Assembly: GCA_017415775.1 (NCBI GenBank)
Contig: JAFQFC010000029.1
Coordinates: 1 to 43,348 of the forward strand
DNA: 43,348 bases
Direction: 5' to 3'
Source: Oscillospiraceae bacterium
GTDB lineage: Bacteria > Bacillota > Clostridia > Oscillospirales > Oscillospiraceae
The position numbers and the translations under genes were made by a program. Within the stretch, counting starts at the first letter, position 1, and each line of letters begins with the position of its first letter. This document shows positions 1 through 43,348 of the stretch, piece after piece. Below the pieces are notes generated by a model. The model worked only from the letters and a program-made list of their open reading frames with translations. It searched no databases and was not told the DNA's origin.

Positions 1-176
1 AATGGGAATCGTATAAAGAGAAATAACACTATAGTCTTGCATTTCTTTTGTGCTTCACGACGCTCGAGCTGGAAAATCGCGGCTAAAATTTGACAGTGAA
101 GTTGATTCTTACATTGTGAGGAATTGTTAGTCAGTTTCAACGGTGATATCTTTTTCGGTGCGACGTGCCAGAAACA
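1..176. other. AT-rich left edge, no gene recognised
   Basis: This stretch is clearly richer in A and T than the genes to its right. Short open frames enter from the left edge and close early: one stops at 24-26 and another at 91-93. They could be the last codons of a gene lying outside the window. None gives a recognisable protein. The hairpin terminator at 177-220 points rightward, which fits a plus-strand transcript ending here. Confidence 0.3.
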
Positions 177-220
177 GAACCTGATTTGATACAAAGTCAA
201 ATCAGGTTCTTCTTTTTATA
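177..220 (+). terminator. Rho-independent terminator
   Basis: A perfect 13-bp inverted repeat (177-189 with 197-209, 7-nt loop) is followed by TTCTTTTTAT. The stem is AT-rich compared with other terminators in the window. It would stop a plus-strand transcript entering from outside the window. Confidence 0.7.
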
Positions 221-296
221 TCGCAGGAAGCGTTGGAATTCTACCCGGATAACCGCCAAAAGGAACACAGGCGCACAAGCAGTAACAGGATCATGA

Positions 297-346
297 AGAG
301 GTCTGGATTGTACGGACAGTACGATCCAGACCTCTTTCTTTCCATA
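297..346 (+). terminator. Second hairpin with pyrimidine-rich tail
   Basis: A 12-bp perfect stem (297-308 with 324-335) encloses a partly palindromic loop. On the plus strand it is followed by TTCTTTCC and, further on, CTTTTTTG. On the minus strand the trailing sequence is not T-rich, so it is a weak terminator for the metallophosphatase gene that ends at 380. It lies about 90 nt after the first plus-strand terminator. Confidence 0.5.
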
Positions 347-379
347 TCCGCTTTTTTGTTTTTCCGGAAGCTTTCCTGC

Positions 380-1147
380 TCAGTCCTCGATGACAATGCA
401 GTTGACCTTGCCGGAACGAGGCGTGCAGGCATCCAGCGCAATGATTCCCTCGCCGTAATACGGCGTAAAATTGGGATCGTTCTCAAACTCGCCGCCATCA
501 TGCTCGTACCGGGCATGACCGAAGGAGCAGTGCCAGTGTCCGCACACGATGGTCTTTCCCGGTTCCACCACGCCGCTGTGGGCGGCTTCCATGCCGTTGA
601 TCCACCGTGCCTTGTCCCACATCCCTCCATCGGCATTGCGCCAGTCCGCCACGCCTACATAGTCTTTCGGTCCTTCCTCCGCCGGCACACAGGGGATCCA
701 GCCATGGGTGAAAATATAATGGTCGGTCTCGTAATAATCCACCATAGCGGGAATGATGGTCTGGATATAGGGATCATGCAGAAGCTCCCGCCCGATCTGG
801 TCAGGATTGGTATACAGCCAGTTGGGATCCACCCCCGTCAGCTGAAGCACCGTGTCGATGGTGCGGTTGGTGTGGTGGTGGAGCTGGAAATAGCTGCCCC
901 GGTGCCAGCCATGTAAAAGCTGCATGGTCAGATCCTCGTGGTTTCCCCGAATGAGGATCACCTCATCCTTCTCCAGCAGATCAAGGATGAAGGCCTGCAG
1001 CTGCCGGGCCTCCGACCCTCTGTCATACAGATCACCGCAGACGATCAGTTTATGGGGCTCGGTATCTTCAAAGTAGCCCTTTTCCGTCAGCGCTGTTTTC
1101 AGTTCGGTAAAATAGCCGTGTACATCGGCTGTCACATAGTATCTCAT
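380..1147 (-). CDS. Calcineurin-type metallophosphatase (PrpA/ApaH-like)
   Basis: A 255-residue cytosolic metallophosphoesterase, in the size range of bacterial serine/threonine phosphatases and diadenosine tetraphosphatases. All the metal-binding signatures are visible: DVHGYF near the N-terminus (residues 8-13), GDLYDRGSEA, GNHED, an isolated HGW and GHWHCSFGH near the C-terminus. These would bind two metal ions and hydrolyse a phosphoester; the natural substrate cannot be told from sequence. The start at 1147 is chosen because AGGAG lies just upstream and the metal motif follows directly; a longer frame to 1222 would overlap the upstream gene and adds an unrelated Cys/Arg-rich stretch. It sits 25 bp behind the 480-residue gene and is probably co-transcribed with it. 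Confidence 0.88.
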   Translation of the reverse strand: MRYYVTADVHGYFTELKTALTEKGYFEDTEPHKLIVCGDLYDRGSEARQLQAFILDLLEKDEVILIRGNHEDLTMQLLHGWHRGSYFQLHHHTNRTIDTVLQLTGVDPNWLYTNPDQIGRELLHDPYIQTIIPAMVDYYETDHYIFTHGWIPCVPAEEGPKDYVGVADWRNADGGMWDKARWINGMEAAHSGVVEPGKTIVCGHWHCSFGHARYEHDGGEFENDPNFTPYYGEGIIALDACTPRSGKVNCIVIED

Positions 1148-1172
1148 GCAGATTCTCCTGTCTGCCGCTCTG

Positions 1173-2615
1173 TCACAGCAGCACCGTTTCCCTGTCATCC
1201 ATGGGCTTGACCGACACCGCAATGCGCCATGTCACGCTCTCAGGCGGCGCAAAATGCATCGACGAAGCGGCAGCAATGACTTGCCGCCCCTCTGCTCCTT
1301 TTTTGCCAAAAATCGCCACGCCCATGGCACAGTTGCTGCTGCCGCGGGGCGGATCGTTTTCGGCACAGTCCCGGATCGTTATTCCTTCCAGCGGCGGCTC
1401 TGCCACAGCCGTCAGTGCGGTGAAGCAGTCGGGATATACCGTCTCCGGATCGTGGGAGAACCGGTTTTCAGGCAGTGTCTGCGCCTCCACCTCCAACACC
1501 CGCAGCGTATGCTGCTCACCGGAGACAGGGTGCGTGAAGCGCACTTCTGTTCCCGGCTTCGGGTCTGTGAAATGGCCCACGGTCACATTCACCTTGTCAC
1601 GCACCAGCCGCAGCGACACGCTCTTTACAGCGTAGCCGCGCCGCATTTTCCACGGATAGCTGCTGCGCCAGAAGACCCACGCCTTGTCTTCCTCCAGCCC
1701 GTACCGGTCCAGAATGGCCCGGGTCCGCCGATTTTCGGAAGTAAGCTCTTCGCCGCAGCTCTCCGGCACCCAGAAGGTACTGCTGCCGCCTTTGACGGGC
1801 AGTTCTTTGCCGTCCACCGTCAGCACGCTGCGAAATGCAATATGCAGAGGATTGTGCCGCTCCAACTCGTCTCGCTGTTCCTCTGTAGGCTCCACGTCAA
1901 GACCGCCACAGAGAGCCGCGTAACAGCGCAGAAATTCCTTCACCTTTGCCGGCTCCACACCCACGCAGTAATCCACCACGATGCCCTCGGCGCAGACGTA
2001 GAGGCACGGCACACGCCATTCCTCTTCGCCCCAGGAAAAGGCGGCATTCACCGCCACTTCTCTGGCGGGCCTGCGGCGGCGGGGTCGGCCGTGGATGGAG
2101 CTGTTCCACACCACCGGAAACGGACCGTTCTCTGCAGCTGTCAATTCTTCCTGGGGCTGCAGCGCTGTGCAGTCCATCTCCTGCCGCACCGCCGCCAGAT
2201 AGCCGTAGGGATCAGCCATGGGCTCCACACCCAAACCGGCGATGGCCCGCAGCGCATCCTGCCGGACCGGATCCTCCGTCTTGTCCGCTGCCACGAAGGC
2301 ATCAAACTGCTCCCGGGTCCAGTACCGGGCCTGCTCGATGGCAGCGCTGCCGCCGCAGGAGAGCACAAGGCGCAGAAAGTCAGGGAAGCTGCGGCTTACT
2401 GCCTGCACATGCTCCCCCGCCGCCATGGGGTTCACGGCGAAAACAGCGTCGCCATATCCCGGCACAAAGCAGAAGTGGATGCCCTCCACCCCGGCCCAGC
2501 CGATGACACGAGCGCCCCGGGGCGTGCAGAAATAGCTGCTTTTTTCGCTGCCCCGCTCCAGACCCAGCGCCGCAAAGCGGATGGGCAGTCGGGCATAGCG
2601 CTGATAGAGAGTCAC
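1173..2615 (-). CDS. Conserved hypothetical protein, 480 aa
   Basis: I do not recognise a family with confidence. The protein is predicted cytosolic, with no signal peptide or membrane segment. The N-terminal 110 residues contain GWAGVEGIHFCFVPGYGD followed by VFAVNP, somewhat reminiscent of SMI1/KNR4-like modules, but this is weak. The C-terminal half has many tryptophans and aromatic residues and ends in a beta-rich stretch. The start is GTG at 2615, supported by AAAGGAG seven bases upstream. The GC-rich codon use matches neighbouring genes, and the antisense frames here are shadows. It heads a two-gene operon with the metallophosphatase, so a shared nucleotide or phosphate role is possible but unproven. 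Confidence 0.75.
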   Translation of the reverse strand: MTLYQRYARLPIRFAALGLERGSEKSSYFCTPRGARVIGWAGVEGIHFCFVPGYGDAVFAVNPMAAGEHVQAVSRSFPDFLRLVLSCGGSAAIEQARYWTREQFDAFVAADKTEDPVRQDALRAIAGLGVEPMADPYGYLAAVRQEMDCTALQPQEELTAAENGPFPVVWNSSIHGRPRRRRPAREVAVNAAFSWGEEEWRVPCLYVCAEGIVVDYCVGVEPAKVKEFLRCYAALCGGLDVEPTEEQRDELERHNPLHIAFRSVLTVDGKELPVKGGSSTFWVPESCGEELTSENRRTRAILDRYGLEEDKAWVFWRSSYPWKMRRGYAVKSVSLRLVRDKVNVTVGHFTDPKPGTEVRFTHPVSGEQHTLRVLEVEAQTLPENRFSHDPETVYPDCFTALTAVAEPPLEGITIRDCAENDPPRGSSNCAMGVAIFGKKGAEGRQVIAAASSMHFAPPESVTWRIAVSVKPMDDRETVLL

Positions 2616-2634
2616 AGGAATGCTCCTTTCTCTT

Positions 2635-2679
2635 AAAAAGCGAAAGCCGGACGCATGGTCTCATGCGCCCGGCTTTTTT
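2635..2679 (-). terminator. Terminator after the ATP-grasp gene
   Basis: A 15-bp stem with one mismatch (2643-2657 with 2662-2676, 4-nt loop) is flanked by T-runs on both sides: CTTTTTT on plus and CGCTTTTT on minus. It separates the ATP-grasp gene from the next minus-strand operon and lies in the leader of the 480-aa gene. Confidence 0.75.
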
Positions 2680-2684
2680 GTGCG

Positions 2685-3881
2685 TCAGTTGCAGGCCACG
2701 GCGTCCACATAGAACGCATCCATCTCCTCCCGGGTAGGGAAGGTGGCCACATACATCTGGTTGCCCATGGCGCCGCTGAGGGCATCGGGCATGCGCTGGG
2801 CCATGCGCATGTTGGCAGCGTACTTGGCCATCAGGGCCTCGTGGTCCAGCACAAAGTTCTTTCCATCCCGGCGGCCGGCGAAGGCGCAGAACTGGTGCTC
2901 GCCCACTTCCTTCTCACTGCGATCGAAGGCGATCATATCGGCCCAGATCTTATAGACGTTGGTGCTGTAGGCAAAGTTGATCATGTCGGGGGTAAAGCCG
3001 CCGCAGGGACGCATATTGACCTCCAACGCCATGATCTGACCCTTCTTGCCCAGCCCCTCGTGGTCTTCATTGAGGCGGAAAAACTCAAAGTGAACAAAGC
3101 GGCTCTTGACGCCAAAGCTCTTCACCGTAGCCCGGCCGGCAGCACGGGTGTCCTCCGGCAGGTCCTTGACGATGTAGTAAATGGAGTTGTCGTTGTTGTT
3201 GACGATGTCCATCACGGACATGGGGGTCACATTGCCGGTCTCGAAGATGGGATTGCCCTCGGAATCGATGATGGCGTCATAGGAGTTGACCTCGGCGTTG
3301 ACGAACTCCTCCATGATGTAGGGAACCTCGGCAGGGCGGGATGCCATGAAAGCCACCAGATCCTCATCGCTCTTCAGCTTATAGGTGGCGGCAGCGCCCA
3401 CGCCGTTGTCGGGCTTGACCACCACGGGATAGCCCACCTTCTTGATAAAGGCACGGCACTTCTTGATGTCGTCGGTCACCAGATGATACCGGGCAGTGGC
3501 GATACCGGCCGCCCGGTAGAACTTTTTCATCTTGGACTTGTACTTGATGCGGGGCATGTCCTCCGTCTGGAAGCCGCTGGTGATGTGGAAATCGGTACGC
3601 AGGGCCGCGTCCTTTTCCAGCCAGTACTCGTTGTTGCTCTCCAGCCAGTCGATGCGGCCGTACTTGTGGATGAAGAAGGCCACAGCACGGTAGACCTCGT
3701 CATAGTTCTCCAGGGAACTGACCTTGTAATACTCGGTCAGGCTGGCCCGCAGCTCCGGCAGCAGATCGTCATAGGGCTGATCGCCCACACCCAGCACGTT
3801 CAGGCCGTTGTTGCGCAGCTCACGGCAGAACTGCCAGTAATTCGTAGGGAAATTGGGGGAAATAAAAATAACGTTTTTCAC
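2685..3881 (-). CDS. ATP-grasp ligase family protein
   Basis: A 398-residue protein with the layout of ATP-grasp carboxylate-amine ligases such as the biotin carboxylase/CPSase fold. It starts with a Rossmann-like pre-ATP-grasp segment (VIFISPNFPTNYWQF). The central ATP-binding lobe has GYPVVVKPDNGVGAAATYK (about 150-168), and the metal-binding end has ALEVNMRPCGGFTPDMINFAY (about 300-320). Such enzymes activate a carboxylate as acyl phosphate and join it to an amine; the substrates here are unknown. The start is GTG at 3881 with AAAGGAGAG upstream. It is third in a minus-strand cassette behind two esterase-like genes (gaps of 13 and 39 bp), suggesting a joint small-molecule or peptide-modifying pathway. 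Confidence 0.85.
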   Translation of the reverse strand: MKNVIFISPNFPTNYWQFCRELRNNGLNVLGVGDQPYDDLLPELRASLTEYYKVSSLENYDEVYRAVAFFIHKYGRIDWLESNNEYWLEKDAALRTDFHITSGFQTEDMPRIKYKSKMKKFYRAAGIATARYHLVTDDIKKCRAFIKKVGYPVVVKPDNGVGAAATYKLKSDEDLVAFMASRPAEVPYIMEEFVNAEVNSYDAIIDSEGNPIFETGNVTPMSVMDIVNNNDNSIYYIVKDLPEDTRAAGRATVKSFGVKSRFVHFEFFRLNEDHEGLGKKGQIMALEVNMRPCGGFTPDMINFAYSTNVYKIWADMIAFDRSEKEVGEHQFCAFAGRRDGKNFVLDHEALMAKYAANMRMAQRMPDALSGAMGNQMYVATFPTREEMDAFYVDAVACN

Positions 3882-3920
3882 AAAAACTCTCTCCTTTTAT
3901 GTATCGATTGCATCATACGG

Positions 3921-4652
3921 TCACTCTTCCAGCAGCTTGGGCAGGAAATAGGCTGCCTGCTTGTACCACCAGGGCCAATCGTGGTTGACATCGTAGCCCC
4001 AGTAGTCCACCCACACATCAATACCCTTCTCCCGGAAGAGATTGTCCAGGATCCGGGTGGTGCTGACTTCTTCCCAGGCGCCCTGGCCGACGCAGATGAT
4101 GCCCTGATTGCGGTTGTACTTTTTAATGTAGGGATGACCGGGATCCATGTTGCTCAGATAGTGGACGGGGGAATTGCGGTACACCACCTCGTCCATGTAG
4201 CCGCCAAAGTCATAGTCGGCGGTGTAGATGCCGCTGAGCGCCAGCAGACCGGTGAACTCGTCAGGGAAGCGGAAGAACAGGTTCACCGCATGGGTGGCGC
4301 CCAGGCTGCAGCCGAAGGCGACGATGTCGCTGCGGCCGGAGATCTCCCGGATCAGAGGAACCACTTCGTTGACAATGTAGCACATCCACTGCTCATGGCG
4401 GCGGATGCGGCTGTAGGCTTCCGCCTTGCCGGACCAGGTCTCCTTATCCAGCGTGTCGATGGCAAACACCATCACCTGACCGCTGTCGATCCAGGGGGCA
4501 AAGACGTCGTCCATGTGGAAATTCTCAAAGTCATAGTAGCGGCCGTCCTGGCAGGGGATAAACAGCACCGGCCGTCCGGTATAGCCGTAGACCTTGCACT
4601 CCATGTCCCGCCCCAAAAAGGGGCTGTATTCCTTCATGTAGCGTGTTTCCAT
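3921..4652 (-). CDS. Esterase family protein (alpha/beta hydrolase, PF00756-like)
   Basis: A 243-residue alpha/beta hydrolase with no signal peptide. The nucleophile elbow is GCSLGATH (about residue 115), and the likely catalytic histidine lies in VNHDWPWWYKQ near the C-terminus, the usual position for the esterase D/mycolyltransferase-like family. It would hydrolyse or transfer an acyl ester; the substrate is not evident. The start at 4652 has AAAGGAGAG spaced well upstream. It lies 13 bp after a second esterase-like gene and just before the ATP-grasp gene, so the three are very probably one transcript. The two esterases differ clearly in sequence, so they are not a fresh duplication. Confidence 0.85.
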   Translation of the reverse strand: METRYMKEYSPFLGRDMECKVYGYTGRPVLFIPCQDGRYYDFENFHMDDVFAPWIDSGQVMVFAIDTLDKETWSGKAEAYSRIRRHEQWMCYIVNEVVPLIREISGRSDIVAFGCSLGATHAVNLFFRFPDEFTGLLALSGIYTADYDFGGYMDEVVYRNSPVHYLSNMDPGHPYIKKYNRNQGIICVGQGAWEEVSTTRILDNLFREKGIDVWVDYWGYDVNHDWPWWYKQAAYFLPKLLEE

Positions 4653-4665
4653 GGTTCTCTCCTTT

Positions 4666-5439
4666 CTATTCTTCCTCCATGCCGTAGAGCAGCAGCTCCA
4701 TAAAGAGGGGGATCTGCTTTTCCCAGCATGCCTCGCAGTGGTCGCCTTGGGGTACGATGCGGGAGATCAGGTGGACATCCCGCTCCAGCAGACGCTGGGT
4801 GACCCGGGCGAACTGTTTTTTCATATGGGGATGGAGTTTCATCTCGTTGGAGCCGTAATCCATGTAGATCACGGTGTTCTCGTCCAGCTCCGCCGTCCGC
4901 AGCAGCCGGTCCAGCCGGTCGGTGGCGAACCAGACGGAGGGGGACAGGCAGGCCGCCCGGGAAAATACATGGTTGTATTCCGTCACGGCATACAGGCTCA
5001 TCAGTCCCCCCATGGAGCTGCCGGCGATCAGGGTGTGTTCCCGGTCGGGCAGCGTGGGGAACTCGGCGTCGATCAGAGGCTTGAACTCATTCACCAGCCA
5101 CTCCATGGTGGTCCGGCCCCGGCCCACCACATAGCCGCCCAGTCCCGGCTCCCGCACCGTAAAGGGGGAGTACTCGCTGAGCCGCTCACCGTTGGCGCCC
5201 CGGTGGCTTTCCACCGCTGCCACGATCATGGGCAGGTCGTTATATTCGGCAAAGTCTGCCATACCCCAGCTCTTGCCGTAGGTAGCGTCCTCATCGAAAA
5301 ACACATTTTGTCCGTCAAACATATACAGCACCGGATAGCGGCGCCCTTCTTCCTCCCAGTCCTCCGGCAGATACACATAAGCCCGGCGGGGCTCGTCGCC
5401 GCTGAGGGCAGGGATGGTGATTTCCCAGGATACGATCAT
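4666..5439 (-). CDS. Esterase family protein (alpha/beta hydrolase, Fes-like)
   Basis: A 257-residue cytosolic hydrolase resembling the IroE/Fes and putative-esterase group. Visible landmarks are RAYVYLPEDWEE and RYPVLYMFDGQN near the N-terminus, the nucleophile motif GSSMGGLMS (about 137-145) and a late histidine in QGDHCEACWEKQIP. It would cleave an ester such as an acylated peptide, sugar or siderophore-like compound; which one is unknown. It is the first gene of the esterase/esterase/ATP-grasp cassette. Its ribosome binding site (GAAAGAGAG) is weaker than those of its neighbours. The upstream region is shared with the divergent ATC-hydrolase gene and holds AT-rich promoter-like sequence around 5475-5530. 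Confidence 0.85.
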   Translation of the reverse strand: MIVSWEITIPALSGDEPRRAYVYLPEDWEEEGRRYPVLYMFDGQNVFFDEDATYGKSWGMADFAEYNDLPMIVAAVESHRGANGERLSEYSPFTVREPGLGGYVVGRGRTTMEWLVNEFKPLIDAEFPTLPDREHTLIAGSSMGGLMSLYAVTEYNHVFSRAACLSPSVWFATDRLDRLLRTAELDENTVIYMDYGSNEMKLHPHMKKQFARVTQRLLERDVHLISRIVPQGDHCEACWEKQIPLFMELLLYGMEEE

Positions 5440-5555
5440 AATGGCTCTCTTTCAAAAATGGGTACTTCCCCCGAGTATATATGTAGTTTACCATAGTCTA
5501 CACCAAAAGGCAATTCGTGAACTGCCGAAAAATGGTGCAGCACAGCGGATTGTTC

Positions 5556-5584
5556 TTGGTTTATACCAAAGGTTGTGTTATACT
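5556..5584 (+). promoter_or_regulatory. Promoter overlapped by a GntR-type operator
   Basis: The perfect palindrome TTGGTTTATACCAA (5556-5569) contains the same TTTATACCAA core found before the GntR genes and, inverted, before the transporter. It covers a possible -35 (TTGGTT, 5556-5561), placed 17 bp from a good -10 (TATACT, 5579-5584). Binding here would block RNA polymerase, so the next gene probably belongs to the frl regulon. Confidence 0.6.
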
Positions 5585-5607
5585 GGGTCCAAAGGAGCGT
5601 GATTTTC

Positions 5608-6114
5608 ATGAGCAACATCAAAAACGAAGCCAAAATCCGCAATCCCCTCATTGTGGCCATTCGTGAGCAGCTGGAGCACCGGGCCCTGTGGATGTACCTG
5701 CTGTGCGACGAGGCCGCCAAAAAAGGCCTGGCACCCCAGGACTATGCTCCTGCGGCCATCCGCCGCTGCGGATTGTATCAGGGCGGCAATCTTCGCACCA
5801 AGGCCGGCGGCGGCGATTCCCTGAAGGGCCTGAAAAAAACGCTTTTCACCAAGCCCGCCCAGTGGGTCTTCGAGATGGACGTGCAGCGCTGTGACGATGA
5901 CCATCTGGACATCGACTTCCACTACTGCCCGCTGGTAAAGGCATGGCAGAAGCAGGGCTGCAGCGACGAGGAGATCCAACTGCTGTGCGATCACGCCATG
6001 TGCGGTGACCGGGGCATCGCCGAAAGCTTCGGCTGTGAGCTGGACCTGCCCGCCACCATCGCCCGGGGCGATGATGTCTGCAAGATCCGTTTTGTCCGCC
6101 GCGAAAAGAAATAA
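5608..6114 (+). CDS. L-2-amino-thiazoline-4-carboxylic acid hydrolase family protein
   Basis: A 168-residue protein of the ATC-hydrolase family (PF14196), named for hydrolysis of 2-aminothiazoline-4-carboxylate to S-carbamoyl-cysteine. Most gut members are uncharacterised, so the substrate is uncertain. The diagnostic C-terminal half is present: DFHYCPLVKAWQKQGCSDEE, LLCDHAMCGDRGIAESF and ARGDDVCKIRF, with conserved cysteines and acidic residues. The start at 5608 is preferred because AAAGGAG lies ten bases upstream; the earlier in-frame ATG at 5575 falls inside the -10 box. It stands alone between a GntR-like operator and a strong terminator. The operator links it to the amino-sugar/amino-acid island on its right. 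Confidence 0.85.
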   Translation: MSNIKNEAKIRNPLIVAIREQLEHRALWMYLLCDEAAKKGLAPQDYAPAAIRRCGLYQGGNLRTKAGGGDSLKGLKKTLFTKPAQWVFEMDVQRCDDDHLDIDFHYCPLVKAWQKQGCSDEEIQLLCDHAMCGDRGIAESFGCELDLPATIARGDDVCKIRFVRREKK

Positions 6115-6128
6115 TCCCAATCCCACAC

Positions 6129-6168
6129 ACAGGAGCCGAAGGCGCATGCCTTCGGCCCCTGTTCTTTT
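6129..6168 (+). terminator. Rho-independent terminator
   Basis: A 15-bp stem with one mismatch (6129-6143 with 6148-6162, loop GCAT) is followed by TCTTTTC. It ends the single-gene ATC-hydrolase transcript. Confidence 0.8.
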
Positions 6169-6198
6169 CTTATGAAAGTACCAATACAGCGGTCCCCC

Positions 6199-6242
6199 TT
6201 GCATTCCGCCCCCAATAAGGCTATAATGTTTTTATACCAATT
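6199..6242 (+). promoter_or_regulatory. Promoter and operator of the GntR pair
   Basis: TTGCAT (6199-6204), a 17-bp spacer and TATAAT (6222-6227) form a near-consensus vegetative promoter. TTTATACCAATT (6231-6242) covers the expected transcription start. Its reverse complement begins with AATTGGTATAA, identical to the elements at 7714-7724 and 7862-7872. This position suggests autorepression by one or both GntR proteins. Confidence 0.7.
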
Positions 6243-6258
6243 CAGGAGATGGTCTGCT

Positions 6259-6993
6259 ATGAAGCTCTATACGCCCCGCCCCCGGGAGCTGGCACAGGAA
6301 CACATTAAAGCCTACATACTGGAACACGATCTCAAGCCTCACGACCGCCTCCCCGCCGAGCGGGAGATGTGCGCCATGTGGGGATTTAATCGCTGCACGC
6401 TGCGCAGCGCCATCGCCGGTATGATCGCCTCCGGGCAGCTGTACGCCGTACAAGGCAGCGGCACCCGTGTGGCACCCCGGTTCCGCCGGACGCTGCAGGA
6501 TCTGCAGGGCTTCACCGAATATGCTGCCGACTGCGGCTTCCGTGCAGAGACACGACTGCTGTCTTTCTCGGTGACGGAGTGCGACAAGCACCTGTCCCGC
6601 CGGTTCCGCCGCTGCCTCGGCGAGAAGCTGTACCGCATCTCCCGCCTGCGTATGCTCAACGAAACGCCGGTGCTGATTGAGACCTCCTATATCCCTGTGG
6701 AACTGGCGCCCGGACTGGAGGAACACGATCTGGTACGCGGTTCCCTCTTTGCCGTATTGGAGGACGTTTACGGTCTGGCACTGGATCACGGCGAAGAGAC
6801 CACCAGTATCACCTCCGCCACGGAGGAGGAGGCCGCCCATCTGGGTATTGAACCCGGTACACCGGTGTTCTGGATCGTCAGCCGCACCGACACCCCCGAC
6901 GGCACAACCGTGGAGTACTGCCGCACTGTGGGGCGGGCCGATGTTGTGGAAATGGCCAGCGTATTGCGATGGACGGAAGGAGAGATCGAATGA
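6259..6993 (+). CDS. GntR/HutC family transcriptional regulator (first)
   Basis: A 244-residue regulator. The N-terminal winged helix (about 1-75) shows DRLPAEREMCAMWGFNRCTLR and ends in the wing GQLYAVQGSGTRVA. The C-terminal UTRA ligand-binding domain (about 90-240) includes YRISRLRMLNETPVLIE and VEYCRTVGRADVVE. HutC-type proteins usually bind sugar phosphates or amino-acid derivatives; fructoselysine 6-phosphate or a related Amadori compound is the reasonable guess from context. The start at 6259 is set by CAGGAG upstream; an earlier ATG at 6172 would lie upstream of the promoter. The stop overlaps the start of the second GntR gene (ATGA), so the two are translationally coupled and could act together. 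Confidence 0.9.
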   Translation: MKLYTPRPRELAQEHIKAYILEHDLKPHDRLPAEREMCAMWGFNRCTLRSAIAGMIASGQLYAVQGSGTRVAPRFRRTLQDLQGFTEYAADCGFRAETRLLSFSVTECDKHLSRRFRRCLGEKLYRISRLRMLNETPVLIETSYIPVELAPGLEEHDLVRGSLFAVLEDVYGLALDHGEETTSITSATEEEAAHLGIEPGTPVFWIVSRTDTPDGTTVEYCRTVGRADVVEMASVLRWTEGEIE

Positions 6994-7715
6994 GCGAAAT
7001 TACATATAAATCCCCCCTGTACATCCAACTGCGTGAAGTGATCCGCAGCAAAATTGAGGAGGGCGAATATCCTCCCGGCACCGCCATCCCCTCGGAAAAC
7101 CAGCTGGCGGAGATGTATGGCATCAACCGTCTGTCGGTTCGCAGCGCCGTGGCAGCGCTGGAATACGAGGGCCTTTTAAAGAGCGTACAGGGCAAGGGTG
7201 TTTTTGTCACCGGCCCCAAGCTGGAACGGGATTTGGAAACACTGGGCGGCTATCGCCAGACTATGCGGCAGCGAGCCCGCACGCCCTCCACCCGCGTTCT
7301 GATCAAGGCCGCCCGGCAGGCCGGCCCCTACTATGCCCGAATTCTGCAAATCGATCCCACCGATCACATCTGGTTCATCCGCCGGGTAGATTATGCCGAC
7401 GGCGAACCGGTGGGTCTGGAGGATATCTACATTCCCATGTCCGTACTTCCCAATCTGGATGAGATCGATATCAACCTCTTCTCTATCTTTGACGCCTATG
7501 ACTGGGCCGGAATCCGCCCCAGCGTAGGTTACCAGACACTGCGCATCGCCTGTCTGGATGTGGCTACCGCCAAGCTCATTGGTCTGTCGGAAGAACAGGC
7601 GGTTCTGGAGTTCTCCTGCGTTACCCACGACGCTGACGGTAAAGTCATTGAATTCTCACGAAATTACGTGCGCAACGACAAGGCGAAGTTCTCCGTTCAT
7701 TATACAAATCAATAA
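6990..7715 (+). CDS. GntR/HutC family transcriptional regulator (second, FrlR-like)
   Basis: A 241-residue GntR/HutC regulator that is only a distant paralogue of the preceding one. The winged helix has GTAIPSENQLAEMYGINRLS, RSAVAALEYEGLLKSVQGKG and FVTGP; the UTRA domain follows with IWFIRRVDYADGEPVGLEDIYIP and EFSRNYVRNDKAKFSVHY at the end. The start at 6990 overlaps the previous stop and has GGAAGGAG upstream. Two tandem regulators of the same class next to one transporter/catabolic operon may mean two effectors (for example fructoselysine and glucoselysine phosphates) or a heteromeric repressor. Which gene corresponds to E. coli frlR cannot be settled by eye. Confidence 0.9.
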   Translation: MSEITYKSPLYIQLREVIRSKIEEGEYPPGTAIPSENQLAEMYGINRLSVRSAVAALEYEGLLKSVQGKGVFVTGPKLERDLETLGGYRQTMRQRARTPSTRVLIKAARQAGPYYARILQIDPTDHIWFIRRVDYADGEPVGLEDIYIPMSVLPNLDEIDINLFSIFDAYDWAGIRPSVGYQTLRIACLDVATAKLIGLSEEQAVLEFSCVTHDADGKVIEFSRNYVRNDKAKFSVHYTNQ

Positions 7716-7724
7716 TTGGTATAA
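7714..7724. promoter_or_regulatory. Auxiliary GntR operator copy
   Basis: AATTGGTATAA directly follows the stop codon of the second GntR gene. It is the same 11-mer as at 7862-7872 and, inverted, at 6232-6242. It is not inside an obvious promoter. At 148 bp from the transporter-promoter copy (about 14 helical turns) it could serve DNA looping. Confidence 0.45.
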
Positions 7725-7744
7725 CTTTAATGCGATTTTGTTGT

Positions 7745-7783
7745 AAATACCACCCGCCAAAAGCCGGCGGGTGGTATTTTTTT
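7745..7783 (+). terminator. Strong Rho-independent terminator
   Basis: A perfect 14-bp stem (7745-7758 with 7766-7779) with a 7-nt loop, its 3' arm running into a T-tract that reaches 7783. It ends the regulator transcript before the transporter promoter. Confidence 0.9.
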
Positions 7784-7857
7784 CCTTTATTTTTGTGCTT
7801 TTCGCCAGTCCGGTATCGTTTTCGTTTATAATATTCGTAGAAATTGCGGATCGCTGG

Positions 7858-7886
7858 TTGTAATTGGTATAATTTTATAATATACT
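7858..7886 (+). promoter_or_regulatory. Promoter of the transporter-frl operon with embedded operator
   Basis: TTGTAA (7858-7863), exactly 17 bp, then TATACT (7881-7886). The GntR element AATTGGTATAA (7862-7872) lies within the -35/spacer region, the classical place for a repressor. The rest of 7784-7971 shows no gene; the leader holds a short GGGG/CCCC hairpin (7930-7944) of unclear role. Confidence 0.7.
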
Positions 7887-7971
7887 CATCTGCGAAAAGG
7901 CATCAAAGACAAGGGATAACTATGCCTGCGGGGCAAAAGACCCCGTGCAAACAATTGAAAGGGTGAGCCAA

Positions 7972-9059
<1,088 letters not shown>

Positions 9060-9063
<4 letters not shown>

Positions 9064-9941
9064 CTGCCAACGCACCGGCGCTGAAGAAAAAGCGCCACAA
9101 CCGGATGCCCATGCTGGCTCAGGCCGGCCCCGTGTCCATCTGGATGATCCTGTTTGTGACCATCCCCATGCTGTTCATCATCTACATCAGCTTTATGTCC
9201 CGCGGTACCTTCGGCGGCGTGGAGTATACTCCCACCACCGAGAGCTACGCCACGCTGATGGACGCCACCTACTTCAAGGTCATCCTCAAGAGCCTTGAGG
9301 TAGCCCTCATCACCACCGGTGCCTGCCTGCTGCTGGGCTATCCCTTTGCCTATTACATCGCCCGCAAGCCGCCGGAGGTGGCCTCCAAGCTGATCACCCT
9401 GCTGATGATCCCCTTCTGGACCAACTCCCTGATGCGCCTGAATGCGTGGATGCTGCTGTTCCAGACCAACGGTCCGGTGAACAACTTCCTGCAGGCCATC
9501 GGTCTGACCGAGGCACCCATCACCTTTATCTACACACCGGGACTGGTGCTGCTGGGCCTCATCACCAACTTCCTGCCTTTCGCCGTGCTGCCCATGTACT
9601 CGTCCATCGAGAAGCTGCAGAAGTCTCTGTTGGAGGCCTCTGCCGACCTGGGCGCTACGCCCCGCACCACCTTCCTGAAGGTGACGCTGCCCCTGACCTT
9701 CCCCGGCATTTTCTCCGCCATTATCCTGACCTTCATCCCCGCCCTGGGTACCTATACGGTCACCGATATGCTGGGCGGCGGCAAGGTGCTGTACATCGGT
9801 AACATCATCAAGAACCAGTTCGGCGCTATCCGTAACTGGCCTCTGGGCGCCGCCCTCAGCGTACTGCTGCTGGTGATCACCGCCCTGCTGATCTTCCTGT
9901 ACACCCGCTTTGCCAAGATCGACGATTTGGAGGTGCTGTAA
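9060..9941 (+). CDS. potB: ABC transporter permease, PotB-like
   Basis: A 293-residue inner-membrane permease with about six transmembrane helices; the first begins near VSIWMILFVTIPMLF. The EAA loop that docks on the ATPase is visible as EASADLGATPRTTFLKVTLP (about 200-219). Its ATG at 9060 overlaps the stop of the ATPase gene, and GGAGG lies just upstream within that gene. It pairs with the next permease to form the channel. The family is that of polyamine and opine importers, but the operon context points to an Amadori amino acid as substrate. Confidence 0.9.
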
Positions 9942-10819
9942 TGAATCAAACCGCTTCCAAAAAACGTGCCGCACGCCGCGGTTTTACCAAGGCACTGGGC
10001 GACATCTACGCCGTTCTGATCTATTCCATCTTCTACATCCCCGTGGCCGTCATGATGATCTTCTCCTTCAATGACGCCGACCGTAACTTCTTCTGGAAGG
10101 GCTTCACCACCCGCTGGTACGGCGAGCTCTTCGAGTTCGGCAACCACGACCTTTGGGAATCTCTGGCCTACTCTCTCGTCATCGCCATCCTCGCCACCAT
10201 CATCAGCGTGGTGGTGGGCGTGCTGGGCGGCATCGGCCTGAAGAAGTTCAAGTTCGTCGGTAAGAAGTTTATCGACACCATGATCTACGTGCCCATCATC
10301 GTGCCCGAGATCGTGCTGGCCGTGGCCATGCTGATCATCTTCATGACCATCGGCGTCAAGCTGGGCATGGGTACCATTCTCATCGGCCACTGCACCTTCT
10401 GCATCCCCTACGCCGTCGTCACCATCAAGGGTCGTATCTCCGGTGACAACGAGACGCTGCAGGAGGCCTCCATGGACCTGGGTGCCAACCGCGTCCAGAC
10501 CTTCTGGCGCGTCACCGTGCCCAGCATCATGCCCGGCATCATGTCCTCGGCTTTCCTGTCCTTCACCCTGTCCTTCGACGACGTGGTGATGAGCAATATG
10601 CTGGCCGGCGCCAGCCAGTCCACCCTGCCGGTGCTGATCCTGTCCATGAACCGTACCGGCGTGACGCCCGACGTCAACGCCCTGACTTCTTTGATCGTGG
10701 TGTTCATGGTGGTCGGCATGCTGGTATCCAACGGCTTTACCCGCCACCGCAAAAAGAAAGAGGCCAAGCTGATCGCTGAGGCCGAAAGCGCAATTTCAGC
10801 CGCCCGCTCCAAAATGTAA
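9941..10819 (+). CDS. potC: ABC transporter permease, PotC-like
   Basis: A 292-residue permease with about six membrane helices and the EAA motif QEASMDLGANRVQTFWRVTVP (split across about 178-198). The sequence FSFNDADRNFFWKGFTTRWY after the first helix is typical of PotC proteins. The start codon overlaps the stop of potB (TAATG), indicating coupled translation and equal stoichiometry. The C-terminus carries a cytosolic basic tail rich in Lys and Ala. Confidence 0.9.
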   Translation: MNQTASKKRAARRGFTKALGDIYAVLIYSIFYIPVAVMMIFSFNDADRNFFWKGFTTRWYGELFEFGNHDLWESLAYSLVIAILATIISVVVGVLGGIGLKKFKFVGKKFIDTMIYVPIIVPEIVLAVAMLIIFMTIGVKLGMGTILIGHCTFCIPYAVVTIKGRISGDNETLQEASMDLGANRVQTFWRVTVPSIMPGIMSSAFLSFTLSFDDVVMSNMLAGASQSTLPVLILSMNRTGVTPDVNALTSLIVVFMVVGMLVSNGFTRHRKKKEAKLIAEAESAISAARSKM

Positions 10820-10869
10820 GCGAAAGCGGATGAGATAAAAACAAAAATCTATTACTGGAGGAAACAACA

Positions 10870-11925
10870 ATGAAAAAAGCACTTGCTCTGATTCTGGCTC
10901 TGGTCATGGCTCTGAGCCTGGTCGCCTGCGGCGACAAGAGCGGCGACAACGGCGACGATGCCGCCAGCACCGAGCTGAACATCTTCATGTGGGGTGACTA
11001 CATCTCCGAGGATCTGATCAGCAACTTCGAGCAGGCCAACGGCTGCACCGTCAACCTGAGCTACATGTCCGACAACGCTGACTCCATCACCAAGCTGACC
11101 GCTGGTGCCGGCAGCGAGTACGACCTGATCATGACCTGCGACGCCTACATGGAGTCCCTGATCGCCGGCGGCTATCTGGAGAAGCTGGATCATGCCAAGC
11201 TCCCCAACGCTGTTGCCAACATCAACGAGGCTTACTGGAACGGCGACAATAAGGATTACTGCGTGCCCTACCTGATGAACTACATCTATGTGGTGTACGA
11301 CACCGAGCGCTGCCCCATCGAGATCACCTGCTACAACGACCTGATCGACCCCGCCATGAAGGGCCAGATCGGTACCGTTGACGGCGCCCGCAACCTGTTC
11401 CCCATCGCCCTGATCGCTCTGGGCTATGACCCCAACTCCACCAACGAGACCGAGATCGCTGCCGCCTATGACTGGCTGGTCAAGTTCAACGAGAACGTTG
11501 TTGCTTACGGTTCCACCGAGCAGAACATGGTCAACGGCACCATCTCCTGCATGCTGACCTATGACGGCAATGCCTCCTGGGCTATGAGCGAGCTGGGCGA
11601 CAAGAACACCCTGACCATCGCCCCCTTCACCAAGGACGCTGTCCAGCTGGGCTTCGACCTGTTCACCATCCCCAAGGATGCCAAGCACGCCGATCTGGCC
11701 CACAAGTTCCTGGACTACATCTGCGAGCCCCAGGTCATGGCTGACAACCTGGTGGAGTTCCCCTACTCCTGCCCCAACGATGCCGCCATCGCTGTTGCCA
11801 ATGACAACTACAAGAACGACCCCGCTTTCGACTTCGATTACAAGACCAACGTGTTCTTCCAGGAGGACGTGGGTGACGCTCTGGCCATCTACGACAAGTA
11901 CTATCAGATGCTGAAGGTTGGTTAA
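10870..11925 (+). CDS. potD: ABC transporter substrate-binding lipoprotein, PotD-like
   Basis: A 351-residue lipoprotein. A short basic N-terminus and hydrophobic stretch end in the lipobox LVAC (Cys at about residue 20), followed by an Asp/Gly-rich linker. The mature protein starts with ELNIFMWGDYISEDLI, the hallmark of spermidine/putrescine-binding proteins, and includes YDLIMTCDAYMESLI and NGTISCMLTYDGNASWA. A TGGAGG site precedes the ATG. It would capture the substrate outside the membrane and deliver it to the two permeases. Fructoselysine has a free lysine amine, so recruitment of a polyamine-type binding protein is chemically sensible. Substrate is inferred from the frl genes downstream. 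Confidence 0.9.
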   Translation: MKKALALILALVMALSLVACGDKSGDNGDDAASTELNIFMWGDYISEDLISNFEQANGCTVNLSYMSDNADSITKLTAGAGSEYDLIMTCDAYMESLIAGGYLEKLDHAKLPNAVANINEAYWNGDNKDYCVPYLMNYIYVVYDTERCPIEITCYNDLIDPAMKGQIGTVDGARNLFPIALIALGYDPNSTNETEIAAAYDWLVKFNENVVAYGSTEQNMVNGTISCMLTYDGNASWAMSELGDKNTLTIAPFTKDAVQLGFDLFTIPKDAKHADLAHKFLDYICEPQVMADNLVEFPYSCPNDAAIAVANDNYKNDPAFDFDYKTNVFFQEDVGDALAIYDKYYQMLKVG

Positions 11926-11946
11926 TTAAGAAACGGAGTGACTACT

Positions 11947-12942
11947 TTGGTTAAGTTTAACGAACAAAAGCAGATCGACAGCGTGCGCGGCGCACTGGCC
12001 CTGCGCGCCCAGATCGAACCCATCGTGGACAAGTTCTGCCAGGATGGTTATCGCAACATCTGCTGGCTGGGTATCGGCGGTACCTGGGCCAGCTGCCTGC
12101 AGGCCGAGTGCCATATGCGCGAGAAGTCCGCTCTGGATTTCTACGTCCTCAACGCCGCCGAGTACTGCGTCACCGGCGATAAGCGCGTGGGCGAGGGCAC
12201 CGTGGTCATCATCTCCTCTGTCACCGGCACCACCTCTGAAATCGTGGATGCTGTGAAGCTGGTACAGGCTGCCGGCGCCAAGGTGCTGGGCTTTATCGAC
12301 AAGGAAGACGCCGCTCTGGCTTCCATGGTGGACTACTGCATCAGCTACATGGGCAACGAGCAACTGAAGTTCTTCATGACCGCTGACCGCTTCATGTTCA
12401 ACGCCGGCGAGTTCGACGGCTACGAGGCCTACTACGCCGAGATGGATCAGTATCTGCCCGAGGCTCTGGTGGCTGCCGAGAAGTCCGCTGACGAGTTCGG
12501 CCGCCAGTACGCTCTGGCTCACATGAACGACGAGCTGCACTACTTCGTGGGTGCCGGTGCCCTGTACGGCGCTACCTACTCCTACGCTATGTGCTACTGG
12601 GAGGAGATGCACTGGATCCGCACCAAGTCCATCCACTCCGCCGAGTTCTTCCACGGCATGCTGGAGATCATCGACCTGCTGACCCCCGTCACCGTGTTTG
12701 TCGGCGAGGATTCTCAGCGCGCTCTGGGTGAGCGTGTGGCCCGCTTCCTGCCCAAGGTGAATAAGAACCACACCATCATCGACACCAAGGACTACGATCT
12801 GCCCGGCATCAGCCCCGAGAACCGCGGCAGCGTCAGCCATCTGGTGATGCATGCGGTGACCAACCGTATCGACGCCCATGTGGAGGCCATCAGCGGCCAC
12901 GACATGCAGATCCGTCGCTACTACCGCAAGATGGATTATTGA
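11947..12942 (+). CDS. frlB: Fructoselysine-6-phosphate deglycase (SIS domain)
   Basis: A 331-residue cytosolic SIS-domain sugar isomerase-like enzyme that would split fructoselysine 6-phosphate into glucose 6-phosphate and lysine. Family features are ICWLGIGGTWAS, a phosphate-binding run VIISSVTGTTSEIVDAVKL, the conserved HSAEFFHGMLEIID, VFVGEDSQRALGERVARFL and the ending RRYYRKMDY, which parallels the ending of E. coli FrlB. The start is set at TTG 11947, giving a good distance to GGAG at 11935-11938; a GTG at 11938 would overlap that site. It could instead favour the glucoselysine isomer (GfrF-type). It lies 21 bp after potD in the same operon. Confidence 0.88.
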   Translation: MVKFNEQKQIDSVRGALALRAQIEPIVDKFCQDGYRNICWLGIGGTWASCLQAECHMREKSALDFYVLNAAEYCVTGDKRVGEGTVVIISSVTGTTSEIVDAVKLVQAAGAKVLGFIDKEDAALASMVDYCISYMGNEQLKFFMTADRFMFNAGEFDGYEAYYAEMDQYLPEALVAAEKSADEFGRQYALAHMNDELHYFVGAGALYGATYSYAMCYWEEMHWIRTKSIHSAEFFHGMLEIIDLLTPVTVFVGEDSQRALGERVARFLPKVNKNHTIIDTKDYDLPGISPENRGSVSHLVMHAVTNRIDAHVEAISGHDMQIRRYYRKMDY

Positions 12943-12954
12943 TCCCATCCAACC

Positions 12955-12981
12955 GAGGGGGCAGGCACTGCCTGCCCCCTC
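12955..12981 (+). other. Intra-operon hairpin between frlB and frlC
   Basis: A 13-bp perfect GC-rich inverted repeat (12955-12967 with 12969-12981) followed by TTTCCC only. The tail is too short for full termination, so it may act as an attenuator or as a 3' stabiliser that keeps the transporter and frlB message more abundant than frlCD. Confidence 0.55.
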
Positions 12982-13001
12982 TTTCCCAAAGGAGACAGCC
13001 T

Positions 13002-13814
13002 ATGCAATTCGGTCTCTTCACCTGCGGCTATCAATATCTGCCGCTGGAAACCGCATTCCGCGACGCCGCGGACTTTGGATACGACTACATCGAACTGTGG
13101 GGCGGTCGGCCGCACGCCTTCGCTCCGGATCTTCTCTCCGGCGAGGCCAAGGAGATCCGTCGCCTGACACAGCGTTATCATATGCCCGTGCGGGTCTACA
13201 CCCCTGAGCACAATGCCTATCCCTACAACTACATGCTGGGCTCCCCCCTTCAGTGGGAGAGCTGCATGGCCTATCTCACCGACGCCCTGCGCGCTGCACG
13301 CCTGATCGGTGCGGAGTACACCCTCTTCTCCGTCGGTCACGGCGGCAGCGCCGGCGCCGATGTCCGTTGGGAGCGGATGCTCCGCTCTCTGCGTCGCCTG
13401 TCCGCCGCCGCCGAGCAGGAGGGGCAGAAGATTCTACTGGAGACCCTGACCCCCTACGAGTCCAACACCTGCACCCGCTGCGACGAGCTGGCCACCGCCA
13501 TCCGGGAAGTAAATTCTCCCGCTCTTTACGGCATGTGCGACGTAGTGGTACCCTATGTGCAGGGCGAGGACGCAGCGGACTACGTCCGCAAACTGGGCGA
13601 AAAAATGGCGCACCTCCACCTGATCGATGGCGACGGTGTCAGCGAAAGCCACCTGATCCCCGGTGACGGCGTCATGCCCCTGCGGCAGATGGTACAGGAT
13701 ATCCGCGCCGCCGGTTACGACGGCATGGCCACACTGGAACTGGTCACCAACTATATGAGCGACCCGACTTACTACGCAGGTCTTGCGTTGAAGCGGGCAA
13801 AGGAGCTGCTATGA
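13002..13814 (+). CDS. frlC: Fructoselysine 3-epimerase (TIM barrel)
   Basis: A 270-residue xylose-isomerase-like TIM-barrel enzyme. It matches E. coli FrlC closely by eye: FGLFTCGYQYLPLETAFRD at the start, then YIELWGGRPHAFAPDLLSGE, VYTPEHNAYPYNYMLG, ILLETLTPYESNTCT and AHLHLIDGDGVSESHLIPGD. The acidic and histidine residues in these motifs would hold the divalent metal. It interconverts fructoselysine and psicoselysine, widening the Amadori compounds that can be used. The start at 13002 follows AAAGGAG; a longer frame from 12939 would be translated through the hairpin. Its stop overlaps the frlD start. Confidence 0.9.
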   Translation: MQFGLFTCGYQYLPLETAFRDAADFGYDYIELWGGRPHAFAPDLLSGEAKEIRRLTQRYHMPVRVYTPEHNAYPYNYMLGSPLQWESCMAYLTDALRAARLIGAEYTLFSVGHGGSAGADVRWERMLRSLRRLSAAAEQEGQKILLETLTPYESNTCTRCDELATAIREVNSPALYGMCDVVVPYVQGEDAADYVRKLGEKMAHLHLIDGDGVSESHLIPGDGVMPLRQMVQDIRAAGYDGMATLELVTNYMSDPTYYAGLALKRAKELL

Positions 13815-14599
13815 TCAAGATTGCTTGCGTCGGCGACAACTGCGTCGACTTCTATGACAACACCAACGAAGCTTTCCCCGGAGGCAATCCGGTGAACGTC
13901 GCCGTCTATGTGCGTCGTCTGGGCGGCGAATCCTCCTATCTGGGTGCCGTGGGCACCGACGATCACGGCCGGCTGATGCTGGATGCACTGCGCAGCAAGG
14001 GCGTAGACGTCAGCCACGTGCAGGTGCTGGAGGGCACCACCGCTCTGACCCACGTCAACCGCATTGACGGCGAGCGGGTCTTCGGCGACTATGACGAGGG
14101 CGTTATGGCCGATTTCAGCCTCCGCGACGAAGACATTGACTTCCTGTGCCAACACGATTTGGTGGTCTCCGGCCTGTGGGGCCACGCAGAGAGCCACCTG
14201 CACAAGGTGCGTGCGCGCAACATCCCTGTAGCCTTCGACTGCGCCGAGCGTCCCTTTGACGAGGCCGCACTCATTGCTCTGCCCCACACCAACATTGCCT
14301 TCTTCGCCGACGACACTTCCACCGAGGAGGAACTGCGCAATAAGATTTTGCGTGTTGCCGCCATGGGCCCGGAACTGGTGGTGGCCACCCGCGGCACCAA
14401 GGGAAGCCTCGCCTACGACGGCAGAGAGTTCTACGCCTACGGCATCGTCAAGTGCGAGGTGGGCGACACCATGGGCGCCGGTGACAGCTTTATCGCCGGT
14501 TTCCTCACCTCCTGGCTGCAGGGCAAGGACACCGTGTCCTGCATGGCCGACGGCGCGGCCAACGCCGCCGTCACCATTTCCTACTGCGGCGCCTGGTAA
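13811..14599 (+). CDS. frlD: Fructoselysine kinase (PfkB family)
   Basis: A 262-residue PfkB/ribokinase-family sugar kinase, almost the same length as E. coli FrlD (261). The family ends are clear: VGDNCVDFYDNTNEAFPGG and NPVNVAVYVRRLGG at the N-terminus, FGDYDEGVMADFSL and VVSGLWGHAESH in the middle, and GDTMGAGDSFIAGFLTSWL at the C-terminus with the catalytic Asp in GAGDS. It phosphorylates fructoselysine at C6, making the substrate of FrlB. It is last in the operon and overlaps frlC by four bases. Confidence 0.93.
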   Translation: MIKIACVGDNCVDFYDNTNEAFPGGNPVNVAVYVRRLGGESSYLGAVGTDDHGRLMLDALRSKGVDVSHVQVLEGTTALTHVNRIDGERVFGDYDEGVMADFSLRDEDIDFLCQHDLVVSGLWGHAESHLHKVRARNIPVAFDCAERPFDEAALIALPHTNIAFFADDTSTEEELRNKILRVAAMGPELVVATRGTKGSLAYDGREFYAYGIVKCEVGDTMGAGDSFIAGFLTSWLQGKDTVSCMADGAANAAVTISYCGAW

Positions 14600-14634
14600 T
14601 CTGACATCCTCTTATTTTTCATACTCCTTCTTTG

Positions 14635-14668
14635 GGAAAAGGCGGCGATTCGCGCCGCTTTTCCCCAT
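14635..14668 (+). terminator. Hairpin ending the frl operon
   Basis: A GC-rich stem of about 13 bp with one bulged base (GGGAAAAG and CGGCG pairing with CGCCG and CTTTTCCC) around 14635-14668. The downstream T-tract is poor (ATTTCCC), so termination may be partial. Confidence 0.5.
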
Positions 14669-14749
14669 TTCCCGATAAAATGTGCTATACAAACACCTCG
14701 TTCTATGGTATTCTTTTCTCAGAAATCATCATGTCAGGAGGTCCTTCCC

Positions 14750-15925
14750 ATGATCTACAAACAGTTTCAGGATAAGCAGCTGTCCATGCTGGGCTTTGGC
14801 ACCATGCGCCTGCCCCTGCTTGCCGACGGCGTCACCATCGACGAGCAGCAGGTGGCGGAGATGACCGCCTATGCCATGGAGCATGGCGTCAACTACTTTG
14901 ACACCGCCCATCCCTACCATCAGGGCAACTCCGAGCGTGTCATCGGCCGTGTGCTGAAAAACTATCCCCGTGAGAGCTTCTATCTGGCCGACAAGTATCC
15001 CGGTCATCAGATCGCCAGCAGCTACGATCCTGCCGCCACCTTTGAAGAGCAGCTGGAAAAGTGCGGCGTGGAGTATTTCGATTTCTACCTGCTGCACAAC
15101 GTCTACGAAAAGTCCATCGAGACCTACATGGATCCCCAGTGGGGCATCCTGGACTATTTCCTGGAGCAGAAGCGTCTGGGCCGCATCAAGCATCTGGGCT
15201 TCTCCACCCACGGCAGCGTGGCCATGATGGAAACCTTCCTGAACTACTGCGGCCAGCACATGGAGTTCTGCCAGATCCAGCTGAACTATCTGGACTGGAC
15301 GCTGCAGGACGCCAAGGCCAAGTGCGAGCTGCTGGCCAAGTGGAACATCCCCGTCTGGGTCATGGAGCCTGTCCGGGGCGGCAAGCTGGCCACCCAGAGC
15401 GAGGCCGTCGAGGCCCAGCTCAAGGCCCTGCGTCCCGATGAGTCCATCCCCGCCTGGTGCTTCCGCTGGCTGCAGGGTATCGAGGGCGTCACCATGGTCC
15501 TCAGCGGCATGTCCAACATGGAGCAGATGATGGACAACGTCAAGACCTTCGAAGCGCCCAAGCCCCTCAACGCCGAGGAAAACGCCCTCCTCATGGACAT
15601 CGCCGAGCAGCTGAAGAACGCCGTGCCCTGCACCGCCTGCCGCTACTGCTGCGACGGCTGCCCCATGGGCCTGGATATTCCCGCCCTGCTGGCCATCTAC
15701 AATGACCTGAAGGTGACCCCCACCTTCCTGCTGGGCATGCGTGTGGAGGCTCTGCCCCCCGAGAAGCGGCCCGACGCCTGCATCGGCTGCGGCGCCTGCA
15801 TGTCCATCTGCCCCCAGAACATCAACATCCCCGAGGCGCTGGCCGACATGGCCGAGATCCTCAAGGGCCTCCCCAGCTGGGAAGCCATCTGCCGTGAGCG
15901 TGAAGCGGCAGCCAAGAAGAAGTGA
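14750..15925 (+). CDS. Aldo/keto reductase with C-terminal 4Fe-4S ferredoxin domain
   Basis: A 391-residue cytosolic oxidoreductase. Residues 1-290 form an aldo/keto reductase barrel (LGFGTMRLP, NYFDTAHPYHQGNSE with the likely catalytic Tyr, ADKYPGH with the Lys, and FYLLHN). The C-terminal 100 residues carry Cys-rich clusters, CTACRYCCDGCPMGLDIP and CIGCGACMSICPQNINIP, typical of two iron-sulfur centres. Such fusions are common in anaerobic Clostridia and Bacteroidetes; physiological substrates are mostly unknown. TCAGGAGGTCC precedes the ATG; an upstream in-frame start at 14705 is less likely. It follows the frl operon by 150 bp and may be separately transcribed. A role in handling Amadori-derived carbonyls is possible. 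Confidence 0.9.
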   Translation: MIYKQFQDKQLSMLGFGTMRLPLLADGVTIDEQQVAEMTAYAMEHGVNYFDTAHPYHQGNSERVIGRVLKNYPRESFYLADKYPGHQIASSYDPAATFEEQLEKCGVEYFDFYLLHNVYEKSIETYMDPQWGILDYFLEQKRLGRIKHLGFSTHGSVAMMETFLNYCGQHMEFCQIQLNYLDWTLQDAKAKCELLAKWNIPVWVMEPVRGGKLATQSEAVEAQLKALRPDESIPAWCFRWLQGIEGVTMVLSGMSNMEQMMDNVKTFEAPKPLNAEENALLMDIAEQLKNAVPCTACRYCCDGCPMGLDIPALLAIYNDLKVTPTFLLGMRVEALPPEKRPDACIGCGACMSICPQNINIPEALADMAEILKGLPSWEAICREREAAAKKK

Positions 15926-15933
15926 TCCGTTAC

Positions 15934-15978
15934 AAAAGAGCAGAGCGGCATCCCCCAGGATGCCGCTCTGCTCTTTTT
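15934..15978. terminator. Bidirectional terminator
   Basis: A perfect 20-bp stem (15934-15953 with 15958-15977, loop CCCA) with A-run on the left and T-run on the right. It serves both converging genes, the reductase on plus and the PLP enzyme on minus. Confidence 0.92.
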
Positions 15979-16001
15979 GAGGAAAGGTAATACCGAAGTT
16001 T

Positions 16002-17027
16002 TTACTTGATGATGCGGATGCCCTCTTCCAGGTCAGCCTCAAAGGCCTTGCGGTGGTGGGGCGTGTACAGACCGGGGAAGCCGCCGGTGTGCAGGAAGAT
16101 CACCTTCTCGCCCTGAGCGATGGCGCCGGACTTCACCATTTCCATCAGGCCGGCAAAGGCCTTACCGGTGTAGCAGGGATCCAGCATGACCGCTTCCTTC
16201 TGTGCCATGTAGCAGATAGCATCCCGGACTTCCTTGCAGACGTTGTTGTAAGCGCCCCGGGTGTAGTCCTTGACAATATCGAAGTCGGCACGCACGGCGT
16301 CGATCTCCAGGCCGTAGTTCTCCTTCATTTCCCGGAAATACTCCACGATGCGCTTTTCCTTGTACTCGCCGAAGGGAGAAATGGCAATGCCGGTCAGACG
16401 CAGGGGAGAGCCCTCGTTCTTCAGGCCGCAGTACAGGCCCATGTAGGTACCCATGGAGCCCACGGCGTCGATGACCCGGGCATCACCCAGGCCCATCTCT
16501 TCCGCCTGCGCCGTCAGCTCCATGGCGCAGTCGTAGTAACCCAGAGCGCCCAGCGCATTGCTGCCGCCCATGGGAATGTAATACACCTTCTCGCCCTTGG
16601 CCTCGTACTCGGCGATGACCTGAGCGCAGAGCTTGGCAAACTGGTCGTGCTCATCGGTGCCGTCGTCGGCCTTCAGGATCAGGTCGCAGCCCATGATGCG
16701 GTCCAGCAGAATGTTGGCGGACACTTCGCCGGGATACTCATCGATCATCACAATGGCGCACTTCAGGCCGTATTTGGCGGCCACCGCAGCGGTCAGGCGG
16801 CCGTGGTTGGTCTGAGCGCCGCCCTCGGTCACCAGCATGGTGGCACCCTGTGCCAGCGCATCGGCCACCAGATATTCCAGCTTGCGCAGCTTGTTGCCGC
16901 CGGCGCCCCAGCTGGTCAGGTCGTCACGCTTGACGTACAGTTCGATGCCCAGCTCCCGGGACACGGTGGGCATATATTCAATGGCAGTGGGCTTTACCAG
17001 CTCCAGTTTTTTAATACCAAAAGGCAT
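16002..17027 (-). CDS. PLP-dependent D-cysteine desulfhydrase / ACC deaminase family enzyme
   Basis: A 341-residue fold-type II PLP enzyme. The PLP lysine is in GAGGNKLRKLEYLVADAL (Lys about 46), the phosphate-holding loop is IDAVGSMGTYMGLYCGL, and the C-terminus has EKVIFLHTGGFPGLY, all typical of D-cysteine desulfhydrase and 1-aminocyclopropane-1-carboxylate deaminase. The usual QSNH substrate loop reads GGAQTNHGRLTAA instead, so substrate choice may differ. The start at 17027 has AGGAGG just upstream. It lies downstream of lysA in the same direction but behind a strong terminator. A role in amino-acid degradation giving ammonia and a keto acid is inferred; D-cysteine, 2,3-diaminopropionate or a related amino acid are candidates. 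Confidence 0.85.
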   Translation of the reverse strand: MPFGIKKLELVKPTAIEYMPTVSRELGIELYVKRDDLTSWGAGGNKLRKLEYLVADALAQGATMLVTEGGAQTNHGRLTAAVAAKYGLKCAIVMIDEYPGEVSANILLDRIMGCDLILKADDGTDEHDQFAKLCAQVIAEYEAKGEKVYYIPMGGSNALGALGYYDCAMELTAQAEEMGLGDARVIDAVGSMGTYMGLYCGLKNEGSPLRLTGIAISPFGEYKEKRIVEYFREMKENYGLEIDAVRADFDIVKDYTRGAYNNVCKEVRDAICYMAQKEAVMLDPCYTGKAFAGLMEMVKSGAIAQGEKVIFLHTGGFPGLYTPHHRKAFEADLEEGIRIIK

Positions 17028-17047
17028 AACAAATCCTCCTATTTTGT

Positions 17048-17083
17048 AAAAAGCGAGAGATATGACCATATCTCTCGCTTTTT
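17048..17083 (-). terminator. Terminator after lysA
   Basis: A perfect 16-bp stem (17048-17063 with 17068-17083) with a 4-nt loop and T-runs on both strands. On the minus strand it ends lysA before the PLP enzyme gene. Confidence 0.88.
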
Positions 17084-17098
17084 GTCGTTATGGGTTGC

Positions 17099-18400
17099 TT
17101 ACAGATCGTTGGCGCACAGGTCGGCGAAGGACTCGCGACGCACGGCCACATAGCTCTCGTTGCCGCCGCGCAGCATAACAATGGGGGCGCGGGGCAGACG
17201 GTTGTAGTTGGAAGCCATGGAATAGTTGTAGGCGCCGGTGGTGCAGACGGCGACGATGTCACCACGGCCCACGCTGGAAGGAACGCTGACGCCTTCCTGA
17301 ATGATGTCGCCGCTCTCGCAGCAGCGGCCCACGATGGAAGCCACGAAATCGCACTCCTCGTTCATCTTGTTGGCCACCAGGCAGGTGTAGGAAGAACCGT
17401 ACAGAGCGAAACGGGGGTTATCGGGCATACCGCCGTCGATGGAAACGTAGTTCTTGTAGCCGGGGATCTTCTTCACGGTGCCGCAGGTATACAGGGTCAT
17501 ACCGGCAGCGGCCACGATGCTGCGGCCGGGCTCCATATGGATCTCAGGCATCTCGATGTTCAGGCGGGCGCAGGCCTCCTTGATGGCGGCAGCCACCTGA
17601 CCGACCTTGGTGTCCACATCCAGATAGGGATCGGACTCCACGTAACGCACGCCGTAACCGCCGCCCAGGTCCAGCTGGGGAGCCATGTAGCCGTGCTTGG
17701 CCTTCATGTCGGCCACGAACTCCAGCATGACAACGGCGGCACGCTCGAAAATGTCCTCACCGAACACCTGAGAACCGACGTGGCAGTGGAAGCCCATCAG
17801 CTCCACATGGGGCTGGGCCAGAGTGAACACGGTGATCTCCTCGGCCTGGCCGGTCTCGATGGCGGAGCCGAACTTGGAGTCCACCTTACCGGTGGCAATG
17901 GCCTCATAGGTGTGGGGATCGATACCGGGGGTCAGGCGCAGCAGAACCTTCTGCTTGATGCCGCGGCGGGCAGCCTCGGCCTCGATGGCCTTGATCTCCT
18001 CCACGTTGTCAGCCACGAAGTAACCGATGCCGTTGTCCATGCCGTAGGCGATGTCGGCGTCAGTCTTGTTGTTGCTGTGGAAGTAAGCGCGGGACAGGTC
18101 GTAACCGGCCTGAATGGCGGTGTACATCTCACCGGAGGACACCACGTCGATGCCCATATTCTCTTCGCGCATGATCTCATAGATGCGCTTGAAGCAGTTG
18201 GCCTTGGAAGCATACAGGGGGCGGGCATTCTCGCCGAAGTGCTTCTTGAAAGCCTCGGTGTAGACGCGGCAGCTCTCGCGGATCTTGTCCTCGTCCATCA
18301 GGTACAGGGGAGTGCCGTACTGCTTGGCCAGCTCCACGGTATCCTGGCCGGCGAAATACAGATGGCCGTTCTGGCCGACGGTGATGTTATCGCAAATCAT
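17099..18400 (-). CDS. lysA: Diaminopimelate decarboxylase
   Basis: A 433-residue fold-type III PLP decarboxylase, the normal size for LysA, converting meso-diaminopimelate to lysine and CO2. The PLP lysine lies in PLYASKANCF (about 62-71). HCHVGSQVFGEDIFE, DLGGGYGVRY, MEPGRSIVAAAG and the active-site cysteine region CCESGDII are all present, as is the late TGAYNYSMASNYN. The start at 18400 is supported by AGAAGGACC upstream, a rather weak site. Its neighbours are a symporter and dapF on the same strand, making a block for obtaining lysine from diaminopimelate. The 225-bp leader contains two hairpins but no recognisable lysine riboswitch. Confidence 0.95.
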   Translation of the reverse strand: MICDNITVGQNGHLYFAGQDTVELAKQYGTPLYLMDEDKIRESCRVYTEAFKKHFGENARPLYASKANCFKRIYEIMREENMGIDVVSSGEMYTAIQAGYDLSRAYFHSNNKTDADIAYGMDNGIGYFVADNVEEIKAIEAEAARRGIKQKVLLRLTPGIDPHTYEAIATGKVDSKFGSAIETGQAEEITVFTLAQPHVELMGFHCHVGSQVFGEDIFERAAVVMLEFVADMKAKHGYMAPQLDLGGGYGVRYVESDPYLDVDTKVGQVAAAIKEACARLNIEMPEIHMEPGRSIVAAAGMTLYTCGTVKKIPGYKNYVSIDGGMPDNPRFALYGSSYTCLVANKMNEECDFVASIVGRCCESGDIIQEGVSVPSSVGRGDIVAVCTTGAYNYSMASNYNRLPRAPIVMLRGGNESYVAVRRESFADLCANDL

Positions 18401-18625
18401 GGAATGGTCCTTCTTTCTCGTATATTTTTGTATGGAAAGAGCCGTCGTTCCGCAACGGCTCTGAATGCTCGAAATTAAAGGGGAAATGCGAAAATATTCG
18501 AAGTTTTTCTTCTTTTTTGTTCCTTTTTTGTTTTGAGGGGTGGCGGGGACCGCGGCTCAACCACACCGCGGTCACCCGCCTGTAAATCACTCTATGTAAG
18601 AGTTGGGATCAGATAAGACCGTAAC
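18401..18625 (-). other. lysA leader region with two hairpins
   Basis: No gene is seen. On the minus strand an imperfect GC-rich hairpin (18542-18555 with 18566-18580) lies soon after the symporter stop but lacks a T-tract. An A-rich stretch follows, then a second hairpin of 8 bp (18438-18445 with 18455-18462) close to the lysA ribosome binding site. The lysine-riboswitch core was looked for and not found. The elements may be a poor terminator plus a lysA leader structure. Confidence 0.4.
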
Positions 18626-19873
18626 TCAGGCCTTCTTGGCAGCCAGAGCCTTCTGCAGCCAATCCTTGCCGTCCACGAAGCGGGAGACGATGTAGCAGAC
18701 CACATAGTCGCCGGCGGAGTTGATCATGGTTGCGGGAGGATCGACCAGGTTGCCGATAGCAACCAGGATGGGGAAGGCCAGCTCGATCTGAGTGGGGAAG
18801 AAGATGGAGCAGATGATGTACTCACCGATGTAGCCGCCGCCGGGCACGCCGGACATACCGACGGAGGACAGAACGGCAACGATGACGATCAGAGGCAGGG
18901 AGCCCCAGGTGACTTCCTTACCAAACACGCCCCAAACGAACAGGATCTTCAGAACGCAGGAGAAGCAGGAGCCGTCCATGTGCATGGTAGCACCCAGGGG
19001 GCAGACCATTTCAGCAACGTCCTTGGAGATGCCGGTGTCAGCAGCAGCGTCCAGGTTGGTGGGGATGGTAGCAACGGAAGAGCAGGTACCCAGAGACACC
19101 ACGGCGGGGCGGGTGATGTGGGCGAACATGGTCTTGATGGCACCCTTGCCGCCGCCGAACCAGGCGAACAGGGGGAATGCGGTGAAGACATAGATCAGGC
19201 ACAGGGGATAGTACACAGCCAGGGCGCGGCCATAAGCACCGGCCATCTGAGGACCATAGGTGGCCATCAGGTCGGCGAAGATGGCGAAGAAAGCCACGGG
19301 AGCGTAGTAGGTGATGAGCTTGACGAACTTCATCATGACGTCGCTCAGGGCGCTCAGCCACTGGGCGATGGGGCCCTCGGGACCGCCGGCCAGGTTGGCA
19401 GAGAAGCCAAACAGGACGGAGAACACGATCAGGGGCAGCATGGCCTTGCGGCTCAGCAGGCCGGCAAAGTCAGACACGGTGAAGAAGTTGACGATCATCT
19501 CGGAGAAAGAGGCATACTCGCCCATCTCTTCGGAAGTGATCTCGCTCCAGGGCTCCAGAACGGGGGGGAACACCTTCAGGATCACGAACATGATCACGGC
19601 GGCGATAGCGCCGGTGACGATGAAGGTACCGACGGTGGTGCCCATGATCTTACCGGCACGAGCGCGGCTCTTGGTGCAGGCAACGGAAGTGGAGATAGAA
19701 GCGAAAACCAGGGGAACGACCACGCAGAACATCATGTTGATGAACACGGTGCCGAGGGGCTTGATAGCGGTGGCGAAGTCGGGGGCCAGCCAACCGACGA
19801 TGCAGCCCAGAACCATTGCGCCCAGCAGGATGGCCAGGAACGCATAGTTTTTCATGACGGATTTCTTATCCAT
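18626..19873 (-). CDS. SLC1/DAACS-type amino acid:cation symporter
   Basis: A 415-residue inner-membrane symporter of the GltP/GltT family with about eight helices and two re-entrant loops. The family motifs are present: first hairpin TCSSVATIPTN (263-273), helix-7 MHMDGSCF (297-304, NMDGT equivalent), second hairpin GVPGGGYIGEY and helix-8 DPPATMINSAGD (378-389). In acidic-amino-acid carriers helix 8 reads D-x-x-R-T-x-x-N, where the Arg binds the side-chain carboxylate. Here the aligned residue is Ala381 while Asp378, Thr382 and Asn385 are kept. The Asp that holds the amino group remains, so an amino acid without a simple acidic side chain is expected. TTAGGAGGAG precedes the ATG. It is 85 bp behind dapF with no terminator between. 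Confidence 0.9.
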   Translation of the reverse strand: MDKKSVMKNYAFLAILLGAMVLGCIVGWLAPDFATAIKPLGTVFINMMFCVVVPLVFASISTSVACTKSRARAGKIMGTTVGTFIVTGAIAAVIMFVILKVFPPVLEPWSEITSEEMGEYASFSEMIVNFFTVSDFAGLLSRKAMLPLIVFSVLFGFSANLAGGPEGPIAQWLSALSDVMMKFVKLITYYAPVAFFAIFADLMATYGPQMAGAYGRALAVYYPLCLIYVFTAFPLFAWFGGGKGAIKTMFAHITRPAVVSLGTCSSVATIPTNLDAAADTGISKDVAEMVCPLGATMHMDGSCFSCVLKILFVWGVFGKEVTWGSLPLIVIVAVLSSVGMSGVPGGGYIGEYIICSIFFPTQIELAFPILVAIGNLVDPPATMINSAGDYVVCYIVSRFVDGKDWLQKALAAKKA

Positions 19874-19958
19874 ACTTGAAAACTCCTCCTAACAAAATTT
19901 TTGATGGTTGATTTTGGTTGATTTCTATTTATGCAAAGCATTTGCTTAACATACGTTT

Positions 19959-20801
19959 TCAGTTGAGGATCAGATCCTCATCGGTGACCTCGCCCTTGCA
20001 GACGATGTTGGTGGGGCCGGTCAGATAGATGTTGCTGACCTTCTCACCGTCGAAGTCCACGTCGATGATCAGCTGACCGCCGGTCATGTTGACCTTCACG
20101 TTCTTACCGCTGACCAGACCCTTCTTGGTCAGCACGGACACCATAGAGCCGGTGCCGGTGCCGCAGGCATAGGTGAAGTCTTCCACATAGCGCTCATAGG
20201 TGCGCTCGAAGATCTCGTCCTCGCCCACGATCTCGTAGAAGTTGACGTTGGCGCCCTTGGGGAAAGCCTCGTGATAGCGCAGCTTGCGGCCCATATCAAA
20301 CAGCAGTCGCTCGGGGAAGTCGCTAAGGCCCACAATGGGAACTACAGCATGGGGGATACCGGGATTGCCCAGCTCCACATATGCGCACTGACGCATGGTG
20401 CCGTCCAGCTCCACCGGGTAGTCAGCCTCCAGCACGGAGGGGTCGTTCAGGCGAATGCGGTACAGGCGGGCGTCCATGCGGTGACCGATGACGATACCGG
20501 CAGTGGTCTCCACCGTCTGCACTTCGCCGGCCAGACCGTTCTCATAGCCGTAGCGGCAGATGCAGCGGGCACCGTTGCCACACATCTCGCCCATGCTGCC
20601 GTCGGAATTGTAGAACACCATGCGGTAGTCCGCCTCACCCTGCGGCTTCTCCACAAACATCATGCCGTCGGCACCGATGGACATGTGGCGCTCACACAGC
20701 GTCTTGGCGATGATGCCGTAATTGGCCGGATCTACGGACTCATCCATGTTGTTGACAATGATGAAGTCGTTGCCGGCACCGTTCATTTTCCAGAACTTCA
20801 T
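19959..20801 (-). CDS. dapF: Diaminopimelate epimerase
   Basis: A 280-residue cofactor-free epimerase interconverting LL- and meso-diaminopimelate. Both catalytic cysteines are in their normal settings: MCGNGARC (about 73-80) and YACGTGTGSM (about 215-224). The N-terminus FWKMNGAGNDFI and ADGMMFVE are also classical. AAAGGAG precedes the ATG. It is the first gene after a sigma-54-type promoter, which is not usual for a cell-wall/lysine biosynthetic dapF and suggests catabolic or inducible use. The symporter and lysA follow on the same strand. A second, housekeeping dapF elsewhere in the genome would support this. Confidence 0.93.
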   Translation of the reverse strand: MKFWKMNGAGNDFIIVNNMDESVDPANYGIIAKTLCERHMSIGADGMMFVEKPQGEADYRMVFYNSDGSMGEMCGNGARCICRYGYENGLAGEVQTVETTAGIVIGHRMDARLYRIRLNDPSVLEADYPVELDGTMRQCAYVELGNPGIPHAVVPIVGLSDFPERLLFDMGRKLRYHEAFPKGANVNFYEIVGEDEIFERTYERYVEDFTYACGTGTGSMVSVLTKKGLVSGKNVKVNMTGGQLIIDVDFDGEKVSNIYLTGPTNIVCKGEVTDEDLILN

Positions 20802-20861
20802 TTGCAGTACACTCCTTTTTCCGACAGCCGCAGAACCGCTGCGCCAGTCAATTTTCTATAT

Positions 20862-20878
20862 AGCAATTTTTGTGCCAA
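20862..20878 (-). promoter_or_regulatory. Sigma-54 (-24/-12) promoter of dapF
   Basis: Read on the minus strand, TTGGCACAAAAATTGCT matches the sigma-54 consensus TGGCAC-N5-TTGC, with GG at 20876-20875 and GC at 20864-20863 spaced correctly. It lies about 60 bp upstream of the dapF start, and a sigma-54 activator gene is next door. Confidence 0.85.
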
Positions 20879-21028
20879 CAACGCCATTCTTCAGGAACTT
20901 TGGAATAGGTCACAAAAATTTCGCTCAGTATTCGTCAGATTAAACGACAGATTTTTTCTTTTTTCCCCGTCTTTTTGCCCAGATGAGAAATAATTCTCAT
21001 GCTGCGCAGCAGCGCTGCGGCAAAGGTT

Positions 21029-21064
21029 CCGTTTTCAGAACTCGCTTTCCCGTTTTCAGAACTC
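21029..21064 (-). promoter_or_regulatory. Tandem upstream activating sequence
   Basis: Two identical 15-mers, CCGTTTTCAGAACTC, at 21029-21043 and 21050-21064 repeat with a 21-bp period (two helix turns). Each holds the near-palindrome GTTTTCAGAAC. They lie 150-190 bp upstream of the -24/-12 promoter on the same strand, the normal place for an enhancer-binding protein. Confidence 0.75.
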
Positions 21065-21083
21065 CTATCCGCATTTCGGGACA

Positions 21084-22895
21084 TCAGGTGATCTGATACT
21101 CCTTCAGCTTGCCATAAAACACGGTCTTCGACAGGCCCAATTGCTCCATGGCGGCGGTGCGATTTCCGCCGCACCGGGCCAGCGTCTGCTGAATGATCCG
21201 CTTTTCCTCAGCCTTGAGCCGCTCCTTCAGCGTCATTTGCACCGGCTCACTCTCCAGTCGGATATGCTCGGCATAAATGATGTCCGATTCGGACAGGGCC
21301 ACAGCACTTTCCAGCACGTTTTCCAGCTCACGGATGTTGCCGGGCCAGTCATAGGACAGCAGGCGGCTGAAAGCCTCACCGCTGAGGCACTTGTCCGGCA
21401 TCCGGTACTTTTCACGGATGCGGTCCATCAGGTCGTTGATGAGGAAATAGATGTCCTCCTGACACTCCCGCAGCGGCGGCATCTCCACGCAGAAGGCGCT
21501 GATGCGGTAGTAAAGATCCTGGCGGAACCGGCCCGCCGCCACCTCCTGCCGGAGATTGCGGTTGGTGGCGGCCAGAATGCGCACATCCACCGGGACAGTT
21601 TTGGTGGAGCCCACCCGGGTCAGCGTCTTGTTCTGGATCACGCCCAGCAGCTTTGCCTGTACATTCAGCGGGATCTCACCGATCTCGTCAAGGAAGATGG
21701 TGCCGCCGTCAGCCTCTTCAAAGAAGCCGGCCTTGCCCTTGGGATTGGCGCCGGTAAAGGCGCCGCCCACGTAGCCGAACATTTCACTTTCAAACAGAGT
21801 GGGCGTCACCGTGGAGCAGTCCACCGTAATGAAGGGACCCTGCCGGGGCTGCGCCTGGGCAATGGCCCGGGCCAGAAAAGATTTGCCGGTACCGCTCTCG
21901 CCGGTGATCAGGATGTTGCAGTCCAGCTGACTGAGACGGTAGGCATACCGCCGCACGGAAGCCATGGCGGTAGACCGGCCTGCCAGCGACGCAAAAGACC
22001 CATCCTCCCGCAGCTCTCCCTGCTCCGTCTGCCGGTACTTGCGCTCGGCGGCAGAAATGGCGCTGTTGCGCTCCAGAATGGTGGTGCGCATGTCCTCAAA
22101 GCGGCGGAACTTCACGATCACGCCGCTTACATCGCCGTTCTCCCTGACCGGCAGAATGGAGGCCGACAGGGCATAGCCGTTGATGTTATATTCCTCATCC
22201 TCATAGCGCTCCACCTTGCCCGACATCACATCCTGCAGATGCTGCTCGAAGCGGTCGCCCTCAAAGAATTCACGGAAATAGTAGCCCACCACGTCGATCT
22301 CGCCGTCGGGACTCTTGGCCTGGAAGGACCCGCCCCGCAGCAGATTACCTGCGCCTTCTTTCCGGGCCGAATAGCCTTTCTCTTCCCAGAACTTCACCTG
22401 TCTGGTTTTCCCATCCAGCACCACGCACTGGCAAATGGACATGAAGTAGCCGATGGTGTAGGTCACATCACCCACCGCCGCTGACACTTCCTGCCCGTCG
22501 ATGGTAATTCGGATAGGGAGGCCCTCCCACTCGGTCTCCAGCGTCATGTTGCCGGCGTCCCGGCGGCGCAGGAACTTGTAAACCGGGCGCATGGTGCCTT
22601 CTCCGAAGACGCCCACCGCCGCCAGCATATCACCGGGTTGGATCTTTTTGTCCCGGATGCCCAGCACTGCCAGGTCCTCCTGCTGCAGGCCGCCATCGTC
22701 GCCGCCCATAACGGTGGTGGCGAGGATCACCAGATCGCCCCGCTCCAGTCGGCCGGCAGCATGAGACTGCTGGCTGTGGTTGTAGAGGCCGAAGCTCTCC
22801 TTGGCCTGATGGTTGATGTGGGTCACGATGCCATCGCGGTCCAGCGTAAATATGGCGTGGGATGAGCTGTCCAGTACACTTTCCAGAATGTTCAT
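21084..22895 (-). CDS. Sigma-54-dependent transcriptional activator (PAS, AAA+, Fis HTH)
   Basis: A 603-residue bacterial enhancer-binding protein. The N-terminal 270 residues look like sensory PAS modules (AIFTLDRDGIVTHINHQAKE; RYEDEEYNINGYALSASI), with no membrane segment and no receiver domain. The AAA+ core has Walker A GESGTGKS (332-339), the sigma-54-contact loop GAFTGA (378-383) and Walker B GGTIFLDEIGE (397-407). WPGNIRELENVLE follows, and a Fis-type helix-turn-helix ends the protein (about 565-600, NRTAAMEQLGLSKTVFYGKL). It would sense a small cytosolic ligand and switch on the sigma-54 promoter of dapF. GGAAAGGAAGG precedes the ATG. Confidence 0.95.
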   Translation of the reverse strand: MNILESVLDSSSHAIFTLDRDGIVTHINHQAKESFGLYNHSQQSHAAGRLERGDLVILATTVMGGDDGGLQQEDLAVLGIRDKKIQPGDMLAAVGVFGEGTMRPVYKFLRRRDAGNMTLETEWEGLPIRITIDGQEVSAAVGDVTYTIGYFMSICQCVVLDGKTRQVKFWEEKGYSARKEGAGNLLRGGSFQAKSPDGEIDVVGYYFREFFEGDRFEQHLQDVMSGKVERYEDEEYNINGYALSASILPVRENGDVSGVIVKFRRFEDMRTTILERNSAISAAERKYRQTEQGELREDGSFASLAGRSTAMASVRRYAYRLSQLDCNILITGESGTGKSFLARAIAQAQPRQGPFITVDCSTVTPTLFESEMFGYVGGAFTGANPKGKAGFFEEADGGTIFLDEIGEIPLNVQAKLLGVIQNKTLTRVGSTKTVPVDVRILAATNRNLRQEVAAGRFRQDLYYRISAFCVEMPPLRECQEDIYFLINDLMDRIREKYRMPDKCLSGEAFSRLLSYDWPGNIRELENVLESAVALSESDIIYAEHIRLESEPVQMTLKERLKAEEKRIIQQTLARCGGNRTAAMEQLGLSKTVFYGKLKEYQIT

Positions 22896-22954
22896 CGGCG
22901 CCTTCCTTTCCGGCGGTATCGCCCGCCCGGTTCCTGTTTCTTATCTGTTATTTT

Positions 22955-22983
22955 ACAATAGCCGCCGCCCGTTTGCAAGTCAA
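22955..22983 (-). promoter_or_regulatory. Vegetative promoter of the sigma-54 activator gene
   Basis: On the minus strand TTGACT (22983-22978), a 17-bp spacer and TATTGT (22960-22955) precede the activator gene by about 60 bp. The activator itself therefore looks constitutively expressed. Confidence 0.6.
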
Positions 22984-23029
22984 AGCCCTGCCGGTTTCCC
23001 ATTTTGCACCGCCTGCATACAATGACCAC

Positions 23030-23046
23030 GGAGAGTCTTTCTCTCC
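23030..23046 (+). other. Small leader hairpin before the ABC operon
   Basis: GGAGAG and CTCTCC (23030-23035 with 23041-23046, loop TCTTT) sit just ahead of the AAGGAGG ribosome site at 23050-23056. The leader is too short for a TPP riboswitch and lacks its conserved core. Confidence 0.3.
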
Positions 23047-23067
23047 GGTAAGGAGGCACAAACAGGT

Positions 23068-23826
23068 ATGCTCATCGAAATTCAACACGCCTCACTGACC
23101 TATCAGGCCGACGACGGCGAGGTGGAAGCCCTGCGGGACATTTCTCTGGAAATGGAGGAGGGGGAGCTGTGCAGCATCGTGGGTCCCTCCGGCTGCGGCA
23201 AATCCACGCTGCTGGGCGCCATCGCCGGGTTGGAGCGGCTGGACGGCGGCTCCATCACGCTGGACGGCGAACCGGTCACCGGCCCCTCTCCCCGCATCGG
23301 GCTGATGCCCCAGCGCGACCAGCTGTTTGAATGGCGCACCATTCTGGACAACGTGATGCTGGGCCTGCAGGTGCGGCGGCAGGATACGCCGGAAAACCGC
23401 ACCCGGATCCTGACGCTGCTGGAGCGCTACGGTCTCAAAGATTTTGCCCATAAGCGGCCCGCCCAGCTCTCCGGCGGCATGCGCCAGCGCTGCGCTCTGA
23501 TCCACACGCTGGCCTTTGATCCCCGGATCCTGCTGCTGGATGAGCCGTTCTCCGCACTGGACTACCAGACACGGCTGGCAGTATCCGCCGATATCCACGC
23601 CATTTTGCGCCGCGAGCAGCTCACCGCCCTGCTGGTGACCCACGACATCGCCGAGGCCGTCAGCATGTCCGACCGCATCTTCATCCTCTCCCGCCGTCCG
23701 GCGGTGGTCAAGAAAGTCCATGACCTCACAGAGCTGTCGGGGTTGACGCCGCTGCAGCGCCGGGATCACCCATCGTTCCACACCCACTTCAACGCCGTCT
23801 GGAAGGAGGTCGATCTCCATGTCTGA
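23068..23826 (+). CDS. ABC transporter ATP-binding protein (SsuB/TauB/ThiZ type)
   Basis: A 252-residue ATPase of the nitrate/sulfonate/taurine/HMP group. It has Walker A VGPSGCGKSTLLGAIAGLE (about 38-56), Q-loop LMPQRDQLFEWRTI, signature LSGGMRQRCALIHTLAF, Walker B ILLLDEPFSALD and the switch VTHDIAEAVSMSDRI. It would power the permease that overlaps it by eight bases. AAGGAGG lies upstream of the ATG. Substrate cannot be fixed from the ATPase; the family imports small anionic or aromatic compounds. Confidence 0.9.
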   Translation: MLIEIQHASLTYQADDGEVEALRDISLEMEEGELCSIVGPSGCGKSTLLGAIAGLERLDGGSITLDGEPVTGPSPRIGLMPQRDQLFEWRTILDNVMLGLQVRRQDTPENRTRILTLLERYGLKDFAHKRPAQLSGGMRQRCALIHTLAFDPRILLLDEPFSALDYQTRLAVSADIHAILRREQLTALLVTHDIAEAVSMSDRIFILSRRPAVVKKVHDLTELSGLTPLQRRDHPSFHTHFNAVWKEVDLHV

Positions 23827-24634
23827 ACAAAGCACGCCTTCGCCTGCCCGCCTTTTGTGGCTGCAGCGGCAGAAAAAGCGCCGCCGCACCATCCGCCTGT
23901 GGCAGATCTCTCTGCTGGTGGGCCTGTTTGGCCTGTGGGAGCTGACCACGGCGCTGGGCCTCAGCGACGGTTTCCTCATTTCCAGCCCCAGCCGCATGGC
24001 CGCCACCTTCTGGAATCTGTGCCGCAGCGGCGAAGTGCTGGTCCACGTGGGCGTCTCCTGCCTGGAAACAGTCGCCGGTTTTCTGGCCGGCACGCTGCTG
24101 GGCACAGCCGTGGCCGTGGCTATGTGGTGGTCCGATTCGCTGGCCCGGGTGTTGGATCCCTATCTGGTGGTCCTCAACGCCCTGCCCAAAACGGCGCTGG
24201 GCCCCATCTTCATCGTTTGGATGGGCGCCGGCATGGGTTCCATCATCGCCATGACGCTGGCCATCTCGCTGATCGTCACCATATTGAATATGTACATGGG
24301 TTTTCTTTCCACCGACAGCGAGAAGCTGCGCCTGATGCGCTCGCTGGGCGCCACCCGGGGCCAGATCCTGCGCCTGCTGGTCTTCCCCTCCAATTATCCC
24401 ACGCTGTTCAACACCTTGAAGGTCAATGTTGGTCTTTCGTGGGTAGGCGTCATCATGGGGGAATTTCTCGTCTCCCGGGCCGGGCTGGGCTACCTGATCG
24501 TCTACGGCTCGCAGGTGTTCAACATGGATCTTGTGATGACCAGCGTGCTGATCCTGGCGCTGGCCGCCGTGATCATGTACCGTCTGGTGTTGGGTGCGGA
24601 AAAAATATTGCATCATTTTTGGGGGTTATCATGA
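23819..24634 (+). CDS. ABC transporter permease (SsuC/TauC type)
   Basis: A 271-residue membrane permease with about six helices. It starts with a basic cytosolic segment (LQRQKKRRRTIRLW) before the first helix. The EAA-type coupling loop is LMRSLGATRGQILRLLVFP (about 170-188), and LPKTALGPIFIVWMGAG is typical of sulfonate/nitrate-type permeases. Its start overlaps the ATPase gene and its stop overlaps the start of the binding-protein gene, so the three are tightly coupled. Confidence 0.9.
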   Translation: MSEQSTPSPARLLWLQRQKKRRRTIRLWQISLLVGLFGLWELTTALGLSDGFLISSPSRMAATFWNLCRSGEVLVHVGVSCLETVAGFLAGTLLGTAVAVAMWWSDSLARVLDPYLVVLNALPKTALGPIFIVWMGAGMGSIIAMTLAISLIVTILNMYMGFLSTDSEKLRLMRSLGATRGQILRLLVFPSNYPTLFNTLKVNVGLSWVGVIMGEFLVSRAGLGYLIVYGSQVFNMDLVMTSVLILALAAVIMYRLVLGAEKILHHFWGLS

Positions 24635-25629
24635 AAAAACGAATCTTTTGCTGCTTATCCGCCCTGTTGCTGCTGTGTACCGCCCTGTGCGGCTGCAGCA
24701 AAACCGAAACCCTGACCACTGTCCGGGTCAACGAAGTCACCCACTCCGTCTTTTATGCGCCCCAGTATGTGGCCATGAGTCTGGGCTTCTTCGAAGAAGA
24801 GGGCCTGCAGGTGGAGCTGACCAACGGCGGCGGCGCCGACAAGGTAATGACCGCCGTGGTATCCGGTCAGTCGGACATCGGGCTGGCCGGCCCGGAAAGC
24901 TGCATCTATGTCTACAATCAGGGCAAGGAGGACTATCCCGTCATCTTCGCCCAGCTCACCAAGCGGGACGGCTCTTTCCTGGTGGGCCGCACCGACGAGG
25001 ACTTCTCCTGGGAAAACCTGCGGGGCAAGACCATCATCGGCGGCCGTAAGGGCGGCGTGCCGGAGATGACGCTGGAATACGTCATGGCGCAAAACGGCGT
25101 CACGCCCCATGTGGACGCCGTGGTGGATACTTCGGTGCAGTTCAACATGATGGCCGGCGCTTTTACCGGCGGCCAGGGGGACTATGTGGCCCTCTTTGAA
25201 CCCACCGCCACCGAAGTGGTGGAGGCCGGCAAGGGCTACATCCTCTGCTCCATCGGCGAGGAGAGCGGTGAGATCCCCTATACCGCCTACTTTGCCAGCC
25301 AGAGCTATATGGCCGAAAACCCGGCAGTGGTGCAGGGTTTCACCAACGCCATCGCCCGTGCCCAGCGCTGGATCGCCCAGCACTCCGACCGGGAGGTGGC
25401 CGAAGCCATGGCCGCCCAGTTCCCCGACACCTCGGTGGATCTGCTGGAAAAAGTCACCGCCCGCCACCGGGCCATTGACGCATGGAACAGCACGCCCGTT
25501 ATGGAACAGGCGGCGCTGGAGCGTCTGGAGACGGTGATGGAGCACGCCGGAGAATTGAGCCGGGAACAGTGGGTGGACTTTGACGAACTGGTGGATAATT
25601 CCTTCGCTGAAACGGCAGCCAACCAATAA
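24631..25629 (+). CDS. ABC transporter substrate-binding lipoprotein (NMT1/SsuA-like)
   Basis: A 332-residue lipoprotein with signal peptide and lipobox LCGC (Cys about 23). The mature part shows the NMT1/THI5/SsuA fold: VTHSVFYAPQYVAMSLGFFEE, the glycine-rich NGGGADKVMTAVVSGQSDIG, GLAGPESCIYVYNQG and LRGKTIIGGRKGGVPEMTLE. The ATG at 24631 overlaps the permease stop (ATGA); a longer open frame running in from 23857 is only a shadow of the permease gene. Candidate ligands are thiamine pyrimidine precursors, sulfonates or similar small molecules. The gene ends inside a perfect terminator stem. Confidence 0.9.
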   Translation: MKKRIFCCLSALLLLCTALCGCSKTETLTTVRVNEVTHSVFYAPQYVAMSLGFFEEEGLQVELTNGGGADKVMTAVVSGQSDIGLAGPESCIYVYNQGKEDYPVIFAQLTKRDGSFLVGRTDEDFSWENLRGKTIIGGRKGGVPEMTLEYVMAQNGVTPHVDAVVDTSVQFNMMAGAFTGGQGDYVALFEPTATEVVEAGKGYILCSIGEESGEIPYTAYFASQSYMAENPAVVQGFTNAIARAQRWIAQHSDREVAEAMAAQFPDTSVDLLEKVTARHRAIDAWNSTPVMEQAALERLETVMEHAGELSREQWVDFDELVDNSFAETAANQ

Positions 25630-25670
25630 AAAAGAGGTGCTTTCGCACCTCTTTTTTATTGGTTTTTTAC
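25621..25670. terminator. Bidirectional terminator
   Basis: A perfect 20-bp stem (25621-25640 with 25645-25664, loop TTTC), with the ABC operon stop codon inside the left arm, followed by TTTTTT. It separates converging transcripts. Confidence 0.93.
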
Positions 25671-27370
25671 TTGAATGCCGGCATCAGGCTTCTGTACTTC
25701 TGGATGCTGGACGCTGCATTCCACGTCATGTAGCCGCCGGTGTTGCCGGTATCCTCCAGAGCCTTGATCTGGGCAGCCACCTGATCGGGGCCGTAGTAGG
25801 TGTAAGGCTCGTGGATGGCATTGTAGGCCTGGATCCAGGTGCGGACTGCCGCCGGAGTGGGGGCTTCCTTCTGCCGGCGGGCAGCGCCGCCGCCAAAGAT
25901 GGACATGATGTCATACGGATGCTCCCAGGGCAGCCAGTCACCGCTGGCACCGTAGTGGTCGGGATAGGGCATGGCGGAAATGGCATCCACCACGTTGGTC
26001 ATGGCGGGCCAGTACTGACCGTAGGAACACACGTAGTCCATGGATGTCTCGCCAAACACGTCGGCGCTGATGTACGCACCGGCAGCATGGATGCGGTCAG
26101 CGGCGTACATCAAAAACCGCTGCACAGCCTGGGCCTTGCTCTCGCCGTAGGTGTTGCGGTAGTCGATGGTCTTGGCATCGTAGTACCAGGTGCCGTCGGG
26201 GAAGCGGACATAGTCGAACTGGATCTCGTTGAAGCCCATCAGCTCCACCGCCTCCAGCGCCAGATCCACCTTGTACTGCCAGACATAGCGGTTATAGGCG
26301 CTGGGCCAGTACATGCCCACGATCTTCATAGGCTTGTCGGTACCGCTCTTGACGATCAGGCACTCAGGATGATCGGTGGCAAAGTAGGGATCGTTGAAGG
26401 TGGTAATGCGGCCGATCACATAGTAGCCGGCATCCTTGATCTTCTGCACCGCCTCTTTGTACTTTTCCAGCGAGTTGGTGGCCCGCTTGTAGGCAGAGGG
26501 CGAATACTTCTCCATGGTAGGGGAGGCGTAGGCAATGGCCTCACCATCCTGAATGTCGATAACGAAAGCGTTGATGCCGCAGCCGTCGGCGATCTTGATG
26601 TACTCATCCACGCTTCCCACGAAGGCGTGGTTCAGGTACAGGGCCTTCACCTTCTCGGGCATCACATTGTCGGCAAACACAGGCTTCTCCCGGGGCTCGT
26701 AGTCCAGGCCGCCGGCGTCACCGCCGCCCCAGCTGTCACCCCGCTTGGCATGCAGCTGGTACAGCGCCTCGTCATGCACCGCAGCGGCCTCCGCCTGCTC
26801 GCGGCACAGATAACCGGCCGTCACATAGCCCTCGGCACCGTCCGCCGTGCGGACCTGATAGCGTGCCACCACGCCCTGCTCGTCCAGTCCCTCGTAACCG
26901 ATCACCTGCAGTTCGTCACCCTTTTGGGCCAGAGCGCCGCAGGTAGCGCCGTCCTGCGCCAGCAGATTCATGGTGGTGCGCAGATACAGCTTCTCCGTCT
27001 GCACCACCTTGGACAGCTCGTCGGTCACACGCTGGGCATCGATCCACGCAAAGTCCGCCTTCTTCTCGAACACCTCGCCGTTTTCCTCGCCGCCCATCAC
27101 CAGCCGGATCTGGCCGGGATGCTCTTCATGGGCCTCTTCCACCACATAGGTCACGGCAGTGCCGCGGACCAGTTCACCGCTCTGCGCACCTGCATCGTCG
27201 TAAATGGGGGCGGTCTCCAAATCGGCCGCCACAAAGCCCGTGGCCGTCACCAGCGGACGGGGCCACAGCAAAAAGGCTGTTACGCCGGCTGCCGCCAGCA
27301 CCAGCACGCAGGCCAGCACCCACGGCCACACTCTTCTCTTCCGCACGGAAGTCTCTTTCATCGTTTCCAT
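25667..27370 (-). CDS. DUF4015 putative glycoside hydrolase, membrane-anchored
   Basis: A 567-residue protein. A basic N-terminus and one hydrophobic helix (about 15-36) anchor it outside the membrane. Residues 40-215 look like two SH3-like modules (ATGFVAADLETAPIYDDAG; EKLYLRTTMNLLAQDG; EGYVTAGYLC). The C-terminal 320 residues are the DUF4015/GH13-like barrel (PF13200), with VKALYLNHAFVGSVDEYIKI, AFVIDIQDGEAIAY, the typical EIQFDYVRFPDGT and SADVFGETSMDYV. The carbohydrate substrate is unknown; SH3-like repeats suggest the cell wall. The start at 27370 follows GAGGTG. It lies divergent from the dockerin gene. Confidence 0.87.
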   Translation of the reverse strand: METMKETSVRKRRVWPWVLACVLVLAAAGVTAFLLWPRPLVTATGFVAADLETAPIYDDAGAQSGELVRGTAVTYVVEEAHEEHPGQIRLVMGGEENGEVFEKKADFAWIDAQRVTDELSKVVQTEKLYLRTTMNLLAQDGATCGALAQKGDELQVIGYEGLDEQGVVARYQVRTADGAEGYVTAGYLCREQAEAAAVHDEALYQLHAKRGDSWGGGDAGGLDYEPREKPVFADNVMPEKVKALYLNHAFVGSVDEYIKIADGCGINAFVIDIQDGEAIAYASPTMEKYSPSAYKRATNSLEKYKEAVQKIKDAGYYVIGRITTFNDPYFATDHPECLIVKSGTDKPMKIVGMYWPSAYNRYVWQYKVDLALEAVELMGFNEIQFDYVRFPDGTWYYDAKTIDYRNTYGESKAQAVQRFLMYAADRIHAAGAYISADVFGETSMDYVCSYGQYWPAMTNVVDAISAMPYPDHYGASGDWLPWEHPYDIMSIFGGGAARRQKEAPTPAAVRTWIQAYNAIHEPYTYYGPDQVAAQIKALEDTGNTGGYMTWNAASSIQKYRSLMPAFK

Positions 27371-27402
27371 ATCGCACCTCGCTGTTGGTTCTCTGTCGCT
27401 CT

Positions 27403-27408
27403 ATTATA
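27403..27408 (-). promoter_or_regulatory. Possible -10 box of the DUF4015 gene
   Basis: TATAAT on the minus strand, about 35 bp upstream of the start. The matching -35 is weak (TAGAAA at 17 bp). Confidence 0.4.
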
Positions 27409-27493
27409 CGGGAACAGCCCCGGGATTTCTACCCAAACTTTGCATTTTTCTGTCGAATTTTTTCCTCTGCAGGGGCATGCTGTCAAAATTAAG

Positions 27494-27522
27494 TGGACAA
27501 TGTGCACATCTCATGCTATACT
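27494..27522 (+). promoter_or_regulatory. Promoter of the dockerin-cohesin operon
   Basis: TGGACA (27494-27499), a 17-bp spacer and TATACT (27517-27522), 54 bp upstream of the dockerin gene start. A good vegetative promoter. The rest of 27371-27575 holds no gene. Confidence 0.65.
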
Positions 27523-27575
27523 GGCCGTGTATGAGATTATGTAAATCAACTTTTCGTTTCAATTAAGGTGATCAC

Positions 27576-29972
27576 ATGAAAAGAAACCGCAACAAGCTCC
27601 GAAGATTCGCCTGCCTGCTGCTGTCAGCCGTCATGGTGCTGGGACTGCTGCCCGCTCCCGCTGCCGCCACAGCCGCTGACGATCTGGAATACGAGCTGCT
27701 GGGCGAGCTGTCCTCCCGCTACGAGGGCGGCAACGCCGGCGCCATCGTCAATAACGCCGGCGACATCGGCGGCAAGTCCTACGGCGCCTATCAGTTTGCC
27801 AGCGCCAGCGGCGTACCCATGACCTTTGCCCGCTGGTGTATGGCGTCGGATAACGAATACTACCGCTACATCGGCGAAACGCTGGACGCGGCCTATCACA
27901 AGGGCGGTGCCGGCTACGGCGCCAACTTCGACGCCGCATGGAAGGCGTTGGCCGAAGAGAACTACGACGGCTTTTTCGCCTGCCAGCGCTACTACGTCAA
28001 TGACCACTACTACCACGGTGTGGTGGACGCCGTCACGGAGGACGTCCCCGGCTTTGATATCCACAACTACAGCATCGCTCTGCGCAACGTCTTCCTCTCC
28101 CGCGCCGTCCAGCACGGCATCGGCGGCGGCTATAACGTGATCGTCCGGGCCTTCAACGCATTGGGCGGCTTTGCCAACCAGCCGGAGACCGACCTGATCG
28201 CCGCCATCTACGCCGAGAGCAGCAAGACCCGTCCCGCCGAACCCGGCGAAAATGCCATGACCGGCGTCAACGCCCAGAAATACGGCGTGGAAGGCCAGGT
28301 CATGAGCTACTACACCGGCAGCTCCTCCAGCATCCAGCTGGGCGTTTTCCTGCGCCTGCGGATCAACGAACCGGCTCAGGCCCAGAATATGCTGGTGACC
28401 TACGGCTACATTGATGCCATTCTGGACGAAGGCGTCTACCGTTTCTCCCCCGCCGACAACGCCAGTCTGGCCATGGGCAGCAAGGAAAGCGGCGTATGGC
28501 TGAATGCAATGGATGACTCCGAGGCCCAGCAATTCCGCCTGACCTTCTTTGCCAGCGGATACTACACCATCGAAAGTGTCTCCACCGGCCTGCGCCTGAC
28601 GGCACAGGGCGACGGCAGCGTAACACTGGCAGCCCCCTGCGCAGATAACAGCCAGCTGTGGAAGGCGGAAAACGTGAACAGCGGTTTCTCCCTCTGCAAC
28701 CGGGAAACCGGCCTGTACCTTACCGCCGCCGCTGCCGGCAGCGCTGTCAGTACCGGCGAAACCGTCTCCCAGTGGCAGCTGACCAAATCCGGTGCCGACT
28801 GGTCGCTGGACAGCGCCAATTATCCCACCTACGCCAATATCCTGCTGGAAGGCAGCTCCAACTTCCCCCTCCGCGGCATGCTGCGCTGCACCTTCCCCAT
28901 CCAGACGGTGAAGGTTTCCGTGCTGAACGCAGCCGGCGCCAACGCATTCACTCCCGCCTCCGCCTCCAACATCAACGAAACCACCTATAGCCTGAGCAAT
29001 CTGGACAGCAAGGTCAGTTTCAGCAAGCTGAAGGCAGGCAGCTACAAGCTGATCATCGAGGCTACCGCCGCAGAGACGGACAGCAAATTCTATCTGGAAT
29101 CCAACTTCTTCGTGTCCGACGGCACCCATATCCTCACCTTCGATCCCGGCGAGGGCACCGTGGGCGAGACCGCCCGCAATCTGGCCGCCGGCCAGAAGTA
29201 CGGCACCCTGCCCGTCCCCGTGCGGGAAGGCTACATCTTCACCGGCTGGTTCACCGAGCCTGAGGGCGGCGAACAGGTCACCGCCGACACCATTGCCGGC
29301 GCCGAAAACAAGACCGTTTATGCCCGGTACGAAAAGGCCTTCACCTACCGCTTTGTCAACTATGACGGCGCGCAGATCTCCAGCGGCGCCTTGCTGCCCG
29401 GTTCTGTGATCCCCGCCCCGGAGAAAGACCCTGTCCGTCCTGCGGAAAGCAGCTTTTTCTACACCTTCACCGGCTGGGAGGGCTATACCGAGGGCATGAC
29501 CATTTCCGCCGACGTGACCTTCACGGCCCAGTATGAGCAGCACGAGCTGACCGCTCCGCCGGAGATCACCACCGACGCCTACACCATCCGTGACGGCTAT
29601 CTGCGCACCATTGCGCTGAACACCGCACTGTCCGATCTGCAGCAGAAGCTGCAGCCCGCCGAGTTCATCACCATCGGTAAGGGCAGCGCCACCGCCGAGG
29701 GCGTGGCCGCCACCGGCATGACCGTGACCTACGCCGTCAATGGCGAGACCGTCCAGACGCTGACCCTGGTGGTCACCGGCGACGTGAACGGCGACGGTCA
29801 GTGTACCATCGCCGATCTGGTGCTCATTAACATGCATCTGCTGGGCCGCAGTTCTCTGAAGGGCGCAGCCGCAGCTGCCGGTGACGTCAACGCCGACGGC
29901 TCCGTGTCCATTGCCGACCTGGTGCTCATCAATATGCAGCTGCTGGGCCGCTCCAACCTGACCCCCAACTAA
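27576..29972 (+). CDS. Secreted lysozyme-like protein with C-terminal type I dockerin
   Basis: A 798-residue exported protein. In order: signal peptide (1-33), a lysozyme/chitosanase-like domain (about 38-280) with LSSRYEGG and NAGDIGGKSYGAYQF, where Glu50 is a candidate catalytic acid, a ricin-type beta-trefoil-like part (about 287-402), a beta-sandwich linker, two InlB B-type repeats (about 519-586 and 588-653, FTGWFTEPEGG and FTGWEGYTEG) and a C-terminal dockerin (735-793). The dockerin holds two calcium loops, DVNGDGQCTIAD and DVNADGSVSIAD, each followed by LVLINM(H/Q)LLGRS, nearly identical. It should bind a cohesin and be held on the cell surface. The next gene encodes one. GGTGATC ahead of the ATG is a weak ribosome site. 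Confidence 0.9.
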   Translation: MKRNRNKLRRFACLLLSAVMVLGLLPAPAAATAADDLEYELLGELSSRYEGGNAGAIVNNAGDIGGKSYGAYQFASASGVPMTFARWCMASDNEYYRYIGETLDAAYHKGGAGYGANFDAAWKALAEENYDGFFACQRYYVNDHYYHGVVDAVTEDVPGFDIHNYSIALRNVFLSRAVQHGIGGGYNVIVRAFNALGGFANQPETDLIAAIYAESSKTRPAEPGENAMTGVNAQKYGVEGQVMSYYTGSSSSIQLGVFLRLRINEPAQAQNMLVTYGYIDAILDEGVYRFSPADNASLAMGSKESGVWLNAMDDSEAQQFRLTFFASGYYTIESVSTGLRLTAQGDGSVTLAAPCADNSQLWKAENVNSGFSLCNRETGLYLTAAAAGSAVSTGETVSQWQLTKSGADWSLDSANYPTYANILLEGSSNFPLRGMLRCTFPIQTVKVSVLNAAGANAFTPASASNINETTYSLSNLDSKVSFSKLKAGSYKLIIEATAAETDSKFYLESNFFVSDGTHILTFDPGEGTVGETARNLAAGQKYGTLPVPVREGYIFTGWFTEPEGGEQVTADTIAGAENKTVYARYEKAFTYRFVNYDGAQISSGALLPGSVIPAPEKDPVRPAESSFFYTFTGWEGYTEGMTISADVTFTAQYEQHELTAPPEITTDAYTIRDGYLRTIALNTALSDLQQKLQPAEFITIGKGSATAEGVAATGMTVTYAVNGETVQTLTLVVTGDVNGDGQCTIADLVLINMHLLGRSSLKGAAAAAGDVNADGSVSIADLVLINMQLLGRSNLTPN

Positions 29973-29984
29973 GAAAGGGCTTTG

Positions 29985-31658
29985 ATGGCTATGAAAAAAA
30001 TCCGCATTTCTTTTCTCCATGCGCTGCTGGTGCTGGCGCTGGTCCTCTCCCTGATCCCCACTGCCGCCTTTGCCGCCGGCGCCTCGCTGAAATCCAGCAA
30101 GTCCACCCTGCGTGCCGGCGATTCCTTTACCCTGACCTACAGCGTCAACGGCACGGATGTACAGGGCCTGCAGTTCTCCCTCAAGTATGACAGCACCAAT
30201 CTGACCTATTCCGGCCACAAATTCAAAATCAGCGGTTGGAGCAGCAGCGCCAACGGCACCAACTTTACCACTTACGACGGCTCCGGCTCCGGCTTTACCG
30301 GCACCAAGGCCATCGTCGCCTTCACCTTTAAGGTCAAAAGCGGCGTGGCCACCGGCACCGGCCTGTCCGCCTCCGTCTCCTGCACCGGCACCAACTCCGC
30401 CGGCAGCTCCATGTCCCTCAGCGCTTCCTGGAGCGGCAAGGTAGCCGCCCCCCTGTCCGGCGACGCAACGCTGAAGGCTCTCAGCTGCTCCAATGCCTCC
30501 ATTAACTTCACCGGCAACAGCGAGTACCGTGTCACGGTCCCTTACGAGGTCAGTTCCCTGAAGCTGAGCGCCACCCCCAACCACAGCGGCGCCAAGGTGT
30601 CCGTCTCCGGCAATAAGCTGGGCGTGGGCTCCAACACCGTCACCATCACCGTTACGGCAGAGAACGGCGCCACCAAGCGCTATTACATCTACGCCACCCG
30701 TGAGCAGGACCCCAACTATGTTCCCAGCAGCGACGCTGCCATTTCCGCTCTGTCCCCCTCTTCCGGCCGACTGAGCCCCGCATTCCAGGCCGATATTACC
30801 GATTACGTCCTCTATCTCCCTTACGAGGTCACCGAGCTGACCTTCAATGCCACCGCCAATGACAGCAAGGCCCGTGGCGTCAGCCAGCTGCGGGAGATCC
30901 TGTCGGTAGTCGAAGAGCTGCCTCAGGACGAGGCCGCCGATAACGCCGCCAGCGAGCCTGCTGCTCCCGACACCGGGACCGAAGAGCCCGCCGAGCCTGT
31001 CTACACCGTCCTGCCCGACGGTGAGCCTCTGCCCGAGGGCGAGACTCGCTACACCGTCACCTGCACCGCCGAGGACGGCACCACCACCAAGGACTATGTG
31101 ATCCATGTGATCCGCATGCCTCAGTACGAAGGCGTGCTGCCCGAGATCATCGCTCCCATCACCGAGCCTGTGGAGCCGGAGCCGGAACCCGAACCCACCA
31201 CCTATGATATCTCCCTGCCTCTGGTGCTGACGCTGCCCTATGTGGGCGAAGTCACGCTGCAGCAGGCAGCGCAGGGCGCCGTGATCGCTCTGGGTGTGCT
31301 GCTGCTCCTGCTGCTGCTGATCGCATGGCTCATCGGCCGCCGGGGCGGTCGCCGCAAGGCCATGCGCAAGATGGCCAAGCAGGCCGCTGCCGCAGCTGCC
31401 GCCGAAACCGCCGCACCTGTGGAAGAGGTGGTCGCCGCCACCGTTCTGGCCGAGGATGCGCCTGCGCAGGAGGCTCCCTCCGCCGAAGAAGAACCCACGG
31501 AAGAGGTCCCCGCCGAAGAGCCCGCTCCCGACGAAGAGCCTGCTCCTGCAGAAGAGTCTGCCGAAGCCGGGGAAGCGCCCGCAGAAACGGAAGCCGCTCC
31601 CACAGAAGAGCCCGCCATGTCTCTGGATGACATTCTGGACGACATCCGTAAAATGTAA
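29985..31658 (+). CDS. Membrane-anchored cohesin protein with long cytosolic tail
   Basis: A 557-residue protein. In order: signal peptide (1-30, ending AAFA), a type I-like cohesin (about 33-155, SLKSSKSTLRAGDSFTLTYS, VQGLQFSLKYDSTNLTYSG, KAIVAFTFKVKSG), two cadherin-like beta-sandwich modules (about 160-240 and 250-378, the second interrupted by an acidic insert), a Pro/Glu stalk (EPVEPEPEPEP), one transmembrane helix (about 431-449) with a basic stop-transfer GRRGGRRKAMRK, then a roughly 105-residue Ala/Glu/Pro cytosolic tail ending SLDDILDDIRKM. The start at 29985 uses AAAGGG upstream; a TTG at 29982 is less likely. It lies 12 bp after the dockerin gene, so the pair is co-transcribed and probably interacts. 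Confidence 0.88.
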   Translation: MAMKKIRISFLHALLVLALVLSLIPTAAFAAGASLKSSKSTLRAGDSFTLTYSVNGTDVQGLQFSLKYDSTNLTYSGHKFKISGWSSSANGTNFTTYDGSGSGFTGTKAIVAFTFKVKSGVATGTGLSASVSCTGTNSAGSSMSLSASWSGKVAAPLSGDATLKALSCSNASINFTGNSEYRVTVPYEVSSLKLSATPNHSGAKVSVSGNKLGVGSNTVTITVTAENGATKRYYIYATREQDPNYVPSSDAAISALSPSSGRLSPAFQADITDYVLYLPYEVTELTFNATANDSKARGVSQLREILSVVEELPQDEAADNAASEPAAPDTGTEEPAEPVYTVLPDGEPLPEGETRYTVTCTAEDGTTTKDYVIHVIRMPQYEGVLPEIIAPITEPVEPEPEPEPTTYDISLPLVLTLPYVGEVTLQQAAQGAVIALGVLLLLLLLIAWLIGRRGGRRKAMRKMAKQAAAAAAAETAAPVEEVVAATVLAEDAPAQEAPSAEEEPTEEVPAEEPAPDEEPAPAEESAEAGEAPAETEAAPTEEPAMSLDDILDDIRKM

Positions 31659-31660
31659 CA

Positions 31661-31698
31661 AAAAATGACCTGTTCTCAAAAGAACAGGTCATTTTTCT
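31661..31698. terminator. Bidirectional terminator
   Basis: A perfect 16-bp stem (31661-31676 with 31681-31696, loop CAAA) with A-run and T-run flanks, between the cohesin gene and converging truA. Confidence 0.92.
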
Positions 31699-31703
31699 GC
31701 TTC

Positions 31704-32441
31704 TCAGTAATCCACCTTCATCAGGCACAGTCCCTCCGGCGGTGCGGTAGGTCCTGCCAGCTTGCGGTCCTTGGCATCCAGAATGGTCTGCACATAGTCC
31801 GCCTCCCAGTAGCCCCGGCCCACTTCCAGCATGGTGCCCACCAGAATGCGCACCATGTTCTGCAGAAAGCCGGTGCCGTGAAAGGTGAAATGGATGCGGT
31901 CCTTGTTTTGTTCGATGGTGATACTGTCCACCAGGCGCACCGTGGACTTTTTCATCCGGGGATTGCCGCAGAAGGAGCGGAAGTCGTGCTCGCCGGCGAG
32001 GATGGCAGCCGCCTGCCGCATCTTCTCCACATCCACCTTGTAGTCCAGCATGGTCACATAGCGCCGGTCAAAGACAGGCTTCACATCGCCCACAAAACAG
32101 GTGTAGCGGTACGTCTTGCCAATGGCGTTGTAGCGGGCGTGAAACCGCTCGCCCGCCTCCTTCACCTCCCGCACGGCAATGGCGTCGGGGAGGTAGCGGT
32201 TCATGTAGTCCCGGATCTCCTCGCAGCTTTCCTTCACATCCAGCCGCACGGAGGCCACCATAGCCCGGGCATGCACCCCGGCGTCGGTGCGGCCCGCACC
32301 GATCACATCTACCGGCGCACCGCACAGTTTTTCCAGTACGCTCTCCAGCTTGCCCTGAATGGTCTCCCGATCCGGCTGGCGCTCCCATCCGAAAAAGCGG
32401 GTGCCGTCATAGGCGATGGTCAGCTTGTAATTCTTCTCCAT
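31704..32441 (-). CDS. truA: tRNA pseudouridine(38-40) synthase
   Basis: A 245-residue enzyme of normal TruA length that isomerises uridines 38-40 in the tRNA anticodon arm. The start KLTIAYDGTRFFGWERQP, the catalytic Asp in GAGRTDAGVHA (about 49-59), FHARYNAIGKTYRY and FHGTGFLQNMVRILVGT are all hallmarks. The initiator ATG at 32441 begins the conserved start of the family. It lies behind a terminator that closes the nitroreductase gene and may have its own weak promoter. Confidence 0.96.
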   Translation of the reverse strand: MEKNYKLTIAYDGTRFFGWERQPDRETIQGKLESVLEKLCGAPVDVIGAGRTDAGVHARAMVASVRLDVKESCEEIRDYMNRYLPDAIAVREVKEAGERFHARYNAIGKTYRYTCFVGDVKPVFDRRYVTMLDYKVDVEKMRQAAAILAGEHDFRSFCGNPRMKKSTVRLVDSITIEQNKDRIHFTFHGTGFLQNMVRILVGTMLEVGRGYWEADYVQTILDAKDRKLAGPTAPPEGLCLMKVDY

Positions 32442-32481
32442 ATCCTTGTCCTCCGCTGTTCTTTGCCCACCATGGTAGCAT

Positions 32482-32519
32482 AAAACCCGCCGTTTTGCAA
32501 ACGGCGGGTTTTCTTTTTT
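32482..32519 (-). terminator. Terminator after the nitroreductase gene
   Basis: A perfect 14-bp stem (32482-32495 with 32499-32512, loop TGC). The T-run is stronger on the plus side (CTTTTTT), but on minus the stem also ends in TTTTAT, downstream of the LysE-nitroreductase pair. Confidence 0.8.
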
Positions 32520-32527
32520 GTCAGCAC

Positions 32528-33046
32528 TTATTCGGCCCAGTATACCCAGTTTTCCTTCCGGGGCCGTGCCTCCGGCAATTCGCAGTCGGCATAGCCCAGG
32601 ATGCAGTTGCCGATGCCCTCGTAATCGCCCTCGATGCCCAGCTCACGCAGGATGACCTTGCCTTCCTCGCTGTCATACACCTGCCGGGCCCGGTTGATCC
32701 AGCAGCTGCCGACGCCCAGCGCATGGGCCGCCAGCATCAGATTGCCCATCACCAGCGCGCCGTCGTACACATGGTTGGGATTGCTGCGCTCCGCCAGTAC
32801 CACCAGCACCACCGGCGCACCGTAGAAGGGATCGGAATCGGTTTCCAGCACGGCAGCATTCAGCGCTGACATCCGGTCACGCAGCGCCTTGTTGGTCACA
32901 GCGACAATGATCGGGGACTGCTGGTTCTTGCCCGTAGGGGCAAAGGTGCCGGCCTCGGCGATCTTTTCGATGATCTCCCGGGGCAGCATATCGGGTTTGT
33001 ACTTTCGGATGCTTCTTCTGGCGAGCAGATTCTGCATAGCGTCCAT
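32528..33046 (-). CDS. Nitroreductase family protein
   Basis: A 172-residue FMN-dependent oxidoreductase of the short nitroreductase type. MQNLLARRSIRKYKPDMLPR is the typical start with the RRSIR FMN-contact motif. EAGTFAPTGKNQQSP, LAAHALGVGSCWINRAR and IGNCILGYAD follow, ending near WVYW. It would use NAD(P)H to reduce quinones, nitro compounds or flavins; the substrate is unknown. The start at 33046 is picked by AAGGAGG directly upstream; an upstream start at 33064 would overlap it. It is 18 bp after the LysE-type gene. Confidence 0.88.
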   Translation of the reverse strand: MDAMQNLLARRSIRKYKPDMLPREIIEKIAEAGTFAPTGKNQQSPIIVAVTNKALRDRMSALNAAVLETDSDPFYGAPVVLVVLAERSNPNHVYDGALVMGNLMLAAHALGVGSCWINRARQVYDSEEGKVILRELGIEGDYEGIGNCILGYADCELPEARPRKENWVYWAE

Positions 33047-33064
33047 TTTCGTTCCTCCTTCCAT

Positions 33065-33682
33065 TTACAGCCATCCCATCAGCTGCACAAAGCTCCACAG
33101 CAGCTTGCAGCCGTAGAAAATGATGACAACGCCGCATACCTTGTTGATGATGGTCAGGATCTTGTCGTTGAATCGGGCAGAGAACAGGGAAATGAGGGCG
33201 GAGATGCCCAGGAACCATGTCACGCTGGCGCTGGCAAAACCGCCGATGAAGAAAGCGTCCGTACCGGCAGGCAGGCTGGCCCGGAACGCACCCAGCATCA
33301 TGGTGCCGTCGATGATGGCCTGCGGGTTGAACCACGTCACCACGCAGGCGGAAGTGATGACCTTCCAGATCGGCAGGTTCACGTTGGTGCTGGTGTCCAT
33401 GGTGGCCTTGGAGCGCAGCAGCCCGATACCGATCCAGATAACGATCAGGCTGCCCACCGCCAGGATCACCTTCTGCAGCCAGGGCATGGCCTGCATCAGG
33501 GCGCCCACGCCCAGGAAACAGGCAAGGCCCAGCGTAATGTCAAAAAAGATGACGATCAGCGCCGTCAGGAACACACGGCTGCGCTTTTGGGTCAGGGCCG
33601 TGTTGATCACAAAAAGGTTCTGCAGACCGATGGGCGCCACATAGGCAAGGCCCATGGTCAGTCCCTGCAGGTAAATATCCAT
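33065..33682 (-). CDS. LysE/ArgO-type amino acid exporter
   Basis: A 205-residue membrane protein with about six helices, the normal size for the LysE superfamily. YLQGLTMGLAYVAPIGLQN is the classical N-terminal signature. IIVIFFDITLGLACF-like hydrophobic runs (about 43-60) and VVTWFNPQAIIDGTMMLG (about 115-132) follow. LysE/ArgO proteins export lysine or arginine, which would protect a cell that frees lysine from fructoselysine or diaminopimelate, though the gene is 11-14 kb away. AAAAGGAGT lies upstream of the ATG. It is first in a two-gene unit with the nitroreductase. Confidence 0.9.
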   Translation of the reverse strand: MDIYLQGLTMGLAYVAPIGLQNLFVINTALTQKRSRVFLTALIVIFFDITLGLACFLGVGALMQAMPWLQKVILAVGSLIVIWIGIGLLRSKATMDTSTNVNLPIWKVITSACVVTWFNPQAIIDGTMMLGAFRASLPAGTDAFFIGGFASASVTWFLGISALISLFSARFNDKILTIINKVCGVVIIFYGCKLLWSFVQLMGWL

Positions 33683-33805
33683 AAAACGTAGGTACTCCTT
33701 TTCTTTTATATGAACATGGTATCATATTTCCGAAAAAACACAAGACGTAATCCACTTCTTTCGAAATTTGACGGCAGAAAAACTCTTCCCCCCGCCGGGG
33801 AAAGA

Positions 33806-33814
33806 TGGTATAAT
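33806..33814 (+). promoter_or_regulatory. Extended -10 promoter of the ROK kinase gene
   Basis: TGGTATAAT (33806-33814) is a full extended -10 box, about 45 bp upstream of the start. No good -35 is seen; a CCCCGCCGGGG repeat lies there instead. The rest of the intergenic region from 33683 shows no gene. Confidence 0.55.
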
Positions 33815-33858
33815 CCTTTTGACAACTTTTCACTTTTGCGCAGAAAGGAATTTTTCAT

Positions 33859-34785
33859 ATGTATCGTATCGGTATTGATCTGGGCGGCACCAACATTGCC
33901 GTCGGCGTGGTCAACGAGAATTATGAGATCGTAGCCCATCACAGCGTCCCCACCGGTGCTTCCCGCCCCGCCGAGGAAGTCATCCGTGACATGGGTGACG
34001 CCGTGGAGGCTGTGCTGGTGAAGGCCGGCGTGTCCATCGACCAGTGTGAGAGCATGGGCATCGGCTCTCCCGGCAACTGTGACAGCGAGCGGGGCGTGGT
34101 GGCCCGGGCCTACAATCTGGGCTGGTTCGACGTGCCTGTCTGCGCCATGCTGCAAGAGCGCTTCGGCATCCCCGTCCGCCTGAGCAACGACGCCAACTGC
34201 GCCGCTCTGGCCGAAACGGTGGCCGGTGCCGCCGTCGGCTGCGAGAACATGGTGCTCATCACGCTGGGTACCGGCGTGGGCGGCGGCATCATCATCGACG
34301 GCAAGATCTACGCCGGCATGCGCTCCGCCGGCGCTGAACTGGGCCATATGCTGCTGGTACTGGACGGCGAGCCGTGCACCTGCGGCCGCAAGGGCTGCTG
34401 GGAGACCTACGCCTCCGCCACCGCCCTCATCCGTCAGGCAAAGAAGGCGGCCGCCGACCATCCCGAATCCCTGCTGGCACAGGCAGAGGAGATCACCGGC
34501 CTGGCCGTGTTCCAGGCTGCCGACAAGGGCGACGCTGTAGCACAGGCCGTCATCGATCAGTACTGCGTCTACGTGGCCGCCGGCTTCACCGACCTTGTCA
34601 ACTCGCTGGCCCCGGAGATGATCCTGCTGGGCGGCGGCATCAGCCGTCAGGGCGAGCGGATCCTCGCCCCCATGCGGGAATATGTGATGAACAACTGCTT
34701 CGGCCAGAAGGACGGTGCGATCCCCGTCATCAAGGCCGCCGCATTGGGCAACGAAGCCGGCATCATCGGCGCTGCCGCCCTGTAA
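33859..34785 (+). CDS. ROK family sugar kinase (glucokinase-like)
   Basis: A 308-residue kinase of the ROK family. It has the ATP phosphate loop IGIDLGGTNIAVGVV (about 4-18), LSNDANCAAL with the catalytic Asp (about 112-121), ITLGTGVGGGIIIDGKIYAG, the GAELGHM metal/sugar contact and the zinc cluster CTCGRKGCWE (about 173-182). These point to a glucokinase making glucose 6-phosphate. The start follows AGAAAGGAA. It is transcribed alone and ends at a clear terminator. Mannose or N-acetyl-sugar kinase activity is an alternative. Confidence 0.92.
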   Translation: MYRIGIDLGGTNIAVGVVNENYEIVAHHSVPTGASRPAEEVIRDMGDAVEAVLVKAGVSIDQCESMGIGSPGNCDSERGVVARAYNLGWFDVPVCAMLQERFGIPVRLSNDANCAALAETVAGAAVGCENMVLITLGTGVGGGIIIDGKIYAGMRSAGAELGHMLLVLDGEPCTCGRKGCWETYASATALIRQAKKAAADHPESLLAQAEEITGLAVFQAADKGDAVAQAVIDQYCVYVAAGFTDLVNSLAPEMILLGGGISRQGERILAPMREYVMNNCFGQKDGAIPVIKAAALGNEAGIIGAAAL

Positions 34786-34795
34786 CCTTGCGCCC

Positions 34796-34831
34796 AAATC
34801 TCCCCCGAGTCTCTTTCGGGGGAGATTTTTT
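34796..34831 (+). terminator. Rho-independent terminator
   Basis: A perfect 13-bp stem (34796-34808 with 34816-34828) with loop GTCTCTT, its 3' arm running into TTTTTT. Confidence 0.93.
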
Positions 34832-34880
34832 GTCACATTTTTCCGGCTCATCCGTTATACAGACAGAAGGGAGGGATGGT

Positions 34881-35372
34881 ATGCACAGCGATATTCTGGA
34901 CGAACTGTACCGGCAGTACTACGGCGCAGCGCTGCTGTACGTGCTGTCCCTGTGCCGTGACCGGGCGCTGGCCGAGGAGCTGATCCACGACGCCTTCGTC
35001 AAGGCCTGCCTCTCCCTGCCTGACGACGCCCCTTCGTTCCCCTTCTGGCTGATGAAGGTCTGCCGCAACCTGTGGTACGACCACGCTCGGCGGCGAAAAT
35101 TCCTCTCCGACGAGCCTGTCCCGGAGCGGATCGACGAGACCACGCCGGAAACCCTCCTGCTGCAGAAGGAGGAGTCGGCGGCACTCTGGCGGGCCATCGC
35201 CCAACTGGACGCAGCGGACAGGGAACTGCTGACACTGCACTATTTCGCCGCCCGCCCTGTGGCAGAGCTGGCCGCCCTGCTGGGCCTCACCCCGGCAGCG
35301 GCACGGCAGCGGCTGCACCGGGCAAGGCGGAAACTGCGGCATATCTTAGAGGAGGACGGATATGAAATTTGA
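34881..35372 (+). CDS. ECF-type RNA polymerase sigma factor
   Basis: A 163-residue sigma-70 family factor with only regions 2 and 4. Region 2 (about 5-75) includes LDELYRQYYGAALLYVLSLC, EELIHDAFVKACLSL and FWLMKVCRNLWYDHARRRK. Region 4 (about 105-155) has LDAADRELLTLHYFAARPV and the helix-turn-helix LLGLTPAAARQRLHRARRKL. GGGAGGGAT precedes the ATG. It overlaps the next gene, a membrane anti-sigma factor, by 11 bp, giving the standard sigma/anti-sigma arrangement. The signal it answers is unknown. Confidence 0.93.
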   Translation: MHSDILDELYRQYYGAALLYVLSLCRDRALAEELIHDAFVKACLSLPDDAPSFPFWLMKVCRNLWYDHARRRKFLSDEPVPERIDETTPETLLLQKEESAALWRAIAQLDAADRELLTLHYFAARPVAELAALLGLTPAAARQRLHRARRKLRHILEEDGYEI

Positions 35373-36432
35373 AGAACTGCTGAAAAAATATAAAGACGGC
35401 ACCGCCACCCCCGAAGAGACGGCGGCGGTGGAGGAAGAACTGGAAAAGGTGCGGCTCATCGAGGCATTTCTGGCCGAGGAGGACGCCCCCCTGCCTCTGC
35501 CGGAAGTGGCCGCAGCAGGCGAGGTCAAGGCCGTGCAGCGCACCATCAAACGCCGCACCCGCAGCACCGCCCTGGCGGTGGTGGCCGGTGGATTGGCCCT
35601 GCTGCTGTTGCTGCAATTTGTCCTGCTCCCGCTTCTTAACCGTCGAATTTACGACCGGGAAGACTATGAGGGCAGCGAAGGTTTCTCCGAATATCGGATG
35701 ACCATGGATGTGTTCACCCAGCTCTTTCTGCCCCAGTACGATTTCTACGGCTGCGGAAAAGAAACCTCCGGCTTTGGCCGATGGACTCTGAAAAACACCT
35801 TCTGGGAACTTCCCGGCCAATATGTGGCTGCAGATTTTACCGTGACCTGCGGCTTTCTCAACACGGAGTCGGAGAATTTTTGGCGCTTGTTTCCGGCGGT
35901 CAACCTGTTCGATCAGGACATCAGTCATGCCGGCGACGATGCGCTGGCACGGCTGGACGATTCCATCTCTGTGTCCGGTGCCGTATCTTTCACCGAAAAC
36001 CTGACATTGGAAGAAGTGCTGGCCTTCCGCCAGCAGGCCCGTGCGCTGGGTGTGGATGTGATTGCCGCCGCCATCAGCCGCCAGACCGGCCATACGATGT
36101 TCCTCCGGCTGGAGGGCGGCGTCATCGGCTGGAGTGACAGCGTCAATAAGGACTACCCCCATCTCTACCTCGGTTATATCAAACCCGATGACAGCGAAGT
36201 GCTGCAGCAGCACCTGATCAGCCAGCTGCAATATATGGCAGACCATTCCTCCATCTCCCGGAAACTGGACCCCCATGTGAATTATAGCAGCTTCCTGAAG
36301 GAAGCCCAAAACGACGAGATCACCTACTGCGGCGTCTGGGTCACCGGCACAGGCGCAGAGCTTCTTTCTCTGTACGACACCGGCATTGTCAGCCAGATCT
36401 GGGCACAGGAGGCACACATTTCCCTCCATTGA
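35362..36432 (+). CDS. Membrane anti-sigma factor
   Basis: A 356-residue single-pass protein. The cytosolic N-terminus (1-65, FEELLKKYKDGTATPEETAAVEEELEK) resembles the zinc-less N-terminal sigma-regulator domain that would hold the ECF factor. One helix spans about 70-90 (LAVVAGGLALLLLLQFVLL). The outer region contains the anti-sigma C-terminal domain (about 170-330), including VSGAVSFTENLTLEEVLAFRQ and SRKLDPHVNYSSFLKEAQN. AGAGGAGG inside the sigma gene provides the ribosome site. Release of the sigma factor by an envelope signal is the expected mode. Confidence 0.85.
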   Translation: MKFEELLKKYKDGTATPEETAAVEEELEKVRLIEAFLAEEDAPLPLPEVAAAGEVKAVQRTIKRRTRSTALAVVAGGLALLLLLQFVLLPLLNRRIYDREDYEGSEGFSEYRMTMDVFTQLFLPQYDFYGCGKETSGFGRWTLKNTFWELPGQYVAADFTVTCGFLNTESENFWRLFPAVNLFDQDISHAGDDALARLDDSISVSGAVSFTENLTLEEVLAFRQQARALGVDVIAAAISRQTGHTMFLRLEGGVIGWSDSVNKDYPHLYLGYIKPDDSEVLQQHLISQLQYMADHSSISRKLDPHVNYSSFLKEAQNDEITYCGVWVTGTGAELLSLYDTGIVSQIWAQEAHISLH

Positions 36433-36435
36433 CGC

Positions 36436-36466
36436 AAAAAAGGAGCGCAGCTGCGCTCCTTTTTTC
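36436..36466. terminator. Bidirectional terminator
   Basis: A 30-nt perfect palindrome (36436-36450 with 36451-36465) with six A and six T at the ends, between converging genes. Confidence 0.92.
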
Positions 36467-36475
36467 ATTTCCGGT

Positions 36476-36844
36476 TCACTTTTTTACGGCATTTTGCAGA
36501 AATTCCTGCCGCTCCCGATGCAGCTCCCGCACCAGAGCGTCCGCCGTCCACGATACATTGGTGGGCGTCACAGCAGCCTTCAGCGCCACCTCGGCCCCCT
36601 CCCGCTGCAAGCCCTGCAGGAAGAAGTCCAACAGGATTCCCGGCAGCTGCAGCACCAGCATCTCCTCATCAAAGGGCCGCTTGGCCGGACGGTCAACACC
36701 CTCGCCTCGCAGCGCCTCGCCAACGGTGCAGCCGTGGCGGCTTTTCGGCACCGTCACCGCCTGTGCCGACAGCTTTTCACACACGGCACGGATGGCCTTT
36801 TCTTTTTCGGATGGAATGTTATACAGCAAAACAGCGCTTCCCAT
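36476..36844 (-). CDS. DUF3783-type small protein
   Basis: A 122-residue cytosolic protein that looks like the DUF3783 family found in Clostridia. The N-terminal half is an alpha/beta unit (AVLLYNIPSEKEKAIRAVCEKL) and RPFDEEMLVLQLPGILLDFFL is the conserved middle. The C-terminal 50 residues are helical, with LVRELHRERQEFLQNAVKK. The function is unknown. The start is ATG 36844 with GAGAGGAG eight bases upstream; a GTG at 36850 is too close to that site. An extended -10 (TGGTACAAT on minus, about 36871-36879) lies upstream. It is a single gene. Confidence 0.78.
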   Translation of the reverse strand: MGSAVLLYNIPSEKEKAIRAVCEKLSAQAVTVPKSRHGCTVGEALRGEGVDRPAKRPFDEEMLVLQLPGILLDFFLQGLQREGAEVALKAAVTPTNVSWTADALVRELHRERQEFLQNAVKK

Positions 36845-36972
36845 AGTCACCGCTCCTCTCGTTTTTTCTCATTGTACCACACTTTATCACCGCCGCAGTC
36901 GCATTTGCATCAGATCCCTGCATGGAATTTTGTAAATTTTTTGTGTTTTTCCTTTTCTTTTTCTTTTTTCAT

Positions 36973-36981
36973 TGGTATACT
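36973..36981 (+). promoter_or_regulatory. Extended -10 promoter
   Basis: TTGGTATACT, with TATACT at 36976-36981 and TGG directly upstream, lies 38 bp before the DUF4340 gene. The -35 region is a T/C-rich run. No gene is seen in 36851-37019. Confidence 0.5.
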
Positions 36982-37019
36982 GGTAACGCATTTGAAAAAA
37001 CATTAAAGGAGCAACCACC

Positions 37020-37967
37020 ATGCGCACCATGAAGAAATATCTGGCGTTGGCCTTGGCGCTGCTGCTGTGCCTGAGCGCCCTGTGGGGCTGCGGCAAAAAG
37101 GATCCCCAGAGCGAGGACGAGGACCAAACGCCCCAAACCGATGAGACCCTTCCCGAGGGCGATCCCGTGGTCACCCTGTCCGACACGCTGGAGTGCTGCG
37201 ACGGTGAGCGCACGCTGCGCTTTATCCGCAACGAGGACGGTTCCTGGTCCTGGCGCGACGATCTTGACTTCCCGCTGGACAACACCTACGTTTCCCAGCT
37301 GCTGACTACCGTCAGCGCCATGCAGAATATGGAGACGGTCTCCATCGGCGAAGACGATGACGAGGATCTGGGTCTGGATGACGAAGACAAGTACGTCTCC
37401 GCCTCCAATGAAAAGGGCGAGACCGTCACCTGGTATCTGGGTGACAAGGACAGCGAAGGCCGCTATTATGCCCGCATCGCCGGCGACGAAAACTACACCG
37501 TCTATCTGGCCCCGGCAGAGCTGACCGAGCAGATCAGCCGCAGCATTTACGACATGATGCTCCTGCCCCAGCTGCCTGCCATTGCTCCGGATCGCATCCG
37601 CAGCATCACCATTGATATACCGGCCGGCACCTTCCGCCTGCAGCAGGACAGCGAAGGCCGCTGGTTCGCCGGAGATACCAACGTGACGCAAAAGGCCGAG
37701 ATGTTCATCGCCTCGCTGGCCCAGCCCACGCTGGTGTCCTGTCTGGATTACAAGCCCAGCGACGGTGCCCTGCCCCTGTGCGGTCTGGAGCCCTACGCCG
37801 CCAGAGTGACCGTCAGCTACCTCAACACCGTTGATACCGAGCAGGACTTTGTTCTGACGGCAGGCAGCGCCCGTGGTGAGTATTACTGCGTCACCATCGG
37901 TGAAGATCCCACCATCTATTTGATGGATGCGGCCGCCGTCAAGCCTCTGCTCGCCTTCACGCAGTAA
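37020..37967 (+). CDS. DUF4340 lipoprotein
   Basis: A 315-residue lipoprotein with signal peptide and lipobox LWGC (Cys about 24), then an Asp/Glu/Gln-rich linker (residues 27-48). The rest matches the DUF4340 pattern of beta-strand repeats: DGSWSWRDDLDFPLDNTYVSQ and LLTTVSAMQNMETV, then VTWYLGDKDSEGRYYARI, with a repeat of this half-domain later. DUF4340 proteins often accompany gliding/ABC-2 type exporters, but none is present here. AAAGGAGC lies eight bases before the ATG. A weak terminator hairpin separates it from the two-component genes. Confidence 0.85.
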   Translation: MRTMKKYLALALALLLCLSALWGCGKKDPQSEDEDQTPQTDETLPEGDPVVTLSDTLECCDGERTLRFIRNEDGSWSWRDDLDFPLDNTYVSQLLTTVSAMQNMETVSIGEDDDEDLGLDDEDKYVSASNEKGETVTWYLGDKDSEGRYYARIAGDENYTVYLAPAELTEQISRSIYDMMLLPQLPAIAPDRIRSITIDIPAGTFRLQQDSEGRWFAGDTNVTQKAEMFIASLAQPTLVSCLDYKPSDGALPLCGLEPYAARVTVSYLNTVDTEQDFVLTAGSARGEYYCVTIGEDPTIYLMDAAAVKPLLAFTQ

Positions 37968-37972
37968 CTGCC

Positions 37973-38016
37973 GCGTCCCTCTGAATCCGCTTTCAGGGGG
38001 ACGCTTCTATCTTTTG
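37973..38016 (+). terminator. Possible weak terminator
   Basis: An imperfect stem (GCGTCCC and CTGA with TCAG and GGGACGC, about 37973-38004) followed by TTCTATCTTTT. It may only partly separate the lipoprotein gene from the response regulator. Confidence 0.5.
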
Positions 38017-38036
38017 AGAAAAAGGGGGGTGCTGTC

Positions 38037-38717
38037 ATGCGCCTGTTGATCGTGGAGGACGAAGTGCGTCTTGCCTCCACTTTGGCTGACCTGCTGCATC
38101 GGCAGGGCTACACCACCGACATCTGTCACGACGGCCTCACCGGGCTGGACAACGCCCGCAGCGGCATTTATGATCTGGTGATTCTGGACGCCATGCTCCC
38201 GGGCCTGGACGGTTTTTCCCTGCTGCAGCAGCTGCGCAGCGAGGGTTCTCCCATCCCCGTCCTGATGCTGACGGCCCGCAGTGACGTCGCCGACCGGGTG
38301 CGCGGGCTGGACAGCGGTGCCGACTACTATCTCACCAAGCCCTTTGACGCCCAGGAGCTGCTGGCCTGTGTGCGGCTGCTGCTGCGCCGCAGCGGCAGCG
38401 AAAGTCGCACGGATGACGCCATCCTCTGCGGTGACCTGCGGTTGGAGCCGGGTTCATTTCTCCTCTCCTGCGGCCAGCGCTCCGTGCGCCTGAGCCGCCG
38501 GGAATACGATCTTCTGGAGCTTTTGATGCGCAACAGCAAAATCATCCTCACCAAGGAGCAGATCCTGCTGAAGGTGTGGGGTTACGATTCCGACGCCGAA
38601 GACAATAATGCCGAGGTCTACATTTCCTTCCTGCGCCGCAAGCTGGCCCATCTCCACTCCACCGTGAAAATCAAGACCATCCGTCTGGTAGGTTACTGTC
38701 TGGAGGTGGAGCAATGA
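38037..38717 (+). CDS. OmpR/PhoB-type response regulator
   Basis: A 226-residue response regulator. The receiver domain (1-115) has the acidic pair at residues 8-9 (VEDE), the phosphorylated Asp51 in LVILDAMLPG, Thr in LMLTARS and Lys in YYLTKPFDAQE. The winged-helix DNA-binding domain (about 130-224) shows VRLSRREYDLLELLMRN and VEVYISFLRRKL-type recognition sequence. A GGGGGG-rich site precedes the ATG. Its stop overlaps the start of the sensor kinase gene, so it is phosphorylated by that kinase. Target genes are unknown. Confidence 0.95.
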   Translation: MRLLIVEDEVRLASTLADLLHRQGYTTDICHDGLTGLDNARSGIYDLVILDAMLPGLDGFSLLQQLRSEGSPIPVLMLTARSDVADRVRGLDSGADYYLTKPFDAQELLACVRLLLRRSGSESRTDDAILCGDLRLEPGSFLLSCGQRSVRLSRREYDLLELLMRNSKIILTKEQILLKVWGYDSDAEDNNAEVYISFLRRKLAHLHSTVKIKTIRLVGYCLEVEQ

Positions 38718-39919
38718 TCCAAAAACTGCGGTGGAAAGTGGTGGCCCTCACCATGCTGTTCGTCACCGCCATTCTTCTCTCTGTGTTCGCCGGCACCTAT
38801 TTCAACGCCCGCAGCAGCCTGCGGCGCAATGCCGAGCAGCAGCTGCAGCAGGCCTTGCAGGCAGGGGACGGCAGCCCCTTCCGCCCCGGCCAATCCCAGA
38901 GCGGCCTGCCCTGCTTTGTGGCGGAGGTCTACTCCAACGGCGCCATCCGTGCTGTCGGCAGCAACTATTATCAGCTGAACGAGGACGCTCTGCGGCAGAT
39001 CGTCGCCGCCTGCCTGCAGCAGGAGGAAGACGCCGGGCTGCTGAAAGACTATCACCTGCGCTATCTGCGGCAGGGCAGCCCCCTGTCTCTGCGCATCGCC
39101 TTTACCGACAGCTCGCTGGAGCAGGCTGCGTTGGCCTCACTGGTGCGCACCGCACTGGTGGTGGGCATCGCCGCACTGGCAGTGCTGCTGGTATGCAGCT
39201 ACTTCCTGTCGGCGCTGGTGGCCAAACCGGTGGAAAAAGCGTGGCAGGAGCAGCAGCGCTTCCTCTCCGACGCCTCCCATGAGCTGAAAACGCCCCTGAC
39301 GGTGGTGCTGTCCTCCACAGAGCTGCTGGCCGAACACACTGCCGGCAACACCGATGCCACCCCCTATGTGGAGAACATCCGGGCCGAAGGGCAACGGATG
39401 CGGAAGCTGGTGGAAGATATGCTGACCCTGTCCCGGGCAGAGAGCGGGCAAGCCCGCTCTGCCTTTACTGCGGTGGATCTCAGCGATCTGACCGCCGGTG
39501 CCGTGCTGCGCTTTGAGCCGGTGGCCTACGAGGCCAGGCGGCAGCTGGACGATCGTATCACCGAAGGGCTCACCGTTTCCGGCGACGCTGCGCAGCTGAC
39601 CCAGCTGATCGGCATTTTGCTGGACAATGGCATCAAATACGCCCCGGAGGGCAGTTTCGTCCGCCTGGAGCTGTGCGCCCGGGACCGCCAGGCCGTGCTG
39701 ACGGTGGAAAACGGCGGCGATCCCATCCCGGCCGAGCAGCTGCCCCATCTGTTTGAACGGTTTTACCGTGCCGACGCCAGCCGCAGCGATCACGGCAGCT
39801 TCGGCCTCGGCCTGTCCATCGCCCAGACCATCGTCCACGCCCACGGCGGCGCCATCCGCACCGAAAGTGACCGGCAGTCCACCCGCTTTATCGTGACACT
39901 GCCGCTGCAACGAACATAA
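38714..39919 (+). CDS. Sensor histidine kinase
   Basis: A 401-residue membrane sensor kinase. The first helix (about 7-28) and second (about 143-167) flank an outer sensing loop of roughly 115 residues. The dimerisation/phosphoacceptor helix has FLSDASHELKTPLTVV with the His. The ATPase domain has the N-box LLDNGIKYAPEG, the F-box LFERFYRADASRSD and the G2 box GSFGLGLSIAQ. The G1 region reads ENGGDPIP. It forms a pair with the preceding regulator (4-bp overlap). The signal is unknown. Confidence 0.95.
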   Translation: MIQKLRWKVVALTMLFVTAILLSVFAGTYFNARSSLRRNAEQQLQQALQAGDGSPFRPGQSQSGLPCFVAEVYSNGAIRAVGSNYYQLNEDALRQIVAACLQQEEDAGLLKDYHLRYLRQGSPLSLRIAFTDSSLEQAALASLVRTALVVGIAALAVLLVCSYFLSALVAKPVEKAWQEQQRFLSDASHELKTPLTVVLSSTELLAEHTAGNTDATPYVENIRAEGQRMRKLVEDMLTLSRAESGQARSAFTAVDLSDLTAGAVLRFEPVAYEARRQLDDRITEGLTVSGDAAQLTQLIGILLDNGIKYAPEGSFVRLELCARDRQAVLTVENGGDPIPAEQLPHLFERFYRADASRSDHGSFGLGLSIAQTIVHAHGGAIRTESDRQSTRFIVTLPLQRT

Positions 39920-39937
39920 CACAGGAGGAAGAGAATC

Positions 39938-40708
39938 ATGCTGCAAAAACTGATCCGCATCGTAGAGGATGCCGGCGAAATGATCCGCTGCGCCCACCAC
40001 ATTGAAGAAGACATCACCGAAAAAAGCAGCCCCATCGACGTTGTCACCAAGTATGACACCGCCGTACAGGAGCATCTGCACCGGGAGCTGCTGAAGCTGA
40101 TGCCCGAAGCCGGTTTTCTGGGCGAGGAAGGCGCCCACGAGGAGATCGCTACGGAGTGGACCTTCATCGTTGATCCCATTGACGGCACCGCCAACTTTGT
40201 GCGGGGCTTTGGCCACAGCAATATCTCCGTAGCGCTGGCCCACAACGGCGTCACCGAGTACGGCGTGGTCTACAATCCCTATCGCAGCGAGCTGTTTGCC
40301 GCCCAGCGAGGCAAGGGCGCCACCCTCAACGGCAAGCCCATCCATGTCAGCGACACCGATGCCGCCCACGGTCTGCTGCTGTGCGGCTCCACCGCCTATG
40401 ACCGGGAGCTGACGGACCGCCACTTCGCCATCATGCGCCGCCTTTACGACTGCATGGGCGATTACCGCCGCCTGGGCGCTGCCGCTCTGGATCTTTGCTA
40501 TATCGCCGCCGGCCGGGCAGAGGTATTCTTTGAGTGCCGCCTGCGCCCCTGGGACTTTGCCGCCGCCTGCCTCATCATCACCGAGGCCGGTGGACAGATC
40601 ACCCAGATGGACGGCGCTCCCCTGGACGTGCTGCATAACTGCTCCGTCTTTGCCAGCAACAGCGCCTGCTGCGGCCTCATCGAAGAGGTCAAGCCCTATC
40701 TGGCCTGA
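39938..40708 (+). CDS. Inositol monophosphatase family protein
   Basis: A 256-residue magnesium-dependent, lithium-sensitive-type sugar phosphatase. Metal-binding motifs are all present: GFLGEEGAHEE (Glu), VDPIDGTANFVRG (Asp cluster, about 79-91) and the second motif RPWDFAAACLIITEAGGQIT (about 203-222). Known members hydrolyse inositol 1-phosphate, fructose 1,6-bisphosphate or 3'-phosphoadenosine phosphate; which applies here is unclear. ACAGGAGGA precedes the ATG, 18 bp after the kinase gene, so it may share its transcript. Confidence 0.92.
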   Translation: MLQKLIRIVEDAGEMIRCAHHIEEDITEKSSPIDVVTKYDTAVQEHLHRELLKLMPEAGFLGEEGAHEEIATEWTFIVDPIDGTANFVRGFGHSNISVALAHNGVTEYGVVYNPYRSELFAAQRGKGATLNGKPIHVSDTDAAHGLLLCGSTAYDRELTDRHFAIMRRLYDCMGDYRRLGAAALDLCYIAAGRAEVFFECRLRPWDFAAACLIITEAGGQITQMDGAPLDVLHNCSVFASNSACCGLIEEVKPYLA

Positions 40709-40750
40709 CCCACTTTCCGAAAACCATGCATCCTTTTCCTGCCTGCTGCA

Positions 40751-40756
40751 TATACT
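40751..40756 (+). promoter_or_regulatory. -10 box of the small gene
   Basis: TATACT, 29 bp upstream of a small start codon with AAGGAGGG between. The -35 (GCATCC, 17 bp upstream) is weak. Confidence 0.45.
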
Positions 40757-40785
40757 GTCCGGTACAGGCAGAAGGAGGGATGCCC

Positions 40786-40857
40786 ATGGAGCCGAAACGA
40801 CCCCAGGATATTGACGACATGATCTATCAGGATGACTGGCAGATCAGCGAACGATAA
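40786..40857 (+). CDS. Putative 23-residue small protein
   Basis: A 24-codon frame encoding a short, acidic, hydrophilic peptide with PQDIDDMIYQDDW in its middle. It is supported by AAGGAGGG seven bases before the ATG, a -10 box upstream and a perfect terminator whose stem starts at its stop codon. It is the only frame that such a compact promoter/ribosome-site/terminator unit could express. I do not recognise a family. It is not membrane-spanning; a role in binding a partner protein is conceivable. A non-coding transcript is the alternative. Confidence 0.6.
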   Translation: MEPKRPQDIDDMIYQDDWQISER

Positions 40858-40891
40858 AAGGAGGCTTGTGTCTGCACAAGCCTCCTTTTTC
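40856..40891. terminator. Terminator after the small gene
   Basis: A perfect 15-bp stem (40856-40870 with 40875-40889, loop TCTG) followed by TTTCTT. It also lies downstream of the converging mnmA gene. Confidence 0.9.
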
Positions 40892-41926
40892 TTATTCAAT
40901 GGTTCCGCCGCCCAGCACTTCTTCGCCGTCGTAGAGTACCACCGCCTGTCCGGCGGTGACGGCCCGCTGGGGCGCATCAAAGGTCAGTCGCAGCCGGCCG
41001 TCCGGCAGCACCTCGGCGGTGGCTTCCGCCTCGGTCTGGCTGTAGCGTGTTTTGGCGGTGCAGCGGACCGGGCGTTCCGGCGCCGCCCCGGCGATCCAGT
41101 TGACACGGCAGGCTGTCAGCGTGTGGGTATAGAGATCCGCCTCATCGCCCAGCAGGATGGTGTTGTCCGCAGCGTTCTTCCGCACCACGTAGACATGCCT
41201 GCCCGCCGCCACGCCCAGCCCCTTGCGCTGGCCGGTGGTATAGCAGGGAAGACCCTTGTGGCGGCCCAGCACCCGGCCCTCGCTGTCCACGAAGTCGCCG
41301 GGAATCATCTCCACGCCGCCGTATTCCCTCAAAAAGCGTGCGTAGTCCCCATCGGGAATAAAACAGATGTCCTGCGAGTCGGATTTGTCGGCGTTTTCCA
41401 GCCCCGCCTCCCGGGCAAATTCCCGGATGGCCGGCTTGTCGTAATCGCCCACCGGCAGCAGCAGGTGGGAAAGCTGCTCCTGGGTCAGCTGATAGAGCAT
41501 ATAGCTCTGGTCCTTTTTGCGGTCCAAGCCCCGCAGCAGGCGGAACTTTCCACCCTCCGCCTCCTCTACCCGGGCATAGTGGCCCGTGGCGATATAATCA
41601 TAGCCCAGTTCCAGCGCACGGTCCAGAAACAGGCCGAACTTCAGGCAGCGATTGCAGTCGATGCAGGGATTGGGGGTGCGGCCGGCGCAGTATTCGGACA
41701 CAAAGCGATCCATCACTTGCGCAGCGAAGTCCGCTCCGCCCTCCAGCAGCAAAAAGTCCATGCCCAACCGGCGGGCCACCGCCCTTGCGTCAGCGGTGTC
41801 GTTGCCCTGCGGCAGCAGATTCAGCATCGCACCGTCCACATGGTAGCCCTGCCGCTGCAGCAGCACGGCGGCAGCACTGCTGTCCACGCCGCCGGACATG
41901 GCCATCAGTACTTTCTTTCCATTCAT
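40892..41926 (-). CDS. mnmA: tRNA 2-thiouridine(34) synthase
   Basis: A 344-residue ATP-dependent tRNA thiolase acting on wobble uridine 34. The PP-loop MAMSGGVDSSAAAVLL near the N-terminus, the catalytic cysteines in RTPNPCIDCNRCLKFG (first) and SDSQDICFIPDGDYARF (second), and TGHYARV all match MnmA. GLPCYTTGQRKGLGVA is the conserved central motif. The start is placed at the second of two adjacent ATG codons because GAGGTGG is better spaced to it; 41929 is possible. It follows the orphan kinase-like gene on the same strand. Confidence 0.95.
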   Translation of the reverse strand: MNGKKVLMAMSGGVDSSAAAVLLQRQGYHVDGAMLNLLPQGNDTADARAVARRLGMDFLLLEGGADFAAQVMDRFVSEYCAGRTPNPCIDCNRCLKFGLFLDRALELGYDYIATGHYARVEEAEGGKFRLLRGLDRKKDQSYMLYQLTQEQLSHLLLPVGDYDKPAIREFAREAGLENADKSDSQDICFIPDGDYARFLREYGGVEMIPGDFVDSEGRVLGRHKGLPCYTTGQRKGLGVAAGRHVYVVRKNAADNTILLGDEADLYTHTLTACRVNWIAGAAPERPVRCTAKTRYSQTEAEATAEVLPDGRLRLTFDAPQRAVTAGQAVVLYDGEEVLGGGTIE

Positions 41927-41969
41927 CATACCACCTCTTATTCCCTTAAACTCCGGGACTTAAACAGCA

Positions 41970-41996
41970 CGACCCCGGCAAGCCGCCGGGGTCGGT
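41970..41996 (-). terminator. GC-rich hairpin after the orphan kinase gene
   Basis: A perfect 10-bp stem (41970-41979 with 41985-41994, loop AAGCC). On minus it is followed by TGCTGTTTAAG, a weak T-tract. Confidence 0.55.
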
Positions 41997-42000
41997 TTGG

Positions 42001-42816
42001 TCAGTCGTCTCTATGGCGGGAGCGGAAGGCGCCGTAAGGCAGCGCATCCGACATTTCCATCAGCACCGGTTGGAAGCCGCCGGCATAGTCAAACACAGGC
42101 TCACGCAGCACACCTGTCAGATGCCGCTTGTCAGGCAGCGCCACGGTGACCGTGGTTCCCTTGCCCTCCTGGGACTGCAGCAGCAGCCGACCGCCGTGAC
42201 CCTCGGCGATCCGGCGGCACAACGGCAGACCAAGACCCAGTCCGTGGGGCTGGGGATCGGCCCGATCCGGGTGCAGATAGCGGTCAAACACCGTTTCCTG
42301 CAGCTCCTCACTGATGCCGCAGCCGGTATCAGACACGCTCAGCAGCACCTGCTGGCCGCTCAGGCGCAGCGACACGGTGACGCTGCCGCCCCGGGGCGTA
42401 AACTTCACTGCATTGGACAGCAAATTCCAGAAAAGGCGCTCCATATGCTCCTTGTGGATGGCCACGCCGTGATAGGGCAGAGGCGTGGTAAACGTCACCG
42501 TCACACCGGCTTCCTCCGCCAAAGGCCGGGCCTGCTGCACCAGCTTCTCCAGCCAGCCCACCAGCTCCACGTTGGCCGTCAGGAAGGGCGTCGTCTCCAA
42601 CAGCATGGGTGCCGCCGCCAGATTGTTCACCAGACGCATAGCCCGATAATAGCTCTGGGCCATGATGGCCGCATTGCGCTCCGTTTTTTCATCCGCCGGA
42701 TCCTTGGGCACAAGGCGCTGCATGGCCACATGCATATTGCCAAGAGGCATCCGCAGCTGGGACGCCACCTGAGGCAGGATCTCATTGAGCAGCCGCTCAC
42801 GATCGTTCTGATCCAC
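42001..42816 (-). CDS. Orphan histidine-kinase-like ATPase
   Basis: A 271-residue soluble protein with no membrane or sensor domain. The ATPase half is intact: N-box LLSNAVKFTPRGG, G1 SVSDTGCGIS, F-box-like VFDRYLHPD and G2 HGLGLGLPLCRRIAEGHGG. The dimerisation helix reads VASQLRMPLGNM, where kinases normally have HELRTPL; the phosphoacceptor His is replaced by Ser or lost. It is likely a pseudokinase or a partner-dependent phosphotransfer protein. The start is GTG 42816 with AAGGAGG nine bases upstream; an ATG at 42837 would include the ribosome site. No response regulator is adjacent. Minus-strand TTGTAA-17-TATAGT around 42892-42920 is a likely promoter. Confidence 0.8.
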   Translation of the reverse strand: MDQNDRERLLNEILPQVASQLRMPLGNMHVAMQRLVPKDPADEKTERNAAIMAQSYYRAMRLVNNLAAAPMLLETTPFLTANVELVGWLEKLVQQARPLAEEAGVTVTFTTPLPYHGVAIHKEHMERLFWNLLSNAVKFTPRGGSVTVSLRLSGQQVLLSVSDTGCGISEELQETVFDRYLHPDRADPQPHGLGLGLPLCRRIAEGHGGRLLLQSQEGKGTTVTVALPDKRHLTGVLREPVFDYAGGFQPVLMEMSDALPYGAFRSRHRDD

Positions 42817-42969
42817 CGTGCGACACCTCCTTCTCATAAAGTTGCAAAAACGCTGGGGCTTTATCCAAGGGAAAAACCTCCGGCCAAGCCAAACTATACC
42901 AAAAAATGCGACAATTTACAACCCTTTTCGTCTATTTTCGGGAATAATCAAAATTTTCACAAAAAAGGG

Positions 42970-42997
42970 TTGATTTTTTCATGAATACGCATATAAT
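42970..42997 (+). promoter_or_regulatory. Promoter of gap
   Basis: TTGATT (42970-42975), a 16-bp spacer and TATAAT (42992-42997), about 70 bp upstream of the gap start. The region 42838-43068 holds no other gene. Confidence 0.65.
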
Positions 42998-43065
42998 ACT
43001 AAACGTACCATACATTTGAGATGTTCTGTCAATTTGGCACATTTCACATTTAGGAAGGAAGATAA

Positions 43066-43348
<283 letters not shown>

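What the first reader, a model, noticed from the sequence alone, without database searches (positions are those of the whole stretch)
27576..31658. Adjacent dockerin enzyme and membrane cohesin: a minimal cellulosome-like pair for cell-wall work
One gene encodes a secreted lysozyme-like protein with beta-trefoil, InlB repeats and a textbook two-loop dockerin. The next, 12 bp on, encodes a single-cohesin protein with its own transmembrane anchor. Cellulosomes use multi-cohesin scaffoldins and plant-polysaccharide enzymes; here the cargo looks peptidoglycan- or chitin-directed and the complex would be 1:1 at the cell surface. The two dockerin loops are almost identical, which permits binding in two orientations.
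Basis: partly seen in the sequence, partly recalled or inferred. Interest (0 to 1): 0.85.

Follow-up and report, generated by a model that had tools for sequence, protein, structure and literature searches.

The report
Cohesin-tethered cell-wall muramidase gene pair
A gut bacterium makes a secreted, probably cell-wall-cutting enzyme with a molecular plug and, from the next gene, a membrane protein with the matching kind of socket; its close relatives nearly always keep such a pair together, so a coupling known from plant-fibre digestion seems to be used here to hold a wall enzyme on the cell surface.

Summary
Gene A (27576-29972) encodes a signal peptide, VgrG3-like muramidase domain, ricin-type trefoil, InlB-type repeat and dockerin; gene B (29985-31658) a signal peptide, one cohesin, cadherin-like domains, a transmembrane helix and a 107-residue acidic tail. 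Pfam finds no other dockerin or cohesin in this genome (about 76% complete). Dockerin and cohesin diverge in step after correcting for neighbouring genes; dockerin and cadherin do not. Not in the finding: (1) the receptor ends inside the cell in a conserved peptide (MSLDDLLxDIRNM type), in 28 of 28 intact receptors of this pair; two other membrane cohesins read in the genus lack it. (2) Two genomes (G009, G019) carry a GH73 glucosaminidase instead of the muramidase, G019 at the same chromosomal place. (3) The near-symmetric dockerin marks the window's branch, not the genus. Most likely this is a membrane receptor for wall hydrolases.

The parts
27494..27522 (+). promoter-like site, extended -10 type (TGGACA-17-TATACT), 53 bp before gene A
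   Evidence: 10 of 12 matches; consensus match only
27576..29972 (+). gene A: secreted muramidase-dockerin protein, 798 aa
27576..27668 (+). signal peptide of A (by eye)
   Evidence: basic N-terminus, hydrophobic core, A-x-A (sequence)
27699..28229 (+). VgrG3-like muramidase domain (PF21277); E50 and D63 are the candidate catalytic pair
   Evidence: E50 and D63 identical in 23 of 23 orthologues; aligned to E and D of 4noo
28524..28775 (+). ricin-type beta-trefoil
29133..29324 (+). Flg_new / InlB-type repeat (a second, weaker one may follow to about 29543, by eye)
29778..29945 (+). type I dockerin with two calcium-loop repeats
29985..31658 (+). gene B: membrane cohesin receptor, 557 aa
29985..30077 (+). 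signal peptide of B (by eye)
   Evidence: sequence; ends A-F-A-A, with A-A kept in orthologues
30099..30395 (+). cohesin domain
30450..31139 (+). cadherin-like beta-sandwich region
   Evidence: PF12733, 3 stretches
31278..31334 (+). transmembrane helix, followed by basic residues
   Evidence: mean hydropathy 3.17
31335..31655 (+). acidic, low-complexity tail of 107 aa, inferred cytosolic
   Evidence: net charge -18
31617..31655 (+). conserved C-terminal peptide MSLDDILDDIRKM
31660..31697 (.). 17-pair hairpin (5 G-C pairs) between B and the convergent truA, possible terminator
   Evidence: scored on the minus strand; 4 terminator-like sites found, 3.7 expected

Best explanation
Genes A and B form a two-gene unit. 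A is exported and probably cuts peptidoglycan glycan strands with a VgrG3-type muramidase domain, helped by a trefoil and InlB-type repeat that may hold wall or surface glycans. Its C-terminal dockerin plugs into the single cohesin of B, giving a 1:1, calcium-dependent complex on the outer face of the cell membrane. B is a single-pass membrane receptor: cohesin and cadherin-like domains outside, one helix, and a flexible acidic tail inside whose last 13 residues are a conserved docking peptide. The unit most likely serves remodelling of the cell's own wall, with the tail placing or regulating the tethered hydrolase through a cytosolic partner that is not yet known. Shown by sequence: domains, order, conservation, the tail peptide, enzyme exchange in relatives, co-divergence of dockerin and cohesin. 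Inferred: binding, calcium dependence, muramidase activity, own-wall substrate, tail orientation and tail partner.
For: Domains over cut-off. A dockerin gene directly before the cohesin gene in 26 of 26 genomes of the genus with a B orthologue (window plus 25 of 31 others), and in three more with divergent pairs (G009, G017, G019), so 29 of 32. Partial Mantel over 21 genomes, correcting for two neighbouring transporter genes: dockerin-cohesin r 0.42 (p 0.0005), dockerin-cadherin r 0.08 (p 0.20); also correcting for muramidase and cadherin domains r 0.41 (p 0.0005). E50 and D63 kept in 23 of 23. Cargo exchange: the dockerin proteins of G009 and G019, and of several other lineages, carry a GH73 glucosaminidase domain of the autolysin type. 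In G019 that pair directly follows the orthologue of the window's transporter gene SBP (73% identity, the only match in that genome; gene order). Tail peptide in 28 of 28 intact receptors of this pair; in 8 genomes no other protein matches it at E below 0.8.
Against: No binding, activity or structure data; the fold and complex prediction could not be run. Dockerin-muramidase (r 0.28) and muramidase-cohesin (r 0.26) also show residual co-divergence, and Mantel tests do not fully remove shared ancestry. The cohesins of G009, G017 and G019 are not seen by Pfam, only by a profile of the 26 orthologues (E 8e-5, 4e-7, 3e-8), and the second dockerin repeat of those three has lost its loop residues. 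Some relatives carry up to 8 dockerins, and G015 and G028 have a second membrane cohesin without the tail peptide (L065, L066), so B need not be A's only partner there. Three of 32 genomes lack this pair, so it is dispensable. Own-wall use is inferred; no wall-synthesis or division gene is fixed next to the pair in the genes compared. The basic stretch after the helix is missing in several orthologues. The muramidase match to solved VgrG3 is modest at single-sequence level (E 4e-4). In other lineages related receptors stand beside a subtilase or a large Big_2/CBM protein, so the receptor type is not restricted to wall enzymes.
Confidence: 0.66

Rival explanations
1. Displayed weapon or feeding enzyme: the cohesin holds a bacteriolytic muramidase on the surface to lyse neighbouring or dead bacteria, not to remodel the own wall.
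For: The catalytic family is best known from an antibacterial type VI effector that degrades peptidoglycan (PMC9927483, passages). Trefoil and InlB-type repeat could bind foreign surfaces.
Against: The scanned neighbours (ABC genes, DUF4015, truA, nitroreductase, LysE, ROK) show no immunity-type family, though no dedicated search for one was made. The receptor has a conserved, inferred cytosolic end peptide, which a passive display anchor would not need. The alternative cargo is an autolysin-type GH73.
Confidence: 0.2
2. General surface socket: B serves several dockerin proteins and A is only one client, as proposed for the lone cohesin of R. albus.
For: Eight of 32 genomes of the genus carry 4 to 8 dockerins, some in open frames above 1000 aa. 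A single cohesin anchoring isolated enzymes is proposed for R. albus (PMC6118326, passage).
Against: Only one dockerin by Pfam in the window genome and in near-complete G004, G016, G031. A dockerin gene is the adjacent gene in 26 of 26 genomes with a B orthologue.
Confidence: 0.12
3. Operon neighbours that do not bind each other: each domain has other partners.
For: No interaction was measured; the cohesin score is modest (29 bits).
Against: Adjacency in 29 of 32 genomes and the dockerin-specific co-divergence. In the window genome there is no other detected dockerin or cohesin to pair with, though about a quarter of that genome is missing.
Confidence: 0.05

Closest known systems
Cellulosome, and mucinolysome of Limousia (PMC12997984, passages)
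   Same: Dockerin on a secreted glycosidase, cohesin on a surface protein; the mucinolysome shows that the coupling is not limited to plant fibre.
   Different: Those use multi-cohesin scaffoldins and many dockerin enzymes (the mucinolysome anchor cSca5 has an LPxTG signal). Here one cohesin, one dockerin, a membrane helix and a wall-type glycosidase.
Pairwise cohesin-dockerin enzymes of Clostridium perfringens (described in PMC12997984, passages; original paper not seen)
   Same: One cohesin meets one dockerin, no scaffoldin, non-plant glycans.
   Different: There all five cohesin proteins also have a glycoside hydrolase domain; here the cohesin sits on a membrane receptor with no catalytic domain found and a tail.
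Single-cohesin proteins with a C-terminal transmembrane helix (H. luporum, C. cibarium, Lachnoclostridium sp. MSJ-17; PMC11557425, passages) and the lone R. albus cohesin (PMC6118326, PMC4081043, passages)
   Same: One cohesin, in the former with a membrane helix.
   Different: For H. luporum and C. cibarium the partners are stated to remain unclear; in R. albus strains 7 and SY3 dozens of dockerins face one cohesin protein that itself carries a dockerin. Here the likely partner is the adjacent gene.
SagB-SpdC hydrolase complex of Staphylococcus aureus (PMC12272431, passages; chains 6fxp and 6u0o, whose identity as SagB is recalled)
   Same: A peptidoglycan glycosidase working with a membrane protein; the alternative cargo in relatives is homologous to it.
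   Different: SpdC is described as an integral membrane protein of the CAAX protease family, with no cohesin or dockerin mentioned; the window's own enzyme is of a muramidase family, not GH73.
VgrG3 C-terminal muramidase (PF21277; PMC9927483, passages)
   Same: Same domain family; an E and a D position conserved.
   Different: No spike and no type VI context seen here; secreted by a signal peptide; relatives are Oscillospiraceae.

Membership tests
Cellulosome | scaffoldin with two or more cohesins | tested here: not met
   one cohesin in B and, by Pfam, in the genome; genome 75.66% complete
Cellulosome | plant-polysaccharide enzymes on dockerins | tested here: not met
   the only dockerin protein found is A, VgrG3-like muramidase family
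Type I dockerin | two calcium-loop repeats, profile over cut-off | tested here: met
Cohesin | profile over cut-off | tested here: met
   29.2 bits against 24.1; 25 of 32 genomes of the genus have a match over cut-off
Cohesin | jelly-roll fold and calcium-dependent dockerin binding | not testable with these tools
   structure prediction switched off
VgrG3-type muramidase (PF21277) | profile over cut-off | tested here: met
   88 bits against 27
VgrG3-type muramidase (PF21277) | conserved acidic pair | tested here: met
   E50 and D63 in 23 of 23, aligned to E and D of 4noo; the numbers E827/D842 for VgrG3 are recalled; the site matching D867 of PMC9927483 was not located
VgrG3-type muramidase (PF21277) | cuts peptidoglycan | not testable with these tools
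   needs an assay
C. perfringens-type pairwise system | cohesin carried by a glycoside hydrolase | tested here: not met
   no catalytic domain found in B
GH73 glucosaminidase, for the relatives' cargo | profile match to solved GH73 enzymes and a conserved Glu | tested here: met
   E 2e-29 to 2e-22; one Glu invariant in 12 of 12; single-sequence Pfam matches in only 2 of 12

The most novel reading that the evidence does not exclude
The cohesin protein is a transmembrane adaptor that couples a cytosolic machine, through a dedicated C-terminal peptide, to an exchangeable wall glycosidase outside (muramidase in most species of the genus, glucosaminidase in a few), so that the plug-and-socket of the cellulosome has become a control link for the cell's own wall growth or division.
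Probability: 0.33. Interest if true: 0.82.

Novelty: new variant of a known kind. Interest (0 to 1): 0.64.

Why it matters
Dockerins and cohesins are usually read as signs of plant-fibre digestion; a published grouping of Clostridiales has four classes (neither module; few dockerins and no cohesin; many of both; many dockerins and few cohesins; PMC6118326, passage), and one dockerin beside one cohesin is none of them. A genus of gut Oscillospiraceae in which 29 of 32 genomes keep an adjacent dockerin protein and membrane cohesin, with interchangeable wall enzymes and its own end peptide, points to a different use for the coupling. It also gives single-cohesin membrane proteins, whose partners were called unclear for two species (PMC11557425, passages), a testable rule: look at the gene just before. 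If the tail binds a cytosolic partner, it would be a new way to steer a wall hydrolase across the membrane.

Tried and rejected
Structure and complex prediction: an alignment was built in which the window's natural stop codon was read as Q so that dockerin and cohesin form one chain, with 47 further rows from 27 relatives' loci, six of them joined the same way.

Tail peptide shared with MltG: a borderline hit of the tail profile (G191, E 0.017) is a YceG/MltG protein with a similar peptide near its N-terminus. YceG hits were found in 31 of 32 genomes of the genus. A first script read about a third of the 30 fetched loci on the right strand; repeated with both strands, 30 of 30 gave the protein and none has the tail peptide in its first 110 residues, while 23 of 30 have another short motif (about T-x-x-[WY]-[DNF]-x-x-x-V-R). 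One of the 30 is a fragment without the N-terminus (L227), and at least three start too far upstream (L212, L220, L226). Rejected for the genus. Of the other three non-genus hits, two lie inside other frames and one (L118) was not resolved.

Phage or mobile origin: no relative of B among viral contigs (113 pattern matches, none confirmed). The two PHROG hits of A rest on the muramidase domain only. That the G009/G017/G019 receptors are plain orthologues: their ectodomains form a separate deep clade (midpoint root, long branches), so whether B diverged in place or was replaced as a pair is open.

Look outside the genus: 67 genomes of other genera in the order were searched with a receptor profile: 17 have a hit at E up to 1e-10, many to cadherin-like parts only. 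In the 30 loci read, a dockerin ORF directly precedes a cohesin- or cadherin-type membrane ORF in G073, G074 (two places), G052 and G095; in G052 and the second G074 place my profile sees the cadherin part but not the cohesin. Separately, of 44 loci read, 29 show a cohesin: 16 of these have a dockerin ORF directly upstream and 13 do not; 14 more match without a cohesin. That set was found with this genus's proteins, holds five cohesin loci of the genus itself (L063, L065, L097, L098 with, L066 without), and the profile was trained partly on L052, L059, L063 and L066.
Full report
What is there. Gene A (27576-29972) and gene B (29985-31658) lie on the plus strand, 12 bp apart, with a promoter-like site before A and a 17-pair hairpin after B; terminator-like sites as a class are no commoner here than in shuffles (4 against 3.7). 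A carries a signal peptide (by eye), PF21277 (VgrG3-like C-terminal domain, 88 bits against a cut-off of 27), a ricin-type trefoil, a Flg_new/InlB-type repeat and a type I dockerin. B carries a signal peptide (by eye), one cohesin (29.2 bits against 24.1), cadherin-like domains, one transmembrane helix at 432-450 followed by basic residues, and a 107-residue acidic tail. A profile of 19 cohesins (window and 18 relatives) hits chain A of the solved entries 5nrm and 5nrk (E 5e-4), while B alone hits no solved chain. A's dockerin hits chain B of the same entries. That these entries are cohesin-dockerin complexes is recalled; the table names chain B a type I dockerin and chain A an endoglucanase.

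Inventory. The window lies in an assembly of 1.76 Mb, 75.66% complete, with one dockerin and one cohesin by Pfam. In the genus (32 genomes), 31 have a dockerin and 26 a Pfam-detectable cohesin; the curated model misses some that the B protein itself finds (G014, G018, G023, G024). G004, G016 and G031, at least 92% complete, have exactly one of each by Pfam. Eight genomes have 4 to 8 dockerins, and G015 and G028 have a second membrane cohesin (L065, L066), so the strict one-to-one inventory is not universal. Named relatives of the locus are Oscillospiraceae and other Clostridia assemblies, many from rumen, colon or faeces, among them Firmicutes bacterium CAG:176.

Conservation as a unit. B finds orthologues in 25 of 31 other genomes of the genus. 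In 26 of 26 (window included) the gene directly before is a dockerin gene on the same strand, with gaps of about -4 to 27 bp for likely start codons; the mechanical start gives -46 in L048. In 23 of these 26 the dockerin protein is read far enough to show the muramidase domain; in the other three (G001, G012, G020) a contig end cuts it, and for G001 the missing front lies at the edge of another contig. G009, G017 and G019 carry divergent dockerin-cohesin pairs. Their cohesins are not seen by Pfam; a profile made from the 26 orthologues alone finds them at E 8e-5, 4e-7 and 3e-8. That makes 29 of 32. G008 and G030 lack such a pair. G013 has another arrangement: a 515-aa protein with a dockerin near its N-terminus, followed at once by a 1496-aa frame in which Pfam finds a cohesin; it is not counted. 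G030 has the muramidase with about six DUF4214 domains in place of the dockerin. Among the 99 genomes (62 genera) searched, PF21277 occurs in this genus only (25 genomes). Neighbourhood: the transporter gene called SBP lies near the pair in 21 of 26 loci L033-L058, and truA in 18 of 26; contig ends explain some gaps, and one of the 26 loci (L052) is from another family.

Do the two domains belong together? For the 21 genomes where all six segments could be read, distance matrices were compared after correcting for two neighbouring transporter genes. Dockerin against cohesin: partial r 0.42, p 0.0005. Dockerin against the cadherin part of the same B protein: 0.08, p 0.20. Muramidase against cohesin: 0.26, p 0.02. 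Dockerin against muramidase, the same polypeptide: 0.28, p 0.002. Cohesin against cadherin, the same polypeptide: 0.48, p 0.0005. With muramidase and cadherin also corrected for, dockerin-cohesin stays at 0.41, p 0.0005. This is what partners would show. It is not proof: shared ancestry is only partly removed.

Dual binding. Positions 10, 11, 17 and 18 of the two dockerin repeats (the numbering of recognition sites is recalled; PMC4081043 uses the same four for R. albus, passage) are the same in both repeats in 5 of 27 orthologues: the window, G028, G016, G010 and G073. In the rest the repeats have drifted apart. So the symmetric dockerin belongs mainly to the window's own branch.

The tail. 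After a variable, acidic linker, all 25 in-genus orthologues that reach their C-terminus (G018 is cut by a contig end) finish in a peptide of the type MSLDDLLxDIRNM, with an extended variant in G025; the stretch after the helix is 75-200 residues long in these. The three divergent receptors end in LPLDELLxDI(R/H)DL. Two other membrane cohesins read in the genus, L065 of G015 and L066 of G028, lack the peptide. A profile of it finds the receptor as the only hit below E 0.8 in each of seven genomes, and nothing below 0.9 in G008, which lacks the pair. In 400 genomes of the family it finds nine genus members at E below 1e-5, and four hits elsewhere at 0.003-0.03 that are not receptor tails as far as read. 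The peptide thus follows the genus and this one receptor, across ectodomains that fall in separate deep clades. A short conserved end on a flexible linker is typical of a docking peptide; that reading, the cytosolic side and the partner are inference.

Cargo exchange. The dockerin proteins of the G009 and G019 pairs, and of several other lineages, carry in place of the muramidase a domain that matches solved glucosaminidases (6fxp, 6u0o, bifunctional autolysin 6fxo, autolysin E 4pi7, N-acetylglucosaminidase 5wqw; E 2e-29 to 2e-22) as a profile of 12 sequences. The G017 protein is cut by its contig end, so its catalytic part was not seen. Only 2 of the 12 match Pfam's Glucosaminidase alone, so the profile is needed, and one of the 12 (L064) has no dockerin. 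In G019 the pair follows, about 240 bp on, the orthologue of the window's SBP gene (73% identity, the only match in that genome), with regulator genes of the same families downstream, so the place is the same. In G009 and G017 the SBP orthologue is on another contig than the pair. Other lineages put a subtilase (L141) or a large Big_2/CBM protein (L146) on the dockerin, and G015's second pair a GDSL hydrolase (L065; its dockerin is just below cut-off), so the receptor type as a whole is not restricted to wall enzymes. In G044 a related glucosaminidase has choline-binding repeats instead of a dockerin beside a cohesin-type protein. In L060, L161 and L163 my profile does not see the cohesin of the neighbouring receptor.

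Interpretation. The simplest reading is a membrane socket for a wall glycosidase. Two unrelated enzyme families that attack the peptidoglycan glycan strand appear on the same kind of pair within one genus, which favours a wall role over chitin or plant fibre. A parallel exists in S. aureus, where the glucosaminidase SagB works with the membrane protein SpdC to release nascent strands (PMC12272431, passages). Whether the target is the own wall or other bacteria is not decided by sequence. The lack of an immunity-type family among the scanned neighbours and the conserved end peptide favour the own wall.

Compared with what is known. Pairwise cohesin-dockerin complexes without a scaffoldin are known from C. 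perfringens, where cohesins sit on glycoside hydrolases (PMC12997984, passages). Single-cohesin proteins with a membrane helix have been listed, with partners unclear for two species (PMC11557425, passages). A lone surface cohesin has been proposed for R. albus (PMC6118326 and PMC4081043, passages). I found no report of an adjacent muramidase- or glucosaminidase-dockerin and membrane-cohesin pair in the listings (open-access library only) or in the passages read; most listed papers were not opened. Subscription papers, including a 2009 survey of non-cellulosomal modules that I recall, were not readable. Verdict: real, conserved, a new variant of a known coupling, with the end peptide as the most surprising part.

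Noticed in passing
window 23068-25629: ABC transporter (ATPase, permease, NMT1/THI5-type binding protein) upstream of the pair; the binding-protein gene is near the pair in 21 of 26 orthologous loci and directly before the glucosaminidase pair of G019.
   Followed up: partly
window 25667-27370 (-): Divergent DUF4015 putative glycosyl hydrolase with a weak SH3_3 match, found near the pair in 10 of 26 orthologous loci.
   Followed up: partly
window 27624-31679 (-): A 1351-aa open frame antisense to both genes; taken to be a high-GC shadow ORF.
   Followed up: no
L196:1674-4613: G030 carries the muramidase-trefoil-InlB protein with about six DUF4214 domains instead of a dockerin.
   Followed up: partly
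L064:4373-7231: G044 has a glucosaminidase with choline-binding repeats in the place of a dockerin, next to a cohesin/cadherin-type protein.
   Followed up: partly
L198-L226: YceG/MltG proteins of the genus share a short motif (about T-x-x-[WY]-[DNF]-x-x-x-V-R) in the inferred cytosolic N-terminal tail, matched by the pattern in 23 of 30 loci: another possible docking peptide on a wall enzyme.
   Followed up: partly
L099:7339-13255: G013: a protein with a dockerin near its N-terminus directly before a 1496-aa frame with a Pfam cohesin, a different adjacent pair.
   Followed up: partly
L065:1984-6849: G015 has a second dockerin-cohesin pair, with a GDSL hydrolase on the dockerin (the dockerin match is just below the curated cut-off).
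   Followed up: no
L145:4966-5880 and 5890-7146: A small cohesin-dockerin protein encoded directly before a membrane cohesin, suggesting a two-step chain in another Clostridia genome.
   Followed up: no
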